From Aureispira sp. CCB-QB1 (GTDB taxonomy: Bacteria; Bacteroidota; Bacteroidia; Chitinophagales; Saprospiraceae): a stretch of DNA of 64,000 nucleotides. Location of the stretch: positions 62,001 to 126,000 of the forward strand of contig NZ_JHBV01000030.1 of assembly GCF_000724545.1 (NCBI RefSeq). Direction: 5' to 3'. The notes under the pieces were generated by a model. That model had not been told where the DNA came from. It was given only the letters and a program-made list of their open reading frames with translations, and ran no database searches. The stretch's first letter is position 1. Each line of letters starts with the position of its first letter. Positions 1 to 64,000 of the stretch are shown here, piece by piece. The translations under genes were made by a program, and so were the position numbers.

Positions 1-2
1 GG

Positions 3-1547
3 GTACAAGATGCCTTGGTACAATGGTGGTATGGTCATAATGCCGTAGCATTTTTCTTGACCACCTCTTATTTGGGACTAATGTACTACTTTGTTCCCAA
101 AGCAGCTAACCGCCCTGTCTACTCTTACCGATTGTCTATCGTACATTTTTGGGCTTTGATTTTCCTCTATATCTGGGCAGGACCACATCATTTGTTATAT
201 ACCGCCTTACCCGACTGGGCTCAGTCATTAGGAGTTGCTTTTTCTGTCATGCTAATTGCTCCTTCTTGGGGAGGTATGTTGAACGGTTTATTGACGCTTC
301 GAGGAGCTTGGGATAAAGTACGAGAGGAACCCGTTTTAAAATTCATGGTGGTCGCCTTGACTTGTTATGGAATGGCAACGTTCGAGGGACCTTTATTATC
401 TTTAAAAAACGTCAATGCCATTAGTCACTATACCGACTGGACAATTGCTCATGTGCATATTGGTGCATTAGGATGGAATGGATTTTTAACTTTTGGAATG
501 TTGTACTGGTTGTTCCCTGTTCTATACAAAACAGAATTGTTCTCTAAAAAATTAGCCAATTATCATTTCTGGATAGGAACGTTAGGGATTATTTTGTATG
601 CGATTCCATTGTACTGGGCTGGATTTACACAGAGTTTGATGTGGAAAGAATTTGACGAAGAAGGTATGTTAGTTTATCAGAACTTTTTGGATACCGTTAC
701 TCAAATTATTCCCATGTATGGCTTAAGAGCAATTGGAGGTTTGTTATTCTTTATTGGTACGTTGATGATGGTATACAACCTCTACAAAACAGCCAGAAAA
801 GGAACCTTTGCTCCAGACACAGAAGCCAAAGCACCTGCTTTAATGCCTTCTCATGAAGATGGTTATTGGCATAGAGCCGTTGAAAGTCGCCCTGTGCAAC
901 TATTGTTCTTAAGTACAGTTGCCATTGTTATTGGTACTGCCTTAGAATTAGTACCCACCTTTTTGATCAAAAGCAACGTCCCTACAATTGCTAGTGTAAA
1001 ACCACTTACACCACTAGAACTAGAAGGAAGGGATTTATATATCAAGGAAGGTTGTAACAACTGTCATAGTCAGATGATTCGTCCTTTCCGTTCAGAGACG
1101 GAACGTTATGGCGAATACTCTAAAGCTGGAGAATTTGTCTACGATCACCCATTTTTGTGGGGATCAAAACGTACAGGACCTGATTTGGCTAGAGAAGGCG
1201 TTGTTAGCGGTCGAAATTATAAAAGTAATGATTGGCATTATAAACACTTTAGAAATCCACAAGAAATTTCTCCAGGAAGTATCATGCCTAAATACAGTTG
1301 GCTGCTAGAAAATCAATTAGATGTAAGTCAAACCAAAGCAAAAATTAAAGCGATGCGTACCCTTGGAGTGCCTTATCCTGAAGGATATGAAAAAGAACAA
1401 GCCATGGAAGATTTACACCAACAAGCCAATGAAATAGCTGCGACCATTGATGGTGCAGAAAGTGACCGAGAAGTAATTGCAATTATTGCTTACTTACAAC
1501 GTCTCGGAACGGATATTATGCAAAAAGAAACTGTTGAGGAGGAATAG
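3..1547 (+). CDS. ccoNO: cbb3-type cytochrome c oxidase subunits I/II, fused CcoNO (5' truncated)
   Basis: Terminal oxidase of the cytoplasmic membrane that reduces oxygen with electrons from cytochrome c. The reading frame is open to the left edge, so the N-terminal part of CcoN is missing; the first in-frame residues read [18 protein letters not shown], a CcoN core segment. Several membrane helices follow, with the His-rich stretch [15 protein letters not shown]. The C-terminal third is CcoO: one heme c site CNNCH (bases 1053-1067) in the CcoO context [14 protein letters not shown], and a later [10 protein letters not shown] that can supply the axial Met. CcoN and CcoO are separate genes in Proteobacteria; this fused form is known in Bacteroidota. 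It is the first visible gene of a plus-strand cco operon. The family is clear. Confidence 0.95.
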
Positions 1548-1561
1548 CTCAAAGGCTATTA

Positions 1562-1599
1562 GAGGGGAAATTGCAGAGGTAGACATTTGCATTCCCCTC
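1562..1599 (+). other. Intercistronic hairpin between ccoNO and ccoQ
   Basis: GAGGGGAA..TGCA pairs with TGCATTCCCCTC around a 12-nt loop. No T-run follows, so it looks more like an mRNA processing or stabilising hairpin, or a weak attenuator, than a terminator. A second hairpin lies after ccoG. Confidence 0.5.
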
Positions 1600-1669
1600 A
1601 CTTTATGCGCTTATCTACTCCCTAAACACTACTAAACAGTTTATCATTATTATTAATACCATAGGAATC

Positions 1670-1837
1670 ATGCTTAAATTCATCAAACATCATATGACGA
1701 GTATTGGGAACATCGAAATCTACCCTATTATCTCGTTCCTAATTTTCTTTTTTGTCTTTCTATTCGCCTGCTGGATAGCTGTTAGAGCCAGCAAAGCACA
1801 TATTACAACGATGGGAAACATCCCTTTAGAGGATTAG
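1670..1837 (+). CDS. ccoQ: CcoQ-like small cbb3 oxidase subunit
   Basis: A 55-residue protein between ccoNO and ccoP. It starts MLKFIKHHMTSIGNIEIYPI and has one hydrophobic helix (about residues 18-38) followed by a short polar tail ending GNIPLED. Size, single membrane span and position match CcoQ/FixQ, the small subunit that stabilises the cbb3 complex. Sequence similarity in this family is low, so the call rests mainly on synteny. The start is the only ATG giving a full helix. Confidence 0.75.
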   Translation: MLKFIKHHMTSIGNIEIYPIISFLIFFFVFLFACWIAVRASKAHITTMGNIPLED

Positions 1838-1868
1838 TATTATTATCCAAAATATAAACCAAAATATC

Positions 1869-2477
1869 ATGGCAAAGGACTTTATTTCAAATATAAACAA
1901 TGCAGTTCCCGTTGAGGAAGAAGAAAAAATTTTATTAGAAGGAGAACACGATGGCATCCAAGAACTGGACAATGCCTTGCCTCCTTGGTGGACGTATTTT
2001 TTTGCAGGTTGTGTGCTCTTTGGTGTTGGATACATCTTGTATTATCATGCTTTTGGTATGGGAGGCTTACAAACACTAGAATACCAAAAAGAAGTAGCTA
2101 TTGCTCAAGCTAAAAAAGAAGCCTTGCTGGCGACTAAATATGCCAAAATCAATGAAAATACAGTAGAAGCCTTGACCGATGCAACTGCCTTAGCTACTGG
2201 AAAAGAATTGTACGTCAAAAAATGTGCGTCTTGCCACGTAGAAGATGGAGGAGGAAATGTTGGACCTAACTTAACTGACGAGAACTGGCTACATGGATGT
2301 GACATAAAATCTGTCTTTAAAACCATTACATATGGTGTTCCTGCCAAAGGAATGATTAGTTGGCAAACACAACTTAACCCTTTACAAATTCAGCAAATTG
2401 CCAGTTATATCCTGACGTTAAAAGGCACAACGCCTGCCAAAGCTAAAGAGCCACAAGGAGAAATTTGCGTTCACTAA
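1869..2477 (+). CDS. ccoP: cbb3-type cytochrome c oxidase subunit III, CcoP, mono-heme
   Basis: Membrane-anchored cytochrome c subunit that passes electrons to the CcoNO core. The 202-residue protein has an acidic N-terminus, the CcoP signature ELDNALPPWWTYFF leading into a single membrane helix (about residues 38-60), a Lys/Ala-rich linker, then one cytochrome c domain with heme site CASCH (about residues 119-123). The GMISWQTQLNP segment provides the probable axial Met. Proteobacterial CcoP carries two heme c domains; only one is present here. The protein is not visibly truncated, since the C-terminus runs past the domain. It lies 31 bp after ccoQ. Confidence 0.93.
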   Translation: MAKDFISNINNAVPVEEEEKILLEGEHDGIQELDNALPPWWTYFFAGCVLFGVGYILYYHAFGMGGLQTLEYQKEVAIAQAKKEALLATKYAKINENTVEALTDATALATGKELYVKKCASCHVEDGGGNVGPNLTDENWLHGCDIKSVFKTITYGVPAKGMISWQTQLNPLQIQQIASYILTLKGTTPAKAKEPQGEICVH

Positions 2478-2503
2478 GTACTAAGACTAAAAAGCCAAAC
2501 AAC

Positions 2504-3889
2504 ATGGAAGAATCATTTAGAGATTCCTTAGCTACAGTAGATGATGCGGGAAATCGAAAATGGGTATACCCCAAAAAACCTTCTGGAAAATTCCACAACT
2601 ATAGAGTACTGGTCAGTATTATTTTACTTACTTTATTGTTCTCGGGACCTTTTATCAAAATAAACGGCAATCCCATTTTGATGCTGAATGTCATTGAACG
2701 AAAGTTTGTCATTTTTGGCAGCATATTTTATCCTCAAGATTTTTATATCTTCATGTTTGTCATGGCTGTTGGGGTCATTGCCATTGGAATTTTTACCTTA
2801 GTTTTTGGGCGCTTATTTTGCGGTTGGGTTTGTCCTCAAACGATATTTATGGAGATGGTTTTTCGCAAAATCGAATATTGGATTGAAGGAGATTGGAACA
2901 AACAAAAAGCTTTAAACAAAGCCGCATGGACTCCTTCTAAGGTATTCAAAAAAGTGCTTAAACATATCCTATTTTTTGCCGTTTCGTTTCTTATTTCTAA
3001 TACATTTTTAGCGTACATTATTGGTATTGAAGAATTGACCTCAATTGTCACCGCTCCACCTAGCGATCATATTGTAGGATTCTTGAGTATTCTTCTATTT
3101 GCCTTTACCTTTTACATTGTTTTCTCTAGGCTACGAGAGCAAATCTGTACTTCTGTTTGCCCATATGGTCGTTTGCAAGGGGTTTTGCTAGACGAACACT
3201 CTATTGTGGTCGCTTATGACTATAAACGTGGAGAAAATAGGGCAAAATTTAGAAAGAACGAAGATCGAGCAGCACAAGCAAAAGGCGACTGTGTCGATTG
3301 CCATCAGTGTGTCAATGTTTGCCCCACAGGAATTGACATTCGTAATGGGACACAGTTGGAATGTGTGCATTGTACTGCTTGTATGGATGCTTGTGACAGT
3401 ATCATGGATAAACTGTCTATGCCAGGCGGATTGATTCGTTATACTTCTGAGTATCATATCAAAAATGAATCGAAGCTAAAGTTGAACAAACGAACCATTG
3501 GTTTTAGTTTGCTCTTGATCGCTTTAACATCTGTTATTTTCGGTTTGCTTCTATTTCGAAATAAAATTGAGGCAACGATTCTGAGAACTCCAGGAACGCT
3601 TTTACAAAAACAAGTTGATGGTCGATGGAGTAATTTATACAATTATAATATTGTCAATAAATCGAACGAAGATTTTGTCTTAGAATTTAAACTGGAAACA
3701 CCACAAGGAGATGTCCAAATTATTGGCGACAGTACTGTGTCATTAGCCAAAGGAAGCAAAACATCTGGATCTCTTTTTGTCATTATACCTGAACAAAAAA
3801 ATGCTACCCGTCAAATACCGGTTGTCATTGGTATCTATAATAATGGCGAACAAGTTGATAAAGTAGAAACCAACTTTTTAGGAGAATAA
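2504..3889 (+). CDS. ccoG: cbb3 oxidase assembly protein CcoG (FixG/RdxA family ferredoxin-like)
   Basis: Polyferredoxin membrane protein linked to copper reduction and cbb3 oxidase assembly. Of 461 residues, the N-terminal part has membrane helices separated by the family motif FCGWVCPQTIFMEMVFRKIE. A bacterial ferredoxin module then carries CVDCHQCVNVCP and CVHCTACMDACD (about residues 263-298), eight Cys for two 4Fe-4S clusters. A last helix precedes a beta-rich C-terminal domain. The frame is open from a TTG at 2465, but that start would overlap ccoP; ATG 2504 sits 26 bp after ccoP and begins at the normal point (MEESFRDSLAT). Confidence 0.95.
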   Translation: MEESFRDSLATVDDAGNRKWVYPKKPSGKFHNYRVLVSIILLTLLFSGPFIKINGNPILMLNVIERKFVIFGSIFYPQDFYIFMFVMAVGVIAIGIFTLVFGRLFCGWVCPQTIFMEMVFRKIEYWIEGDWNKQKALNKAAWTPSKVFKKVLKHILFFAVSFLISNTFLAYIIGIEELTSIVTAPPSDHIVGFLSILLFAFTFYIVFSRLREQICTSVCPYGRLQGVLLDEHSIVVAYDYKRGENRAKFRKNEDRAAQAKGDCVDCHQCVNVCPTGIDIRNGTQLECVHCTACMDACDSIMDKLSMPGGLIRYTSEYHIKNESKLKLNKRTIGFSLLLIALTSVIFGLLLFRNKIEATILRTPGTLLQKQVDGRWSNLYNYNIVNKSNEDFVLEFKLETPQGDVQIIGDSTVSLAKGSKTSGSLFVIIPEQKNATRQIPVVIGIYNNGEQVDKVETNFLGE

Positions 3890-3901
3890 CCAACTTGAAA
3901 C

Positions 3902-3933
3902 AGGGGGCTAATACCCGACACGATTAGCCCCCT
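3902..3933 (+). other. GC-rich hairpin after ccoG
   Basis: AGGGGGCTAAT (3902-3912) and ATTAGCCCCCT (3923-3933) form a perfect 11-bp stem with a 10-nt loop. There is no T-run, but 108 bp of AT-rich DNA follow before the next gene. It may reduce read-through into ccoH/safE or protect the upstream mRNA. Confidence 0.6.
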
Positions 3934-4041
3934 ACCCTCCTAATACTATAACGAACTGAACTACTCATTAACTGTTTTTTATAAAAACGCATAACGTGTC
4001 GCAATTATTGGTCTATTTTTTACCCTTAAAATTTAAAAAAG

Positions 4042-4467
4042 ATGAATTGGGGATATAGAATTGCTGTTTTTTTTGTTGCTTTTATAACGTTCATGTTATT
4101 CATGCTTTACAAATGCGTGCAACAAAATTTTGATTTGGTAGCTGAAGATTATTATGCACAAGAAGTGACATTCCAAAATCGAATTGATCAACAAAATAAT
4201 GTGTTGACACTAGACACAAAGCCTAGTTGGCAGATTGAAGAGGATTATTTTAAGCTCTCTTTTCCGAATTCATTTAGCAAAGGAGAAATTCATTTTTTTC
4301 GACCTTCTGACAAGAATCTAGACTTTGGCGAAACCTTGCAAATCGATGCCAACCAACAACAACAAATAGCACTCAACAAATTCAAAAAGGGTATTTATAA
4401 AGTGCAATTAAGTTGGTCGGATCAAGAGAAGGATTACTACATTGAACAACAGATTTTCATTCCTTAA
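4042..4467 (+). CDS. ccoH: FixH/CcoH family cbb3 assembly protein
   Basis: A 141-residue protein with one N-terminal membrane helix (about residues 5-24, YRIAVFFVAFITFMLFMLY) and a soluble extracytoplasmic domain. The stretch LVAEDYYAQEVTFQNRIDQ is the FixH hallmark (DLVxxDYYxxE). FixH/CcoH proteins help assemble or stabilise the cbb3 oxidase. Position after ccoG supports the call. The copper transporter ccoI and ccoS are not seen downstream and may lie left of the window. Confidence 0.88.
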   Translation: MNWGYRIAVFFVAFITFMLFMLYKCVQQNFDLVAEDYYAQEVTFQNRIDQQNNVLTLDTKPSWQIEEDYFKLSFPNSFSKGEIHFFRPSDKNLDFGETLQIDANQQQQIALNKFKKGIYKVQLSWSDQEKDYYIEQQIFIP

Positions 4468-4477
4468 ACCAATCAAT

Positions 4478-5191
4478 ATGATAGCGTTATTAACAGCATT
4501 TTCAGTCGGGTTGCTAGGTAGCTTTCATTGTATTGGTATGTGTGGTGCCATAGCCTTTTCTTTACCGTTGCAAGAGCAAAACTGGTATAGCAAACTTTGG
4601 GGTGGTTTCATCTATAACTTGGGTAGAATCAGCACTTATGGTCTACTAGGATTTGTACTAGGGCTTTTAGGAAAAGGATTTTCTTTTGCAGGATTTCAAC
4701 AAGGATTGTCGATTTTTTTAGGTGTTTTTATCTTGCTGGTGCTCCTATTCCCCAAATATGTTCAATTACAAAAAAACAAGAGCAGCCTACTAGCAGAACT
4801 TCAGTTGTGGGTGCGTCAAAAAATGGGCTTGTTGTTTCAAAATAATTCGACCAAAGCTTTGTATGGTATTGGCTTGCTGAATGGCTTGCTTCCTTGTGGT
4901 TTGGTTTATGCAGGTTTGGCGGGTGCTATTGCTACAGGACAAGGTTGGTTGGGCGCACTTTATATGATTTGTTTTGGTTTAGGCACCTTACCTATCATGA
5001 TCTTAGCCAGTCAATTTCGAGGGTTTATTTCTATTTCGGTACGGAACAGAATGCGCCAAATAGTTCCTTTTTTTGTAGGGTTTATGGCGGTCTTATTTAT
5101 CATTCGGGGGCTCAACTTGGGCATTCCTTATCTTAGTCCAGTATTGCAAAGTAAGGTGACCTCTTGGATTATGCCTGCCAATTGTCATTAA
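4478..5191 (+). CDS. SafE/TauE-like (COG2836-type) membrane protein of the cco locus
   Basis: A polytopic membrane protein of 237 residues from ATG 4478. It opens with two helices around FHCIGMCGAIAFSLP; the CxGMCG motif is typical of the SafE/UreH-like membrane proteins that follow ccoH in cco clusters and are proposed to act in metal handling for oxidase assembly. A second repeat unit, NGLLPCGLVYAGLAGA, suggests the usual duplicated topology. The open frame reaches back to a TTG at 4442 inside ccoH; ATG 4478, 10 bp after the ccoH stop, is preferred. The substrate is not known. Confidence 0.85.
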   Translation: MIALLTAFSVGLLGSFHCIGMCGAIAFSLPLQEQNWYSKLWGGFIYNLGRISTYGLLGFVLGLLGKGFSFAGFQQGLSIFLGVFILLVLLFPKYVQLQKNKSSLLAELQLWVRQKMGLLFQNNSTKALYGIGLLNGLLPCGLVYAGLAGAIATGQGWLGALYMICFGLGTLPIMILASQFRGFISISVRNRMRQIVPFFVGFMAVLFIIRGLNLGIPYLSPVLQSKVTSWIMPANCH

Positions 5192-5225
5192 GGGTGGTTG
5201 TCATTTGCTAAACACATCCCTCAAA

Positions 5226-5260
5226 CAAAAAAATGCCCCCTTTTCAAAAAGAGAGCATGC
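5226..5260 (-). terminator. Rho-independent terminator for the 5276-6154 gene
   Basis: Read on the minus strand, ATGCTCTCTTT pairs with AAAGGGGGCAT (two U-G pairs allowed) and a run of seven T follows. It lies 16 bp past the stop codon of the minus-strand gene. The wobble pairs hold only in that orientation. Confidence 0.75.
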
Positions 5261-5275
5261 TTATTATTGTGCCAA

Positions 5276-6154
5276 CTAACACAATACTTCATACGTTTTC
5301 GCAGTTTTTAAAAACTCCCAAAACGTCTTTGTTCCATTCTTTTTTGTCTTACTTTTCAAGAAAAAGCGTGCTTGAGTTCGATCCCATCCCCAGATGGCTG
5401 CATCAAAATCTAATTGTTTATAAATGCGATAGGCTCGATGCGCTTCGTTCAAAAGGCGTTCAAATTTTGCTTCTGTGTAGCCATGGTTCTGCTTTAAGAT
5501 AGCTCGGATTTTGGATTGCAATAATTCTGGCAATGCTCCTATCCCTTTGGTCTGTAGCAAATCTAGTTGTGCTTCCGTTTCCAATAAATTGGCAATAGAG
5601 CGAAGATTCGCTGCCGTAGCATCCATGATCTCAACTGATTTGGTATTGTACACAAGACCATTATTGCTTTTACCCAACATTCCCAAAGGCAAGGGTTTTA
5701 ACTTAATGTGTACATCTGTCCCATAAATTGGCAGCTCAACAGCTATGTAAAAATAGCTTTGGGTTAATTCTGTTATCGGTGTTTTTTGAGCATCAACAAA
5801 AGAATTGATACTCCATCCTTTTGGTAGTACCTCCTCTATATTACTCGAAGTATACAGTCCAAACTCTTGCGCACAATCCCAATATTCCCAACGGACAAAT
5901 GTATACTTTTTCTGAGCATCTCTAAAAGCAGCAACAGTGGCATTGCAGCCACAGCCACAAGTTGGCCATCCTCCTGATATAGATAAATAGCCCTGTTTGG
6001 CATAGGCATCCTTTAGGGTATGAAATTCTTCCCCTTCCTCTTCGAGTGTAGTGGCACAAGGACCTAATTGTTGGTATAACTGTTCGGTTAGGTTCTGCGC
6101 CAAAGCTGCTTCTACCCACCCTATTAACAATAGAGCTATCAATACTTGTTTCAT
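5276..6154 (-). CDS. Secreted protein of unknown function
   Basis: A 292-residue protein starting MKQVLIALLLIGWVEAALAQ, a signal peptide with a probable cut after ALA. I chose ATG 6154 over the upstream in-frame start at 6172 because it puts the signal peptide at the N-terminus. The mature part has a Cys-rich patch WPTCGCGCNATV near residue 65 and further single Cys residues, suggesting disulfides or metal binding, then a mostly helical C-terminal half. I recognise no family. It is a single gene with its own terminator, downstream of egtD on the same strand with a 47-bp gap. Confidence 0.7.
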   Translation of the reverse strand: MKQVLIALLLIGWVEAALAQNLTEQLYQQLGPCATTLEEEGEEFHTLKDAYAKQGYLSISGGWPTCGCGCNATVAAFRDAQKKYTFVRWEYWDCAQEFGLYTSSNIEEVLPKGWSINSFVDAQKTPITELTQSYFYIAVELPIYGTDVHIKLKPLPLGMLGKSNNGLVYNTKSVEIMDATAANLRSIANLLETEAQLDLLQTKGIGALPELLQSKIRAILKQNHGYTEAKFERLLNEAHRAYRIYKQLDFDAAIWGWDRTQARFFLKSKTKKNGTKTFWEFLKTAKTYEVLC

Positions 6155-6201
6155 ACGATTTGTTGTTGGCAACTACTACTTACAACAAACAGCAGTTGGT
6201 T

Positions 6202-7152
6202 CTAAATTTCTAACAATGTATCTACAAAATAAGCTTTATTATCCAAAAAGTGTTCCTTTATTGTAAATCCTGCTGCTGTTGCTAGGCTTTCTATTTCTTT
6301 GATGGTATGTTTTTTAGAAATTTCGGTATGGATAGACTCCCATTGTTCAAATTTCACTTCCATATTTAATGCATCAATCGTCACCGTTTGGTCTTTTTGA
6401 CTTACCAAGTGGCTTCTCAACTCCCCTGTTTGAGGATTATAATAAGGATAAAACCTAAAGTAGTTGGGTTTAAAATTTCCACCCAGTTCTTGGTTGATTC
6501 GATGCAACAAATTGAGGTTAAATGCTGCTGTAATTCCCTTCGAATCTAGATATGCTTTGTAAATAATCTCTGGACGTTTTTTCAAATCAAAACCAATTAG
6601 TACTTGATCACCTGGATTTAAGTAGCTTTTGAGTGTCGTCAAAAAATCAACACTTTCTTCGTAGGTGAAATTCCCAATATTTGCCCCTAAAAATAAAACC
6701 ACCTTTCGTTCTGATTTGGGCGTATTATCTTTTAGGATTTCCATGGCATCCCAGTATTCTTTATTCATTGCCTGATGTTTCAAATCAGGATAAGCAGCAT
6801 CCAAGCTTTCGGACAAAGCCGATAAGATAGAGGTCGATAAATCAACTGGTGTGTAAGTAAACGGAACGCCTTTTTCTACATAATCTTGCAAAAGAATTTT
6901 TGTTTTGGAAGCATCTCCTGCTCCAAGATCAACTAAATTAAACCCTTTCTTTTTGGCTTGAAAATATTCTAACAGTTTGCCTTTATAAGTATCTAAAATA
7001 CAAATTTCGCAAGCTGTCAAGTAATATTCAGGCAATTGCATGATTTGTTGAAATAGCCATGAACCTCGTTCATTGTAAAAATAAATATAAGGAATGGACT
7101 TTTGAGTAGCACTTAAACCTGACTGAATGTCATTAGCAAATTTTTGATTCAT
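6202..7152 (-). CDS. egtD: L-histidine N-alpha-methyltransferase family (EgtD-like)
   Basis: SAM-dependent methyltransferase. EgtD trimethylates histidine to hercynine, the first step of ergothioneine synthesis. The 316-residue protein shows the family opening FANDIQSGLSATQKSIPYIY, then YNERGSWLFQQIMQLPEYYL, a SAM-binding NLVDLGAGDASKTK, and the substrate-side VVLFLGANIGNF. A later ITAAFNLNLLHRIN is also typical. ATG 7152 is preferred: upstream residues to 7227 are Lys/Arg-rich and unlike the family. No egtB-type sulfoxide synthase is in the window, so whether ergothioneine is made cannot be said. Confidence 0.88.
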   Translation of the reverse strand: MNQKFANDIQSGLSATQKSIPYIYFYNERGSWLFQQIMQLPEYYLTACEICILDTYKGKLLEYFQAKKKGFNLVDLGAGDASKTKILLQDYVEKGVPFTYTPVDLSTSILSALSESLDAAYPDLKHQAMNKEYWDAMEILKDNTPKSERKVVLFLGANIGNFTYEESVDFLTTLKSYLNPGDQVLIGFDLKKRPEIIYKAYLDSKGITAAFNLNLLHRINQELGGNFKPNYFRFYPYYNPQTGELRSHLVSQKDQTVTIDALNMEVKFEQWESIHTEISKKHTIKEIESLATAAGFTIKEHFLDNKAYFVDTLLEI

Positions 7153-7692
7153 CGATTGATTAATTTTTTGTTCCCTTACTTTTCGTTCCTTCAAAACTGG
7201 ACGATTGATTGGTGGATAATGTCCCAAAAATATAGAATTTCAAAAGAAAAGAAACGAATCGCTCTGGTTTTATTCAACTTCATGAAAGCTTAACAATTTT
7301 TTAATTAGGTCTAAAATTTAACTCCAATGCCGTTTTTAACATTCTTCTAGTGATTTTTTTGTACTTTTATTTATCATCATTATCCCCCTTATCCAAATTT
7401 GGAACAATTATTAAGATTCTAAGTTGCTACAAACTTAAAACAAATTATTATTTAGTTGAAGCACGCGTTGTTGCTCTATTTATTATAGAAAAACAATATA
7501 CATCATTGGTATTTGTAGTACAATAGTTCGTTGAAAAACTTTATTAGTTTGAAAATCAATAAGTTACACCTTTACAGTGTTTTGTGTTAAAATTTTGATT
7601 ATCAAACTAATATAAATGTGCTTTTTTATCTTTTTGGTAAAAAAGTAAAAAATCAACGAACTACTATGTAGTAGTAACCAAATCATAATTTA
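7153..7692. other. Divergent intergenic region, egtD / LRR gene
   Basis: 540 bp, very AT-rich. It must hold the promoters of both divergent genes. The right half is occupied by a 146-bp miniature element (7521-7666) that ends 26 bp before the LRR start codon. No coding potential is seen. Confidence 0.7.
7521..7666 (-). repeat. Miniature inverted-repeat element, copy A
   Basis: 146 bp in reverse orientation relative to the other copies. Ends are CAATAGTTCGTTGA and TCAACGAACTACTA. Flanked by TGTAGTA at 7514-7520 and 7667-7673, a 7-bp direct repeat that reads as a target-site duplication. The interior carries the internal inverted repeat TTGATTATCAAACTAAT with a partly decayed partner. No coding capacity. 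Confidence 0.85.
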
Positions 7693-8964
7693 ATGAGATA
7701 CTTTTACCTTCTTCTTTTTATCTATATCGTACCCCTTTCTTCTATTCAAGCTCAATACTTATTGAGCCCAGAAGAATTATCACAAACGCAAACTTATACC
7801 TCTTTAGATGAAGCAATTGCTAATCCTGATTTTGTCTATGTATTGGACCTTAGGTCGCAGCGTTTGACAGAATTAAAGGATATTCACAAATTAACAAAAC
7901 TGCAAATACTATATTTGGATGGAAATGAATTGACAACCCTTCCTGAAGGAATTGGCAAGTGTTTAAATTTGCAAATTTTGCAGGCTAACAAAAATCAACT
8001 AGAATCGCTGCCAAAGAGTTTTAGCAAATTAAAAAACTTGGAAGAAGTTTACCTCCAATACAATAATATCCAAGCACTTCCGAGAGGAATGGAACGAATG
8101 GTCAACCTCAAGCTATTGGATATTCGTGATAACAAATTTGCTGCATTGCCTGAGGTTTTAACAACACTTCCTGAATTACAAATTTTGGAAGTTGCTTATA
8201 ATAGCATTCAAAATTTGCCCGAAAACATTGGTGCTCTGTCGACTATGTGGAAGCTCAATTTTAGTGGCAATCCAATTAAAAACTTACCATCTAGTTTTCA
8301 AATGTTGTCCAATTTAGAGGAGCTTTATATGGGGCACACAGGACTGCAAGTAACACAATGCATCCCGGTATTTATCAATTTGAACAAATTGTTTACTTTA
8401 GAACTTGGGGGGCTCAACTTAGAGCGCTTGCCTGCTGATTTTGCGCAAATAAGCAGTCTCAAAAAACTGGATTTGAGTCTTGCTCAAATGTCAGAGTTGC
8501 CTAATGCGATTACGCAACATAGTAGTTTGGAGGAGTTGATCTTGGACAAAACTTCAATCACTAGTTTGCCTGACAACATCCACCATATGGCTGGTCTCAA
8601 ACGTCTGTACATCAAAGAAGGACAACTAACAACCCTACCAGAAAGTTTCGGGCAATTGCCTAACTTAGAGCTTCTAAAAATAGAGTACAATCAATTGCAA
8701 AGCCTGCCTCAAAGTATTGGCAACCTAAAGCACCTTCAAGGATTGCACCTTCAAAACAATCAACTAACTACTTTGCCCGAAAGTATTGGGAATCTAAATA
8801 ACTTGAGTTTATTAGAAATACCTTCCAACAAAGTCAGTTCCATTCCTGAAAGCATTCATAAATTAGCTAATTTGACGGGACTTTATTTATTTAATAACCC
8901 CATTTCAACTTCCCATATTGCAGAGATTCGGGCTTGGCTTCCCAATACAGATGTTCAATTTTAA
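7693..8964 (+). CDS. Secreted leucine-rich repeat protein
   Basis: A 423-residue protein with a signal peptide (MRYFYLLLFIYIVPLSSIQA) followed by a short cap and about 14 leucine-rich repeats of 22-24 residues, of the form LxxLxxLxLxxNxLxxLPexIgnL. Examples are LQILYLDGNELTTLPEGIG and LQGLHLQNNQLTTLPESIG. This is the bacterial LPxxIG repeat class, which folds as a solenoid for protein-protein contacts. No enzymatic domain and no T9SS tail is seen; the protein ends shortly after the last repeat. Expression may be affected by the miniature element ending 26 bp upstream. Confidence 0.88.
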   Translation: MRYFYLLLFIYIVPLSSIQAQYLLSPEELSQTQTYTSLDEAIANPDFVYVLDLRSQRLTELKDIHKLTKLQILYLDGNELTTLPEGIGKCLNLQILQANKNQLESLPKSFSKLKNLEEVYLQYNNIQALPRGMERMVNLKLLDIRDNKFAALPEVLTTLPELQILEVAYNSIQNLPENIGALSTMWKLNFSGNPIKNLPSSFQMLSNLEELYMGHTGLQVTQCIPVFINLNKLFTLELGGLNLERLPADFAQISSLKKLDLSLAQMSELPNAITQHSSLEELILDKTSITSLPDNIHHMAGLKRLYIKEGQLTTLPESFGQLPNLELLKIEYNQLQSLPQSIGNLKHLQGLHLQNNQLTTLPESIGNLNNLSLLEIPSNKVSSIPESIHKLANLTGLYLFNNPISTSHIAEIRAWLPNTDVQF

Positions 8965-8980
8965 AATACTATACTAACAA

Positions 8981-9050
8981 ACCAAGCTTGTGCTCCCATG
9001 AGCGTAGCGAATAATAATCAACTACCACACAGTAGCAGCACAGCTAACTC
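8981..9050 (-). repeat. Short palindromic repeat (SR family), long form
   Basis: On the minus strand this 70-bp segment matches 43321-43390 almost base for base (shared core GTTGATTATTATTCGCTACG followed by CTCATG). It lies just after the LRR gene and outside any miniature element. The right part contains a GCTC/GAGC hairpin. Confidence 0.75.
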
Positions 9051-9069
9051 CTATTCTATAGCTTCTAAT

Positions 9070-9102
9070 AAAAAACGATTCTAAGTTTGTTGCCTAGAAT
9101 CG
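9070..9102 (-). terminator. Rho-independent terminator for the DUF898 gene
   Basis: On the minus strand CGATTCTA and TAGAATCG form an 8-bp stem with an 11-nt loop, followed by a run of T. It lies 38 bp past the stop of the 9140-10099 gene. Confidence 0.8.
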
Positions 9103-9139
9103 CTTTCATCATATCTTCTTATATACTTATTACAAGCAT

Positions 9140-10099
9140 TTAACTCAAAGCTGCTTCTATTACACCTCCTAACTCTTCGCCTAGTGCATCGTTATAAGCA
9201 GGTTCTGTGTCTACTAGTTTTTCGACATTAAAATTACCATTGATACTTATATTACTATAAACAAAACGAAGGGTACGAACAATCGCCCAAGGAAAACCAA
9301 TTCCTAAGGTAAATACCACTAACAATGCATTGGTGAACATATGCCCGAACAAAGCTCCACCAGTTAATTCAGAAGTAAACTCAATCTCTTCTTCCTCGTG
9401 TCTTGCTGAGGTATGGTTCACTAGATAGTTAAAAATATCTTTGTTGTACCAGAAAAAATAGATCCCTAAGGTACAAATGGTCAAAACAATGCCTTTTAAG
9501 TGCATGACAAAATAGGTCAACCCATCTCCATCATACTCAAATTCAATGTTTCCAAAACGAGTATTGCCAACAATATACTTTCGGAGTGATTGAGCGTACC
9601 ATGCCCCATAAATTCCTAAGGTAAATACAGTCATAAAATATCCTATAATAAATTTGCGTATAAATACCCCCAAATTACCTCGGTATCCCCAATGCACACC
9701 ATTCCATGAAGTTCTAGATGTTTGATAACGCATAGAACCATGTATGGCATACGGAAAGGCGCACAGAAAAAAGGCTACTGAAAGAAGCCCCCCTATGATT
9801 GCTCCATATAATCCAAACAACATTGTTAAAAGCTGCACACTAATACCAAACAAAAGAACAATCCCTACTGACTTGATAAATCCAATAAACATTTCTTTCC
9901 CTGTTCCATGAAAGACAAAAGGTTCTCCTTCTAATTCTGTTTCGCTATGTATATATCGAGTCATCTTTGCCTTTGCCCAAGGATAATACAATCCGATTGT
10001 AATTGCAATTAGAAACATATTGACAATATAAATGCCTAATAATTTTCCGCCATTCCCTTTAAAAGAAAAGGAAATTGATCTTGGTTCATCTAAAATCAT
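9140..10099 (-). CDS. DUF898 (YjgN family) membrane protein
   Basis: A 319-residue polytopic protein matching the YjgN/DUF898 family of unknown function. The family's internally repeated pattern is visible: hydrophobic helix, then (T)LGIY-(Y/F)PWAK-type segment, as in ITIGLYYPWAKAKMTRYI, FTLGIYGAWYAQSLRKYI and CTLGIYFFWYNKDIFNYL, each followed by a soluble stretch with FxG or FEYDGDG. The start at 10099 begins MILDEPRSISFSFKGNG, normal for the family. It is a single gene with its own terminator. Confidence 0.88.
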   Translation of the reverse strand: MILDEPRSISFSFKGNGGKLLGIYIVNMFLIAITIGLYYPWAKAKMTRYIHSETELEGEPFVFHGTGKEMFIGFIKSVGIVLLFGISVQLLTMLFGLYGAIIGGLLSVAFFLCAFPYAIHGSMRYQTSRTSWNGVHWGYRGNLGVFIRKFIIGYFMTVFTLGIYGAWYAQSLRKYIVGNTRFGNIEFEYDGDGLTYFVMHLKGIVLTICTLGIYFFWYNKDIFNYLVNHTSARHEEEEIEFTSELTGGALFGHMFTNALLVVFTLGIGFPWAIVRTLRFVYSNISINGNFNVEKLVDTEPAYNDALGEELGGVIEAALS

Positions 10100-10380
10100 A
10101 ATTTTAATTCTTGAGTGTTTATAAATTGTTTTGGTCTCTTTTTCAAGGATAAAGATAACAAAACTAATTTTAATTTATTTTAAAAGCAAATAAAATATAA
10201 TTTTTTTGGTAAAAAAAAATCACAAATAAACAAATAAGTTACATTTTATAATCTTTTGCTTTCCAAAGGCGTATAAAAATACTTTCTTCTCAAATGTGTT
10301 TGTTTGTTACTCTTTTTTTTAGTATACTCAAAAGTTATAAAGTTGAACAACCATTTTTCCCCTATTTAATAAACATTGTC

Positions 10381-11751
10381 ATGATAAGAACTTCACATAT
10401 CTTATGGACTATTTTCTTATCCATACTCATGACCGTCTACTGTCTTACAGACTTTGGTCAAACTGCAAACCTTTCCAAGACAGCTAAAAACATCTACAGT
10501 CTATTAACCCCCTTGGCTGTTGGACTGGTCATTCTAGAGTTAATCTATTGCTGGTTGGCTCGCAAATCATATTTTACATTTCAAGAGTCTATTGCTAATT
10601 TTTGTACGGCAATGGGCAATCAAAGTACCAACGTACTTGTTGCCGTAGCCGTTTATTTTTCTTATGGTTATCTTTGGGAACAGTTTCATTGGTTCGACAT
10701 CTCAATGGATGCAGCACACTGGTACAACTGGCTATTGTTACTACTAGGCATTGATTTTATTTTTTATTGGGTACATCGCTGGGGGCATGAAATCAATATC
10801 ATGTGGGCAGCTCATTCTCCCCATCATTCTGCCGAAGAAATGAACTTGATGGTTGGTCTACGTGCTAGCATTACTCAACGTCTTATGTCCTTCTTCTTTT
10901 TTTGGCCCTTAACGATCATTGGTTTTGAGCCTTTTGATATTTATATGATGACAGGCATTCATTTATTCATAGGTTATTGGCATCATACAGAAGTGCTACC
11001 AAAGTTTTGGCGGTGGGTTGAATTTATTTTTAATACCCCTTCTCATCACAGAGTCCATCATGGAGTCAATTTTAAATATCTAGATAAGAACTATTCAGAG
11101 TTCCTAATTATTTGGGATCGGCTTTTTGGCACTTTTGAAGAGGAAACAGACAAGGTTGTCTATGGGATGTATAATGGCCCAAAATCGTGGAACCCAATCA
11201 AGATTAATTTTCATTACTATATAATCCTTTGGAACAAAGCTTTGGCGGCTCCTTATTGGTGGGACAAAATACGTCTTTGGTTCATGCCTTTGACTTGGCA
11301 GCCTAGAGGCTTGCCTCCCTATGTTCCCAATCAAGAAATCACTTTAAAAAATCAAGTTCGTTACCAATCAGTAATGTTTAGCCATTCAAAAATATATCTT
11401 ATTCTGCATACTCTAATTGGGCTCATCATCATGCTATTCATCATCAACAGTCATTCACCTTGGACTACTTTTGAGCGCTGGATAGGCGCTGCCTTTTTAT
11501 GGCATACCATTGTTAATCTAAGTGGTATTTTAGAATCTAAATCATGGTTGTTTACCTCTGAGCTTATTCGGCTCATCTTCGTCCCTATTGGCATCATTTT
11601 ATTTAATGATTGGTATAGGGAACCTTTCTATTTAATCCTTACCTTTGGTATAGCCACGCTATCTGCTTTCTGGACTACAACCTATTTTAAACCTATTCAA
11701 ATGACACAAATTAACCCAATACTAACGGAACCGCACTCAACAATTCATTGA
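10381..11751 (+). CDS. Sterol desaturase / fatty acid hydroxylase family membrane protein
   Basis: Membrane di-iron oxygenase family. The histidine clusters expected for the di-iron centre are present: HRWGHE, then HSPHHSAEEMN, then HHRVHHG, set among membrane helices. About 456 residues from ATG 10381; an in-frame ATG at 10294 would add 29 hydrophobic residues and cannot be excluded. The C-terminal third holds extra helices beyond the hydroxylase domain, as in the eukaryote-like alkylglycerol monooxygenase-type proteins of this superfamily. The substrate (lipid, carotenoid or sterol) cannot be told from sequence. The following gene starts 16 bp later, so co-transcription is likely. Confidence 0.85.
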   Translation: MIRTSHILWTIFLSILMTVYCLTDFGQTANLSKTAKNIYSLLTPLAVGLVILELIYCWLARKSYFTFQESIANFCTAMGNQSTNVLVAVAVYFSYGYLWEQFHWFDISMDAAHWYNWLLLLLGIDFIFYWVHRWGHEINIMWAAHSPHHSAEEMNLMVGLRASITQRLMSFFFFWPLTIIGFEPFDIYMMTGIHLFIGYWHHTEVLPKFWRWVEFIFNTPSHHRVHHGVNFKYLDKNYSEFLIIWDRLFGTFEEETDKVVYGMYNGPKSWNPIKINFHYYIILWNKALAAPYWWDKIRLWFMPLTWQPRGLPPYVPNQEITLKNQVRYQSVMFSHSKIYLILHTLIGLIIMLFIINSHSPWTTFERWIGAAFLWHTIVNLSGILESKSWLFTSELIRLIFVPIGIILFNDWYREPFYLILTFGIATLSAFWTTTYFKPIQMTQINPILTEPHSTIH

Positions 11752-11767
11752 TCAAGTTATCTAAATC

Positions 11768-12184
11768 ATGCTAGATGAAACCATTCCTTTTAGAATTAGA
11801 CAAATTATAGCTTCTAATGACGCTACCAATAACTTTTTGGCACTAACACTTCTGCGTTCGCAATTAAGCTTTAATTTTATAAAAGCATTTGAGCAATTAC
11901 AAATTGTAGATCAGCAGGATTTTAGCATTTGGGGTGTTAGTCAATATCAAGTTTCCATCTTAGAATATGATGTTTTATTTTTAGCGGAACATCAATGGGA
12001 TGACTTGTCTGAAGCCCCTTATCTATCCATTGAACGAAAAGTTAAACAGCAAGAAACTACTCTGGAAGCTTACCAGAAAACATTTACGATTCCCTTTTTT
12101 GAAAGTGAAAACGAGCGAGATATTTACGAAGCGTTGATCGATCTTCCCAACTTGGGAGAAGGCTTAGAAAAACTGTTTTTTTGA
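11768..12184 (+). CDS. Hypothetical protein
   Basis: 138 residues, no signal peptide, no membrane helix, acidic overall. Begins MLDETIPFRIRQIIASNDAT and ends GEGLEKLFF. No motif is recognised. It lies 16 bp after the hydroxylase gene on the same strand, suggesting a two-gene operon. The composition looks like a small soluble mixed alpha/beta protein. Its function is unknown. Confidence 0.65.
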   Translation: MLDETIPFRIRQIIASNDATNNFLALTLLRSQLSFNFIKAFEQLQIVDQQDFSIWGVSQYQVSILEYDVLFLAEHQWDDLSEAPYLSIERKVKQQETTLEAYQKTFTIPFFESENERDIYEALIDLPNLGEGLEKLFF

Positions 12185-12384
12185 TCAACAACAACTCAAT
12201 AAAAACATACACTATTAGTAATCAACACCGTCAACTTTTAAATTATAAAATTGCTCTATATCAAAAATCAAAAATGGTGCAGCAATGTTTTTTTGATTTT
12301 CTATAAAAAGAAGAAAAATCTACCAAGTATTAGGCTATCTTAGCGAATTAATATCAATAATCGCCATTTATAAAAACAAGCCGT

Positions 12385-13734
12385 ATGTTGTCCACCTTTA
12401 TTACTTATGTTCAACAACAAGAATTATTTCGACTGTCTAGAGATCGTATTTTGATTGCAGTTAGTGGTGGCATTGACTCAATTGCTTTGGTCCAACTGTG
12501 TAAAAAAGCAGGTGTTAAATTTGGTATAGCCCACTGTAATTTTCAACTAAGAGCTGACGAATCTGAGGCGGATGCACTGTTTGTAGAGCAATTGGCTCAA
12601 CAGCTTGAAGTGTCATTTCACAGTGTCCGTTTTGAAACTAAAAAAGAGGCTGCACATACCAAAAAAAGTATTCAAGTTACCGCTAGAGATTTGCGTTACA
12701 AATGGCTTGAAAATATTCGAGTTCAATACGACTATCAATACATTGCTGTAGGGCATCATATTAATGATTCTATTGAAACTTTACTCCTCAACTTAACTAT
12801 GGGTTGTGGTATTCGTGGTTTGCATGGTATTTTGCCTAAAAATGGATACCTTATTCGCCCACTACTATCTAGCACTCGTGCAGATATTGAAACGTACGTT
12901 CAAAAAAATCAATTTCAATACAGGGAGGACAGTTCTAACAGTAGTACAAAATACACTAGAAATGCTTTGCGACATTTGGTCGTGCCACAGCTTCAGCGAA
13001 TCAATCCCAATTTAGAACAAACCTTTGAAGAAAATTTCATCCGTTTCAGAGAGACCGAAGCATTGTATGATTATGCCATTCAACAATTAAAAAAAGAACA
13101 TACAACTCAAAAAGGAACTAGCCTTTGGATTGATATTGCGGGGATTACCCAAGCTCCCTCTCCTATTAGCTTGCTTTATGAGATTTTGCGTCCCTATCAT
13201 TTCAAAGCCTCCAAAATTCAATACATCTTTCATAGAAAAGAAGAAGAATCTGGTGCTCTATATACTAGCAAAACTCATCAATTATTGAGGGATCGTACCC
13301 ATTGGATTGTGAGTCCTATTGCTCATGACAAAACAGCATTGCACACCTTAGCCCCTTTTGATACTTCTCAAGGCATCCTAAATATTGCAGATATAAGCTT
13401 ACAATGGGAAATTTCAAACCAAAAAATTAACTTAAAAACAACTCCACAAACTGTTTATTTGGATATGGATGTCCTACATTTCCCTCTGCATTTGAGGCAT
13501 TGGAAAGATGGAGATATTTTTTATCCATTAGGTATGCGAGGTAAAAAGAAAAAATTGAGCAAATTTTTTAAAGATATTAAAATGAATCGTTTTGATAAAG
13601 ATGCAACTTGGTTGTTGTGCGATGCGAATGATACTATTCTTTGGGTGCTTGGGCAACGAGCAGACGAACGCTTTAAAGTTTTAGAAACGACTCAAAGAGT
13701 TTTAAAATTAGAAGCCAAGCCCTCTAACATCTAA
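12385..13734 (+). CDS. tilS: tRNA(Ile)-lysidine synthase
   Basis: Adds lysine to C34 of the CAU-anticodon tRNA-Ile, changing it from Met to Ile decoding; an essential cytoplasmic enzyme. The N-terminal PP-loop ATP pyrophosphatase motif SGGIDS is at about residues 27-32, followed by HCNFQLRADESEADA and the HHINDSIETLLLNL segment typical of TilS. The C-terminal domain holds LRHWKDGDIFYPLGMRGKKK-type sequence, matching the TilS C-terminal domain. Length 449 is normal. It is followed 23 bp later by the hldD-like gene. Confidence 0.95.
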   Translation: MLSTFITYVQQQELFRLSRDRILIAVSGGIDSIALVQLCKKAGVKFGIAHCNFQLRADESEADALFVEQLAQQLEVSFHSVRFETKKEAAHTKKSIQVTARDLRYKWLENIRVQYDYQYIAVGHHINDSIETLLLNLTMGCGIRGLHGILPKNGYLIRPLLSSTRADIETYVQKNQFQYREDSSNSSTKYTRNALRHLVVPQLQRINPNLEQTFEENFIRFRETEALYDYAIQQLKKEHTTQKGTSLWIDIAGITQAPSPISLLYEILRPYHFKASKIQYIFHRKEEESGALYTSKTHQLLRDRTHWIVSPIAHDKTALHTLAPFDTSQGILNIADISLQWEISNQKINLKTTPQTVYLDMDVLHFPLHLRHWKDGDIFYPLGMRGKKKKLSKFFKDIKMNRFDKDATWLLCDANDTILWVLGQRADERFKVLETTQRVLKLEAKPSNI

Positions 13735-13757
13735 TAATAAATTAAACCTTGTAGATT

Positions 13758-14723
13758 ATGATTGTAATAACAGGAGCCGCAGGATTCATTGGCAGTTGCT
13801 TATTAACGCACTTAAATAAAAAGACGAGCAAAGACTTCGTCGTTGTGGATCAATTTGATCGAGCTGATAAAAATAAAAACTTAGCCAATGCACAATATTT
13901 GTATAAAATTGATCGGCAAGATTTTTTGCCTTGGTTCTCAGAACATGCTACAGAGATAGAATTGGTGTTACACCTAGGGGCACGAACAGATACTACCGAA
14001 AAAAATGTGGCTATTTTTGATCAACTGAATCTGAATTATAGTAAGTCTATTACCAAAATCTGCACGCAACATCAAATTCCATTAATTTATGCTTCTAGCG
14101 CGGCAACTTATGGTCTAGGAGAACAAGGCTATAACGACCAAACTCACCCAAGTGCCTTGACACCACTCAATCCTTATGGAGATTCAAAAAATGATTTTGA
14201 CAATTGGTTGCTCAATCAAGAAGAACAACCACCTTTTTGGGCTGGTCTTAAGTTTTTTAATGTCTATGGTCCTAATGAATACCACAAAGGGCGTATGGCA
14301 TCGGTTATTTTTCACGCATTTAACCAAATCCAACAAACCAACCAGATGAAACTCTTCCGCTCACATCGTCCAGATTTTAAAGATGGAGAACAAAGCAGAG
14401 ACTTTATATATATCAAAGATCTATTGTCTATTATTGACTTTTTGATGCATCATTCTGTTGCCTCTGGTTTATACAATGTGGGCACAGGAACTGCTCGCAC
14501 CTTTTACGACTTAGCCAAACATACTTTTTTAGCAATGGGCAAAACACCCGACATTAGTTTTATAGATACACCACAAGATATTCGAGGTAATTATCAATAT
14601 TTTACAGAAGCAGACATGTCGAAATTGCGCTCTGCTGGTTATCAAAAAGATTTCTATAGTTTAGAAGAAGGCATTCAAGATTATGTTGAAAATTATTTGA
14701 TGAAAGGTGTATATTATCAATAG
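13758..14723 (+). CDS. hldD: ADP-L-glycero-D-manno-heptose 6-epimerase
   Basis: Short-chain dehydrogenase-type epimerase that makes ADP-L-glycero-D-manno-heptose for the LPS inner core. The Rossmann NAD(P) motif GAAGFIG is at the N-terminus; the catalytic Ser is in ASSAATYG and the YxxxK pair is in NPYGDSKNDFD. FFNVYGPNEYHKGRMASV is a strong HldD/RfaD signature, and DGEQSRDFIYIKD follows. Length 321 is usual. It lies 23 bp after tilS; no other heptose gene is in view. Confidence 0.93.
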   Translation: MIVITGAAGFIGSCLLTHLNKKTSKDFVVVDQFDRADKNKNLANAQYLYKIDRQDFLPWFSEHATEIELVLHLGARTDTTEKNVAIFDQLNLNYSKSITKICTQHQIPLIYASSAATYGLGEQGYNDQTHPSALTPLNPYGDSKNDFDNWLLNQEEQPPFWAGLKFFNVYGPNEYHKGRMASVIFHAFNQIQQTNQMKLFRSHRPDFKDGEQSRDFIYIKDLLSIIDFLMHHSVASGLYNVGTGTARTFYDLAKHTFLAMGKTPDISFIDTPQDIRGNYQYFTEADMSKLRSAGYQKDFYSLEEGIQDYVENYLMKGVYYQ

Positions 14724-14741
14724 GTGGGGCATTGTTATTTT

Positions 14742-14758
14742 TTGTGTTAATAACACAA
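14742..14758. other. 17-bp palindrome between hldD and folC
   Basis: TTGTGTTA-a-TAACACAA is a perfect 8-bp dyad with a one-base centre, 18 bp after the hldD stop and 116 bp before folC. It could be an operator or part of a weak terminator (a TGTTATT/AATAACA stem overlaps it). No T-run follows. Confidence 0.35.
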
Positions 14759-14873
14759 GGAGCGCTTTATCTAATAAACTTTACAACAGGTAATCTTGTT
14801 GTTATAATAGGCTATTGGTAAAGTTGTTTAAAATTGCGTTTTTGTCCATTGACTTTTTTACGATTACTACATT

Positions 14874-16163
14874 ATGAATTATCAAGAAACAATACAATGG
14901 CTTTTCAGCCAACTACCTATGTTCCAACGGGTAGGCAATCAAGCATTCAAAAAGGATTTAAAAAACATCACTGCTTTATGTGAGCACTTGGGACAACCAC
15001 AAAATCAATTTAAAAGTATCCATATCGCTGGAACCAATGGAAAAGGTTCGACAGCACATATTTTAGCAGCTATTCTACAAACCGCAGGTTACAAAGTAGG
15101 ATTGTACACCTCTCCTCATTATAGAGATTTTCGGGAGCGGATCAAAATTAATGGTTCGTATATCTCGGAGCAATCTGTTGTTGATTTTGTTGCCAATAAT
15201 CAAGCAATATTTGAGCAAATTCAACCCTCCTTTTTCGAAATGACTGTGGCAATGGCTTTTGACTACTTTCATCAAGAACAAGTAGACATTGCCATTATTG
15301 AAACAGGCTTGGGAGGGCGACTTGACTCAACAAATATTCTTACTCCTCTGCTCTCGATTATCACCAATATAGGAATGGATCACGAAGCCATGCTAGGCAA
15401 TACACTGGCGTTAATTGCTGGCGAAAAGGCTGGAATCATCAAGCCTAATGTTCCTGTTTTGATAGGAGAAACACATATTGAAACGGCTCCTGTCTTTGTC
15501 GAAAAAGCAGTACAAGAAAATGCAGCAATTATTTTTGTCGATGAAGTGGTAGAAGCTCAATTGATCGAAAAAGATTATCAAAAAGCAATCTATACCGTTA
15601 CAAGCGAGCCTTATAACCTCAACTTTCACGAACTTATTTTTGATTTAACAGGTGCTTATCAGATTCACAATCTAAAAACAGCTTTATTAGCAACCTTCTT
15701 TTTATTAAAAGAAAATTTCAATATTACTCCTGCTCATATTCGAGCCGCTTGTGCAGATGTACAAAACATCAGTCATTTGTTGGGTCGATGGCAAGTTTTG
15801 TCTGAATTTCCATTGACAATATGCGACTCTGGACACAATGGGCACGGCTTGCAGTACACACTTCAAGCTTTGAAAGAATTAAACAAAGAGCAAATTCATT
15901 TTGTATTTGGAACTGTTAATGATAAAGATTTAAGTAAGGTATTTCCGCTCTTACCCAAAGATGCTATTTATTACTTTTGTAAGGCGGATATACCAAGAGG
16001 ATTGGATGCGCACACTCTTCAACAATTTGCAGAAGCTTATGGTTTGAATGGAGAGGCTTATGTTTCTGTTCAAGAAGCCTTTGAGGTAGCACAGGCACAG
16101 GCTAGCGACGATGATTGTGTGTTTGTTGGAGGTAGTATTTTTGTTGTTGGCGAAGTGGTTTAA
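14874..16163 (+). CDS. folC: Bifunctional folylpolyglutamate synthase / dihydrofolate synthase
   Basis: ATP-dependent ligase of the Mur ligase superfamily that adds glutamate to dihydropteroate and to folates. The P-loop GTNGKGST is at residues 53-60, preceded by FKSIHIA. Further family segments are LYTSPHYRDFRERIKING, ETGLGGRLDSTN and TNIGMDHEAMLGNTLALIAGEKAGI (written here as a region, about residues 142-186). The C-terminal domain has DSGHNGHGLQYTLQAL. Length 429 is typical. Confidence 0.95.
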   Translation: MNYQETIQWLFSQLPMFQRVGNQAFKKDLKNITALCEHLGQPQNQFKSIHIAGTNGKGSTAHILAAILQTAGYKVGLYTSPHYRDFRERIKINGSYISEQSVVDFVANNQAIFEQIQPSFFEMTVAMAFDYFHQEQVDIAIIETGLGGRLDSTNILTPLLSIITNIGMDHEAMLGNTLALIAGEKAGIIKPNVPVLIGETHIETAPVFVEKAVQENAAIIFVDEVVEAQLIEKDYQKAIYTVTSEPYNLNFHELIFDLTGAYQIHNLKTALLATFFLLKENFNITPAHIRAACADVQNISHLLGRWQVLSEFPLTICDSGHNGHGLQYTLQALKELNKEQIHFVFGTVNDKDLSKVFPLLPKDAIYYFCKADIPRGLDAHTLQQFAEAYGLNGEAYVSVQEAFEVAQAQASDDDCVFVGGSIFVVGEVV

Positions 16164-16589
16164 TCTAGTATTATTATAATACAAAATAACACAGCAGACA
16201 CTTAAACCTTAATAATCAACCAACTCTACATTGGCCATCACAAAGAAATGTTTATACAACAAATCAATGTATAAAATTTACAATGATTTCTTTGTTGCAA
16301 AGTTATCCAATTACTCCTCTTCCTCAAGACTATGTTTAGCAAGTACTTAGTTTGCTAAACATAGTCTATTAATTAAATATTCTCATCTAACCTACTTCTG
16401 TCCTACCATTCGCCCTGCAACAATAAAAACCTCATAACATAGGAAAAATAAAGTCTAAAGAACGGCTCTTTTTTGTTATTCGACGTTAAATTCAGTACAA
16501 AACCCCAACTTATTCATTAGTATTCTTATTTTAGTTAGTCTGACTACTCGTCTTGAGTTCCCATTTTTTAACTACTTGAAATAAGATTC
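16164..16589. other. Intergenic region with one strong hairpin
   Basis: 426 bp between folC and the DUF5686 gene. Apart from the hairpin at 16328-16366 I see no structure or ORF. It should hold the promoter of the downstream gene. Confidence 0.6.
16328..16366. other. Perfect 15-bp inverted repeat (hairpin)
   Basis: GACTATGTTTAGCAA (16328-16342) and TTGCTAAACATAGTC (16352-16366) are perfect complements around a 9-nt loop. AT-rich sequence without a T-run follows. It is 165 bp past folC, so a distal terminator or a regulatory dyad for the next gene are both possible. Confidence 0.65.
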
Positions 16590-19079
16590 ATGAAACACCT
16601 ATTGTCCTTTGTCCTTTATTGCCTAGTTGTGACAACAACTTTTGCAGCACACATTCGTGGAAAATTGACGGATGCAAAAGGAGACGTCCTTCCATTTGCC
16701 AGCATCTATGTTAGAGGAACTTCCACAGGAACAACTAGCAATATTGATGGTTTATACGACTTGGTGTTGGAAGAAGGAACTTATGAAATTGTTTTTCAAT
16801 ATGTTGGTTATGAGTCTAAAACAGAAACGGTTGTTATCGAAAAAGCAGATATTACATTAGATATTGTCTTAAACCCAATTGCCAATAATATTCAGGAAGT
16901 TGTTGTAACGGCTGGTGAAGATCCTGCTTATCGAATCATCCGAAAAGCAATAAAAAAACGTAAATTTTATCTCAATCAAGTAAAACAATATAGCTGTGAG
17001 ACCTATGTAAAAGGCACTCAACACATTCGAAATTTGCCAAAAACATTTATGGGGCAATCCTTGGATATGCTTCGGGAAGGCTTGGATTCTACGGGTACGG
17101 GAATTATCTATCTCTCTGAATCCGTTTCCAAATTGCATTACAAAGATGGTGCATTCAAGGAAATCATGTCCTCTTCCAAGGTAAGTGGCAATGACAATGG
17201 GTTTAGTTTCAATTCTGGGGCAGCAATGGCGAGCATGTCTTTTTATGAAAATTCCTTTGAATTGGGCGATACTGAAATTCTATCTCCCATTGCAAATGGT
17301 GCTTTGGGGGCTTACAAATATCGCTTAGAGACTTCTTTTTATGATAATGAAGGGCATTTGGTTTATAAAATTGAGGTGATTCCTAAAAATAAATTGGGAG
17401 CGGTATTTAGTGGTTATATTTATATCGTAGATGAAGATTGGGCTATTCACAGTACCGATTTATTCACGACAGGCAAAGCCGTCAACATCTCCGTTTTAGA
17501 TACCGTTTATTTCAAACAAACCCATATTAAACTAAATAATGAAACGTGGCGTCTTTTTTCACAAGACATTAAATTCACCCTTCGTTTTTTAATTATTGCG
17601 ACTAGAGGGAATTTTGTAGGCGTTTTTAGGAATTATGACTTAACCCCTTCTTTTGATCCCAAATTCTTTAATGCCGAAATTTTTAAAGTAGAAGATTTAG
17701 CCAATAAAAAAATCAATGCCTTTTGGGATTCCATTCGTCCAGTTCCTTTGTCGGTAGAAGAAGCTACGGATTATCACGTCAAGGATAGTGTCGAAAAAGT
17801 AACCCAAACGAAGGCTTATAAAGATTCTATTGATCGGATTGCCAATCGCCCTAAACTGTTAGACTTGTTGGGGGGCTACACCTTTCAAAATTCTTATCGA
17901 AACTACAAACTAACGTTTCTTTCTCCTATCAATACCTTGCATTTTAATACGGTCCAAGGACAAATCATAGGTTTGGGCGTCGAATTTAGAAAAGAAATCA
18001 ATGAAGAAAAGCGGCAGTGGTTTCGATTACATGCCGAAGGGGAATATTCTTTTGATGACAATCAATTTAGGGGCATGGGCTTTTTTCAAATCCGTTTTAA
18101 TGCCATTGATAATGCTTTTCTCCATGTAGAAGGTGGTCGTATGAAAAGACAATTTAACCCTAGCAAACCTATTCCTGATATTGTCAATACCTATTATACC
18201 TTACTACTAAAACTCAATTACATGAAACTCTATGACGAGTATTATGGTCGAGTTTTTTATTCTCAACAGGTTGTCAATGGGCTATTGCTTAGAGGAGGCA
18301 TCAAATACGCTCACCGAATAGCCCTGACCAATACAGCAGAAGGCAACTGGGTGCCCAAAAACACCAATCGTTTTTTTTCAAATAACCCTACTGATCTAGG
18401 ACACCCTAGAACCATGAAAGATGCTCCTAGCTTTTTAGCGCACAATCATTTAGAAATTTCCCTCGCCTTGCGCATCCGTTTTGGACAAAAATACATCTCT
18501 TACCCCAACCGTCGATTCTACACCGAATCAAAATTTCCAGATATTTGGATTCGATACAAAAGAGGCATCCCAATATTAGGCGGTGGCACCAACTATGATT
18601 ACTTAGAATTAAAAGTAGAAAAAGACAACATCAAAATTGGTACCGTAGGTTTATTGAGTTTCAAAGCAACAGGTGGATGGTTTCCTTATAAGCCCAAACT
18701 TTACTTCATGGATTTTCAGCATTTTAATGGAAACCAAACCATTATTGCTAAAACTAGTGAATATTTAAGTACCTTTCAGTTATTACCCTATTACGAATAC
18801 AGCACTAGTTCAGCCTTTGGTATGCTACACGTACAACACGATTTTAATGGCTTTATTTGGAATAAAATACCAGGTCTCAAAGCACTTGGTTTTGAATTTG
18901 TAACAGGTTATCACCTGCTATACACACCAGAAAAAGGAGAATACATGGAGTTTAACCTTGGTTTGGATAGAATTGGATGGAATTTGTTTCGTTTTCTGCG
19001 TGTCGACTTTGTTATGGGGTATAAAGTAGGCGAACCATTGCGCTATGGAGGTGTCATTGGTTTAACGCTTTCCTTGTAA
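16590..19079 (+). CDS. DUF5686 / carboxypeptidase-regulatory-like outer-membrane protein
   Basis: An 829-residue outer-membrane protein. A signal peptide (MKHLLSFVLYCLVVTTTFAA) is followed by a CarboxypepD_reg-like beta-sandwich (about residues 21-105, with GKLTDAKGDVLPFASIYVRG), the same N-terminal module seen in TonB-dependent receptors. The segment EDPAYRIIRKAIKKRKFYLN then starts the DUF5686 region. The C-terminal half is rich in alternating aromatic/polar beta-strands and ends with GGVIGLTLSL, as expected for a beta-barrel. Common in Bacteroidota; function unknown. No TonB box or plug domain is seen. Confidence 0.88.
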   Translation: MKHLLSFVLYCLVVTTTFAAHIRGKLTDAKGDVLPFASIYVRGTSTGTTSNIDGLYDLVLEEGTYEIVFQYVGYESKTETVVIEKADITLDIVLNPIANNIQEVVVTAGEDPAYRIIRKAIKKRKFYLNQVKQYSCETYVKGTQHIRNLPKTFMGQSLDMLREGLDSTGTGIIYLSESVSKLHYKDGAFKEIMSSSKVSGNDNGFSFNSGAAMASMSFYENSFELGDTEILSPIANGALGAYKYRLETSFYDNEGHLVYKIEVIPKNKLGAVFSGYIYIVDEDWAIHSTDLFTTGKAVNISVLDTVYFKQTHIKLNNETWRLFSQDIKFTLRFLIIATRGNFVGVFRNYDLTPSFDPKFFNAEIFKVEDLANKKINAFWDSIRPVPLSVEEATDYHVKDSVEKVTQTKAYKDSIDRIANRPKLLDLLGGYTFQNSYRNYKLTFLSPINTLHFNTVQGQIIGLGVEFRKEINEEKRQWFRLHAEGEYSFDDNQFRGMGFFQIRFNAIDNAFLHVEGGRMKRQFNPSKPIPDIVNTYYTLLLKLNYMKLYDEYYGRVFYSQQVVNGLLLRGGIKYAHRIALTNTAEGNWVPKNTNRFFSNNPTDLGHPRTMKDAPSFLAHNHLEISLALRIRFGQKYISYPNRRFYTESKFPDIWIRYKRGIPILGGGTNYDYLELKVEKDNIKIGTVGLLSFKATGGWFPYKPKLYFMDFQHFNGNQTIIAKTSEYLSTFQLLPYYEYSTSSAFGMLHVQHDFNGFIWNKIPGLKALGFEFVTGYHLLYTPEKGEYMEFNLGLDRIGWNLFRFLRVDFVMGYKVGEPLRYGGVIGLTLSL

Positions 19080-19188
19080 TCAATAATACTTTAAGGACTT
19101 TTCTACAAAAAAATTCTCAAAGTAGTGACCCCATGTATCACCTAATCATTCTAAAGTTATTAGCTAACCTAAGTGAATCTAAAGAAAT

Positions 19189-20730
19189 ATGCATCAACCA
19201 TTAGATGAAAAAGAAAAAAAATCTTCTTTCAGCTTTCCCACTGCCCATACGGTTTTATTGATTATTGCTGCCTTAGTTGCCTTGTCTACTTGGCTAATTC
19301 CTGCTGGAAAATACGATAAACTAGAATACAAAGCTGCTACCGAAAACACAGCAGCTCTATTCATTCATCACGCACAAGATGGCGATCGAGAACTTCCAGG
19401 CACTCAAGCCACCTTAGATGCTTTAGGTATGAAAATAGATATTCAAAAGTTTGAGAATGGAGATATTTGGAAGGCAGTAGGGATACCAGGAACGTACCAT
19501 CAAGTAGAAGCAAATCCACAAGGAATCGTAGACTTCATTCAGTCTCCTCTAAAAGGAATCAAGGATGCTATTGAAGTTATTTTGTTTGTCTTAATTATTG
19601 GTGGTTTTATAGGTATTGTTAACCATACTGGTGCTTTTGATGCGGGAGTTGCTCGATTAGCAAATCGCTTAAAAGGACGAGAAACTTGGTTGATTATCAT
19701 TATTTCTTCTTTGATCGCCGTAGGAGGAACGACTTTTGGTTTGGCAGAAGAAACCATTGCTTTTTATCCTATATTAGTTCCCGTTTTTTTAGCCGCTCGA
19801 TACGATGCTATGGTTGCTTTGGCGACCATTTATATAGGTTCCTCCATGGGAACAATGGCCTCTACGGTTAACCCATTTAGTGCCATCATTGCTTCTAATT
19901 CGGCAGGTATTAGTTGGACGAGTGGACTTTATGGGCGTTTGTTAATGTTGATTTTAGGAATGGGCATTTGCCTTTGGTATATTATCCGTTATGCCGAAAA
20001 AGTGCGAAAAGAGCCAAATTCTTCCTTAATTTATGATCAAAAAGAATCTATTGAGGCGCAATTTATGAATACCAATCTGGATAAAGAACACCAATTCACC
20101 TTATCCATACAATTGGTACTCCTTTTATTTTTGCTCTCCTTTGTTGTCATGATTATTGGTGTCTCTCAGTTAGGTTGGTGGTTTATGGAAATGACAACGG
20201 TCTTTTTTGTGGGCGCTATTCTAATTGGTGTAGTCGCCGGAATAAAGGAAAAAGAATTTGTGCAAGAATTTGTCAAAGGTGCCAATGACTTGTTAAATGT
20301 GGCGCTAATTATAGGAATAGCAAGAGGTGTTACCTTCTTAATGGACGAAGGATTGATTAGTGATACCTTACTTTACTACGCTTCTGGTGCAGTAGAAGGA
20401 ATGCCTAAAGCTTTATTTGCCAATGTAATGTTGTTCATTTATGCTGGCTTATCCTTCTTTATTCCTTCTTCTTCAGGAATGGCTGTATTGTCAATGCCTG
20501 TTATGGCACCATTAGCAGATGTTGTCGGTGCACCTCGTGAAATTGTCGTGGACGCTTATCAATACGGGATGGGCTTGATGGCATTTATCACCCCTACAGG
20601 CTTAATTTTAGCTTCTTTAACAATGGTAAACGTCACCTATGACAAATGGATAAAATTTGTAACGCCACTTCTGGTTATTTTAACCCTCTTTTCAATGATC
20701 TACTTAACAATATCTGTTTATCTTTTTTAA
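19189..20730 (+). CDS. YfcC-family carrier (putative basic amino acid / C4-dicarboxylate-type transporter)
   Basis: A 513-residue polytopic inner-membrane protein with about 12 helices. The opening FPTAHTVLLIIAALVALSTW with LIPAGKYDKLEY is typical of the YfcC/ArcD-like carriers. Other family-like segments are VLFVLIIGGFIGIVNHTGAF, GTTFGLAEETIAFYPI, GSSMGTMASTVNPFS and FIPSSSGMAVLSMPVMAPLA. Members are annotated as C4-dicarboxylate or arginine/ornithine-type carriers, and few are tested, so the substrate is left open. A soluble extracytoplasmic loop of about 80 residues follows the first helix. Likely first gene of the run to 22233. Confidence 0.85.
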   Translation: MHQPLDEKEKKSSFSFPTAHTVLLIIAALVALSTWLIPAGKYDKLEYKAATENTAALFIHHAQDGDRELPGTQATLDALGMKIDIQKFENGDIWKAVGIPGTYHQVEANPQGIVDFIQSPLKGIKDAIEVILFVLIIGGFIGIVNHTGAFDAGVARLANRLKGRETWLIIIISSLIAVGGTTFGLAEETIAFYPILVPVFLAARYDAMVALATIYIGSSMGTMASTVNPFSAIIASNSAGISWTSGLYGRLLMLILGMGICLWYIIRYAEKVRKEPNSSLIYDQKESIEAQFMNTNLDKEHQFTLSIQLVLLLFLLSFVVMIIGVSQLGWWFMEMTTVFFVGAILIGVVAGIKEKEFVQEFVKGANDLLNVALIIGIARGVTFLMDEGLISDTLLYYASGAVEGMPKALFANVMLFIYAGLSFFIPSSSGMAVLSMPVMAPLADVVGAPREIVVDAYQYGMGLMAFITPTGLILASLTMVNVTYDKWIKFVTPLLVILTLFSMIYLTISVYLF

Positions 20731-20742
20731 TTATTTACTAAA

Positions 20743-21021
20743 ATGTCTTCTATACTAGATGAGCCTACTACCTCTAATCCATACCATTATAAACCTTGTT
20801 ATAATTGCCAAAAGACGGACTATACCAAAGTAAAATCAACTTGGTGGGGCGGTCTTTTAGGACCTCAATTGTTAAATCATGTAAAATGCAACTCTTGTGG
20901 CAAGACTTATAATGGCAAAACCGGTCAATCTAACCACAAAAACATTTGGCTCTATTCTGGCGCTATTTTAACAGTTACTATTATCCTCATTTTCGGACTT
21001 TCATTTTTAGGATTATTATGA
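20743..21021 (+). CDS. Small zinc-ribbon membrane protein
   Basis: 92 residues. Two CxxC pairs (CYNC and CNSC, 31 residues apart) form a probable zinc ribbon, with WWGGLLGPQLLNHVKC between them. A C-terminal membrane helix (about residues 69-90) follows. Its TGA stop overlaps the ATG of the next gene (ATGA at 21018-21021), so the two are probably translationally coupled. The ribbon presumably sits on the cytoplasmic face; function unknown. Confidence 0.75.
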   Translation: MSSILDEPTTSNPYHYKPCYNCQKTDYTKVKSTWWGGLLGPQLLNHVKCNSCGKTYNGKTGQSNHKNIWLYSGAILTVTIILIFGLSFLGLL

Positions 21022-21722
21022 AAAAAACAAAGCTCGCCATCTTTGACATTGATGGCACACTAACCCAAACCAACGAAATTGATCACGTTTGTTATATAGA
21101 TACCGTTCAAAAATTCATTACCAAGCAATTTGACACATTTGACGGAAGCATGTTCAAACATTTTACAGATAGTTCTATACTCATTGAGCTTTATGAGCAT
21201 TTTCACCAACGTGTCCCAAGCCAATCAGAGGAAGTAGATTTTAAAAAATATTACTTTGAAGCCTTAAATAATTCGTTGCATACCAATCCTCATTACTTTC
21301 AAGCTATAGAAGGAGCCCCCGAAATTCTACATGCTTTTTCAGACGAATGGGCAGTCGCTCTAGCAACAGGTTGCTGGGTTGAATCTGCAGAAATAAAACT
21401 CAAGGGCGGAGGTGTTGATATTAGCAATTATCCTCTAGCAACAGCTAGCGATGCAATTACTCGACAAGAGGTGATGTTAACGGCTGTTGAGCGTGCCAAA
21501 ACCTTGCATCAAGTGGAGGATTTTGAACACATTGTTTACATTGGTGATGGCTTGTGGGATAAACATAGTTGTGCTTCCTTGAAGATGCCTTTTGTAGGAA
21601 TTGATGCAGAAAATCACGCCTTGCAAACTGGCGTATTAGGCGATTTTCATTTATTGGCGAACTATACGGATGCTGAACGTGTTTTTGAATTATTAGAACA
21701 AGCTACGCCTCCTAATTTATAA
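21018..21722 (+). CDS. HAD-superfamily hydrolase
   Basis: A 234-residue phosphatase-like protein. Motif I FDIDGTLT is at about residues 9-16, motif II is the ALATG segment, and motif IV is YIGDGLWD, giving the full HAD Asp set; the cap lies between motifs I and II. Substrate unknown. The frame is open upstream to 20946, but ATG 21018 overlaps the previous stop by four bases and starts right before the first beta-strand (MKKTKLAIFDIDG), so it is preferred. Confidence 0.85.
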   Translation: MKKTKLAIFDIDGTLTQTNEIDHVCYIDTVQKFITKQFDTFDGSMFKHFTDSSILIELYEHFHQRVPSQSEEVDFKKYYFEALNNSLHTNPHYFQAIEGAPEILHAFSDEWAVALATGCWVESAEIKLKGGGVDISNYPLATASDAITRQEVMLTAVERAKTLHQVEDFEHIVYIGDGLWDKHSCASLKMPFVGIDAENHALQTGVLGDFHLLANYTDAERVFELLEQATPPNL

Positions 21723-21735
21723 TTTGTATTTTATC

Positions 21736-22233
21736 ATGCACCACAACACTATTTTCCCGCCGCATTATCCTAAAATAGACACACAAGTGCCTGTTATTTT
21801 TTTAGCAGGTCCAATTCAAGGGGCGCCTGCTTGGCATTCAGAAGCTATTGATTATTTGCAAAGACAAGCCTCTAATACATTCGTTGCTTCTCCCAAAAAA
21901 GCTTATCTTGATAAAGACTTTGTTTATGAGCAACAAGTTGATTGGGAAAGTTACTTTTTGAAAAGAGCGGCAACCTGTGGCTGTATTTTATTTTGGTTAG
22001 CAAAAGAAAAAGAACATTTCTCAGAACGTGCCTATGCTCAAACGTCTCGATTTGAACTTGGAGAATGGGCAGCAAAACAAGCTGCACTCAATTGTAATCT
22101 AGTGGTTGGTATTGAGGAGGGCTTTAGTGGTGCTCGATACATTCGCAGGCGTTTGCAACAACAAAATCCAGCTGTTTTGATTGCGAGTGATTTAAAAGAG
22201 ACTTGTAATCATGCTTTAAAACTACTTCGGTAG
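21736..22233 (+). CDS. Nucleoside 2-deoxyribosyltransferase-like protein
   Basis: A 165-residue protein resembling the nucleoside 2-deoxyribosyltransferase-like fold: VPVIFLAGPIQGAPAWHSEA at the N-terminus (the family FLAGPI motif), a central DYLQRQ.. helix, and SRFELGEWA, where the Glu matches the usual catalytic or structural acid. Such proteins act in nucleotide salvage or as DprA-like/LOG-like hydrolases, so the substrate is not certain. It begins 13 bp after the HAD gene, which might act on the same metabolite. ATG 21736 is chosen over TTG 21724. Confidence 0.78.
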   Translation: MHHNTIFPPHYPKIDTQVPVIFLAGPIQGAPAWHSEAIDYLQRQASNTFVASPKKAYLDKDFVYEQQVDWESYFLKRAATCGCILFWLAKEKEHFSERAYAQTSRFELGEWAAKQAALNCNLVVGIEEGFSGARYIRRRLQQQNPAVLIASDLKETCNHALKLLR

Positions 22234-22303
22234 TCGTATCTATTAATCATCAAGCGCATGCAATTCCTCTATAAAATAATGATAAATCTAATTGATGTGA
22301 ACT

Positions 22304-22885
22304 ATGAAAAATGATATTCTAGATGACTTTTCTCCTTTGAGCAATTCAGCAAAACAACATCTGAAAAAACATGTAAATAAAGGAGAACGCATTATTTGGG
22401 CCAATCGACCTAAACAGGGCATTATTTTTCGTGCCTCTGATGGTTGTTTAATTCCGTTCAGTTTGGCTTGGGGAGGTTTTGCTATTTTTTGGGAATCTAT
22501 GGTCATTATTATGGACGCTCCTATTTTTATGGCTTTGTTTGGAATTCCTTTTGTCCTAATTGGGCTTTACTTGATTATTGGTCGCTTCTTTCACGATATG
22601 TATATTCGCAAGAAAATCATTTATGGTCTAACAGAAAAAAGAATTGTTATCAAACGGGGTGACAACCTACGCTTTGTTGATTTGTCCGCCTTGACAGACA
22701 TTCAAGTATTAGAAAAAAAAGATGGCTCTGGCTCTATTTTGTTTAATAGCAAATTTGACCAAAAGAGTAATCGAAATAGTTCCTCTAATCTTAATTTTGC
22801 CCCACTTAGTATGGGGCTTGGCTTTGACGCTATTCCTAATGTAAAATATGTTTACCATCAAATCGAGGAACTAAGAAATTTATAG
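22304..22885 (+). CDS. Membrane protein with bacterial PH-like domain
   Basis: 193 residues. After a soluble start (VNKGERIIWANRPKQGIIFR) there are two membrane helices (about residues 47-66 and 70-92), then YGLTEKRIVIKRGDNLRFVDLSALTDIQVLEK, which resembles the bacterial PH-domain beta-sheet that follows such helix pairs (positions about 108-140). No enzyme motif is present. The next gene starts 7 bp later, suggesting a pair. Confidence 0.75.
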   Translation: MKNDILDDFSPLSNSAKQHLKKHVNKGERIIWANRPKQGIIFRASDGCLIPFSLAWGGFAIFWESMVIIMDAPIFMALFGIPFVLIGLYLIIGRFFHDMYIRKKIIYGLTEKRIVIKRGDNLRFVDLSALTDIQVLEKKDGSGSILFNSKFDQKSNRNSSSNLNFAPLSMGLGFDAIPNVKYVYHQIEELRNL

Positions 22886-22892
22886 ACTTACC

Positions 22893-24128
22893 ATGCGCTC
22901 TGACCCTAAAATTGGTAGAATTTTAGCCGCTATCGAATTAAAAAAGTACGATTTAGCCTTACAAGAAATTACACAAGCTTTAGATTCTGATCCAGAAAAT
23001 ACACAGCTGTACTTTTTGAAAGGCATCTGCCTACAAGAACAGCATAAAATCAAACAGGCAATAGAGGCTTTTTATCAATCCTTAGCTCTGGACTCAGATA
23101 ATTTGTTGTGTCACGAAAGATTGGCGTTATTGTTTTATCATGCTGCTGAAAAAGAAAAAGGATTAAAACATATTGAGTACTGTCTAAATGCTTCAACCGA
23201 AAACCCTACAGTATTGGCCATTGCTTCTTTATTGTATATGGACAAGCATCCTTTTAGGGCTGATAAATTACTAAAACAAGCATTAGCCATTGATGCAACA
23301 GATCCTACAGTAGAATACGCAGAGACGATCCATACGATTATGGGATTAAAAATCAATAATTTTAAAAAAATTTTGATTCGAAATATGGCAAATAACCCCG
23401 AATCAAAAGAATCTATGATCGGAATGGGAGCTGTGGAAATTTCTAGAGGAAACTTTGGCAAAGCAGCAAAATTATTGCAAGAAGCCTATGCATTTGCTCC
23501 ATCTCCTACCGTTCTAGATGCCTGGATAGATGCTCGATTAGCAAAGTCCCCCCCTTTTAAGTGGTTTGTTCCTTTGGGTTGGATTGGCTTTATCTTCACC
23601 CCTCATTTTCAAATCTTGGTTTATTCCTTTCTTCTCTTTTTCAGTTTAATTATTGTAGATAAGAATCCTATGTATTTTTCACCTTGGGCACTCTATTTAT
23701 TAGGCGCTATTGCTTCTTATTTGAGTCTTATTTATCTACTAAAATATCCTATTCAATATGTCTATCGACGAATATATCATTCCGAAACGCCTTGGATTAG
23801 ACATCATGATTTGATCAAATTACAACTAGGAATTACGACCATTATCTTTTGGTTAGAGCTATATCATTTTAAGTTTATCTATCTACTTTGTACCATCTTT
23901 GCCAACATTCATTTGCTAATGTGGCACTTTGTAAAAACTAGAACCTTACCTTGGACCAAGGTACTGATGGCAAGTATATACTTTTCTATTTGGGGATTAT
24001 TTGCACTTAATGTAGGTAGTTATTTTCTAGCTATTAACACGCACAAATGGTTGAGTTTGCCATTAGTAATTTGGCTATTGACAGCTTTATTTCTAGACTC
24101 TTATCTAGAAAAAATAGAACAGAAATGA
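22893..24128 (+). CDS. TPR-containing membrane protein
   Basis: 411 residues. The N-terminal half (about 1-205) consists of tetratricopeptide repeats, with patterns such as YDLALQEITQALDSDPENTQ and AIEAFYQSLALDSDN. The C-terminal half has about six membrane helices. No signal peptide precedes the TPR part, so the repeats are probably cytosolic and act as an adaptor. It follows the PH-like gene by 7 bp. No family beyond TPR is recognised. Confidence 0.8.
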   Translation: MRSDPKIGRILAAIELKKYDLALQEITQALDSDPENTQLYFLKGICLQEQHKIKQAIEAFYQSLALDSDNLLCHERLALLFYHAAEKEKGLKHIEYCLNASTENPTVLAIASLLYMDKHPFRADKLLKQALAIDATDPTVEYAETIHTIMGLKINNFKKILIRNMANNPESKESMIGMGAVEISRGNFGKAAKLLQEAYAFAPSPTVLDAWIDARLAKSPPFKWFVPLGWIGFIFTPHFQILVYSFLLFFSLIIVDKNPMYFSPWALYLLGAIASYLSLIYLLKYPIQYVYRRIYHSETPWIRHHDLIKLQLGITTIIFWLELYHFKFIYLLCTIFANIHLLMWHFVKTRTLPWTKVLMASIYFSIWGLFALNVGSYFLAINTHKWLSLPLVIWLLTALFLDSYLEKIEQK

Positions 24129-24234
24129 AAAATGCAACTATTTAGGTAGTAATCAAATCAGTTAAAAGGATTTGGAAAAGCATACTCTCTTTAATTGTTA
24201 AAAGACATTATGCCCTTGTTAGGGGACGTTTAAT

Positions 24235-24639
24235 TTACTTTACAAAATTAAGAATTGGTTTCATATGAAAAGATTTTTTTTCTTGCTCACTATTTAGTTC
24301 TAAATATTTTTCTGGAACAAACTCTATTAAATCAAGCTTATATCTATAATTATTATGTTTCGGAAACAAAATAACGACACTATCCCGATAATATTCAACA
24401 GGTAGTTCCCTACAGTGCCATCTTTTAGCCAAAATAACTCTATCTAAACTATCTAATTTTAATGAGACATTACAATTTTGAACAGAGTCTTTATTGAATT
24501 CCAATGTTATAGATCCCTTATCTAAAAATTGAGGCATACGTTTTGTTTGATAAAAACTGTCTATAGGAACCCAGGCAGTTCCAATTAAGCATTTAGTATG
24601 TCTACCGCAAGAAAACAAGACATTTAGTCCAATAAATAG
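24235..24639 (-). CDS. Small lipoprotein of unknown function
   Basis: About 134-139 residues. The N-terminus MKYIILFIGLNVLFSCGRHT has a signal peptide with a lipobox ending in Cys (LFSC), so a lipoprotein is likely. The listed span is approximate at the 5' end: the ATG at 24654 gives the full MKYIILF start and is the preferred start. The mature part has paired Cys residues and no known motif. It begins 6 bp after the end of the coiled-coil gene upstream (24660), so the two form a minus-strand operon and may act together. Confidence 0.6.
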   Translation of the reverse strand, partial: LFIGLNVLFSCGRHTKCLIGTAWVPIDSFYQTKRMPQFLDKGSITLEFNKDSVQNCNVSLKLDSLDRVILAKRWHCRELPVEYYRDSVVILFPKHNNYRYKLDLIEFVPEKYLELNSEQEKKSFHMKPILNFVK

Positions 24640-24659
24640 TATAATATATTTCATTTTTA

Positions 24660-25868
24660 TTAGTCTAGGGTTAAAGAATTTACATTAATAACAGACCAGA
24701 AAGTTCTATCATTAATAATGAGCGCAGCAGCTTCTATAGCATCTTGCTTTTTTGAGAAATTATGATCTAAAAGCTCCCATTGACCATTTATTCTTCCTGC
24801 TTTTATCTCATTAGGTGCAAAACCTTCTCCAAAAATTACATATATCTCAATATCAAGAGGAGTTGCTAAAATAGATTTATTTTTCCATAATTTTTTAAAT
24901 AGGTCAAGGGCTTTCTGATTTTCTAAATCATCAATGTCTGCTTGTGAAAAAACAGGGAAATTAATTAGTTTTCCTGTAGCATCATTTACAAAGTATCTAG
25001 CCTTTAGGTATATGAAACCTGCATCTAAATCAATATGAGTACTTCCATCAACAAAATCATCTTCTAAACTCTTCATCCAAATTTCAAGCATCGCTTTTTG
25101 AATGGCATTTTCTTGAGGGAGCCCCTTTGCACCTCCTCTGGGCCAGTAAGCAATTTCTTCTAATAATTTACCTTCACTTACATTAAGTCTATTAGCTATA
25201 AATTTTTGAAACATTTTTTGGTGTAAGGAAATGTCTTTTTGAAAAGTTGTAATTTTATCATCCCAAGCATGAGCAAGGTCTCTTAATGAAACCTTATCAT
25301 CATCATTCTTTTTGCCTTCTAATTCATTGACTATTTTGATAAAAAGTTCAATACCCAATTCAGAGACTAAATCATATTTTCCTACAACTTTATTGAGCAC
25401 TTCTTTAAACACAACGAGTCCAAAAAAATCTGTCTGGCTAGTTTCTCCACTATTGATTTCTTTTTCAAATTCATTGATAGTATGTCTAATAGTTTGACAC
25501 CAATTTTGTATGCCTGCTAAAAACGAAGATTCTACATGACTAATATCTTCAGGAATACCTGTATAATCATCAAAATTAAGACTATCTTTTAATTTAGTTT
25601 CTCCTAAATCAATAAAATTTGATTGGTTTTTAGATTTAAAATCTTCTTTTATTGTTAGGAGTTTTAAGCGTTTTTCTTCAATAGCATTTTCTATTTTTAG
25701 AATAGTATTTTGAATTGAATCAAGAGTTTTTTGCTCGTTTTTAGTTATTTTACCATCTTCTTTTAAAGCCTTTTCATACTTTTCAAATTCTCTCTTGCAG
25801 TTATTTTTTTCTTTATTAAGAGATTGCAAATCTTTAATTTCTTTTTTTAATTCTTCTTTTGTCATCAT
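24660..25868 (-). CDS. Hypothetical protein with N-terminal coiled coil
   Basis: A 402-residue soluble protein. The first about 90 residues are a Lys/Glu-rich coiled coil (LKKEIKDLQSLNKEKNN and following heptads). The remainder is mixed alpha/beta with no motif I recognise; it includes WPRGGAKGLPQENAIQKAML and a C-terminal ELLDHNFSKKQDAIEAAALI. No signal peptide. The gene is more AT-rich than its neighbours, with long A/T runs, as expected of a recently acquired or fast-evolving gene. Coupled by spacing with the downstream lipoprotein gene. MM at the start leaves 25868 or 25865 as start. Confidence 0.65.
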   Translation of the reverse strand: MMTKEELKKEIKDLQSLNKEKNNCKREFEKYEKALKEDGKITKNEQKTLDSIQNTILKIENAIEEKRLKLLTIKEDFKSKNQSNFIDLGETKLKDSLNFDDYTGIPEDISHVESSFLAGIQNWCQTIRHTINEFEKEINSGETSQTDFFGLVVFKEVLNKVVGKYDLVSELGIELFIKIVNELEGKKNDDDKVSLRDLAHAWDDKITTFQKDISLHQKMFQKFIANRLNVSEGKLLEEIAYWPRGGAKGLPQENAIQKAMLEIWMKSLEDDFVDGSTHIDLDAGFIYLKARYFVNDATGKLINFPVFSQADIDDLENQKALDLFKKLWKNKSILATPLDIEIYVIFGEGFAPNEIKAGRINGQWELLDHNFSKKQDAIEAAALIINDRTFWSVINVNSLTLD

Positions 25869-26036
25869 GTTTTAGTTTTTATTGATTCTTACTTAATCGC
25901 ACCTAACATGCGGTGTTCCACAGATTATTGTTCTAAATCAACAATCTAAAGTACAATATAAGGGGTTGTTGCATACAGATAAATTTATCAAGGTAGATAA
26001 TATTTACAATATCATTGAAAATCTAATACAGTAAGA

Positions 26037-28790
26037 CTAAAACTTCAATTTATAAGTATACACCCGATTGTTATTAGCAACAACCAAGGTATTGCCCCGC
26101 TCACCAAACAAATCTACTATTTGAAATTCAGAAGTTCCAGCCAAGGGGAAACCATTTTGCACTTCTCCTTTGGCATTGACTAGAGAAATACTAGCATTTT
26201 CTGGTTCCCAAAGACCGATATACTGCTTCGTTGTTCCCAACAGATTGACAGCAAAAGCTTTTCGTTTTGCCTTGGCTCCCAAAGGATAAACCCCAGCCTC
26301 TTTTAAAACATCTTTCAATCGTCCTTTTTTATCTTCTTCCTTAGTGTAGTAATGCACAGCCATTTTATCCTCCCCTATACGAATGTAGTCCTTCCGTTTG
26401 TCCCCCAAAACATCAGCATAAACAAATTGTACATTTTTATGCACTCCCTTTACTGGCGACAACCCAAATCCCTTTCCTTTGGTATTTAAAATGCGAATTT
26501 TTCCATTGCCATTTCCTGCTGCAATCCGACCGATAGGAGCATCTACTCCCCATCCTGTCATATTTCCAGGCAATTTCCCACCTTTAAAATAAGGTTCGCC
26601 ATTTCGTTTAAATGCTTTACAATTCCCAGCTTTAGTTGCCATGATGAAATAGCGCTTATTTTGATAGTTCATGTATTCCATTGGGTAGTACACACGACCA
26701 ACCCGTTCCAATGGTTGCCAACCTGATAATGGTTTCCCATTTTGCTCATAAGCATAAAAAGCACCATTTCGACAAGCTATAAAAAAGCGAGGTCCTTTGC
26801 CATAATCCACTGCTAGAACGCCATTAGACGCCCTGCTAATTAACGGAATAATCTTCAAATAACTTCCTGCTTTATCCATCACATAAATAGCAGAATCGGT
26901 ACTAAAAGCATATTGAATTTGGTTGTTAGAATAAAAATCGATTTCAAAAATATCTGAATTAATTTTTCGAGTCAATACTTTGTCTTTTCCCCATAAATTT
27001 TCCCCATTCTTATTAAAAAAATACAACCGATTATTAACATCTTGAGCCAAAATATAATAATTCCCATCGTGTGAACGCAATGTCTTGGGAGCAATTGCTG
27101 CTGTGGCATCCAAATCTGCCTGCCAAGCAGAGGTTGCTTTAACTTCTTCTTGCTCTTTGAACACATTATAAGCTGTTGATAAATTGACTAAAAAATGGTT
27201 TTCAAATCCATATAACTGAACTCCTATAGGGTAGATATTTCTAAACTTTTGAAAGGCAGTATTTAGATAATCATGTAGTTGAGGTCGAACCAAATATTGC
27301 AAAAACTTGGCGGCATTGGGCGTATTTAACAAAGCATAAATATTAGACTTATTCTTAGCCTGCGCAAAAAAAGCATGGTATTCGGGTAAATCTAAAATCA
27401 TCTGCCGTGTATTAAAGCTCTTAATCCAGCCTTCTAAAGTAGTCCGTGCATTAGCAAAAACAATATAATTGTCAATAATAGTATAATAAGGATTCTGCAA
27501 TGGGGCTAAATCTTCTCCAAATAGTGCTTTTAAAGGGCTGTTGGCTGCAATTTGAGTCACCATAAAATTCTGGTAAGCAGCTCTATTAAGTTCTCCAAAT
27601 TGATGGGCATATCGGTTGAGCAACCTCCAAGTTAAAGCTGTATCGGTGCTCTGGATAAAAACCAATTTATCCTTTACAAAAGCATTTTCATCATCGGTTG
27701 GATCTTCTATAAATAAGGTTACTTCTTGACCAATCCAAGGCATAAAATATTTTTCAAAATCTTTGTCTTCTCCCTCCTTATAACTATTATAAAAAGTTTT
27801 GAAATCATTCCAACCTAAGTAAAGCATAGCTCCCATATTCTGAGGCAAATATTCTGCAATTCTACTATTTTTAGGTGCCTCTTGTTGTGCTAATGCTTGC
27901 AAAAATTTATTTTCTTTTGCAGGGTGCAAGTGCCCACTTAACAGAAACCCTTCCTTCAGAAACTGGGTATCCAACCCCATCCATGCTCCTACTGACATTA
28001 AACCAACAATAGCTCTAGGATTTGACTTTGTAAGTACACTTGTCAAGCTTGAAATAGTTTCTAAATTAAGATAAACCACTAAATTCCTTGTCTTATCATT
28101 GTCTTTAATGTCTTGCTCTATTTTGGTAAAAGAGGGGCTCTCTGCTACACTAGAGCTGATATTATCCAGTTGCTCTATCCCCGATTCCACTAAAATAGTA
28201 ATTGGGCTAATCAAAATTAGATTCCGAAAAATAGACATAGATATTTCTTGTCCATTCCCCAAAGATAGATTGTAAATGGGGTACCCCCTGTATAACGTTT
28301 TTAAGGTGTGCTGGGGAGCTAATTCTTCGATGAACTTAGTTATCTCAAAGTCTATTTCGTAAGATTCTAGGGCATACAACCAATCTGCGGTTTCGTTGCT
28401 AGTAATTTGAGCACCACTAGTAATCGTTGCTTGATGAAGTAAATTTGCATAAGAATTGGTAGCATGAAAAAGAGAATCCATCAGTTTTAAACCTCGTTCC
28501 CATTTGCTCAAAAGCGAAATGCTCTTTAAATCTTGATAATAAGCTGCTTGTTCTAATTGGTTAAGTGTTCTTTGATAATGAGTAGTTTCAAGAACAAGTG
28601 CTGTTGTATTTTCGGACATTGCCTCCATTCCTCCTACTGCTACAAAAGGAAGTCTAAACAGGTGATAACTAGTTCCTACCGATACAATCATCCCTATCCC
28701 TAATAACACTCCGAACAGTTGTCGGCGATATCGATACAACATGGGTCTCAATAGATAAGCCCAAAAATTCTTAAAAAAATCTATAATCAT
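26037..28790 (-). CDS. Large membrane-anchored protein with DUF3352-like region and beta-propeller-like C-terminus
   Basis: 917 residues. One N-terminal membrane helix (about residues 23-42, FGVLLGIGMIVSVGTSYHLF) anchors a large extracytoplasmic part. Residues about 50-560 resemble DUF3352 proteins (repeats of a ferredoxin-like fold, here with TTALVLETTHYQRTL and GMEAMSENT). Residues about 570-917 have repeated YxxDxxNxLYFFNKNGENLW-like blades (for example YVMDKAGSYLKII, FYAYEQNGKPLSG, CKAFKRNGEPYFKG), consistent with a beta-propeller. It is a single gene; the function is unknown. Confidence 0.75.
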   Translation of the reverse strand: MIIDFFKNFWAYLLRPMLYRYRRQLFGVLLGIGMIVSVGTSYHLFRLPFVAVGGMEAMSENTTALVLETTHYQRTLNQLEQAAYYQDLKSISLLSKWERGLKLMDSLFHATNSYANLLHQATITSGAQITSNETADWLYALESYEIDFEITKFIEELAPQHTLKTLYRGYPIYNLSLGNGQEISMSIFRNLILISPITILVESGIEQLDNISSSVAESPSFTKIEQDIKDNDKTRNLVVYLNLETISSLTSVLTKSNPRAIVGLMSVGAWMGLDTQFLKEGFLLSGHLHPAKENKFLQALAQQEAPKNSRIAEYLPQNMGAMLYLGWNDFKTFYNSYKEGEDKDFEKYFMPWIGQEVTLFIEDPTDDENAFVKDKLVFIQSTDTALTWRLLNRYAHQFGELNRAAYQNFMVTQIAANSPLKALFGEDLAPLQNPYYTIIDNYIVFANARTTLEGWIKSFNTRQMILDLPEYHAFFAQAKNKSNIYALLNTPNAAKFLQYLVRPQLHDYLNTAFQKFRNIYPIGVQLYGFENHFLVNLSTAYNVFKEQEEVKATSAWQADLDATAAIAPKTLRSHDGNYYILAQDVNNRLYFFNKNGENLWGKDKVLTRKINSDIFEIDFYSNNQIQYAFSTDSAIYVMDKAGSYLKIIPLISRASNGVLAVDYGKGPRFFIACRNGAFYAYEQNGKPLSGWQPLERVGRVYYPMEYMNYQNKRYFIMATKAGNCKAFKRNGEPYFKGGKLPGNMTGWGVDAPIGRIAAGNGNGKIRILNTKGKGFGLSPVKGVHKNVQFVYADVLGDKRKDYIRIGEDKMAVHYYTKEEDKKGRLKDVLKEAGVYPLGAKAKRKAFAVNLLGTTKQYIGLWEPENASISLVNAKGEVQNGFPLAGTSEFQIVDLFGERGNTLVVANNNRVYTYKLKF

Positions 28791-28969
28791 CTACTCTTAT
28801 TCTGATATGCAATATTTGGTTCTTTCCTATTCCGAAGAATCGTTCTCGAACAAAGTTATTCTATTCGAAACACAAAAAAGAAGGTATCTAGATATTATAC
28901 ACCTAAGTTGTGTATTTGGTATTTCTTTTGAGCTTTTGGTTATAGCCAACCACTATTTTATTTTTCATA

Positions 28970-29629
28970 TTAATCTTGTACACAACGGCAGGCAAAACCC
29001 ATTTTTTGAGTAGCATAACTTCGTCGAATAGATGCTTTATCATAAGACAACGCACGCATCCAAGCTGTATTTGTAGTATCATAGGGCGTTGCCGTCCAAT
29101 AACTTGCTTCCTCGCCTAAATGAAAAAAAGGACCAAAACTAGGATTCCATTCGCCAGAGGGCAAGGCATTAAAACCTGAAGAATTAGTTCCCACTACTCC
29201 AGCATTCGCACTAGCTACCCAACCATCTATTGACTTTAGCTGTCCACCTTGATCTACACCTCGCTCATTGAGTCCATTGGCTTCTGCTACAGACATCCCT
29301 AAATTCATTTCCAATGTTTTCCATTCTTCATCAGTTGGCAAATGCCATCCATTCGGACAAGCTTTGTTAGCTTCGCTAAAGGTATACAAACGCCCATACA
29401 CAGCATTGACAGAACTAGGGCTAGATGGATTCGTGTAGGTGTTACTATCCGAAGCATAATTCAAATTATCAGCCATCCATACTTGGTTACCTATCGTCAC
29501 CATACAATACTCGGTACCATCTCGCTCATCTACAAAACTATTGGTACACATTTTTGACACTTCTTTTTTACAAGCAGTGCCCAATACGATAAGACCAACC
29601 AACAAACAACCCCATAATATATGTTTCAT
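28970..29629 (-). CDS. FISUMP-domain lipoprotein
   Basis: A 219-residue lipoprotein: signal peptide MKHILWGCLLVGLIVLGTAC with lipobox GTAC. The mature part is a Fibrobacter succinogenes major paralogous (FISUMP) domain, recognisable from FVDERDGTEYCMVTIGNQVW, MADNLNY, CPNGWHLPTDEEW and the terminal GFACRCVQD. The fold is C-type-lectin-like and found in surface proteins of Bacteroidota and Fibrobacteres; the ligand is unknown. A single gene on the minus strand. Confidence 0.88.
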   Translation of the reverse strand: MKHILWGCLLVGLIVLGTACKKEVSKMCTNSFVDERDGTEYCMVTIGNQVWMADNLNYASDSNTYTNPSSPSSVNAVYGRLYTFSEANKACPNGWHLPTDEEWKTLEMNLGMSVAEANGLNERGVDQGGQLKSIDGWVASANAGVVGTNSSGFNALPSGEWNPSFGPFFHLGEEASYWTATPYDTTNTAWMRALSYDKASIRRSYATQKMGFACRCVQD

Positions 29630-29747
29630 AATCCAAATGATTTAAAGAATGGTTCCTTATTCTGCTGTTTGCTATACAAGCACTATTTATTTAACAGACA
29701 GTCTACTAAGGAGTTTAAAATTCTCCTAAAGTTATTATTTTTTAAAT

Positions 29748-29777
29748 AAAAAAAGGTAGAACGCAAGATGTTCTACC
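29748..29777 (-). terminator. Rho-independent terminator for the 29805-30185 gene
   Basis: On the minus strand GGTAGAAC and GTTCTACC form a stem with a 7-nt loop, followed by seven T. It is 28 bp past the stop codon. Confidence 0.8.
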
Positions 29778-29804
29778 TACTAATACCTATGGTATCTATT
29801 TTTT

Positions 29805-30185
29805 CTATCCTTTTTCTAAACGCTCGACTAAAAGATGATTTTGTTTTTGTAAAATGACCGTATAGCGTCCTGGATTTGCTGCGAATGAAATCGAATAATT
29901 CTTATTTATAGTAACGTTATTCTGTTGGATTACAATCTTCTCCCCTCTATCCTTTATCGTAATATTTACTCCTTCAATTCGATGAGGTGTTTTGAAATAA
30001 ATCCTGTTCCCATCTTTATCCATCGTAATACTAACGGTGTTTAAAAGGTTTTGTTGATTTGCCTTTTGATACTCTACATAAACAGGCTTGAGTTCTTCTA
30101 ACATGCTTACTAACTCACTGTCTGATTGTGCCATAAGTAACAAGGTAGATAAAGACAAAAGGCCAATAAAGAGTATTTTTTTCAT
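29805..30185 (-). CDS. Small secreted protein of unknown function
   Basis: About 126 residues from ATG 30185: MKKILFIGLLSLSTLLLMAQ is a clear signal peptide, so the 30-bp longer frame to 30215 is rejected. The mature protein is short, with beta-strand patterns (ITMDKDGNRIYFKTPHRIEG) and no recognised motif. It has its own terminator and probably its own promoter. Confidence 0.65.
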   Translation of the reverse strand: MKKILFIGLLSLSTLLLMAQSDSELVSMLEELKPVYVEYQKANQQNLLNTVSITMDKDGNRIYFKTPHRIEGVNITIKDRGEKIVIQQNNVTINKNYSISFAANPGRYTVILQKQNHLLVERLEKG

Positions 30186-30600
30186 GTTATTTATCTTTAT
30201 ATCGTCCGTGATCACTTTTTTCTTTGGTTAAAAAAATATGCAACAAAGATAGGTTGTGATTTCTTGAACGTGTAATATCTTAAGTAATTATTTTTGCAAT
30301 TTACATTTCCACGTATTTGGTTTTAGTAAGTAACCTCTCTCCTTTTTATCGCTTTAATGTATTATTATTTTTACTCTATAGCTAAATCTATTCCAAGTTG
30401 AATAATTGGAGCAAAGTTTTTTTCTTTCTATACAAAAAATTTGTGTTCTTCTATTTTGGATTGTACATCCAGTTATAAAGTTAACACTAACTTTATAGTT
30501 AAATAATTGGTTAATCCTAATCCCTTTCGTATTTTCTCCGCATGCCCCCGACCGAAAATTTATATTTTAAATTAACACTTCAAAACTACTTTCTTTCAAC
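30186..30600. other. Divergent intergenic region with a dyad
   Basis: 415 bp between a minus-strand gene and the PNGase F-like gene. It contains TATAAAGTTA-acac-TAACTTTATA (30474-30497), a perfect 10-bp inverted repeat that could be an operator or a leader hairpin. Otherwise AT-rich DNA without coding potential. Confidence 0.5.
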
Positions 30601-32649
30601 ATGAGACTTTATACAACACTTCTACTTAGTATGCTATATTGTAGCATTTCGAGCTATGCAGCGCCTGGAGATACCACTACCGTATTGGTACATAATGCTG
30701 TAGACATGACTTGGTTCGGCAATTATGACCAACAAGGAGTGTTTCCAGATGGTAGTACAACTTATCGAAAAGTAATCATGACCTATACATTAGGTTGTGC
30801 TTCTGGGGGTTGTAGCGATTGGGATTATACCACACAAATATGGTTTAGAAGACCGACAGGAACACTTGACTCTACCGTAACTAATTTGGATACCGTTTCT
30901 ACCAATCCTTTAGTAGTAGACACAACATGGAATGTATATGAAGTGATCGAAAACATGGAATTAGGACGAGTCATTACACCTTACGGGACCTACATGGACA
31001 ATGGTAGCAATGGTTTTAACAATTCATGGTCTCATCGGTATACTTTTGATGTAACAGACTATGTGCACTTATTAAAAGACACTTGTGATATTCGTGCTCA
31101 TTATAGTGGATGGAGCAGTGGTTTTAGTGTCACCCTCCGATTTGATTTTATAGAAGGTACCCCACCTAGAGACATTTTAAGCATTCACAACTTGTACAAA
31201 GGTTCCAAAGGTTATTCTACTTTCAACGATTTTGAATCGACTTATTTCACCCCAAAAACCGTCAATGTTCCTGCCAATGCTACGGGAGCTAGAATTTTTT
31301 CAACAATTACAGGGCATGGCTTTGATAATAACGTCAATTGTGCCGAATTTTGTCCACGACAATACACCGTCAAGACCAACGGTGCCCCACTTAATAGCGC
31401 CATGATTTGGAAAGATGACTGTGGCTCTAACCCAATTTATCCACAAGGCGGAACATGGATTTACGATCGTGCGGGTTGGTGTCCTGGCTCCAAGGGAGAT
31501 ATTCACGAATTTGAATGGACGAATTTTAATGCAGGTGCTGCCAATACAATTGACTTTGATATGCAAAGCTATACATGGTCGGGCAATCAAGCACCTTCTT
31601 ATACGGTCAATGCACATGTTGTTTTTTATGGTAATAACAACTATACCAACGATGCTTCTTTAATAGATATTATTGCTCCAAGCAAGCATGAAGAACATTT
31701 GCGCAAAAATCCATTTTGTGGCAACCCTGTTGTAAAAGTTAAAAACTTGGGAGCCGCACCAATCACTACTTTGGTCATTGAGTATGGCTTAAACGGTGCT
31801 GGCACTTGCCGTTATACATGGACAGGTAATCTTCCATTTTTAGAAGAAACAAACATTGAGCTACCGACCTTACAATGGCAAGGTGCAAATCCCAACGACC
31901 CTACCTTTACTGCAACCATTGTGAGTGTAAATGGCGTAGCCGATGAATTCCCACAAGATAATACGTTAAAATCAACCTATGATGTTCCAGACATTCATAC
32001 ATTGCCATTTTTGTTGTTAAGTGTTCAAACGAACAACTACGCCAATGAAACTAGTTATGCTGTAAAAGACAAAGATGGTAACATCATTTTCGAGCGTATT
32101 CAAGGTTCTATGGCTCCTAATACGGTTTATAAAGATAGTATTTTCTTGTCTGATGGATGTTATAATCTAACGGTCAACGATGGCGGAGGCGATGGCTTAG
32201 GTTGGTGGGCAAACACAGCACAAGGAAGTGGTCATGTTCGTATTCTTAGTCCTATCTTTACCTTTATCACCTTAAAGAATTTTGCTATTGACTTTGGTAA
32301 TTCTATTGATTATAATTTTGTATGGACAAGTACTGATAGCATTCAAAGTGCTTGTAGTTTGATTACAGGGAAAGAAGTCATTCCAACCTTAACAGAGCTA
32401 ACACATGCTTTATATCCCAATCCAACTACGGGAGTTTGTACCGTAGAAATTGGTAGCCCAGAAGCGCAAGACTACACTTGTCGTGTCTATAATATGATGG
32501 GGGGTTTAGTACATCAACAACGAGTTCAAAACACAACTCATTCAACGTTAGAGTTGAACTTAGAAGATCAACCTTCTGGAGTTTACCTCTTTGAGGTAGA
32601 AGGTTCTTTGGGAACCAAGCGTGTAGAGAAATTCATCATTGCTAAGTAA
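30601..32649 (+). CDS. PNGase F-like N-glycan amidase with T9SS sorting domain
   Basis: Resembles peptide-N-glycosidase F, which cleaves N-glycans from Asn. A signal peptide (about 1-21) is followed by the two PNGase F jelly-roll domains: GCSDWDY aligns with PNGase F around its catalytic Asp60 (here Asp75), and NCAEFC around its Glu206 (here about Glu249). DRAGWCPG is almost identical. The region around Glu118 reads HYSGWSSG here, where PNGase F has TETWLAKG; the acidic residue appears replaced by Ser. After about residue 340 an extra domain leads to a T9SS type A tail (YPNPTTGVCTVEI, then GVYLFEV). So the protein is probably secreted by T9SS. Activity is unproven because of the altered residue. 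Confidence 0.85.
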   Translation: MRLYTTLLLSMLYCSISSYAAPGDTTTVLVHNAVDMTWFGNYDQQGVFPDGSTTYRKVIMTYTLGCASGGCSDWDYTTQIWFRRPTGTLDSTVTNLDTVSTNPLVVDTTWNVYEVIENMELGRVITPYGTYMDNGSNGFNNSWSHRYTFDVTDYVHLLKDTCDIRAHYSGWSSGFSVTLRFDFIEGTPPRDILSIHNLYKGSKGYSTFNDFESTYFTPKTVNVPANATGARIFSTITGHGFDNNVNCAEFCPRQYTVKTNGAPLNSAMIWKDDCGSNPIYPQGGTWIYDRAGWCPGSKGDIHEFEWTNFNAGAANTIDFDMQSYTWSGNQAPSYTVNAHVVFYGNNNYTNDASLIDIIAPSKHEEHLRKNPFCGNPVVKVKNLGAAPITTLVIEYGLNGAGTCRYTWTGNLPFLEETNIELPTLQWQGANPNDPTFTATIVSVNGVADEFPQDNTLKSTYDVPDIHTLPFLLLSVQTNNYANETSYAVKDKDGNIIFERIQGSMAPNTVYKDSIFLSDGCYNLTVNDGGGDGLGWWANTAQGSGHVRILSPIFTFITLKNFAIDFGNSIDYNFVWTSTDSIQSACSLITGKEVIPTLTELTHALYPNPTTGVCTVEIGSPEAQDYTCRVYNMMGGLVHQQRVQNTTHSTLELNLEDQPSGVYLFEVEGSLGTKRVEKFIIAK

Positions 32650-32665
32650 CACCATCTTCTATTTC

Positions 32666-32709
32666 AAAAAAGCCTGTTTTTCTTTATATCGAAAAACAGG
32701 CTTTTTTTT
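32666..32709. terminator. Bidirectional rho-independent terminator
   Basis: A 17-bp perfect stem (AAAAAAGCCTGTTTTTC with its complement, 32666-32682 and 32691-32707) with an 8-nt loop and A/T tracts on both sides. It lies between the convergent PNGase F-like gene and the 32738-33262 gene and can serve both. Confidence 0.9.
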
Positions 32710-32737
32710 ACACACATTACATCTATTCACATAGATT

Positions 32738-33262
32738 CTATCGAGTAGTCTGAATGACCTCCTCCAAGTCTGGTGTCAGAAACTGGATGTCTACTAAAAA
32801 ACTATCTACATCTCCTACCAAAGTTCCATAGTCTTTGCTTCCACAATGATAAACAAAAGCATCAAAAGCGTTTGCTTCGTTCTTTGCAGACCAAGAAATT
32901 GATTCTGTTGTCCCCCCCGTACATCCCTTGCTTTGCTTTTCTTTCAAACGTCGATTTATCTTATGTTTCAGCAAAGCTACTCCTATCCTCTCAAACCCAT
33001 TTTCAGGCATTGGATATTCTTTCTGTGCCAATGTATCTCCATAACTATCCACTGTCAAGCGAATAGAATCCTTATTGGCATCGATGGTATAACTACGATG
33101 AAAAGGTGGAGGAACAGAAGAATCTGTGAATTCATACGTAAATCGCTCCAAATTTTTTAATTGCTCTTCCATTTTTCTTTTTGATAAAATGCCTTTACAA
33201 GCGCCAAAGCTAATGGTCAAAAATAGAATGAGCATCCACTTACTCCACCAATAATGCTCCAT
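32738..33262 (-). CDS. Hypothetical lipoprotein near the PorP/SprF gene
   Basis: 174 residues. N-terminal hydrophobic segment ends in FGACKG, a lipobox, so it is probably a lipoprotein. The mature part has a Lys/Arg-rich helix (KHKINRRLKEKQ) and later DAFVYHC. No family recognised. It begins 36 bp after the PorP/SprF-like gene on the same strand, so it may be part of that locus. A shorter start at MLILFLTISFG (about 33235) is possible. Confidence 0.65.
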   Translation of the reverse strand: MEHYWWSKWMLILFLTISFGACKGILSKRKMEEQLKNLERFTYEFTDSSVPPPFHRSYTIDANKDSIRLTVDSYGDTLAQKEYPMPENGFERIGVALLKHKINRRLKEKQSKGCTGGTTESISWSAKNEANAFDAFVYHCGSKDYGTLVGDVDSFLVDIQFLTPDLEEVIQTTR

Positions 33263-33297
33263 ACCGTGTTGTTTGTTGTCTCGAATCGAATCCTTCG

Positions 33298-34353
33298 TTA
33301 TAAGGTTCCTTGTTTTTTGTTATCCTTAGACGTTTTCTTATCTTTTTTCTTTAAGTTGATTTGCTGTTCTGCTGCTTCAAAAGTCCATCCATTGCCGTTG
33401 CTACCAAACACATATGTTAACATAATTTCATGATTGGTTCCTAATTGACTGGTCAGACCATTAACGGGCAAACTAAAGGCGTAGCCAATTCTAAAGCGTT
33501 TTTTAACATGGACATTCACATCAAAAGAAATCGTCCCATCCGTAGACCCTCCAAAACCTATGCCTAACATTTGATGCCAAACATAACGTAAGTGCAAATT
33601 CATATTAATGGGGCTTGATGGAGCATACCGAAACCAAATCGATGGAATTAGCAAATGTTTAGATTTTTCTTTTAAAGAACGTTTGCTCAAGCCATCTTTT
33701 GGGGATCTTAACTCAATTTTGACTCCTGCATTCAAATAAAAATGAGCAATCCGTTGAATGTTTGACAAAGCATTATCACTATCAAACTTTACATTCATCG
33801 AGATCATTTGAGGCACAGAAAAACCAACATAATACAAATCATTATAATAAAACAACCCTAAACCTGCATCTGGTAGTATTTTAAAATCGCTATTGCCTAC
33901 AATTAGAGGATCATTGGCATCATTATATTGCAGTTTGGAGCCGTCCAATCGATATTGATTTGCCGCTAAAGAAAGCCCTATAGATAAACGGTGGCGTTTT
34001 TCTTCTTTCTTTTTCTCGGAACCAAATTTCAAGTGATAAGCGTATTGAATATTCAAACCTGTAAATGAAGTTGGTCCTGTCTGGTCGTGCGTTAAACCTC
34101 CTCCAAATGCCATGTTGCGCTTTTCATCAAAATGCCTAAAATTGAGTGCAAAAGTAATGGGATTGTTTTTCATTCCCGTCCACTGATGCCGATAAGTAGC
34201 TGTGATCGCTGTCAAATCTTCCCAGCCCACCATTGCAGGGTTAATCAATGCAGGGCTGTGCATGTATTCGCTCAACAATGGCATTTGTTGTCCCCAACTA
34301 GTACCGCTTGTTAATATAATAAAGCCTAATATAAGATTGTAGATTTTTTTCAT
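33298..34353 (-). CDS. PorP/SprF family outer-membrane protein (T9SS)
   Basis: 351 residues with signal peptide (MKKIYNLILGFIILTSGTSWG). The family opening QQMPLLSEYMHSPALINPAM, then TYRHQWTGMKNNPITFALN and AFGGGLTHDQTGPTSFTG, identify a PorP/SprF beta-barrel. In Flavobacterium SprF is needed for secretion of the SprB adhesin, and genes of this family often sit beside a T9SS cargo gene. Here the cargo-like gene is 116 bp upstream on the same strand. The Lys-rich C-terminus is long (KKKDKKTSKDNKKQGTL). Confidence 0.92.
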   Translation of the reverse strand: MKKIYNLILGFIILTSGTSWGQQMPLLSEYMHSPALINPAMVGWEDLTAITATYRHQWTGMKNNPITFALNFRHFDEKRNMAFGGGLTHDQTGPTSFTGLNIQYAYHLKFGSEKKKEEKRHRLSIGLSLAANQYRLDGSKLQYNDANDPLIVGNSDFKILPDAGLGLFYYNDLYYVGFSVPQMISMNVKFDSDNALSNIQRIAHFYLNAGVKIELRSPKDGLSKRSLKEKSKHLLIPSIWFRYAPSSPINMNLHLRYVWHQMLGIGFGGSTDGTISFDVNVHVKKRFRIGYAFSLPVNGLTSQLGTNHEIMLTYVFGSNGNGWTFEAAEQQINLKKKDKKTSKDNKKQGTL

Positions 34354-34469
34354 TTTGATTATATCATTAGTCCGCTAGGAAATCATATTAAATTACGTTG
34401 TAACCTACTGATTACATGACAACACTCTCTTTCAGCCTAAAAAACTGAAAATAAGACTTCTAAAACTAC

Positions 34470-36164
34470 TTACTCCCTAATAATAGTTACATCTCCTTTC
34501 AGAATGCCCCACTCACCTCCAACATCGAGAATATAATAATAGGTACCCGCAGGCAACTGTCCTCCACTGTAACGACCATCCCAATCATTTTGATAATTGT
34601 TTGTTTGAAAGACAATATCCCCCCAACGATTGACAATTTTCACCCCATTCTTAGGAAAAAACTCAATATTCTTAATAAACCAAGTATCGTTAAAACCATC
34701 ATTATTTGGAGTCAGTACATTTGGTATAAATACAATTTGATTAACATCCTCCCGAACATCCACCACAACACTTGCCGTATCTTTACACCCATCCATATTT
34801 TCTACTTCTACCCAATAGGTCGTTGTTTCAACAGGGCTAGCTGCCGTTGCAGCACAAATGTTACAACTTAGGGCAGTATCAGGCAACCAATTATAAAAAT
34901 CGCCTCCTGTTGCCAATAAATTGGCACTTGTTCCTGCTACAATAATTGTATCTGAATAGGCATTTGCCACCACGCCTTGATAAACGGTTAAAACGGTTGT
35001 ATCACTAATATCCCCACAATCAGCAAGGCTTCCTACTACCCAAATAGGCACTTCTCCTACTCTTGCATCTGTCAAGGCATAACGATCAAAAGGTCCTGAT
35101 TGCACCAAAAAAGAATCTACATAAAAATCATAATTTGTAAAAGCAGTAGCACTAGAACTGGCAGTAATGATTGTTGTATCATTCGAGCAAATAGGATTGG
35201 GTGCAACAGCCGCCGTTACCTCTGGGCTTAGACGCGCTAAAGCAAATGGATTCGGTGAGAAATTAGCAATAGGTTGACTACTGGTTCTAGTATCTAAATT
35301 ATACGTCGTATTGGTACCTGATATTCCCGTAGAGGCAGCTGCCCAAATCGCTGTGTTCGTCCATCTGGCAATATCTTGAAAAGATCCGTCCTGTGTAGCA
35401 TCAAATAAAAACTCTACAAAAGCATCTGTTGCTCCACCTGTTCGACTTATTCTATGATAAAAATTAGGGTTAATTTCACAGACTTGCCTACTCCTAAAAT
35501 TTCGATCCCAGCCTTCAGAACTTGGGTCTACATTTGCCATGCGTACTTTAAATGCTACAGCATTATTACTCGTTGGTCTAATATTAACTGGACGAAAACG
35601 AGCTGTACCTAACTTGGAACCAACAGGATAAAAGTACACACTAGACCTATCCATATGCCTCAACAAGCCTCCATTTTCTAAGCTAGAAACAAAACCCCAG
35701 CCATTGCCCCCTTGCTGATGTTCCACAGCCACCAAGTCGGTATTAAATACATGCGCTGTATTCGTATCAACATCAAACTCTCTGTCATTTAACCTCAAAA
35801 AACCATCTACATAAACATCTATGGTGGCATATTTAACTCCTATATTCTCCAAACGCAAATCGTAAAATCGAGTAATCGAATTTCCTTGTATCGTTTGATT
35901 ATTTCCATTTAAATGAACGATTCCCTCCCCATTACTCACAAAAGCTTCATTATTGGCATTGTTCTCCCAATCTCCAGAAACATAAATTTCATTACTGTTA
36001 TGAAATGTTCCATTCCGATCGTTTTGAACCTTGCCTTGTACAGAGACAACAGCGTTATTTTGCACTGAAATTAATGCGCCTTGATTGCTCAACATTGGTG
36101 TTTGAGCCATACTTTTATAGCCGCCACTCAATATTAACAATGTTATTAAAATGCTTTTTTTCAT
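34470..36164 (-). CDS. Surface protein with gliding-motility C-terminal (CHU_C/T9SS type B) domain
   Basis: 564 residues. Signal peptide (MKKSILITLLILSGGYKSMA), then beta-rich repeats with HLNGNNQTIQGNSITRFYDL, a GLLRHMDRSSVYFYPVGSKL segment, Ig-like regions and the C-terminal CHU_C domain: FIPNVLTPNNDGFNDTW, NRWGDIVFQTNNYQNDWDGR and GTYYYILDV. CHU_C is a type B sorting domain for T9SS substrates, so surface export is expected. The linked PorP/SprF gene downstream is the probable partner. Likely a cell-surface adhesin; the ligand is unknown. Confidence 0.88.
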   Translation of the reverse strand: MKKSILITLLILSGGYKSMAQTPMLSNQGALISVQNNAVVSVQGKVQNDRNGTFHNSNEIYVSGDWENNANNEAFVSNGEGIVHLNGNNQTIQGNSITRFYDLRLENIGVKYATIDVYVDGFLRLNDREFDVDTNTAHVFNTDLVAVEHQQGGNGWGFVSSLENGGLLRHMDRSSVYFYPVGSKLGTARFRPVNIRPTSNNAVAFKVRMANVDPSSEGWDRNFRSRQVCEINPNFYHRISRTGGATDAFVEFLFDATQDGSFQDIARWTNTAIWAAASTGISGTNTTYNLDTRTSSQPIANFSPNPFALARLSPEVTAAVAPNPICSNDTTIITASSSATAFTNYDFYVDSFLVQSGPFDRYALTDARVGEVPIWVVGSLADCGDISDTTVLTVYQGVVANAYSDTIIVAGTSANLLATGGDFYNWLPDTALSCNICAATAASPVETTTYWVEVENMDGCKDTASVVVDVREDVNQIVFIPNVLTPNNDGFNDTWFIKNIEFFPKNGVKIVNRWGDIVFQTNNYQNDWDGRYSGGQLPAGTYYYILDVGGEWGILKGDVTIIRE

Positions 36165-36462
36165 CTTTATTCACCTTCGATTTATTGGCAATATTATAGT
36201 ATTAGGTTGGAATCCAAACTTGTTGCTCATAGATGGTCTACTAGGTAGACATTAACTCATAAATGTACTATTTTTTTTCTATATTTTAAGCATAGATTCT
36301 AAACTCGTTTTTTAGAAAATCACCGATCTTTATGACTTCATCTACCTCTAAATCAATTTTGTAAACTAATTCATCTAAAAACTGTTTATCTAAATGTTCA
36401 GATCTGCTATCTAGAAAAAATTATTGACTAATTTTATCATAATTTCACTTGGAGGCATCAAG

Positions 36463-36642
36463 TAGTAGTTCGTTGATTAGTTCGCTACGCTCATGAGGGC
36501 GCAAGCTTAGTTTTTTACTTTTTTACCAAAAAGACAAAAAAGCACATTTATATTAGCCTGATAATCAAATTTTTAACACAAAACACAACAAAGGAACAAC
36601 TTACTGATTATCAAACTAATAAAGTTTTTCAACGAACTATTG
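36463..36642 (+). repeat. Miniature inverted-repeat element, copy B, with nested short repeat
   Basis: TAGTAGTTCGTTGA... to ...TCAACGAACTATTG, flanked by ATCAAG (36457-36462 and 36643-36648) as a 6-bp target duplication. It is 180 bp long because about 34 bp of the SR repeat (CGCTACGCTCATGAGGGCGC and flanks) sits near its left end. Without the insert its length is 146 bp, as in copy C. Confidence 0.85.
36479..36512 (+). repeat. Short palindromic repeat (SR family), nested in element copy B
   Basis: TTCGCTACGCTCATGAGGGC followed by GCAAGCTTAG, inserted after TTGATT of the element. The same block recurs at 43345-43382 and 8985-9010. It contains a short CTCATGAG palindrome. Confidence 0.75.
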
Positions 36643-36823
36643 ATCAAGCATTCAACAATATAATGAATCATTTTCAAAACCGTCTTTCTCTTTTATTTTA
36701 AATTTAGTTTGACTTATTGTATTTTAGCTTAATCGTTTCTCATAAAAAATGATGACCTCGTGCATACACAAGAAGGAATAGGCTATATTTGAGAACTCCT
36801 AAAAAGACATTTCTTATAAAACT

Positions 36824-36969
36824 TAGTAGTTCGTTGATTTTTTACTTTTTTACCAAAAAGACAAAAAAGCACATTTATATTAGTTTGATAATCAATATTT
36901 TAACACAAAATGCAGTAGATCTGCAACTTATTGATTATCAAACTAATAAAGTTTTTCAACGAACTATTG
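36824..36969 (+). repeat. Miniature inverted-repeat element, copy C (intact, reference copy)
   Basis: 146 bp, flanked by AAAACT at 36818-36823 and 36970-36975. Outer inverted repeat TAGTTCGTTGA/TCAACGAACTA; inner inverted repeat of 19 bp (ATTAGTTTGATAATCAATA and its exact complement) around a 31-nt centre that itself has GCAG/CTGC. It ends 15 bp before the ATG of the holin-family gene. The right half also supplies an in-frame upstream ATG, which artificially lengthens that frame to 36931. Confidence 0.9.
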
Positions 36970-36984
36970 AAAACTAATAAATCA

Positions 36985-37527
36985 ATGTTTGGCAGCAAAA
37001 AAAGTATTACCGACCGCGTAAAAGAGTCCTTAACAGATTATCTAGACGATAAGTTTGAAGATTATCGTGGTCAAATTGCTTTAGATTTGGCGAGAGGTCT
37101 TGGCTCACTAGCTGGTTTGGTTGCGGTATGGAGTCTTGCCATTATTTCTGCAATGTTCCTTTCTATAGCCGTTGCTTTGTTATTAGGATGGTTGCTTTCT
37201 TTTTTCATGGCTTCTTTTGCATATACTTTAAGTTTTTTACTCATTGCTCTTGTTTTAATTGGGGCAGCTGCTTATATCATCAAACATCAAGAAAAATATA
37301 TCATTACGCCTGTGTTTAATATTATGTCTAAATCATTGCGAACAAGTTTGGGGGTAGAAGAGGAAGAAATGCCTGAAGATCCCCACCCCAATGAAGATAT
37401 TGATGCGCCTCCATTTAATGATAAAAACAAAGCTCCTCTTTCTATCAATGCCCCCATTAATCCTGACGATGACCTTTCTCCTGTGAAAACGAGTACGCCC
37501 CCACCGCCGCCTCAAAAGGAGCTATAA
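36985..37527 (+). CDS. Phage-holin-superfamily / YqjE-like membrane protein
   Basis: 180 residues from ATG 36985 (MFGSKKSITDRVKESLTDYL). Residues about 20-45 are an amphipathic helix, followed by two membrane helices (about 50-78 and 84-106), then a soluble Pro/Asp-rich tail ending in a proline run. This resembles Holin_X/YqjE-like proteins of unknown role. The ORF is open to 36931, but that part is miniature-element DNA, so the downstream ATG is the natural start. Confidence 0.72.
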   Translation: MFGSKKSITDRVKESLTDYLDDKFEDYRGQIALDLARGLGSLAGLVAVWSLAIISAMFLSIAVALLLGWLLSFFMASFAYTLSFLLIALVLIGAAAYIIKHQEKYIITPVFNIMSKSLRTSLGVEEEEMPEDPHPNEDIDAPPFNDKNKAPLSINAPINPDDDLSPVKTSTPPPPPQKEL

Positions 37528-37792
37528 AATAGGATAAATCATTTATGTGTATTGCAATAGGATCGATTATTTTTGCCTCTCTCAAAAAATTTCGATGCAA
37601 CATTAGTTAGCATGACGTGAAGTTCCTTAACTTTGTATTTTTAAGCTAGATTTGAGAAATAATATTGGTATTCATACTAGTATATACATTGTTGACACAT
37701 AAGGTTGCAACAATAAAGTAGTTTCCCAATCGCTAACGACAATCAAAACATTTGCTCATATCATTAAGAATTGGGCAATCAATCAATTAGAC

Positions 37793-38731
37793 ATGAAGCG
37801 TAAGCCAAATAAAGAAGACAAACCTTTCAGCAAGTTTTACAAAAAAAAGCCTACTGATTATAATTTTGATGAGCCATCTTATTATGCCGATGCAGAAGAA
37901 AAACCTTCCAAGAAAAAACGAACTCCTCCTAAAACAGTAAAGAAGAAGTTTACACCCAAAGGCAAAGGAAATAAATTCTCAAAAAAAGAGGCTTCTCCAA
38001 AGACACACGAAGCACCTGTTGAGGAAAATATGCGCCTCAATAAATACATTGCACATGCTGGCATTTGCTCTCGAAGAAAAGCTAGTGAGTACATCAAACA
38101 AGGCTTGGTGACGGTCAATGACCTTGTGATAAAAGAAATGGGGTACAAAGTTCAAAAAGATGATGTGGTAAAATTTGAAGACAAGGTCATCCAGCCTACT
38201 AGAAATCACGTCTATATCTTGCTTAACAAGCCTAAAAATGTCATTACAACTCTGCAAGATGAAAATGGTAGAAAAACTGTTTTGGATTTTGTTTCAGATT
38301 TAACTCAAGAGCGTATTTATCCTGTTGGTCGTTTGGATCGAAACACTACGGGGCTACTTTTGTTAACCAATGACGGAGCCTTTGCTCAAAAATTATCTCA
38401 TCCAAGTTTTGGGGTTTCAAAAGTATACAAAGCCAAACTGGATAAAGCGCTACATCCTGATGACTTGGAAAAAATTCGCAACACCTTGCAATTAGACGAT
38501 GGTCCTGCGCCTGTCGATGCTATTGAATATGGAGAAAATAACAAAACCATTGGGATAGAAGTCCATATTGGTCGAAATCGTATTGTTCGCCGAATTTTTG
38601 AACACTTAGGATACGAAGTTGTAAAACTTGACCGAGTTCGTTATGCTTCATTAACCAAAAAGAATATTCCTGTTGGCAAATGTCGATTTTTGACAAAAAA
38701 AGAAGTCATCATCTTAAAACATCTTGCTTAG
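37793..38731 (+). CDS. rluB: RluB/RsuA-family pseudouridine synthase
   Basis: rRNA pseudouridine synthase. The N-terminal about 80 residues are a low-complexity Lys/Pro-rich extension (KPSKKKRTPPKTVKKKFTPK), probably rRNA-binding and disordered. An S4 RNA-binding domain follows (MRLNKYIAHAGICSRRKASE, then LVTVNDLV). The catalytic motif GRLDRNTTGLLLLTNDG holds the active Asp. FEDKVIQPTR and GRNRIVRRIFEHLGYEV complete the fold. Length 312 includes the extension. RluB versus RsuA cannot be settled by eye. Confidence 0.9.
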   Translation: MKRKPNKEDKPFSKFYKKKPTDYNFDEPSYYADAEEKPSKKKRTPPKTVKKKFTPKGKGNKFSKKEASPKTHEAPVEENMRLNKYIAHAGICSRRKASEYIKQGLVTVNDLVIKEMGYKVQKDDVVKFEDKVIQPTRNHVYILLNKPKNVITTLQDENGRKTVLDFVSDLTQERIYPVGRLDRNTTGLLLLTNDGAFAQKLSHPSFGVSKVYKAKLDKALHPDDLEKIRNTLQLDDGPAPVDAIEYGENNKTIGIEVHIGRNRIVRRIFEHLGYEVVKLDRVRYASLTKKNIPVGKCRFLTKKEVIILKHLA

Positions 38732-38890
38732 GCTCTTGTCATCCAATTTAATACTCTGTTGCTTTTTTAGTTTAATTATCAGCTTTCTAGCAGCAAGATC
38801 AACAAAAGCACATTTTACTAATAGACAAACAATACGTTTCTTAAGCAGAGTAATGCTAATTCGAATAACACTACTAAAAAAACATATATT

Positions 38891-39271
38891 ATGAAACAAA
38901 TCATCCAAACTAAAAATGCGCCTGCTCCTGTAGGTCCCTACAACCAAGCTGTTGTTGCCAATGGAATTTTGTATGTTTCTGGTCAAATTGCCATTAATCC
39001 AGAAACTGGAGAATTGGAATCTGGGGGCATAAAATCAGAAACCGAACGTGTCATGCAAAATCTTGCAGGCGTATTGGCTGAAGCTAATACAACTTTCGAG
39101 AATGTAATTAAGTGCACTATTTTTATGACGGATATGGGCAATTATGCTGCCATTAACGAAGTCTATTCTCGCTATTTTAATGACGATACAGCTCCCGCAC
39201 GAGAAGCCGTAGAAGTCTCTAATTTGCCAAAATATGTCAACGTAGAGATCTCTTGTATCGCAACCGTTTAG
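38891..39271 (+). CDS. ridA: RidA (YjgF/UK114) family enamine/imine deaminase
   Basis: A 126-residue cytosolic trimer-forming protein that hydrolyses reactive enamines. The signature APAPVGPYNQAVVANGILYVSGQ opens it (core of the region about residues 10-32), and the C-terminal APAREAVEVSNLPKY carries the catalytic Arg of RidA proteins. Ends VEISCIATV. Full length; a single gene. Confidence 0.95.
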   Translation: MKQIIQTKNAPAPVGPYNQAVVANGILYVSGQIAINPETGELESGGIKSETERVMQNLAGVLAEANTTFENVIKCTIFMTDMGNYAAINEVYSRYFNDDTAPAREAVEVSNLPKYVNVEISCIATV

Positions 39272-39347
39272 GAACTTAATCAAATTATATTTTGCCCTTC
39301 AATTGGTATTATAAGCAGTAGACTAGGTAGGTTTGTCAAAAATCTTC

Positions 39348-39355
39348 TATCTTTG
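39348..39355 (+). promoter_or_regulatory. Putative eno promoter, -7 element
   Basis: TATCTTTG matches the Bacteroidota -7 consensus TAnnTTTG and lies 50 bp before the enolase ATG. The -33 element is weak: no TTG is found at the expected 20-nt distance. Confidence 0.5.
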
Positions 39356-39375
39356 CCCGTGATTTAGACAACTAA

Positions 39376-40695
<1,320 letters not shown>

Positions 40696-40726
40696 TTTGG
40701 GAATCTTGTATTCTTTATATAAAGAT

Positions 40727-40762
40727 GGGGTGCCGCATAAAAATGTAGCACCCCGTTTTTTA
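40727..40762 (+). terminator. Rho-independent terminator of eno
   Basis: GGGGTGC and GCACCCC (40727-40733, 40748-40754) form a 7-bp GC-rich stem followed by GTTTTTT. It ends almost at the convergent gene's stop. Confidence 0.85.
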
Positions 40763-40764
40763 TT

Positions 40765-41310
40765 TTATTGCAAACACTTTTCTTGAATTATTTCCCAATT
40801 TAATATTTGAGTATTGGTCCATAATGTATCTAATATATTTTGAGTATTTAAGGATTTATGAGGAATATAAGCTAGAGAAAACACTGTTTCATTATCTGTG
40901 GGATTTGCCCAAATTAAATTCAATCCTCGGACAACTTGCTGTTGAGGTGGAATTAAAATCGTAATTGGAAAATTGGCAAAGCAAATAAAAGGCTGAATAG
41001 AAATATCTGTTGTTGAAACCATGAATTCAGCATCATATGAACAAGACATACTCCTTAATTTTATAGTATCCTTAGATTCATTATGAAAAACAACTTCGGT
41101 TTTTAATAGTAAACAGTCTTTAGGAAGAGTTGTTCTATTTTGCTTTTCATATGCTACGCATTCTACCCTAGAAGTAGTCATAAAAAAGTCGTCTTGTTTT
41201 ATGATTTTATGTTCTTCTTCCCTTACTTCGCATCCAAGCAATAAGCAACTAATAAACAATGACACTCCAATCCATATCCATCTATTTTCTTTAAATAATC
41301 CTTTATTCAT
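40765..41310 (-). CDS. Hypothetical lipoprotein
   Basis: About 181 residues from ATG 41310 (MNKGLFKENRWIWIGVSLFI, lipobox LLLGC at about residues 23-27). In-frame Mets further upstream, at 41340 and 41337, and at 41322, would put charged residues before the signal peptide. The mature domain has beta-strand patterns with an Ile/Val-rich core and one CSYDAEF segment. No family recognised. Convergent with eno. Confidence 0.6.
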   Translation of the reverse strand: MNKGLFKENRWIWIGVSLFISCLLLGCEVREEEHKIIKQDDFFMTTSRVECVAYEKQNRTTLPKDCLLLKTEVVFHNESKDTIKLRSMSCSYDAEFMVSTTDISIQPFICFANFPITILIPPQQQVVRGLNLIWANPTDNETVFSLAYIPHKSLNTQNILDTLWTNTQILNWEIIQEKCLQ

Positions 41311-41562
41311 TCTTTTACTCATTGCTTCATAAAACATCAATTAATTTAATTAAGCTCGCCTTTATCTTGAATCTCAAGCTTTGCTACTAAAACCAAACAA
41401 CATATCTCAAGAATAAATACAATAAAAATAACAGAGTAGCAACTAAAGTTAGTTTCATTGATCTAAACACTACTCATAATCTATCGCTGTTCTAGAAGCG
41501 GTTACCATTAACATTCCTTTACCGACTGTTTCGCAATCTAAATCAATTCCAATAACACCAAA

Positions 41563-43224
41563 TCATCGAATCACGTGAATAGATTTTTTCCAAATCTTTG
41601 TTTTACTTTGAATCGACAGGAAATAAATTCCATTCTTATCAACATCTATTTCCCAAAAATAAGTTCCATATTGGTTTCCTAAGATAGCACGTTGCAACAA
41701 CTGTCCTGTTGGACTATACAACTTTGCCTCAACTCGCTCATCTGTCCCCTCCTCAATTTCAATGCTTATGCTGCCTGTAGTTGGATTTGGATAAATCTGA
41801 ATTGCCTCTTCTACTCTTTCCACACGCTTCGTATTTGAGAAAACAGAAAATGGCAAGCTACAATTGACATTGTTCTTAACCTCACACCAACGAGCAGTAA
41901 ATTCTTGTAAATACAAATTAGCAATATCCGCATCATGAATAATTAAAGTATTCTCATCGTTACGTTCCTCCGCAGCTGTTGTCCAATTGTGAGAACCTGT
42001 AATAACCAAAGGGTCAGAATTTATATTACCTGCATCGACAACTGCATATTTGTGGTGCAACATCGTGCTATGGTTATCCGCCAATAAGTTAACCCCTTGC
42101 CCCGTCAACCAATTATATTCTGAACCAGGATCGTTGATATTTTCCATAATACCATGTTCCAAAGTTCCTGATTGATGTTCGTTGCGAATAGCTGTTCCCA
42201 GTTCATTTCTTGTATATGATAACAAGCAAAATTCAATGTCATTATCCGCAGAATAAAGACTGGATTCAATTTCGTTGGTTGTATTGTCAGAAGGTGAAAA
42301 GTAAGCCTCCACTAACCGACCACCAATATTAAATGTATGAGGCGTGTTATTCAATTTTTGAGCACCAACTTTTGAATTACTAGCGTTGTAACTTGCGGTA
42401 TTACTCCCCCACATTTCTTCAAATTCTAAGATATAGGCTTGCGCCAATGCTTGGTCTTGAATCAAAACAGAATTATTATAATTGGTATACATATCTGTAT
42501 ACGTCCAATTACAGGATCCAGTCCAAACCCAAGAATTGTTAACACTATGGGCATCTATAACCATAAATTTATTGTGCATCAAATCGGCTGTATTGGCATA
42601 AAAAACAGGAAATGCAAGGGTAGAATTATTCAAAGCAGCATTGCTAGTAATTGCTCCACTATTGGCAATATAACGAACTTGCACCCCGTTGCTTTGTGCA
42701 TTATTTAATGCTGTTACAATGGCACTTCTTGTATTATTATAGACAGCAATATCAATACTAGTTGTCGCCTGATTAATCCTACTAATAATTTCATTTTCAA
42801 TATTACTTCCTCCTGAATTAATGTAAGGAATCGAACCATTGGAGTACAAAGGGTCAATACCTTGATTAAACATTACATGAATCACTCCTGTAGAATTAGA
42901 CTGTGTACTGTAGTATCCTGTTGCTCCCCAAATTGTATCGGTTCCATTGGTTACAAATGGTCGAACATAATAAAAAGTAGCTGCCTGAAGATGGTGTAGT
43001 GTAACTTGATAATTAGATGCATTCTTGGTTGGGGATGCCTCTTGTACGCCTATCTCCAAATTAGGAGTTAAACCGTATTGCACAGCAGCTTTTCCTGCCC
43101 AACTACTTTCCCAACAAAGCTGAAAACTATTTTGTGTAATTTGCTTCTGTTGGATATGATTAATTTGTTTTTGAGCCAGTAATAAATTGGGAAGTGCAAA
43201 AATTAAAAGTAAAAATTGTTTCAT
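41563..43224 (-). CDS. Secreted phospholipase D-like protein with T9SS sorting domain
   Basis: 553 residues. Signal peptide (MKQFLLLIFALPNLLLAQ), an N-terminal fibronectin III-like domain, then two PLD-type HKD motifs, HNKFMVID (about residues 217-224) and HHKYAVVD (about 390-397), both with HxKxxxxD intact and each followed by an SxNWT segment. The catalytic pair of a PLD fold is therefore complete. The C-terminal about 85 residues form a T9SS type A tail (IYPNPTTGSISIEIEEG and DKNGIYFLSI), so surface export is expected. Whether it hydrolyses phospholipids or nucleic acid cannot be said. A single minus-strand gene. Confidence 0.88.
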   Translation of the reverse strand: MKQFLLLIFALPNLLLAQKQINHIQQKQITQNSFQLCWESSWAGKAAVQYGLTPNLEIGVQEASPTKNASNYQVTLHHLQAATFYYVRPFVTNGTDTIWGATGYYSTQSNSTGVIHVMFNQGIDPLYSNGSIPYINSGGSNIENEIISRINQATTSIDIAVYNNTRSAIVTALNNAQSNGVQVRYIANSGAITSNAALNNSTLAFPVFYANTADLMHNKFMVIDAHSVNNSWVWTGSCNWTYTDMYTNYNNSVLIQDQALAQAYILEFEEMWGSNTASYNASNSKVGAQKLNNTPHTFNIGGRLVEAYFSPSDNTTNEIESSLYSADNDIEFCLLSYTRNELGTAIRNEHQSGTLEHGIMENINDPGSEYNWLTGQGVNLLADNHSTMLHHKYAVVDAGNINSDPLVITGSHNWTTAAEERNDENTLIIHDADIANLYLQEFTARWCEVKNNVNCSLPFSVFSNTKRVERVEEAIQIYPNPTTGSISIEIEEGTDERVEAKLYSPTGQLLQRAILGNQYGTYFWEIDVDKNGIYFLSIQSKTKIWKKSIHVIR

Positions 43225-43320
43225 TTTGTTCTGTTCAAATTAATTGTTAAAGTATCAATTACCTACCAAGTTCATGCTTTAGGAAGCTGAAACACGTAAT
43301 ATTTGTATTATTTTTGTTAG

Positions 43321-43390
43321 TAGTTAGCTACGCTGCTACTTCGTGGTCGTTGATTATTATTCGCTACGCTCATGAGAGCGCAAGGCTAGT
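43321..43390 (+). repeat. Short palindromic repeat (SR family), long form, in copy D
   Basis: Near-identical to the minus strand of 8981-9050 over about 70 bp, spanning the first two insert parts and the CGTTGATT between them. That segment is therefore probably one mobile unit which happens to share GTTGATT with the element. Confidence 0.7.
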
Positions 43391-43435
43391 TCCCTGCTGT
43401 CATGAGATTACTATCGCTTAGTTGTTTACTTTTTT

Positions 43436-43471
43436 AGCTCGCTGCGCTCGTGAGAGCGCAAGCTTAGTTAG
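43436..43471 (+). repeat. Short palindromic repeat (SR family), short form, in copy D
   Basis: AGCTCGCTGCGCTCGTGAGA followed by GCGCAAGCTTAGTTAG, splitting ACTTTTTTA from the CAAAAAGAC of the element. The core GCGCTC-GTGA-GAGCGC is a perfect 6-bp hairpin with a 4-nt loop. Confidence 0.75.
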
Positions 43472-43646
43472 CAAAAAGACAAAAAAGCACATTTAATATT
43501 AGCTTGATAATCAAAACCTTAACACAAAACGCAACAAAACCATAATTCGTTGATTGACAAAACAATAGAAATATTATCTACTTAAAGTTACATCAAGTAA
43601 TTTTGAATCGTTATATAGGACAAGTATTTTATCTAAAAAAATAATC

Positions 43647-45290
43647 ATGAAAACATCTTTCCTTTTCTTATTCTTCTCTCTTTTAGCCAGTTACAACTAC
43701 GGGCAAGCTCTAACGACAGATTGGGTCACCTCTATTCCAGGAGATGCCTTTGAGCAAAATAGCAATATGGCACAGTCTCCTTGTGGTGACATTTATACCG
43801 TTGGCTTTTTTCAAGGCGCTTCATTTGGTTCGTTAAGTAGTGCTGGAATCGAAAAAGGCTTTATTTCTAAATACAATGAACAAGGGCAACTTCTGTGGTT
43901 AAAACAACTCGCTGGCAATAGCATTGATCGCATTAATAGTATTACTATTGGCAACGATAATGAAATCTATATTGTTGGAGAGTTTAGAGGTACTTTCCGA
44001 TATAATAATGATAGTTTGGTTAGTTTTGACGAACTAGATGTTTTGATTGCAAAAATAGACAGTTCTGGAAATTTTCAATGGGCAACTAGCTTAACAGGAT
44101 GGGGACAAGAAAGCGCCTACGATGTTTCTATATCTAACAATGGGCAACTTATCGTTACGGGATATTATGAAAATAATTTAACGATAGGTGCTTTTAGTCT
44201 GACAGCAAACAACTTAAGGGATATATTTATTGTATCCATTGATCAACAAGGTAATCCTGTTTGGTTAAAAACATTGAGTGGGCCGGGAATTGAGTATGGT
44301 CGATCTATTGCTATTGATAGTAGCAATAATATCTATGTTGCTGGAGCCTTTAGAGACGCCTTATACCCCAATAGCGCTACTACGGTTTATGGATTTGGAA
44401 GCTACGATGCTTTTTTAGCAAAATACGACGCTACAGGGCAATTCTTGTGGATCAAGGTAATGGGTGGTCCTAGTGTAGACGAAGGGTATTATGTTAACAT
44501 TGACAGTAAGCAAAACCCTGTCCTTGTTGGCTGGTATGATCGCTCTATGCAAATTGATACGTTTATCTTAAATGGTGCAAAAGAAGAAGATGGATTTGCT
44601 GTAAAATTTTCACCCAACGGAGACTTAACATGGGCATTCCCATTGGCTGGGACATTTGATGAACGAGTGTATGCCGTTGACTTTGATTCAGATGATAATA
44701 TCTATCTCTTGGGAACGGTCGATAGTTTGTTGGTGATAGGTGGGGATTCTTTAACCAATCGTCACTTAAATCGCCCCACAGATATATTTGTTATCAAAAT
44801 AGATGAGAACTCAAATTACAAATGGGGGCAAACGTTAGGACATTACTACAACGACTTCTGTTTTGATTTAATCGTTCATGATCCGACTACAGTATACATC
44901 GTAGGAAGTTATCAAGACACCTCTATCTTTGTCAACGATACTTTAATAAGTCAAGAAGGATACGATGTATTTTTGGGTCGATTTAGTATGGACACAACCG
45001 TCTCTATCCATCAAATATCCAACAACTCTGATATCGCAACTATTAACCTCTATCCCAATCCCGCTGTTCAACTCCAAAGCACTTTAGAGTATACTCTAAC
45101 TCAGTCTACCGATGTTATCATTAGTGTTTACGATCTTTTAGGACAAGAACTGCACAAAAAAATATTTAAAAACCAACCCGCAGGAGTTTATCACACTCCC
45201 ATTCAGCTCCCGCAACAAGCTTCCTCTATTTACTTTGTTCGGATAGAAACCAAGTCTACGACTCAAGTATTAGAATTAGTTAGTCCTTAA
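43647..45290 (+). CDS. Secreted beta-propeller-like (SBBP-type) protein with T9SS sorting domain
   Basis: 547 residues. Signal peptide MKTSFLFLFFSLLASYNYGQ, then repeated blades with GNDNEIYIVGEFRGTF-type and SNNIYVAGAFRDALY-type segments (D/S-xNIYVxGxF), each followed by AKYDATGQFLWIK or AKIDSSGNFQWA. This is the SBBP/beta-propeller-like pattern common in bacterial surface proteins. The C-terminal about 80 residues (LYPNPAVQLQSTLEY, ISVYDLLGQEL, SIYFVRIETK) are a T9SS type A sorting domain. Ligand or enzyme activity unknown. Confidence 0.85.
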   Translation: MKTSFLFLFFSLLASYNYGQALTTDWVTSIPGDAFEQNSNMAQSPCGDIYTVGFFQGASFGSLSSAGIEKGFISKYNEQGQLLWLKQLAGNSIDRINSITIGNDNEIYIVGEFRGTFRYNNDSLVSFDELDVLIAKIDSSGNFQWATSLTGWGQESAYDVSISNNGQLIVTGYYENNLTIGAFSLTANNLRDIFIVSIDQQGNPVWLKTLSGPGIEYGRSIAIDSSNNIYVAGAFRDALYPNSATTVYGFGSYDAFLAKYDATGQFLWIKVMGGPSVDEGYYVNIDSKQNPVLVGWYDRSMQIDTFILNGAKEEDGFAVKFSPNGDLTWAFPLAGTFDERVYAVDFDSDDNIYLLGTVDSLLVIGGDSLTNRHLNRPTDIFVIKIDENSNYKWGQTLGHYYNDFCFDLIVHDPTTVYIVGSYQDTSIFVNDTLISQEGYDVFLGRFSMDTTVSIHQISNNSDIATINLYPNPAVQLQSTLEYTLTQSTDVIISVYDLLGQELHKKIFKNQPAGVYHTPIQLPQQASSIYFVRIETKSTTQVLELVSP

Positions 45291-45331
45291 AAACCAACTG
45301 AAATTAGAGCACGAAGTGCTGTTTAAAAAGC

Positions 45332-45367
45332 AAAAGAGGCGTTCGGAAATTTCTGAACGCCTCTTTT
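45332..45367. terminator. Bidirectional rho-independent terminator
   Basis: AAAAGAGGCGTTC (45332-45344) and GAACGCCTCTTTT (45355-45367) form a perfect 13-bp stem with A/T ends. It is placed between the convergent 43647-45290 and 45386-48076 genes and can serve both. Confidence 0.9.
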
Positions 45368-45385
45368 AGTTACTAAAAACAATTA

Positions 45386-48076
45386 TTATTTAGAGATTAC
45401 TAATTTCTCCGTTTTGATTAGCTTTCCACTATTATCAGTCATCACTACAAAATAAGTACTGTTTGACCAATTGTTGATCATAATTTCAAGACTTCCACTA
45501 CCTTTGCTTTGTTCTTGGCTATAAACAGACTTACCATTTGCATCCAAGATAGCAATATTAACAGCTGTTGCCGATGTTTGATAACGCACTTGAACCAAAG
45601 AAGAAGCAGGGTTTGGATTTACAGACAAGATTGGACCTAAACCAGTAGCTGTTCCTAACGATACAGGGGCACGACCATCTACTCCTGATCCACATCCTTC
45701 CAAAACAAAGTTCTCTGCACAGTTTACACTACAACCATTCGCATCTGTTACATTGACAACATGCTGACCTGCATTTAAGTTTGTAAAGACACCTGTTGCA
45801 TTAGACAAAGTCGTTGCTGTTGTAAAGTTAGCTAAATCGATAACATAAGGAAGTGTTCCTCCTGTTATATTCAAAACAGCAGTACCATCGTTTCCTGCAC
45901 AAGTTTCATCAGAACTAGCAACTAAATTAACACTAACTGGATCAGGATCACTAACAGTTGCCGTTACGGTTACTTCACAGCCATTAGCATCTGTAATGGT
46001 AGCCGTATATACACCAGCGCAAAGATTAGCAATAGAAAGACCTATTTGACCATTGTTCCATACTACAGTGTAAGTGTTAGAACTATCTCCACTGATAGCT
46101 ACAGTAGCTGTTCCGTTACAATCACCTTCACAAGAAGGACTAGTAGTAGTTGTTGTTGCTGTGAAACCAGGAACGCCAGGAATAACAATAGTTGTATCGT
46201 ATAAACAATAGTTCATATCACAAACGCTGAAGGTATACGTACCTGCTGCTAAGTTGGTAAATGTTGGACTACTTTGTGATTGACCATTGATATAGTATAA
46301 GTAATTTCCATCACCACCTGTTGCAGAAATTGTAATACTACCATTTGCTAAGCCACAAGTTGCTGGTGTTACTGAAACCACTCCAATATTGATAGGATCT
46401 GGTTCGCCAACAGTTGCCGTAGCCGTAGCACTACAACCATTTGCGTCCATTACAATAGTATTATATGTCCCGACACCTAGATTGGCAAAAACACCTGAGC
46501 TTTGGAAATTAACACCATCTATAGAATATAAATAGGGTGCGGTACCTCCTGTTGCTGTTACAGTAACAGAACCTCCACTATTAGTAGAGTCCATTACATT
46601 AGTAGAATTAGATGGACAAGGCACATCTTGACCTGCTGCCGTTGCAGATAAAGGCACTACATTTCCTCCAATAACAAACGTATGTCCAGAACAAGCAGGA
46701 GTACAACCATTTGCATCTTCTACCCACACACTATAAGATCCTGGTGTTAACGTATTAAAAATACCTGTTGTATTGGAGAAAAATTCACCTGTTGTCCAAT
46801 TTACCAATTGATAGTTATAAGGAGCAACACCATTACTTGCAACCAATACAGCACCACCATCATTACTAGAACATGTAACATCATTGGTTGATACAATATT
46901 AACATCAATACTATCACAAGGAACAGAGTTATCTTGAACAGAAATTGTAAAAGTGTATATATTTTGACCTACTATCGGGCAATAATCATCGGATACAGTC
47001 ACTGTAAAAGTATGTATGCCTACATCGCTTGAAGATGGCGTCCAACAGAATGTTCCTGTAGCATGAGGCGTTCCTCCTGTTGTAAAAATAGCTCCAGCAA
47101 TGCCATTATTCCAAGATAAAGATGTTGTCTGTCCTCTATCTGGATCAGTTGAAAATACATCAAAACACAATTGAGTTCCAACAGTAGCTGTTGTCGAAAA
47201 GTCAGTTGTATTGTTAATTCCACTTAATGTAGGAACATTATTAGAACAAGGAACAGCTGTAAATTGAATATCGCGGATAATTTCTCCAATAAAAACACCA
47301 TTTCTATATTCCTTTACAGACACACAGAAAACACCAACTTGAGCAACATCTGGTGTAAATGAAATAGCTCCAGTAGCAGGATCAATCGTTACGCCATTAG
47401 TAGTACTTAATGGAGCTGTTGCACTATATCCAGCAGCATAACCAACTGTCGTACTAGAATCGTCCATGCAATCCACTAATGAATAGACTAAATCATCTCC
47501 ATCAGCATCTGACGCTCCATGATTGTAAAAAACAGGTTGACCAACACAGCCAAAAGGCACTGGGTCATTTGTAAATATAGGTGAGTTGTTGCACAAAGCA
47601 GGGTCTACGATTTCTGTTTCCACATAAATACGCTCACCACTTGGTGAATTCAATGTTGTAATGGCATTGTTTCTACAGCAATTAGAGTAGCTCAAAGTCA
47701 CATTACTACACCCTGCAGGCAGAGTAAGGATTCCTTGAAATTTATACTCTTCAATTCCATAAACACCATTGCCTCCATTACAAGCTGTTCCAACAATACC
47801 TGGACAAGACGGTGTAATTTCTTGCATGCTAACTTGAGACAATCTCACCGATCCAGAACCACAAACAGCGGCCCAGTTGACATTCGTTGTTTGAGGTACT
47901 CCAATACCATTACAGTCTCGATAAAAAGTCAAATTAATTTCATATTGATTGTTACCCACGCAACGATAAGTAAGGTCTAGTCCCATGGAGTGAGAGGCAC
48001 TAGCTTCTGAAGAAAAGAACAGTAGAGTTCCTAAGCAACAGATTAATTGCAAAAACTTTGAAGTTGATTTAAACAT
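45386..48076 (-). CDS. SprB-repeat surface protein with T9SS sorting domain
   Basis: 896 residues. Signal peptide ending near SSEASA, then the Bacteroidota surface-protein opening SHSMGLDLTYRCVGNNQYEI with LTFYRDCNGIG, then cadherin/Ig-like modules, then five SprB-type repeats (Cys-containing, pattern TCxxxDGxAxxxxxGGxxPYxYxL...AGxYxxxVxDANGC; for example VWVEDANGC, IVMDANGC, TITDANGC and NVTDANGC). The C-terminus (LSVNPNPASSLVQVRY, ILDANGKSVYSQEQ, KLVISK) is a T9SS type A tail. SprB repeats are found in the Flavobacterium gliding adhesin; this smaller protein is probably also a surface adhesin. Confidence 0.88.
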   Translation of the reverse strand: MFKSTSKFLQLICCLGTLLFFSSEASASHSMGLDLTYRCVGNNQYEINLTFYRDCNGIGVPQTTNVNWAAVCGSGSVRLSQVSMQEITPSCPGIVGTACNGGNGVYGIEEYKFQGILTLPAGCSNVTLSYSNCCRNNAITTLNSPSGERIYVETEIVDPALCNNSPIFTNDPVPFGCVGQPVFYNHGASDADGDDLVYSLVDCMDDSSTTVGYAAGYSATAPLSTTNGVTIDPATGAISFTPDVAQVGVFCVSVKEYRNGVFIGEIIRDIQFTAVPCSNNVPTLSGINNTTDFSTTATVGTQLCFDVFSTDPDRGQTTSLSWNNGIAGAIFTTGGTPHATGTFCWTPSSSDVGIHTFTVTVSDDYCPIVGQNIYTFTISVQDNSVPCDSIDVNIVSTNDVTCSSNDGGAVLVASNGVAPYNYQLVNWTTGEFFSNTTGIFNTLTPGSYSVWVEDANGCTPACSGHTFVIGGNVVPLSATAAGQDVPCPSNSTNVMDSTNSGGSVTVTATGGTAPYLYSIDGVNFQSSGVFANLGVGTYNTIVMDANGCSATATATVGEPDPINIGVVSVTPATCGLANGSITISATGGDGNYLYYINGQSQSSPTFTNLAAGTYTFSVCDMNYCLYDTTIVIPGVPGFTATTTTTSPSCEGDCNGTATVAISGDSSNTYTVVWNNGQIGLSIANLCAGVYTATITDANGCEVTVTATVSDPDPVSVNLVASSDETCAGNDGTAVLNITGGTLPYVIDLANFTTATTLSNATGVFTNLNAGQHVVNVTDANGCSVNCAENFVLEGCGSGVDGRAPVSLGTATGLGPILSVNPNPASSLVQVRYQTSATAVNIAILDANGKSVYSQEQSKGSGSLEIMINNWSNSTYFVVMTDNSGKLIKTEKLVISK

Positions 48077-48921
48077 AAACGATTACTTTAAAAGGTTCTA
48101 AATTTTGTTTTAAAAGTGCGATTAAATATATCATATTGATAATGACACTCTAATAACGTGTCATTTTTCAAAAATGTGCCAGCAAAGATATAAATTTATT
48201 TATTTTTTCTTAGTAATTGCTAAGCTTCTTTTCAGCTATTCAAATGTATAAAAAAACTTAATAAGAAAAGAATACAAAACAGCTTCAACATAGATTAAAA
48301 CAAATACAATAACAAATGATTATCAATTAATTAAAAACAATTTCATAGACAATCAAAACGTTATTTTTTTTTAAATATTTATCCAAAAGTTCATAAATGA
48401 AAAAACAAATAAAAGATGATTTCAATTATCATTTTTAGCGAAAAATTATATTATTTTTTTCCTCTAAAACTGGTTCTATTTTCTATTTTGAAGTCCTAAA
48501 TTTAAGTCTCAGAAATGCCTCAATGCTTGACTATATGCTTGTTTCACGTCAAGTATCCTCCTATTAATTTTTCTTTATTTTAAAACATTTTCTCAGCCCT
48601 AATTTCACTTATAATTGCTACAACTTTGTCTAAAAAATTTGATAATTAAAGTGCTGGAAAGAAAATTGTCAACGACTAAATTTTATTGCAAATGGCTTGT
48701 CTGAAACATTAGGCTAAAAGAAAAATTGAAACAAATAGGCTTGACAGTCCCCCCTGTTATGCGTGAGCTTGCATCCCAGTTTTTTAGTTTGAGCAAACTA
48801 TGAAATAACTGCCTCTAAATTCTTGTGCTGGTTAAACTATATTCAACACCAAATCCCGTCATCCTCAACTCAATGACGTTGTTTAAATTTACGTTTTTCA
48901 ATCCCTTTATATAATAATAGA

Positions 48922-48955
48922 AAATAGCCCAGAGTAGGTTGCTCTGAGCTATTTG
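48922..48955 (+). terminator. Candidate terminator hairpin without an assigned gene
   Basis: AAATAGCCCAGAG pairs with CTCTGAGCTATTT with one mismatch and an 8-nt loop, followed by TGATTTTCG. No plus-strand ORF lies upstream within 800 bp, so it may end a non-coding transcript or be chance. Confidence 0.35.
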
Positions 48956-49197
48956 ATTTTCGTAAGTTTGGTAAATACTCATCGAAAGTTGGTTATGTTT
49001 GTTCGTTACTGTTATAAACGCAATTGATATGCCAAATAGTTTAAAACGATACGTTAAGAATTACTTAAAAAATAAATTGATTCGATTCATTTAATAGTTC
49101 AAACAAACTTTCTCGCTCATTTTCCTCTCGAATTATCAGGCAAAAAACTCCCAAATTCTTCAACAAAACGGTTCAACAAGACTTAATCCTTATTTTT

Positions 49198-49225
49198 GTT
49201 TAACTTTTTAACTAAAAAATTAAAC
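49198..49225. promoter_or_regulatory. Dyad-symmetric candidate operator upstream of sigma gene 1
   Basis: GTTTAACTTTTT-aact-AAAAAATTAAAC, a 12-bp inverted repeat with one mismatch. The GTTTAAC word recurs in the promoter at 49332-49338 and elsewhere in the array spacers. Confidence 0.4.
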
Positions 49226-49322
49226 ACAACATAACTAAATAAAAACCAACACTTTAAAGCAAAAATAATTGTACCTACATTTAATTTTGTTTAAGTTTTT
49301 TGCAAATTACTTTACACAAAAC

Positions 49323-49353
49323 TTGTTTTCTGTTTAACTTTGAGTTATATTTG
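49323..49353 (+). promoter_or_regulatory. Promoter of sigma gene 1
   Basis: -33 element TTG (49323-49325), 20-nt spacer containing TTTAACTTT, -7 element TATATTTG (49346-49353). 49 bp to the ATG. The left flank ACACAAAA and the right flank TTTTCTGT make a near-perfect dyad over the -33 box. Confidence 0.8.
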
Positions 49354-49402
49354 TTTCAACAAACAAAGGGTGATATTACTCAGAACAAAAAAATAATACA
49401 TT

Positions 49403-49930
49403 ATGTCAGCGATCAATTTCACACAAGAAATCTCTAATCTAGAAGGTGTATTAAATAATTTTGCATTTAAACTTACCAGAAATAGAGAAGACTCAAAAGA
49501 TCTTTATCAAGAAACGGCATATAGAGCTTTAGTTAATCAAGATAAATTTCGAGTAGGAACTAATCTTAAAGCATGGTTATTTACAATGATGCGTAATATC
49601 TTTATCAATAACTATCGAAAAAAGATCAAAAGAAATACTATCCTTGATTCTACTGACAATCAATTTTTCTTGAACTCTGGTGGACCAGCCATCTTAAATG
49701 GTGCTCATTCTTCTATGATGATGGATGAATTAGAAGAGTTGGTCGATGAGCTACATGATAGTACTCGCATTCCTTTTATGATGCATTATTATGGTTACAA
49801 ATATCAAGAGATTGCTGAACAATTAGATCTACCTTTGGGTACAATAAAAAGTCGCATTTTCTTTGCTCGCAAGGAACTAAAAGGGGCTGTCTTATCTAAC
49901 TACAAAAACGTTTTGAGCAGAACGGCTTAA
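49403..49930 (+). CDS. ECF-type RNA polymerase sigma factor, array copy 1
   Basis: 175 residues. Region 2 (LTRNREDSKDLYQETAYRAL and the GTNLKAWLFTMMRNIFINNY helix) is the ECF core-binding and -10 recognition domain. A conserved linker TILDSTDNQFFLNSGGP follows. Region 4 (GYKYQEIAEQLDLPLGTIKS helix-turn-helix) reads the -35. No anti-sigma gene and no C-terminal sensor domain is present. It has its own promoter and terminator. ATG 49403 follows a 49-bp leader, similar to the other copies, which supports the start. Target genes unknown. Confidence 0.92.
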   Translation: MSAINFTQEISNLEGVLNNFAFKLTRNREDSKDLYQETAYRALVNQDKFRVGTNLKAWLFTMMRNIFINNYRKKIKRNTILDSTDNQFFLNSGGPAILNGAHSSMMMDELEELVDELHDSTRIPFMMHYYGYKYQEIAEQLDLPLGTIKSRIFFARKELKGAVLSNYKNVLSRTA

Positions 49931-50020
49931 TTGAGAATAAAAACACTTTAATACAAGTATTAGTTTGCTTAAACTACGTCGTAACAAGCGAAAATCAAGC
50001 GAATAACCGATAAATATAAT

Positions 50021-50056
50021 AGCGTTTTCAACAAATGTTGAAAGCGCTTTTTTTAT
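50021..50056 (+). terminator. Terminator of sigma gene 1
   Basis: AGCGTTTTCAAC and GTTGAAAGCGCT (one G-U pair) around a 4-nt loop, then a run of T. It is 91 bp after the stop. Confidence 0.85.
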
Positions 50057-50399
50057 AAAAAAAACTATTTATGGGAACCTTATTTTTAATCTTTTGTTCT
50101 TCTTATCAAATCCAAATTATATTGGTATACTCAATCCAAATAAACATAAGTACTTAATAGTAGTAGTTAGTTATCTTGTTAACCATTACCATTTTAAAAA
50201 ATTATAAAAACACTGTCGAAAAACTAGTATCTAGTTTGGGTTTCTATACTCCTTGATTCAAAGTAATTCCTGCTTGTTGTTTATTGTGAATCAAGCTGTT
50301 TTAGTTCAATCTATTGAATCTTAAATGGCGCTCTATCTTCACAGAACACCTTTGCCTATATGCATTAGAAATATGTTTAAATATTAGCTTCTGCAAAAT

Positions 50400-50430
50400 T
50401 TGTTTTTTGTTTAACTTTAAAGTATCTTTA
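50400..50430 (+). promoter_or_regulatory. Promoter of sigma gene 2
   Basis: -33 TTG (50400-50402), 20-nt spacer with TTTGTTTAAC, -7 TATCTTTA (50423-50430); 46 bp to the ATG. The -33 dyad is weaker here than in units 1, 4 and 5. Confidence 0.75.
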
Positions 50431-50476
50431 TTTAAACACAAAAATTAATCCGCCAATTAAAGCAAAACTTACAATT

Positions 50477-51010
50477 ATGACTACTATCGATTTTAACGAG
50501 GAACTTTCTAAGTTAGAAGAAGCTCTTAGTAAATTCGCATATAAGTTGACCAAAAATAAGGATGATGCCAAAGATTTATATCAAGAAACGGCTTATCGAG
50601 CGTTGACCAATCAAAATAAATTTCGTGTAGGCACAAATCTAAAAGCCTGGTTATTTACGATGATGCGAAATATTTTTATCAATAACTATCGAAAGAAAGT
50701 AAAAAGAAATACAATTCTAGACTCTACCGACGACCGTTTTCACCTCAACTCTAGCGGTCCTGCTATTGTGAATGATGCCGATTCATCTATTATGATGAAA
50801 GAGCTACAAAATTTAATGGACAAATTGGAAGATCATATCCGAGTTCCTTTCTTGATGTATTACTATGGATACAAATACCAAGAAATTGCCGAGCAATTAG
50901 ATGTTCCTTTAGGCACTGTTAAAAGCCGTATCTTTTTTGCGCGTCAAGAATTAAAAGATGCTATCTTAAAGAATTACAAAGAAGTTTTAAATAGAACTAG
51001 AACTGCTTAA
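50477..51010 (+). CDS. ECF-type RNA polymerase sigma factor, array copy 2
   Basis: 177 residues, same domain order as copy 1. It is the most distinct intact copy at the N-terminus (MTTIDFNEELSKLEEALSKF) and in the linker (DSTDDRFHLNSSGPAI), but region 2 (GTNLKAWLFTMMRNIFINNY) is unchanged and region 4 (GYKYQEIAEQLDVPLGTVKS) differs only conservatively. It ends with an extra RT before the common RTA tail. The 546-bp spacer before it is the longest in the array and holds the copy 1 terminator. Confidence 0.92.
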   Translation: MTTIDFNEELSKLEEALSKFAYKLTKNKDDAKDLYQETAYRALTNQNKFRVGTNLKAWLFTMMRNIFINNYRKKVKRNTILDSTDDRFHLNSSGPAIVNDADSSIMMKELQNLMDKLEDHIRVPFLMYYYGYKYQEIAEQLDVPLGTVKSRIFFARQELKDAILKNYKEVLNRTRTA

Positions 51011-51050
51011 TCTCCTGCTCCCTAAAAATGTAAATTTGTCTATAATTGGA

Positions 51051-51089
51051 ACAACTGGCTGTCTCATATTGAGGCAGCCAGTTGTGTTT
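51051..51089 (+). terminator. Terminator of sigma gene 2
   Basis: ACAACTGGCTG pairs with CAGCCAGTTGT, extended by CTC/GAG inside, 5-nt loop, then GTTT. It is 40 bp after the stop. Confidence 0.8.
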
Positions 51090-51291
51090 ATAACCTTCCT
51101 CTCCTTCAGCAAAACTATATTAGACTTAAGCTCAAAAGCTCCCCAAAAACGCCTATTTCAAAGCTCTATTTTTGTTTAACTTTTATTTAACCATGCTTAA
51201 AACTTCATCATAAAAACCTAAAAAACAAACCTTTAAAACATAAATAGATGTATAGACATTAATTGTTGATAAATCTATTTTTGCTAAAAAC

Positions 51292-51322
51292 TTGCTTTTC
51301 GTGAAATGGTACATTACCTTTA
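51292..51322 (+). promoter_or_regulatory. Promoter of sigma gene 3
   Basis: -33 TTG (51292-51294), 20-nt spacer, -7 TACCTTTA (51315-51322), 47 bp to ATG 51370. The TTG at 51292 also opens the longer reading frame; because it is the -33 element by alignment with the other four units, it cannot be the start codon. The spacer lacks the GTTTAAC word. Confidence 0.72.
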
Positions 51323-51369
51323 TTCCAACAAACGAAACAACCTATTTTTATATAGTCAAAGAATACATT

Positions 51370-51888
51370 ATGTCAACAATAAATTTTAGCAGAGAGATTT
51401 CAAATCTAGATAGCGCCTTAAGCAATTTTGCCTATAAATTGACTCAAAATAAAGAAGATTCCAAAGACTTGTGCCAAGAAACTACTTATAGAGCCTTGGT
51501 TAATCAAAGCAAGTTTCAGGTAGGTACGAACCTAAAAGCATGGTTATTTACGATGATGCGCAATATTTTTATTAATAATTACCGCAAGAAGATAAAACGC
51601 AATACTATTTTAGATTCTACCGATAACCAATTTTATTTGAATTCTGGAGGACCTACCATTCTTAATGATGCAAACTCTTCTATTATGATGAACGAACTAC
51701 AAGAATTGGTCAACAAGTTAGATGACAAAACTAGAGTTCCATTTATGATGCATCATTATGGATACAAATACCAAGAGATTGCGGAGCAATTAGATGTTCC
51801 ATTGGGAACCATCAAAAGTCGCATTCATTTTGCTCGCAAAGAGTTAAGGAATGCTGTCAAAAACAACTATAAAATGTTCCAATTTTAA
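51370..51888 (+). CDS. ECF-type RNA polymerase sigma factor, array copy 3 (divergent)
   Basis: 172 residues from ATG 51370 (MSTINFSREISNLDSALSNF). Domains as in the other copies, but several positions identical in the other four have changed: DLCQETTYRAL instead of DLYQETAYRAL, KFQVGT instead of KFRVGT, MMHHYG instead of a Tyr-Tyr pair, RIHFAR instead of RIFFAR. The C-terminal RTA tail is replaced by KMFQF. It is still a full-length open frame, so it is probably functional or only recently relaxed. The frame open to 51292 is rejected because its first bases are promoter. Confidence 0.9.
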   Translation: MSTINFSREISNLDSALSNFAYKLTQNKEDSKDLCQETTYRALVNQSKFQVGTNLKAWLFTMMRNIFINNYRKKIKRNTILDSTDNQFYLNSGGPTILNDANSSIMMNELQELVNKLDDKTRVPFMMHHYGYKYQEIAEQLDVPLGTIKSRIHFARKELRNAVKNNYKMFQF

Positions 51889-51911
51889 ATAATCATTAGA
51901 ATTAAAAATGC

Positions 51912-51946
51912 AGGCTATTTCAACGATGTTTGGAATAGCCTTTTTT
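51912..51946 (+). terminator. Terminator of sigma gene 3
   Basis: AGGCTATT and AATAGCCT (8-bp stem, 14-nt loop) followed by TTTTTTG. It starts 23 bp after the stop. Confidence 0.8.
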
Positions 51947-52074
51947 GTTTTTTATCCACCTTTTTGTTCTAGTTTTTTCATCTCATTTTTTGTTAAACAA
52001 AAACGTTAAACAAAAAAAATTGCTTCCCCCTAAAAAAAGCCCACACAGCACCTAACAAACTAACAATCAAAACA

Positions 52075-52127
52075 TTTAACATGTTTTAACAAAAGTTACC
52101 GTTTAACATGTTTCACAAAAAAGTTCC
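52075..52127 (+). promoter_or_regulatory. Imperfect direct repeat upstream of sigma gene 4
   Basis: TTTAACATGTTTTAACAAAA (52077 on) is repeated as TTTAACATGTTTCACAAAAA (52102 on), about 25 bp apart, followed by the -33 dyad. A pair of GTTAAACAAAAA words lies further up (about 51992-52017). Candidate binding-site cluster; inferred only from sequence repetition. Confidence 0.45.
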
Positions 52128-52165
52128 ACAAAACTTGATTTTTGTGGAACTTTTCTATAGCTTTG
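52120..52165 (+). promoter_or_regulatory. Promoter of sigma gene 4 with -33 palindrome
   Basis: -33 TTG (52135-52137), 20-nt spacer, -7 TAGCTTTG (52158-52165), 52 bp to the ATG. AAAAGTTCCACAAAA and TTTTGTGGAACTTTT form a perfect 15-bp inverted repeat (about 52120-52155) whose centre contains the -33 TTG, as expected of an operator that blocks polymerase. Confidence 0.82.
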
Positions 52166-52217
52166 TATTAACAACAAACGGAAATCACATTAGTTAACAC
52201 TCAAAAAAATACATGTT

Positions 52218-52745
52218 ATGTCAACAATCAATTTTAGCAGAGAAATTTCGAATCTAGAAGGTGCATTGAGTAATTTTGCATTTAAGTTAACTAAAAATAG
52301 AGAAGATTCTAAGGACCTATATCAAGAGACAGCATATAGGGCATTAGTCAATCAAAAGAAATTTCGAGTAGGAACTAACCTAAAAGCGTGGTTATTTACG
52401 ATGATGCGCAATATCTTTATCAACAACTATCGTAAAAAAATGAAGCGCAATACAATTTTAGATTCTACAGATAATAACTTTTATCTTAATTCTGGAGGAC
52501 CTATCATTGTTAATGATGCTGATTCTTCTATTATGATGCGCGAGCTGCAAGAACTGGTGAACAAATTAGAAGACAACATCCGTGTTCCCTTTATGATGCA
52601 TTACTATGGCTACAAATACCAGGAAATTGCCGAGCAATTGGATTTGCCTTTGGGAACTATCAAAAGTCGTATTTTCTTTGCTCGTCAAGAGCTAAAGAAT
52701 GCTGTTCTTAAAAATTACAAAGGCACGTTAGGAAGAACTGCTTAG
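52218..52745 (+). CDS. ECF-type RNA polymerase sigma factor, array copy 4
   Basis: 175 residues, about 90 percent identical to copy 5 by my count (about 17 differences). Domain order as in copy 1: region 2 (LTKNREDSKDLYQETAYRAL, then GTNLKAWLFTMMRNIFINNY), linker (DSTDNNFYLNSGGP), region 4 (GYKYQEIAEQLDLPLGTIKS), ending GRTA. High similarity of the flanks as well as the gene points to a recent tandem duplication with copy 5. Confidence 0.93.
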   Translation: MSTINFSREISNLEGALSNFAFKLTKNREDSKDLYQETAYRALVNQKKFRVGTNLKAWLFTMMRNIFINNYRKKMKRNTILDSTDNNFYLNSGGPIIVNDADSSIMMRELQELVNKLEDNIRVPFMMHYYGYKYQEIAEQLDLPLGTIKSRIFFARQELKNAVLKNYKGTLGRTA

Positions 52746-52772
52746 TAATTTTAATCAAACAGTTTATATAGG

Positions 52773-52806
52773 AGCAGCTTCAACAAATTGTTGAAGCTGC
52801 TTTTTC
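52773..52806 (+). terminator. Terminator of sigma gene 4
   Basis: GCAGCTTCAACAA and TTGTTGAAGCTGC (perfect 13-bp arms) followed by TTTTT. The same hairpin ends copy 5. Confidence 0.9.
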
Positions 52807-53026
52807 TATTTTAAACCATACCAAACTAGCTCTACACTATAAACACTGCTCCTTTTTTTTGTGTTTTTTGTGGAACACTTCAACATTAAACAAATAAAAA
52901 AAAAACAATTCCATATAAAACAATCAAACAAGCCCAATTAACTAATAATCAACAAACTAAAACCAAAAATAGAGAGTAAAAAAGCATTTATTGTTTACAC
53001 TTAAACACAAAAACATTAAACAAAAT

Positions 53027-53057
53027 TTGCTTTTTGTTTATTTTTACCCTATCTTTG
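53027..53057 (+). promoter_or_regulatory. Promoter of sigma gene 5
   Basis: -33 TTG (53027-53029), 20-nt spacer, -7 TATCTTTG (53050-53057), 49 bp to the ATG. TAAACAAAA before and TTTTGTTTA after the -33 box make a 9-bp dyad in the same place as in unit 4. Confidence 0.8.
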
Positions 53058-53106
53058 TTTAAACAAACGGAGAGTTATTTTACTCAAAAACAAAAAATAC
53101 TATATT

Positions 53107-53634
53107 ATGTCAACGATCAATTTCGCAAAAGAAATCTCTATTTTAGAAAATGCATTAAGCAATTTTGCATTTAAGCTAACTAGAAATAGAGAGGAATCTA
53201 AAGATCTTTATCAAGAGACGGCATATAGGGCTTTGGTTAATAAAGATAAGTTTCGAGTAGGAACCAACCTCAAGGCATGGTTATTTACGATGATGCGCAA
53301 TATCTTTATCAACAACTATCGCAAAAAAATGAAGCGCAATACAATTTTAGATTCCACAGACAATAATTTTTACCTTAATTCTGGAGGACCTACCATTGTC
53401 AATGATGCTGATTCTTCTATTATGATGAACGAGTTACAAGGACTGGTGAACAAATTAGAAGACAACATTCGTGTTCCTTTTATGATGCACTACTATGGTT
53501 ACAAATACCAAGAGATTGCGGAGCAATTAAATTTGCCTTTGGGAACTATCAAAAGTCGTATTTTCTTTGCTCGTAAAGAGTTAAAGAGTGCTGTTCTTAG
53601 AAATTACAAAAGCGTTTTAGGAAGAACCGCTTAG
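53107..53634 (+). CDS. ECF-type RNA polymerase sigma factor, array copy 5
   Basis: 175 residues, closest to copy 4; regions 2 and 4 as described for the array. Differences from copy 4 cluster in the first 50 residues and the C-terminal 20, while the linker and helix-turn-helix are nearly unchanged (one D to N in EQLNLPLGTIKS). A miniature element has inserted in its 3' flank, 10 bp after the stop and before its terminator. No gene for an anti-sigma factor follows; next is a convergent TPR gene. Confidence 0.93.
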   Translation: MSTINFAKEISILENALSNFAFKLTRNREESKDLYQETAYRALVNKDKFRVGTNLKAWLFTMMRNIFINNYRKKMKRNTILDSTDNNFYLNSGGPTIVNDADSSIMMNELQGLVNKLEDNIRVPFMMHYYGYKYQEIAEQLNLPLGTIKSRIFFARKELKSAVLRNYKSVLGRTA

Positions 53635-53644
53635 TAATTTAGAT

Positions 53645-53742
53645 TAGTAGTTCGTTTATTTTTTACTTTTTACCAAAAAAATAAAAATCACATTTTTATT
53701 TTTTTGATAATCAAACTAATAAATCTTTTCAACGAACTATTA
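53645..53742 (+). repeat. Miniature inverted-repeat element, copy E (98-bp deletion form)
   Basis: TAGTAGTTCGTTTA... to ...TCAACGAACTATTA. Flanks TTAGAT (53639-53644) and CTAGAT (53743-53748) are a 6-bp target duplication with one change. It is 48 bp shorter than copy C because the centre between the internal inverted repeats is missing. Removing it and one flank restores the sequence found after sigma gene 4. Confidence 0.88.
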
Positions 53743-53767
53743 CTAGATCAAACAGTTATATATAGGA

Positions 53768-53800
53768 GCAGCTTCAACAATTTGTTGAAGCTGCTTTTTT
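53768..53800 (+). terminator. Terminator of sigma gene 5
   Basis: GCAGCTTCAACAA and TTGTTGAAGCTGC with one central base, followed by TTTTTT. Separated from the gene by the miniature element. Confidence 0.9.
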
Positions 53801-53816
53801 CTTTTCTACAAACAGT

Positions 53817-54857
53817 TTATTCTTCATCTATAACATAATCTACAGAGCGTATTTGGGCAATATATTTAATGACTCTTTTCATAAATAAAGGCGTTATATG
53901 ATGTGATAAAGAAGGCTTATCTACTAAAAGAATTTCGTACAAAACAAACTCTTCTACCATCTCATGATCTAAACACAAACCAAAAGCATTCATAACAGGA
54001 TAGTTTCGCTTGTCATCTTTCTTCAAGTTGGTATAAGTCATATACGTTCCTATGATGGCTTCCATTTCTTGTTGAAATAAATAGTCGGTCACTTCTTGTT
54101 GTTCTTTGATATATTGGTAATCTGTATCATAATTCCAAACTGCTTTATACATTCCATAAGTCAACCAAATACCTTCAGCAGTTACTACAACTGTTTCTCC
54201 ATCTTTGTAAATGTACATGAGTGGATCAAATCCCCAATTCCTGTAATACCATTGCCCCTGTTGTTCGTATACCTCAACCAATCGCTTAATCAATCTAGGA
54301 TGATTTCTATTGTAAATATGTGCTAGTGTCAAGGTATAAAGAGCAGAATCTATTTGACCTTTTTTTAATAAAATTTCGGCAGAAAGCCATCGAGCTAGAT
54401 AATCAATAGGATTTAATTCAATTGCTTTATTTAGCCAAGTTGCCGCTTTTTTGTAATTTTTTTCTTCGTAATAACTCTCACCAATCCAAGTATAAACTTG
54501 TGCATGTTGAGGATTTTTCTTCAATATTTTATGATAATAACGACGAGCTTTTTCATAATTAGGATTCTCTATACTTACAATATCTCTTGCCTTCTCTCGC
54601 CAAGCAATTTGTTCTTCGGTTTCAGTATCTTTATACTCTAATTGATGCTCTCTCCCATCTATTGCTTGAATATACGCCCCATGCGGCAATACTTTTCGCT
54701 CTTTCGCAGGTACTTCCCCATACAGTTGCTCTAGTTCATACTGCGTAGGCGATGCTTCCATAAAAGTCAAGATTTCTAATGGAGTAGATAATTGAACTTG
54801 TGCATTGGTCAACGAGAAAGTGGCAACAAGAAAGAATAAGGATAAAAGTAACTTCAC
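53817..54857 (-). CDS. Secreted TPR protein
   Basis: 346 residues. Signal peptide MKLLLSLFFLVATFSLTNAQ. Middle part (about residues 95-195) has TPR helices: YEKARRYYHKILKKNPQHAQ, YTWIGESYYEEKNYKKAATW and LNKAIELNPIDYLARWLSAE. The C-terminal about 140 residues have no known motif. Probably periplasmic or outer-membrane associated, role unknown. Convergent with the sigma array. Confidence 0.8.
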   Translation of the reverse strand: MKLLLSLFFLVATFSLTNAQVQLSTPLEILTFMEASPTQYELEQLYGEVPAKERKVLPHGAYIQAIDGREHQLEYKDTETEEQIAWREKARDIVSIENPNYEKARRYYHKILKKNPQHAQVYTWIGESYYEEKNYKKAATWLNKAIELNPIDYLARWLSAEILLKKGQIDSALYTLTLAHIYNRNHPRLIKRLVEVYEQQGQWYYRNWGFDPLMYIYKDGETVVVTAEGIWLTYGMYKAVWNYDTDYQYIKEQQEVTDYLFQQEMEAIIGTYMTYTNLKKDDKRNYPVMNAFGLCLDHEMVEEFVLYEILLVDKPSLSHHITPLFMKRVIKYIAQIRSVDYVIDEE

Positions 54858-55152
54858 GAGCTTAGAACTAAAGGTTAAAAAGAATCGTTTTCTAGCAAAT
54901 GCTCAACTATTGAATACAAGTTGTGCTTGAAAACTACTTTAATTGTCATTTTAAGTCTTTTTTTATCGAAAAACTAAAAACTACGAACTATTACTACTAA
55001 ATGTACATTTTTTTGTTATAATTTTAACTTTACACAAAACCTTTACACCTTTTCCTGCGTACTAAGTAAGGTGTAATAAAACACCAATCTATTAAAAGGT
55101 GTTTTGGGTAAGTTTAATATTTTGAGTCTAATATAGAAATTTTTTGAGTCGT

Positions 55153-55590
55153 ATGGACGTTGAGTTGGGCATAAATAAATTAGAACAATTGTTGTTCCCG
55201 CTAGGCTACAAACAAGATTTGAGCCAATCCAAACCAATTTTTTGGAAAAAGATAAACCAAAATGATTTGCGTAGCCCTTATGCATTTAGTTTGGTCATTA
55301 TCACTTTAGATGAATTCACAGTTTTTATAGAAGGGCTTAACGAACCTAGGCTAAAACGTGCTATTGATGCTGGAATCATCGAAATCAACTCTCCTGAAGA
55401 TGTAGAAGCGCTCAAAGAAATTGTATTCGAAACAACTTTAGACAATCAACAAAAACTAGAAACTGTTTTGCCATTTTTCGAAGAACAATTAAATGTTATT
55501 GAAACAGAGCCTATTTATTCCAAAGTCTATAAGCGTGCCTTGGCTAATATTGAACTTTTGATCGAAGCAGCCAATGAAGTGGAGTATTAA
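55153..55590 (+). CDS. Hypothetical protein
   Basis: 145 residues from ATG 55153 (MDVELGINKLEQLLFPLGYK); the open frame begins at a TTG at 55144. Soluble, acidic, no signal. Segments such as SPYAFSLVIITLDEFTVFIE suggest an alpha/beta fold. I recognise no family. Confidence 0.65.
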   Translation: MDVELGINKLEQLLFPLGYKQDLSQSKPIFWKKINQNDLRSPYAFSLVIITLDEFTVFIEGLNEPRLKRAIDAGIIEINSPEDVEALKEIVFETTLDNQQKLETVLPFFEEQLNVIETEPIYSKVYKRALANIELLIEAANEVEY

Positions 55591-55759
55591 ATACACCCCA
55601 TATACAACTACAAAAATAGTTAAACTTAAATTAAAATTTTGAAGAAACTTTTAATTTAAGCACTTTCTCTTTATATTTATAGATTATAATATCTACTTAT
55701 TCTTATTAGTATTTGTGGATAAAATAATCCACCTAAAAATCACTCATTCATTACCAAAC

Positions 55760-56107
55760 ATGAAAATTTTTCTTTTAAAATATCTTTGTTTACCAATTAT
55801 CTGCTTCACTAGTGGTTATTCATACTTATTTTTGAATAATCAATCGATGCTTTTAAACGAGGACTTTGTAAAAAGAAAAGGACCTCAAGAGAAGCGAGTA
55901 GTGATTCACAATGCTAAAAATAACTCCACACAAGTAGTAATCATCGATCCCCCAAAAGATGCTTCTAAAGAGAAAAAAGAAAAGGATTTTGCAAATAAAG
56001 ACAAAAATATGCTGCCTGATGTAGAGTTCTTGAAATTTATCATCGACAAGAGCAAAGAAGGAATTCCTGTTTTAAAATTTGACGGTTTCTGGGCTGCCTT
56101 TAGCTAA
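55760..56107 (+). CDS. Small secreted or membrane-anchored hypothetical protein
   Basis: About 115 residues from ATG 55760. MKIFLLKYLCLPIICFTSGY is a signal-like hydrophobic start, followed by a charged Lys-rich region (KDASKEKKEKDFANKDKN) and a C-terminal FDGFWAAFS. The frame is open to 55715, but that adds a polar N-terminus in front of the signal, so the inner start is preferred. A terminator follows. Confidence 0.6.
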   Translation: MKIFLLKYLCLPIICFTSGYSYLFLNNQSMLLNEDFVKRKGPQEKRVVIHNAKNNSTQVVIIDPPKDASKEKKEKDFANKDKNMLPDVEFLKFIIDKSKEGIPVLKFDGFWAAFS

Positions 56108-56134
56108 AAATATTTCCATATATATACGATATCA

Positions 56135-56166
56135 AACAACTGCCTCAAAAGACAGTTGTTTTTTTA
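56135..56166 (+). terminator. Terminator after the 55760-56107 gene
   Basis: AACAACTG and CAGTTGTT (8-bp stem, 10-nt loop) followed by a run of six or more T, 28 bp after the stop. Confidence 0.85.
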
Positions 56167-56314
56167 TTTGGCTTTGCTTCTTTTAGTTTCTTGAATTAAG
56201 AAGTTCAAATCAGAGAACAGACCAAACAGATAGCTAAATTTTATACGACAAAACTCATTGCGACCTAGCCATAGCAATAGCAATAGAGTATAATTTTTTT
56301 GCCAACACCTTACA

Positions 56315-56353
56315 CAAAAAATCCTATACCAACCCAAAGGCTAGTATAGGATC
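56315..56353 (-). terminator. Terminator of ftsY
   Basis: On the minus strand ATCCTATAC and GTATAGGAT form a 9-bp stem (14-nt loop) followed by TTTTTTG, 44 bp past the ftsY stop. Confidence 0.85.
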
Positions 56354-56396
56354 TATTTATGTCTCTAAACAGCTAAAAATTAAGCGTTAGATGTTT

Positions 56397-57383
56397 TTAT
56401 TTACTATTCTTGAAGAATGAATCAACAAACTCTCGCTTATCAAACTCTTGCAAATGATCCATTCCCTCTCCTACTCCAATGTATTTAATTGGAATATTAA
56501 ACTGATCGCTAATTCCAATAACAACCCCTCCTTTTGCTGTTCCATCTAATTTGGTTACCGTTAAAGCCGTAATTCCGTCATTTGTCACAGATGCAAAATG
56601 TTTTGCTTGTTCGTAAGCATTTTGCCCTGTAGAACCATCTAACACTAACATGACCTCATGAGGAGCCCCAGGTATTTGTTTGCCAATAGATTTGTTAATT
56701 TTCTCAAGCTCCCGCATCAATCCTTTTTTGTTGTGCAAACGACCAGCAGTATCAATAAAAACAACATCATGTCCATTTTCTTTGGCATGGCGAACTGTTT
56801 CATAAGCAACGGCAGCGGGATCAACATTCATTCCTTTGCTATAAAAATCACAACCAACACGGTTAGCCCAAATTTCTAGCTGATCTACTGCTGCGGCACG
56901 AAATGTATCTCCTGCCCCTAACAAGACTTTCTTCCCTGCTTCTTTATATTTATTGGCTAATTTTCCGATAGAAGTTGTTTTTCCAACACCATTTACACCA
57001 ATCACCATAATAACATAAGGCTTAACACCTTCAGGAACTTCATAAGTAACAGAATCGTTAGAATTATTAAGCGCCAACAACTGAACGATTTCATCACGTA
57101 GAATTTCGTTCAATTCTTTCATAGTTACATATTTGTCACGTGCAACACGATCTTCAATACGTTTGATGATTTTGATTGTTGTCTCTACTCCCACATCCGA
57201 AGCAATTAGAATATCCTCTAAGTCATCCAAGACCTCTTCGTCAACAGTATTTCGACCAGCAAAAGTAGTGGCTACTTTAGAGAAAAAACCTTTTCTTGAT
57301 TTTTCTAATCCTTGATTTAGGTCTTCTTTAAGTTTTTCCTTTTCTTCCTCTTTTTTGCCAAAGAGCTTATTGAAAAATCCCAT
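56397..57383 (-). CDS. ftsY: Signal recognition particle receptor FtsY
   Basis: SRP receptor GTPase that targets membrane proteins for co-translational insertion. From ATG 57383 (MGFFNKLFGKKEEEKEKLKE) the protein has 328 residues; the acidic/basic N-terminal helix is followed by the N domain and the G domain. P-loop GVNGVGKTTSIGKLA, DTAGRLHNKKGLMREL and TKLDGTAKGGVVIGI are all present. The open frame reaches 57485, but that part overlaps the terminator of the ribosomal cluster upstream and is not conserved-looking; it is rejected. Confidence 0.96.
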   Translation of the reverse strand: MGFFNKLFGKKEEEKEKLKEDLNQGLEKSRKGFFSKVATTFAGRNTVDEEVLDDLEDILIASDVGVETTIKIIKRIEDRVARDKYVTMKELNEILRDEIVQLLALNNSNDSVTYEVPEGVKPYVIMVIGVNGVGKTTSIGKLANKYKEAGKKVLLGAGDTFRAAAVDQLEIWANRVGCDFYSKGMNVDPAAVAYETVRHAKENGHDVVFIDTAGRLHNKKGLMRELEKINKSIGKQIPGAPHEVMLVLDGSTGQNAYEQAKHFASVTNDGITALTVTKLDGTAKGGVVIGISDQFNIPIKYIGVGEGMDHLQEFDKREFVDSFFKNSK

Positions 57384-57470
57384 AGTGTGTTCAATTATTA
57401 TGAAAGTGCGTTTAAATTTTAAGCTTTTGAAGCTAAAATTTAGACCTGCTCTAAAAGTGGGTGTAAGCAC

Positions 57471-57499
57471 AAAAAGCTTCCCCAAGAATAAGGAGAAGC
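57471..57499 (-). terminator. Terminator of the rpmB-rpmG-DUF4295 operon
   Basis: On the minus strand GCTTCTCC and GGGGAAGC (one U-G pair) with an 8-nt loop, followed by TTTTTG. It lies between the DUF4295-like gene and ftsY, 36 bp past the former's stop. Confidence 0.75.
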
Positions 57500-57534
57500 C
57501 TGTTGTATATTATTATTAATTTTAGAAAGCTTGA

Positions 57535-57708
57535 TTATTTAGCTTTAAAAAACTCGTTTACTTGATCTTTGTGAATGATTACTTCTTTATAAGAAATCTT
57601 TCCAGTAATTGGATCTTTCACAGATTTTACGCATTTAACGTGATCTTTTCCTGAACCATTCTGAGCACGTTGCCCAGCTCTCTGGTTTTTTGATACTTTC
57701 TTAGCCAT
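57535..57708 (-). CDS. DUF4295-like small protein of the rpmG locus
   Basis: A 57-residue basic protein starting MAKKVSKNQRAGQRAQNGSG, ending QVNEFFKAK. In Bacteroidota a DUF4295 protein lies next to rpmG; from memory it may correspond to an extra large-subunit ribosomal protein (called bL38 in the Flavobacterium ribosome), but I am not certain of that link. It starts 2 bp after the rpmG stop, so it is co-translated with ribosomal proteins. The gene is short and easy to miss. Confidence 0.8.
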   Translation of the reverse strand: MAKKVSKNQRAGQRAQNGSGKDHVKCVKSVKDPITGKISYKEVIIHKDQVNEFFKAK

Positions 57709-57710
57709 AA

Positions 57711-57899
57711 TTATTTGATTTCTTTATGTATAGTATATTTTTTCAAGATAGGGTTGAATTTTTTCAACTCCATACGATCAGGTGTGTTTTTACGATTTTT
57801 CATCGTGATGTAGCGAGAAGTACCTGGCATACCAGTTGATTTGTGTTCTGTACATTCTAAAATAACCTGAACTCGATTACCTTTACTCTTCTTAGCCAT
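57711..57899 (-). CDS. rpmG: 50S ribosomal protein L33 (bL33)
   Basis: 62 residues: [20 protein letters not shown] opening, [17 protein letters not shown], then [19 protein letters not shown]. This is the Bacteroidota form with a single Cys and no CxxC pair, so it is the zinc-free type. Part of the minus-strand rpmB-rpmG-DUF4295 operon. Confidence 0.96.
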
Positions 57900-57972
57900 A
57901 GCTTATAATGATTTTAATCTTTTCGAGAATTGCCAACTTGTTCGTTGCTAATAAAAATTAAGCGAACTGTTC

Positions 57973-58374
57973 TTATTTAATAACAGAAGAAAGTTTCACT
58001 TTTTTGTTATTCAAACCTTCTGGTTCGTAAGTGATAGAGTAAGACTTGTGTCCATTAGCATCAACATGCTCTACTCTTCTATACCCACGTTTCGCATTTT
58101 TAGCAGCCTCTATACTTTTTGCATCTTCTACCCATACTTTAGGATCAAAACCAGCAGCTAATTGTTGCTTTAGATACTTAAACGTGCCAATTTTTTCCAT
58201 ATTACGCAACGCTCTAGTAGTCAATTTCAATTTAATCCAAGCATCAATCTCTCTAACATAAATACGTTTTGTTTGTAGATTTGGATTGAAGCGTCTTCTT
58301 GTTCTACGCTTTGAGTGAGAAACATTGTTACCTACTAGAGGTTTCGTTCCGGTTAATTGGCATATTTTAGACAT
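57973..58374 (-). CDS. rpmB: 50S ribosomal protein L28 (bL28) with C-terminal extension
   Basis: MSKICQLTGTKPLVGNNVSH with SKRRTRRRFNPNLQTKRIYV is bL28. The protein is 133 residues, while bL28 is commonly about 60-90. The added C-terminal about 50 residues (from about residue 80) are charged and end KKVKLSSVIK. The frame is continuous, so this is an extension and not a frameshift. First gene of the ribosomal cluster, with the tRNA-Arg gene just upstream. Confidence 0.93.
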   Translation of the reverse strand: MSKICQLTGTKPLVGNNVSHSKRRTRRRFNPNLQTKRIYVREIDAWIKLKLTTRALRNMEKIGTFKYLKQQLAAGFDPKVWVEDAKSIEAAKNAKRGYRRVEHVDANGHKSYSITYEPEGLNNKKVKLSSVIK

Positions 58375-58451
58375 GACTTTCTTCTAATTTAAAACGTCCC
58401 GACACTAAGATTGGACGGGACTGATTGTTTTATTATTATCTCCTATTTTAG

Positions 58452-58525
58452 TGACTTCAGAGGGAGTCGAACCCCCAACCTTCTGATCCGTAGTCAGATG
58501 CTCTATCCAATTGAGCTATGAAGCC
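58452..58525 (-). tRNA. tRNA-Arg (anticodon ACG)
   Basis: On the minus strand the 74 bases form a full cloverleaf: acceptor GGCTTCA/TGAAGTC (one G-U pair), D-arm AGCTCAATTGGATAGAGC, anticodon stem TCTGA/TCAGA around the loop CTACGGA (anticodon ACG, read as ICG), and T-arm with GGTTCGACTCC. The CCA is not encoded. Confidence 0.97.
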
Positions 58526-58707
58526 GGTGCTAATCAGCGAAAAAACCAAGTTTATTTTGTATTGCTTATCTCGCTAAGCGGTTGCAAATATACGCACAGT
58601 TTTTAAATCTGCAAACTTTTGGCAAAAAAAAATCATTTTTTTTCAAAGTTTTTTTTTGATTGCCCATAAAACCAAATTACTTCTGAGCATATACTTGTTT
58701 CATAACA

Positions 58708-58747
58708 ACAAGAGGCTGTTTCATTTAGTTCGAAACAACCTCTTTTA
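58708..58747. terminator. Imperfect hairpin near the end of the dksA-like gene
   Basis: AAGAGGCTGTTTC and GAAACAACCTCTT pair with one mismatch, loop 9 nt. T-rich DNA follows on the plus side; on the minus side (the dksA-like gene ends at 58785) only CTTGTTGTT follows. Weak terminator for that gene. Confidence 0.5.
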
Positions 58748-58784
58748 TTTTATATTTTTTTTAGTTAGGAATCTTAGCAAAAAA

Positions 58785-59207
58785 TTATTCCTTGAAGAAC
58801 TTTGGTTTTTCTTGATGTTTCGCTTTGCCTTGTGTAGAATGTTTGCCTTCGACTGTTTTGGTGGCGTGAGGAACCAACATCAATCGTTCTTTGCTAATTA
58901 ACACCCCTGTTGCAGAACAGATACCATATGTCTTATTTTTGATGCGAATCAAAGCATACTCTAGATTTCGAATAAACTTTTGTTGACGAGCTGCCAACTT
59001 GCTCAAATGCTCTCTTTGCCAATTAGAAGCGCCATCATCGAATGTTCCTGCACGATTTTCATCTCCACTATTGTTCAATTCTTGTAATTGGTCCTTCAAA
59101 TCATCTAGCTGTTGTCTAGCATCTGCCAATTTTTCATTAATCATGATTTCAAACTCCGCTAAATCTTCATCACTATATCTAGTTCTCTTTTTATTCTCTT
59201 CACTCAT
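58785..59207 (-). CDS. TraR/DksA family zinc-finger protein
   Basis: 140 residues: an acidic coiled-coil N-terminal half (about residues 10-95) and a C-terminal region GICSATGVLISKERLMLVPHAT resembling the DksA zinc finger. Only one of the four zinc Cys remains (GIC), as in many Bacteroidota members, so metal binding is doubtful. DksA proteins bind RNA polymerase in the secondary channel and modulate rRNA and stress promoters. The tail is Lys-rich. Confidence 0.9.
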   Translation of the reverse strand: MSEENKKRTRYSDEDLAEFEIMINEKLADARQQLDDLKDQLQELNNSGDENRAGTFDDGASNWQREHLSKLAARQQKFIRNLEYALIRIKNKTYGICSATGVLISKERLMLVPHATKTVEGKHSTQGKAKHQEKPKFFKE

Positions 59208-59899
59208 AGATGTCTATTTTAAGTTCTATAAATAATTTATTTGGGTGATAATTTATATGTTTCATTACAACCTCACTAATTAAACTCTACCAATAGAGCG
59301 GTGCTACTTTTGAGAGGTTTATGATTAAAAAAGGATAGACTTACTTCTCTAGAATTATAAATAAGTCAATAATATTTGTAAAAAACAATAAAACAAAACG
59401 TTTCACTTGTTCTACTCTAGTAATGCACAAGAAACGGACAATTATACCGCAAAGTTTCAAAAATTAGAAATTAATTTCATTATTTTTTCATTACCCGACA
59501 GTTCATTTGTGGTCATATTAACTTTACAGCATATTGTTGCAAATAAAACAAAAAGAAGTAAAATCATTCTCCTTCAAATAGTTAACCAAACACAAAAACG
59601 ACAGTTCTCTATGGTTAACTGCCTATTATGCATGCAATTTTCTTACCAATTATTATTATCCATAAAATGTACCCTTCCTGGCAAAAAGAGACCAAATAGT
59701 TACAATAGCCCTAGTAGTTAAAGAATTTGTTAATTTTATGTTGAGTGCTTGTTATTTTTTTCTATACCCAACAACACCTTTATTTTAACCATTCATGGCA
59801 AAAGTTGTTTTTTTTAATAGGTGTAGAAGTTGTTTAAAAAGCATCTTATTTTTTAAACAACTTCATACAAACTCCCTACAACGATTTTTTTTGTACGCT
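59208..59899. other. Non-coding region before gltX
   Basis: 692 bp, AT-rich. One 104-codon plus-strand frame (59407-59721) has no recognisable domain or start context. A hairpin (59826-59864, 15-bp perfect stem) sits next to the gltX stop. Confidence 0.5.
59826..59864. other. 15-bp inverted repeat at the end of gltX
   Basis: GAAGTTGTTTAAAAA (59826-59840) and TTTTTAAACAACTTC (59850-59864). 36 bp from the gltX stop, so it probably takes part in 3'-end formation, but a clear T-run is missing. Confidence 0.55.
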
Positions 59900-61666
59900 T
59901 TAAAGCTTCTCTTTGATAAACGTTATAAAACTAGACAAACGGTTTAAGGTCTCTTCTTGCCCCAAAATTGCCATTATTTCATAAACACTAGGTCCCCCCA
60001 TTTCTCCTGACAAGCCCAATCTAAAAATAGGCAGTACCTCTCCTTTTTTCTCTTCAATTAAAGGTTCTATTGTTTTCTCTAAGTTAGACGCATCAAATGG
60101 ACTTAACGTTGCCAACGCTTCCGTTAATTTTTTCAACAATGCTTCCAAATCTTCATTCCACTTGTTCAGTACTTTCTTTTGAAAGTTCTTTTGATGTTTG
60201 GCAACAACCGCCTCCAAATCTAAGTCATGAAAGAAATAATGCCCTTGTATGTAAAAATCTGTTACATAATTGATTCGCATTTTCAGCAATCCTGCTACAG
60301 CATTCAATTTCTCTTCAGACATTTGAACACCTTTTGACTCCAAATCAACACGCACCAAATTTACCAAATCGGCGTTCTCCATTTGTGCCAAATACTGTTT
60401 GTTGAACCAATTGGCTTTTTCAAAATTAAATCGTGCTCCCGAAGAAGAAACTCGATCCATACTAAACCCATCAATCATTTCTTTTTTAGAATAGATTTCT
60501 TGTTCTGTTCCATCATTCCAACCCAACAACGCTAAAATATTCAAAACAGCTTCTGACAAAAAGCCCCATTCTTTAAACCCTCTAAAGCTATCTGCTTGAG
60601 TTTGACCAATCCAATCCAAAGGAAATACAGGCATTCCTAAACGGTCCCCATCTCGCTTACTTAATTTACCATACATACTACTACGCAAGAAAGTCTTTAC
60701 TTCCTTCTGCAAATTAGAATCTTTCTTCTCGTTGATTCGAATGCGCTCAGATACATTTTTAAAATCTTGCAACAGTGGCTGGATAATTTTAGCCACTTGC
60801 TCTTTTTTAGGAGCATAGGCTTCATGTTTGAGTACAAAATCTTCTGTAAAACGCTCGGTAAACGACTGTATGGTTTTCTTATTCAAATAAGCAGTTGGTT
60901 CTGGTTTTAGAATTAGAGGCAAATGTGCAAAAGTAGGCATCGCATCTCCCCACCCCAGAAACTGATACAACAACACATGCAGAGGCGTTGATGGCAACCA
61001 CTCTTCTCCTCGAATAACATGCGTAATTTTCATGTGATAATCATCGACAATATTGGCTAGATGATACGTTGGCATGCCGTCATTTTTTAACATGACTTTG
61101 TCGTCCATTTCAGCACAATTAAATGTCACGACACCACGAACCATATCCTCAAAGGTCACATTACCTTCTCCAGGGATCATTACTCGAACAACTTCTGGCG
61201 CTCCCCCTTTGACCAAAGAAGCACACTCCTCTTTTGACAAAGTCAAAGAGTTTTTCATTTGCATACGTGTAACAGCATCATATTTGAATTTGGTTCCTTG
61301 CGCTTCTGCTGCTTCTCTAGCTGCTTTTAACTCTTCCTCCGTATCATAAGCATAATAACCATACCCGTTTGCAATCAGTTGCTCCGCAAATTTTTTGTAA
61401 ATACCAGTTTCTTTGCGTTCCGACTGACGATAAGGACCATAAGGACCTCCTTTGGCAGGGCTTTCATCAAACTCTAAGCCTAACCATTCTAAGGCATCTA
61501 TAATATACTGCTCTGCTCCTTCTACATAACGAGTTTGGTCGGTATCTTCTATTCTTAAGACAAAAGTTCCTCCATGTTTTTTAGCTAATAAGTAATTGTA
61601 CAACGCTGTACGGACTCCGCCTATATGCAAGGCGCCTGTTGGACTTGGCGCAAAACGAACACGCAT
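59900..61666 (-). CDS. gltX: Glutamyl-tRNA synthetase with a large insertion before the KMSKS-type motif
   Basis: Class I synthetase that charges tRNA-Glu. 588 residues, about 80 more than typical. HIGH-type motif PSPTGALHIGG is at about residues 8-17; the catalytic fold continues with RIEDTDQTR and GPYGPYRQSER, then ANIVDDYHMKITHVIRGEEW. The KMSKS-type motif is KLSKR (about 334-338). Between LILKPEP and GKLSKRDGDRLG lie about 75 residues (about 257-332) absent from the standard form, mostly charged and helical (AYAPKKEQVAKIIQPLLQD). The tRNA-binding C-terminal part follows normally. No stop or frameshift. Confidence 0.93.
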   Translation of the reverse strand: MRVRFAPSPTGALHIGGVRTALYNYLLAKKHGGTFVLRIEDTDQTRYVEGAEQYIIDALEWLGLEFDESPAKGGPYGPYRQSERKETGIYKKFAEQLIANGYGYYAYDTEEELKAAREAAEAQGTKFKYDAVTRMQMKNSLTLSKEECASLVKGGAPEVVRVMIPGEGNVTFEDMVRGVVTFNCAEMDDKVMLKNDGMPTYHLANIVDDYHMKITHVIRGEEWLPSTPLHVLLYQFLGWGDAMPTFAHLPLILKPEPTAYLNKKTIQSFTERFTEDFVLKHEAYAPKKEQVAKIIQPLLQDFKNVSERIRINEKKDSNLQKEVKTFLRSSMYGKLSKRDGDRLGMPVFPLDWIGQTQADSFRGFKEWGFLSEAVLNILALLGWNDGTEQEIYSKKEMIDGFSMDRVSSSGARFNFEKANWFNKQYLAQMENADLVNLVRVDLESKGVQMSEEKLNAVAGLLKMRINYVTDFYIQGHYFFHDLDLEAVVAKHQKNFQKKVLNKWNEDLEALLKKLTEALATLSPFDASNLEKTIEPLIEEKKGEVLPIFRLGLSGEMGGPSVYEIMAILGQEETLNRLSSFITFIKEKL

Positions 61667-62090
61667 GTTAAATCTATTTTATTGGTTATGAATGAATCAA
61701 TAATCTGTTCAAAAAATAATACTAAAAACTGAGTTTACTTTTAGTCCTAATCAAAGAACAAAAAGAAATGCAGTTTAGCCACACTGTTACTTTTTGGTAC
61801 TTTAGTATTTTCTCTGAATGCTTACTTAAGCAACAACAAGCTGATCATATTGTTCTTGGCTACACTTAAAGATTCGAGAACACAAGTAGACAAAAAACTA
61901 TTCTATCAATGCAAGTAGTTTTGGGTTCATATTTTTTGAATGATTATTGGAACTATCAACCCTTCAGTAGGTCAAATAATTCCTTAAAACGCTGCAAAGG
62001 TACAAAAAAATAGGCACAAATAGAATGTGCCTAAAGAGTTTTACAGAATATCAATGCTTCTGTTTTGTTATAATTTGCCAACCGTTTATT
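61667..62090. other. Intergenic region, gltX / 62091-63218 gene
   Basis: 424 bp, AT-rich. It contains the terminator of the downstream gene (62004-62033) and should hold the gltX promoter. No ORF. Confidence 0.6.
62004..62033 (-). terminator. Terminator of the 62091-63218 gene
   Basis: On the minus strand TAGGCACA and TGTGCCTA form an 8-bp stem with a 7-nt loop, followed by TTTTTTT. 58 bp past the stop. Confidence 0.85.
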
Positions 62091-63218
62091 TTATTGATCC
62101 GATTGTGTAAATAGAGGTTCTGTGCCTCGTGTATTAACTTTGATTACTCTATAATTATCCAATATAACCACAAAATTATCATCATCTTCCCAAATCATAG
62201 CATAGGCATAATCTACTAAGTCTCGGTTAAAAATTCGATGGCATTTGCTGTCTCGTCGAGCACTCATAAGATATAATAATCCCGACTGATCATTGACCAG
62301 AAATTGAGTACCATCAGGACTCAATGCAGGCAAAGGCGTCCATGCGGTACAAGAATGTTCCGCCTGTCCTACAAAACGCACCCCTCGCTTTCCTTGAAAA
62401 TCGACGGTATAATCATGTTCCAAATGCGCATCAAATCGATGAATTTTAATTTTTCCATTGGTATCTTTTACAATCCAATACTCATTGTTTTTGGGATTTG
62501 AAAAGACTTCTGACATTTGAAATCGATGCACAACTTCATGTATAATTTCTTTCGTTTTAAAGTTCAACTTACTCAATCGCTTGCTGTTACTCTCTGCAAT
62601 AATAACATGTTCATTATCATAACGAGACAAACACAATCCATCTATAAAATCAAAATCTCCTCCTTCTGGTTTGCCAAAAGAATATTCTAATTCTCCTTGT
62701 TCGTTCATAACAAAAATTTTATCAGAATTATTGGCAAGGATATGACCATTCTTTGTCCATAACAAATCTGATAAATAAGCATCGCCATATACGGGCTCAC
62801 CAATCATCTCACCAGTTGCCGCATCAAAAATGGCAATCGACTTATTTTTAGAACTCGCTGCTAGTTTGGTTTTGTCAGGACTCAAAGCCACAGACCTTCC
62901 ATATCCGTTGATCCGATACAATTGGTTCCCATCCCAATCTCTGGCAACTATAAACGTTTTCCACGAGGCACAAAATCCATTGTTTAAACGATGCAACCGA
63001 AAGTCCCCCTTTACAGAAGAATAAGTAAATTTATACTCTTCTGGAATCACATGGTATTCCTCTCCATCGTCTACATAATCATTCGGGTAGGCTGCTACTT
63101 GGTCTGTATTTGTCTTAGTGTTGTTATATTCTTCCATCGAAGCCCCTGGAACCATTTCATTTAATTTGTCTTCAAGCATTGATTTCAACTTCGATTTTAT
63201 TTTGTCAAAGAAACTCAT
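62091..63218 (-). CDS. WD40-like beta-propeller protein
   Basis: 375 residues, no signal peptide. After a short N-terminal helix (MSFFDKIKSKLKSMLEDKLN) and acidic linker, WD40-like blades appear: ALSPDKTKLAASSKNKSIAI followed by FDAATGE, then ILANNSDKIFVMNEQGELEY, and ALSPDGTQFLVNDQSGLLYL. Probably a cytoplasmic propeller for protein contacts; no catalytic motif. Its own terminator follows. Confidence 0.8.
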   Translation of the reverse strand: MSFFDKIKSKLKSMLEDKLNEMVPGASMEEYNNTKTNTDQVAAYPNDYVDDGEEYHVIPEEYKFTYSSVKGDFRLHRLNNGFCASWKTFIVARDWDGNQLYRINGYGRSVALSPDKTKLAASSKNKSIAIFDAATGEMIGEPVYGDAYLSDLLWTKNGHILANNSDKIFVMNEQGELEYSFGKPEGGDFDFIDGLCLSRYDNEHVIIAESNSKRLSKLNFKTKEIIHEVVHRFQMSEVFSNPKNNEYWIVKDTNGKIKIHRFDAHLEHDYTVDFQGKRGVRFVGQAEHSCTAWTPLPALSPDGTQFLVNDQSGLLYLMSARRDSKCHRIFNRDLVDYAYAMIWEDDDNFVVILDNYRVIKVNTRGTEPLFTQSDQ

Positions 63219-63519
63219 CTCTATTGGTTTATTTTTTATAAAAATTATATTTCGACGCTATCCCCACAAAAAAGAACAGCATTCAATGTAAGCTTATCTA
63301 TTGATTATCAAAAGTCTTCTTTTTATACATATTCATATATTCACCTCTACCCAAACCAACACAAACAACTATTTATCAACCACATAACCTTCAACAAACA
63401 ATAAAATTCAATCTATAAACTTCTAAAAATAATATTTTCATAAAAAAACGAACTAGGAAGGAACTAAATCTCCTTGTTTTTCATTTCATTAATTCATCTT
63501 TCAATAAAAACGCTATCGC
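63219..63519. other. Divergent intergenic region at the right end
   Basis: 301 bp, AT-rich, upstream of the truncated gene at 63520. I see no repeat or hairpin of note. Confidence 0.5.
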
Positions 63520-64000
63520 ATGAATATCATTGTCAAAAGCCGTCGAAATACTACTAGAACATTGGAGAAAAATTTTCCTAATGCAATTATTCTAGACTTA
63601 ACATCGAAGGCAGATGAGCCATGGATTAAATTCAGTCCTTTTTATCCATTGGAAGAAATTCCTATTCCTTTTTCGGGAGACAAAACAGGTGCTTCAGTAG
63701 AAGGGATTTGGCAAGGTTTAAAGGTTTTTGAAACAACAGGAATAGATGCTAAAAAATTTGAAAATAGAACGCTAAAAGGGCTAAAACGCACGATAAGAAA
63801 ATTTGGACAGGTACTGGGGCATCAAAAGGGACTTGATTCGACAGAGCTGCTTTCTTATATCGAGGCTCGAAAACAAATTTATGCTCCAATGTATCTTTGG
63901 GTATTGAAAAATAAACTTCAAAAAGAAGTTGAACAACTTAAGCAATTAGCTCAACAACATGACACCATTGTGCTATTAGACTACGAAACCAATGGAGATA
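63520..64000 (+). CDS. Conserved hypothetical protein (3' truncated by the window edge)
   Basis: The open frame from ATG 63520 runs to the window end without a stop (about 160 codons). It begins MNIIVKSRRNTTRTLEKNFP, then LDLTSKADEPWIKFSPFYPL, GASVEGIWQGLKVFETTGID, and a long helix (IYAPMYLWVLKNKLQKEVEQ). The opening resembles a conserved bacterial/phage hypothetical family (possibly DUF6939), but I cannot confirm the name. The C-terminus is not seen. Confidence 0.6.
   Translation, partial: MNIIVKSRRNTTRTLEKNFPNAIILDLTSKADEPWIKFSPFYPLEEIPIPFSGDKTGASVEGIWQGLKVFETTGIDAKKFENRTLKGLKRTIRKFGQVLGHQKGLDSTELLSYIEARKQIYAPMYLWVLKNKLQKEVEQLKQLAQQHDTIVLLDYETNGD

Follow-up and report, generated by a model that had tools for sequence, protein, structure and literature searches.

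In Streptomyces coelicolor, the LitR-LitS pair reportedly includes a light-induced ECF sigma factor for the crt genes. The CarQ-CarR-CarS system of Myxococcus xanthus likewise employs an ECF sigma factor in light-induced carotenogenesis, and in this organism CarA is B12-independent (PMC8156234). In Echinicola marina, the crt cluster contains both rpoE and merR (PMC8683446), and that of Nonlabens spongiae contains merR alone, the word sigma not occurring in the text of that paper (PMC11855829). Finally, fasciclin and folE2 belong to the singlet-oxygen regulon of RpoE in Rhodobacter sphaeroides (PMC7074977). Here, we describe a tandem array of five ECF sigma factor genes in the window, i.e. the whole stretch of 64,000 nucleotides of Aureispira sp. 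CCB-QB1 that was analysed. The array probably forms the sigma tier, expanded by gene amplification, of a circuit for carotenoids and photo-oxidative stress under a MerR repressor of the CarA/CarH/LitR type. Among the publications listed for light, carotenoids and MerR, tandem ECF paralogues, Aureispira, and promoter consensus, none dealt with the operator or the array, judging by titles and opening lines of abstracts.

The sequence-only reading had called five consecutive sigma genes of 172-177 amino acids on the plus strand with a shared helix, and this was borne out: all five genes are intact, and GTNLKAWLFTMMRNIFINNY is present in each product. The proteins u2 to u5 are 74-83% identical to u1. 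Each of the five contains the Pfam domains Sigma70_r2 (PF04542) and Sigma70_r4_2 (PF08281), and as short proteins with regions 2 and 4 only they belong to the ECF (group 4) sigma factors. A terminator had been assigned to every unit; a stem followed by a T-run was found for u1, u3, u4, and u5, but not for u2 (four terminators in the stretch as compared to 1.7 expected from shuffles). The neighbours of the array encode a large protein that by eye looks secreted, a protein assigned to the TPR type by Pfam, and one of 148 aa that has no Pfam match, and the gene order around the sigma gene is identical in the genomes G001, G003, and G006. An Rfam search of the loci L122 and L139 gave no match.

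Features of the sigma factor array, with positions counted from the first nucleotide of the window
Feature	Position	Strand	Details
Extra half-site TTTTGTTTAAC, exact, upstream of u1	49194..49204	+	half-site search
u1 promoter-operator	49311..49363	+	upstream half-site; -33 TTG 49323-49325; PWM 40.3
u1 spacer half-site	49328-49338	+	1 mismatch
u1 -7 element TATATTTG, then start half-site TTTCAACAAA	49346-49353, 49354-49363	+	limits read from sequence
ECF sigma copy u1	49403..49930	+	175 aa; Pfam; protein tree
Terminator-like hairpin 3' of u1	50021..50048	+	terminator scan
u2 promoter-operator	50400..50440	+	TTG, TTTTGTTTAAC 50405-50415, TATCTTTA 50423-50430, TTTAAACACA; PWM 29.7
ECF sigma copy u2	50477..51010	+	177 aa; Pfam; protein tree
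Stem 3' of u2, without clear T-run	51051..51085 (about)	+	by eye; absent from terminator scan output
Two extra half-sites 5' of u3, the one exact and the other with a single mismatch	51170..51191	+	half-site search
u3 promoter, degenerate operator	51292..51332	+	PWM 12.7
ECF sigma copy u3	51370..51888	+	172 aa counted from ATG (listed ORF begins with TTG at 51292); Pfam; protein tree
Terminator-like hairpin 3' of u3	51912..51941	+	terminator scan
Extra half-site cluster TTTTGTTAAACAAAAACGTTAAACAAAA upstream of u4	51988..52015	.	half-site search
u4 promoter-operator	52123..52179	+	-7 TAGCTTTG 52158-52165; PWM 26.8
u4 inverted repeat GTTCCACAAAA / TTTTGTGGAAC	52123-52133, 52140-52150	+	read from sequence
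ECF sigma copy u4	52218..52745	+	175 aa; Pfam; protein tree
Terminator-like hairpin 3' of u4	52770..52804	+	terminator scan
Extra half-site 5' of u5, variant TTTTGTGGAAC	52866..52876	+	half-site search
u5 promoter-operator	53015..53067	+	ATTAAACAAAA, TTG 53027-53029, TTTTGTTTATT, -7 TATCTTTG 53050-53057, TTTAAACAAA; PWM 35.5
ECF sigma copy u5	53107..53634	+	175 aa; Pfam; protein tree
Terminator-like hairpin 3' of u5	53764..53798	+	terminator scan

The promoters were supported as being of the housekeeping type. Of the proposed form TTG-N20-TAnnTTTG, everything up to the last base precedes all five genes; this base is G for u1, u4, and u5 but A for u2 and u3. A scan for promoters of the E. coli type gave no useful signal, with 24 hits as compared to 21.1 in shuffled sequence. 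The promoters contain a composite operator with TTTTGTTNAAC within the spacer and TTNAACAAA 3' of the -7 element. This operator is degenerate in u3 and recurs in sigma orthologues across the Saprospiraceae. With a position weight matrix (PWM) built from other genera, leaving out L013 and L016 of the window genus, the array promoters gave the five best plus-strand scores in the window, and the best of 46 other upstream regions reached -0.7. Since the input of the matrix was restricted to the 39 segments from 83 upstream regions that fit GTTNAA at a fixed offset, its score favours this form; it fails on the crt (-3.6) and merR (-14.6) upstream regions, and an antisense match inside the array at 53048 scores 12.7, equal to u3. 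The inverted repeat of u4 was considered as an RNA or cruciform element, and this was set aside because GTTAAAC/GTTTAAC, GTTCAAC/GTTGAAC, and GTTCCAC/GTGGAAC differ at the two free positions of the CarH core TnnACA, a fit of modest weight that was noticed afterwards, the first free position being mostly T at the family level.

The same five genes are present in G146, another assembly of this species that is nearly complete and consists of two contigs, and the array is thus no assembly artefact. Three congeners with contigs spanning the same spot have one sigma copy each, indicating a lineage-specific amplification; the closest relatives carry one or two copies, and in the protein tree u1 groups with the single copies of G001 and G006. 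Elsewhere in the family, in which 114 of 120 genomes have sigma matches at E 1e-50 or better, smaller tandem sets occur (three genes in L034, two each in L052, L062, and L070), as do neighbouring sigma places in G021, G067, G071, G099, and G132, and four on one contig of G016. The array copies are old and under strong purifying selection, with omega values of 0.04-0.10 in the six of ten copy pairs for which dS could be computed. This selection and the five open frames rule out an array of pseudogenes. The high synonymous divergence (pS 0.38-0.81) shows that the copies have long been kept apart without homogenisation. Mean pairwise identity among them is 0.92 in regions 2.2-2.4 and 0.91 in region 4.2; it is 0.69 in the N-terminal part and 0.58 in the tail.

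It had been suggested that the copies differ in when they are made rather than in what they recognise. The near-identical recognition regions and the spread of the operator match, from 40.3 over 35.5, 29.7, and 26.8 down to 12.7, fit this idea. Since the operators have diverged more than the recognition helices, a graded or differently timed output of the copies is probable. The five copies might instead do no more than raise the dosage of one sigma factor, with the same targets, the same timing, and no division of labour. The nearly invariant recognition regions, the purifying selection, and the recurrence of smaller tandem sets make this a plausible explanation, if not quite a probable one; it has to contend with the long separation of the copies without homogenisation, with the wide variation of their operator match, and with their diverged N-termini and tails.

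The impression that no regulator accompanies the sigma genes was not borne out: the family-wide operator co-occurs with a MerR protein of the CarH family that is encoded elsewhere, in the window genome by a single gene (C27:3381-4259) unlinked to the array. Of 120 genomes of the family, 110 have MerR. The strict form of the operator pair is present in 69 of these and absent from 41, as compared to its presence in none of the ten without MerR (p 1.1e-4), the latter being few and partly congeneric (g26 and g28 twice each). Across these genomes it forms 118 sites as opposed to 13 for the reversed control. The window genome itself has two occurrences of the strict pair (N14-17), both outside the array and crt, and the reversed control likewise gives two; a wider form of the operator matches the array and crt only (control: one). 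At least one exact half-site precedes 70 of 85 sigma genes, with two or more in 50 and the pair in 40; the corresponding numbers are 21, 2, and 0 for 587 other upstream regions of the same loci, and 13, 0, and 0 for the 236 AT-rich ones among them. These controls, together with shuffles and the 46 window upstream regions, rule out a chance AT-rich motif.

The MerR protein has a helix-turn-helix followed by a B12-binding-type domain (PF13411, PF02607, match to PDB 5C8D), which places it in the LitR/CarH family, and the position of its putative operator, overlapping the target promoter, agrees with this assignment. It does not belong to class I, the B12 photoreceptors with a Wx9EH motif and a lower axial histidine: the lower axial histidine is absent from all 31 sequences of the window's family, the Wx9EH histidine is present in four of them, and the protein of the window genome has glutamine at both CarH histidine sites. 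Among 37 MerR sequences (the best 30 of the matches in 110 genomes plus seven linked to sigma genes), ten have histidine at the first site and six at the second; the six that carry both come from other lineages and are all among the linked sequences. Light as the input is uncertain for a regulator without the B12 ligands.

The genes behind the sites point to photo-oxidative stress. The crt operon has the operator in G000, G146, G001, and G006; upstream of crtI, half-sites are missing from G003, G002, and G007, and G004 has a single one. Behind the 70 distinct sites examined among about 75 listed of the 118 are 32 sigma, 11 fasciclin, three crtI, two rhodopsin, two peroxiredoxin, one folE, and two DUF4397 genes, with 18 sites assigned to none of these classes; the queries for fasciclin, rhodopsin, folE, peroxiredoxin, and DUF4397 were drawn from the neighbours themselves, and Pfam was run on 38 of 66 neighbour references, the remainder being sigma genes or repeats. 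It is rather unlikely that the regulon responds to iron or another stress instead of light. Such a response would suit a MerR protein lacking both CarH histidines, and MliR, another MerR protein of a marine member of the Bacteroidetes, acts in iron homeostasis; MliR lacks the effector domain present here, and we reject it as the same protein (PMC9478572). Moreover, crtI, rhodopsin, folE, and fasciclin as putative targets suggest light or singlet oxygen.

The -35 elements of ECF promoters often hold AAC. The element TTTTGTTTAAC might serve these sigma factors as their own -35 element, which would make the array a self-amplifying loop, and its constant distance from the -7 element, 16 nt in 20 of the 36 sigma promoters that were scored, would agree with such autoregulation. 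This is improbable: the promoters already have a good TTG at -33 as well as TAnnTTTG, the half-sites are found in either orientation and often several at a time, none of the eight sigma upstream regions in six MerR-less genomes has even one half-site, and in G102, MerR and two sites are present without any sigma match at the applied threshold. An anti-sigma gene need not be linked to its sigma gene. A conventional ECF set held by an anti-sigma factor encoded elsewhere, to which the operator would add little, is equally hard to credit, since operator-based transcriptional control would suffice and, as initially noted, no anti-sigma gene was recognised among the array neighbours by eye or Pfam, nor beside the sigma genes by eye on maps with the first 60-70 residues per ORF.

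According to our model, MerR would bind TTTTGTTNAAC and TTNAACAAA, which overlap the promoters of housekeeping type in front of the individual sigma genes, as well as half-sites upstream of the crt operon in the window species and its two nearest relatives. A signal, possibly light or singlet oxygen, would release MerR and allow transcription of the sigma genes, and the sigma proteins, with their nearly identical DNA-binding regions, would direct further target genes. One ancestral sigma gene gave rise to five in the window lineage. It is tempting to speculate, albeit with considerable doubt, that in the family the photoreceptor CarH lost its B12 and became a repressor that responds to another input, keeping the operator and the photo-oxidative regulon, and that in the window species the single sigma gene became a five-step graded switch, i.e. 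one specificity behind five operator strengths with a stepwise dose response.

Our work proposes a testable function for a widespread ECF sigma family of the Bacteroidota, together with a named operator and a candidate regulator. Moreover, the array is a natural case of sigma paralogues with near-identical recognition regions behind promoters of differing operator match. As regulators without the CarH B12 ligands are found beside relatives that keep them in one family, the question arises what the ligand-less ones sense.

As in LitR-LitS, a MerR regulator is linked to an ECF sigma factor and carotenoid genes in relatives: MerR lies 0.12-0.39 kb from the sigma gene in six loci and 2.2 kb away in a seventh (only seven of the 109 relatives' loci searched, L013-L121, many of them short), with crtI and crtB alongside in L077, L081, and L084 but not in L083, L086, L091, and L101. 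In the window genome, by contrast, five tandem sigma copies are unlinked to both regulator and crt, and the light response is putative. In CarQ-CarR-CarS terms, no adjacent anti-sigma gene was recognised here, and the sigma genes themselves are apparently under a MerR operator. The clusters of Echinicola marina and Nonlabens spongiae resemble this family in gene content only, as Bacteroidota crt clusters with merR (and sigma in Echinicola); the available parts of these reports describe no operator, regulon, or amplification, unlike here. Rhodobacter RpoE-ChrR shares its fasciclin and folE2 targets with the fasciclin and folE genes behind our sites (PMC7074977), but is controlled by the anti-sigma factor ChrR rather than by a putative MerR operator. 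In fold and operator position, there is a likeness to the light-responsive LitR/CarH repressors of Thermus thermophilus, B. megaterium, and M. xanthus: these have the same MerR helix-turn-helix and B12-binding domain and an operator over a housekeeping promoter, as predicted here with crt and folE behind the sites, and the published CarH core TnnACA (PMC9304148) is contained in our half-site. They differ in their B12-ligand histidines, of which the lower axial one is missing from all 31 sequences of the window's family, and in their tandem 11-bp direct repeats, where the array has half-sites that, as read from the sequence, are about 21 and 25 bp apart and alternate in orientation.

The run of five ECF sigma genes (u1 to u5) on the plus strand of the window was found as the sequence-only reading had described it: all five proteins match sigma-70 regions 2 and 4 (Pfam), and the sigma70-ECF superfamily is the sole NCBIfam model above cut-off among the best 25 rows per protein. 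The TTG-N20-TAnnTTT[GA] promoter can indeed be read in front of each gene; the housekeeping elements described for the phylum are TAnnTTTG at -7 and TTTG near -33 (PMC7366714). Of the hairpin terminators proposed for every unit, a scan recovered terminator-like hairpins for four genes and none for the remaining one.

Coordinates of the sigma genes and of features discussed with them
Feature	Sequence	Position	Strand
u1, ECF sigma gene	window	start 49403	+
u2, ECF sigma gene	window	start 50477	+
u3, ECF sigma gene	window	start 51370	+
u4, ECF sigma gene	window	start 52218	+
u5, ECF sigma gene	window	start 53107	+
Perfect inverted repeat of TTTTGTGGAAC, u4 promoter	window	52123-52150	
Variant half-site TTTTGTGGAAC near u5	window	52866-52876	
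Additional operator matrix match	window	53048	antisense
crt operon promoter	L123 (G000:C42)	3517-3561	
Tandem repeat unit	L122 (G000:C7:87000-96000)	about 4180-4720	
Tandem trio of sigma genes	L034	3892-6543	

Copy numbers in congeners, trees and divergence point to an amplification of the sigma gene that is specific to this lineage, does not date from recent times and has stayed under constraint. The same five genes are present in a second assembly of the species (G146, 2 contigs), and in the window's own genome (G000; 7.37 Mb, 184 contigs) the next-best sigma relative matches at E 5e-31, as compared to 5e-108 or better for the array copies. In six of the seven congeners that were searched, a single match reaches E 1e-40 or better, whereas G002 has two such matches; in G001, G003 and G006 the copy lies at the position of the array, flanked by the same neighbours. 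u1 to u5 group with the copies of G001 and G006, separate from that of G003 (99/94 for protein, 98/95 for DNA). The DNA tree supports u2 to u5 as a group (99/100); the protein tree does not resolve the placement of u3. Pairwise divergence among the copies is 0.05-0.15 for pN and 0.38-0.81 for pS, and omega is 0.04-0.10 in the six of ten pairs with computable dS. In 120 genomes of the family, whose named members are mostly Saprospiraceae, sigma matches at E 1e-50, dispersed paralogues included, number 0 in 6 genomes, 1 in 59, 2 in 26, 3 in 18, 4 in 7, 5 in 3 and 6 in 1. Tandem sets occur elsewhere, with three copies in locus L034 and two each in L052, L062 and L070; the L034 set is an independent trio of orthologous genes in another Saprospiraceae MAG. 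Among the matches listed, neighbouring pairs are found in G021, G067, G071, G099 and G132, and the largest adjacent set is five; G016 has four more widely spaced copies inside about 6 kb.

The sigma promoters carry a composite operator: upstream of sigma orthologues, a half-site is present in 70/85 and a pair in 40/85 cases, as compared to 21/587 and 0/587 for other upstream regions of the same loci (13/236 and 0/236 in their AT-rich subset). In an alignment of 73 distinct promoters anchored on TAnnTTTG alone, an element present in 74/85 upstreams, the order is TTG, TTTTGTTNAAC, the -7 element and CAACAA. With a matrix built from other genera, the five best plus-strand scores in the window are the five array promoters; the one other score above 12 lies antisense within the array and equals that of u3. 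The upstreams of the carotenoid (crt) genes and of merR score below zero, since their half-sites have other spacing. Half-sites precede the crt operon in G000, G146, G001 and G006, one is found in G004, and none in G003, G002 and G007; G005 has no crtI match. At the crt promoter of G000 the half-sites face outward, about 32 bp apart, an arrangement retained in G001, G006 and G146.

The operator signal resides in exact and paired sites. Exact TTTGTTTAACTTT occurs eight times in G000: three times in the array, once upstream of the crt operon (contig C42), three times in intergenic DNA of C7 and once within a gene of C2. With one mismatch allowed, there is no enrichment over the reversed control in this genome (48/44 vs 45/48). 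The only two hits of the wide pair TTTTGTTNAAC-N6-34-TTNAACAAA there are at the array and at the crt operon (reversed control, 1), and the inward pair TTNAACAAAA-N2-20-TTTTGTTNAA is found in one place that is neither (control, 1). In the window, all five occurrences of TTTGTTTAAC fall within the array, and all three of the variant TTTTGTGGAAC near u4 and u5. The three C7 sites lie in an apparently non-coding unit that is repeated in tandem: by eye there are two similar copies, spaced by about 300 bp, and both contain GTTAAACAAAACTNGAGGTTTG and a hairpin with a T-run; the unit has no Rfam match and may represent a pair of small RNAs controlled by the same regulator.

The genes behind the operator were examined at 70 distinct pair sites, three from the window species and one from a congener: 32 precede a sigma orthologue, 11 fasciclin, three crtI, two rhodopsin, two peroxiredoxin (one also beside sigma), one folE and two DUF4397 genes. 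The other 18 precede none of these, and some lie within coding sequence. Across the family, the operator is thus repeatedly followed by a gene for a fasciclin-domain protein (L153, L182, L197, L199, L204 and others). The singlet-oxygen RpoE regulon described for Rhodobacter sphaeroides includes fasciclin and folE2 (PMC7074977).

The candidate regulator is a CarH-like MerR protein, which in G000 is encoded at L139 3381-4259 and matches the CarH structure 5C8D (E 1.6e-14). MerR is encoded in 110 of the 120 family genomes and the strict pair (N14-17 spacing) is present in 69; it is found in none of the ten MerR-less genomes and is also absent from 41 of the 110 with MerR. This co-occurrence (p 1.1e-4) holds among the 114 sigma-bearing genomes, seven of them MerR-less (p 0.0013), both values being weakened by relatedness among the genomes. 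Likewise, half-sites are found in 0/8 sigma upstreams of six MerR-less genomes, a set in which three upstreams come from G034 and those of G034, G104 and G081 belong to weaker sigma matches. When the relatives' sigma loci (L013-L121) were searched by tblastn with the single MerR plus B12-domain protein of G000 and its crt proteins (named by eye), MerR was detected near sigma in L077, L081, L083, L084, L086, L091 and L101, and in none of the others within the stretch of DNA covered. The gap is 0.12-0.39 kb, except for 2.2 kb in L084, and crtI and crtB accompany both genes in L077, L081 and L084. Of the seven loci, four are assigned to Chitinophagales by record title, L077 and L083 to no named order, and L101 belongs to the same family as the window; a crt cluster with merR and rpoE genes is described for Echinicola marina (PMC8683446). 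In an alignment of 37 homologues, both the EH histidine and the lower-ligand histidine, residues whose role is described in PMC9304148 and PMC8156234, are kept in the six linked proteins from lineages outside the window's family (L077, L081, L083, L084, L086, L091); among the 31 from that family, the lower-ligand histidine is kept in none and the EH histidine in four. LitR classes that lack B12 and use other light inputs are described (PMC9758184).

The array, its constraint, the operator, the co-occurrence and the gene neighbourhoods are established here. We suggest that MerR would act as a repressor in darkness or in the absence of stress, when it would occupy the spacer and the start site, that its release would allow the housekeeping polymerase to transcribe the sigma genes, and that sigma proteins and de-repressed promoters would jointly raise photoprotection. 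The copies could differ in expression or in recognition. As regions 2.2-2.4 and 4.2 are nearly identical among them (0.92 and 0.91) while the operator match varies from 40.3 to 12.7 (matrix score), their sequences make differential expression the likelier; u3, with the weakest operator, may be near-constitutive or little controlled. The type of circuit suggested, a MerR light regulator with an ECF sigma factor and carotenoid genes, is already known: what is new here is the amplified sigma tier, an operator layout of its own and a regulator without the B12 ligands of CarH.
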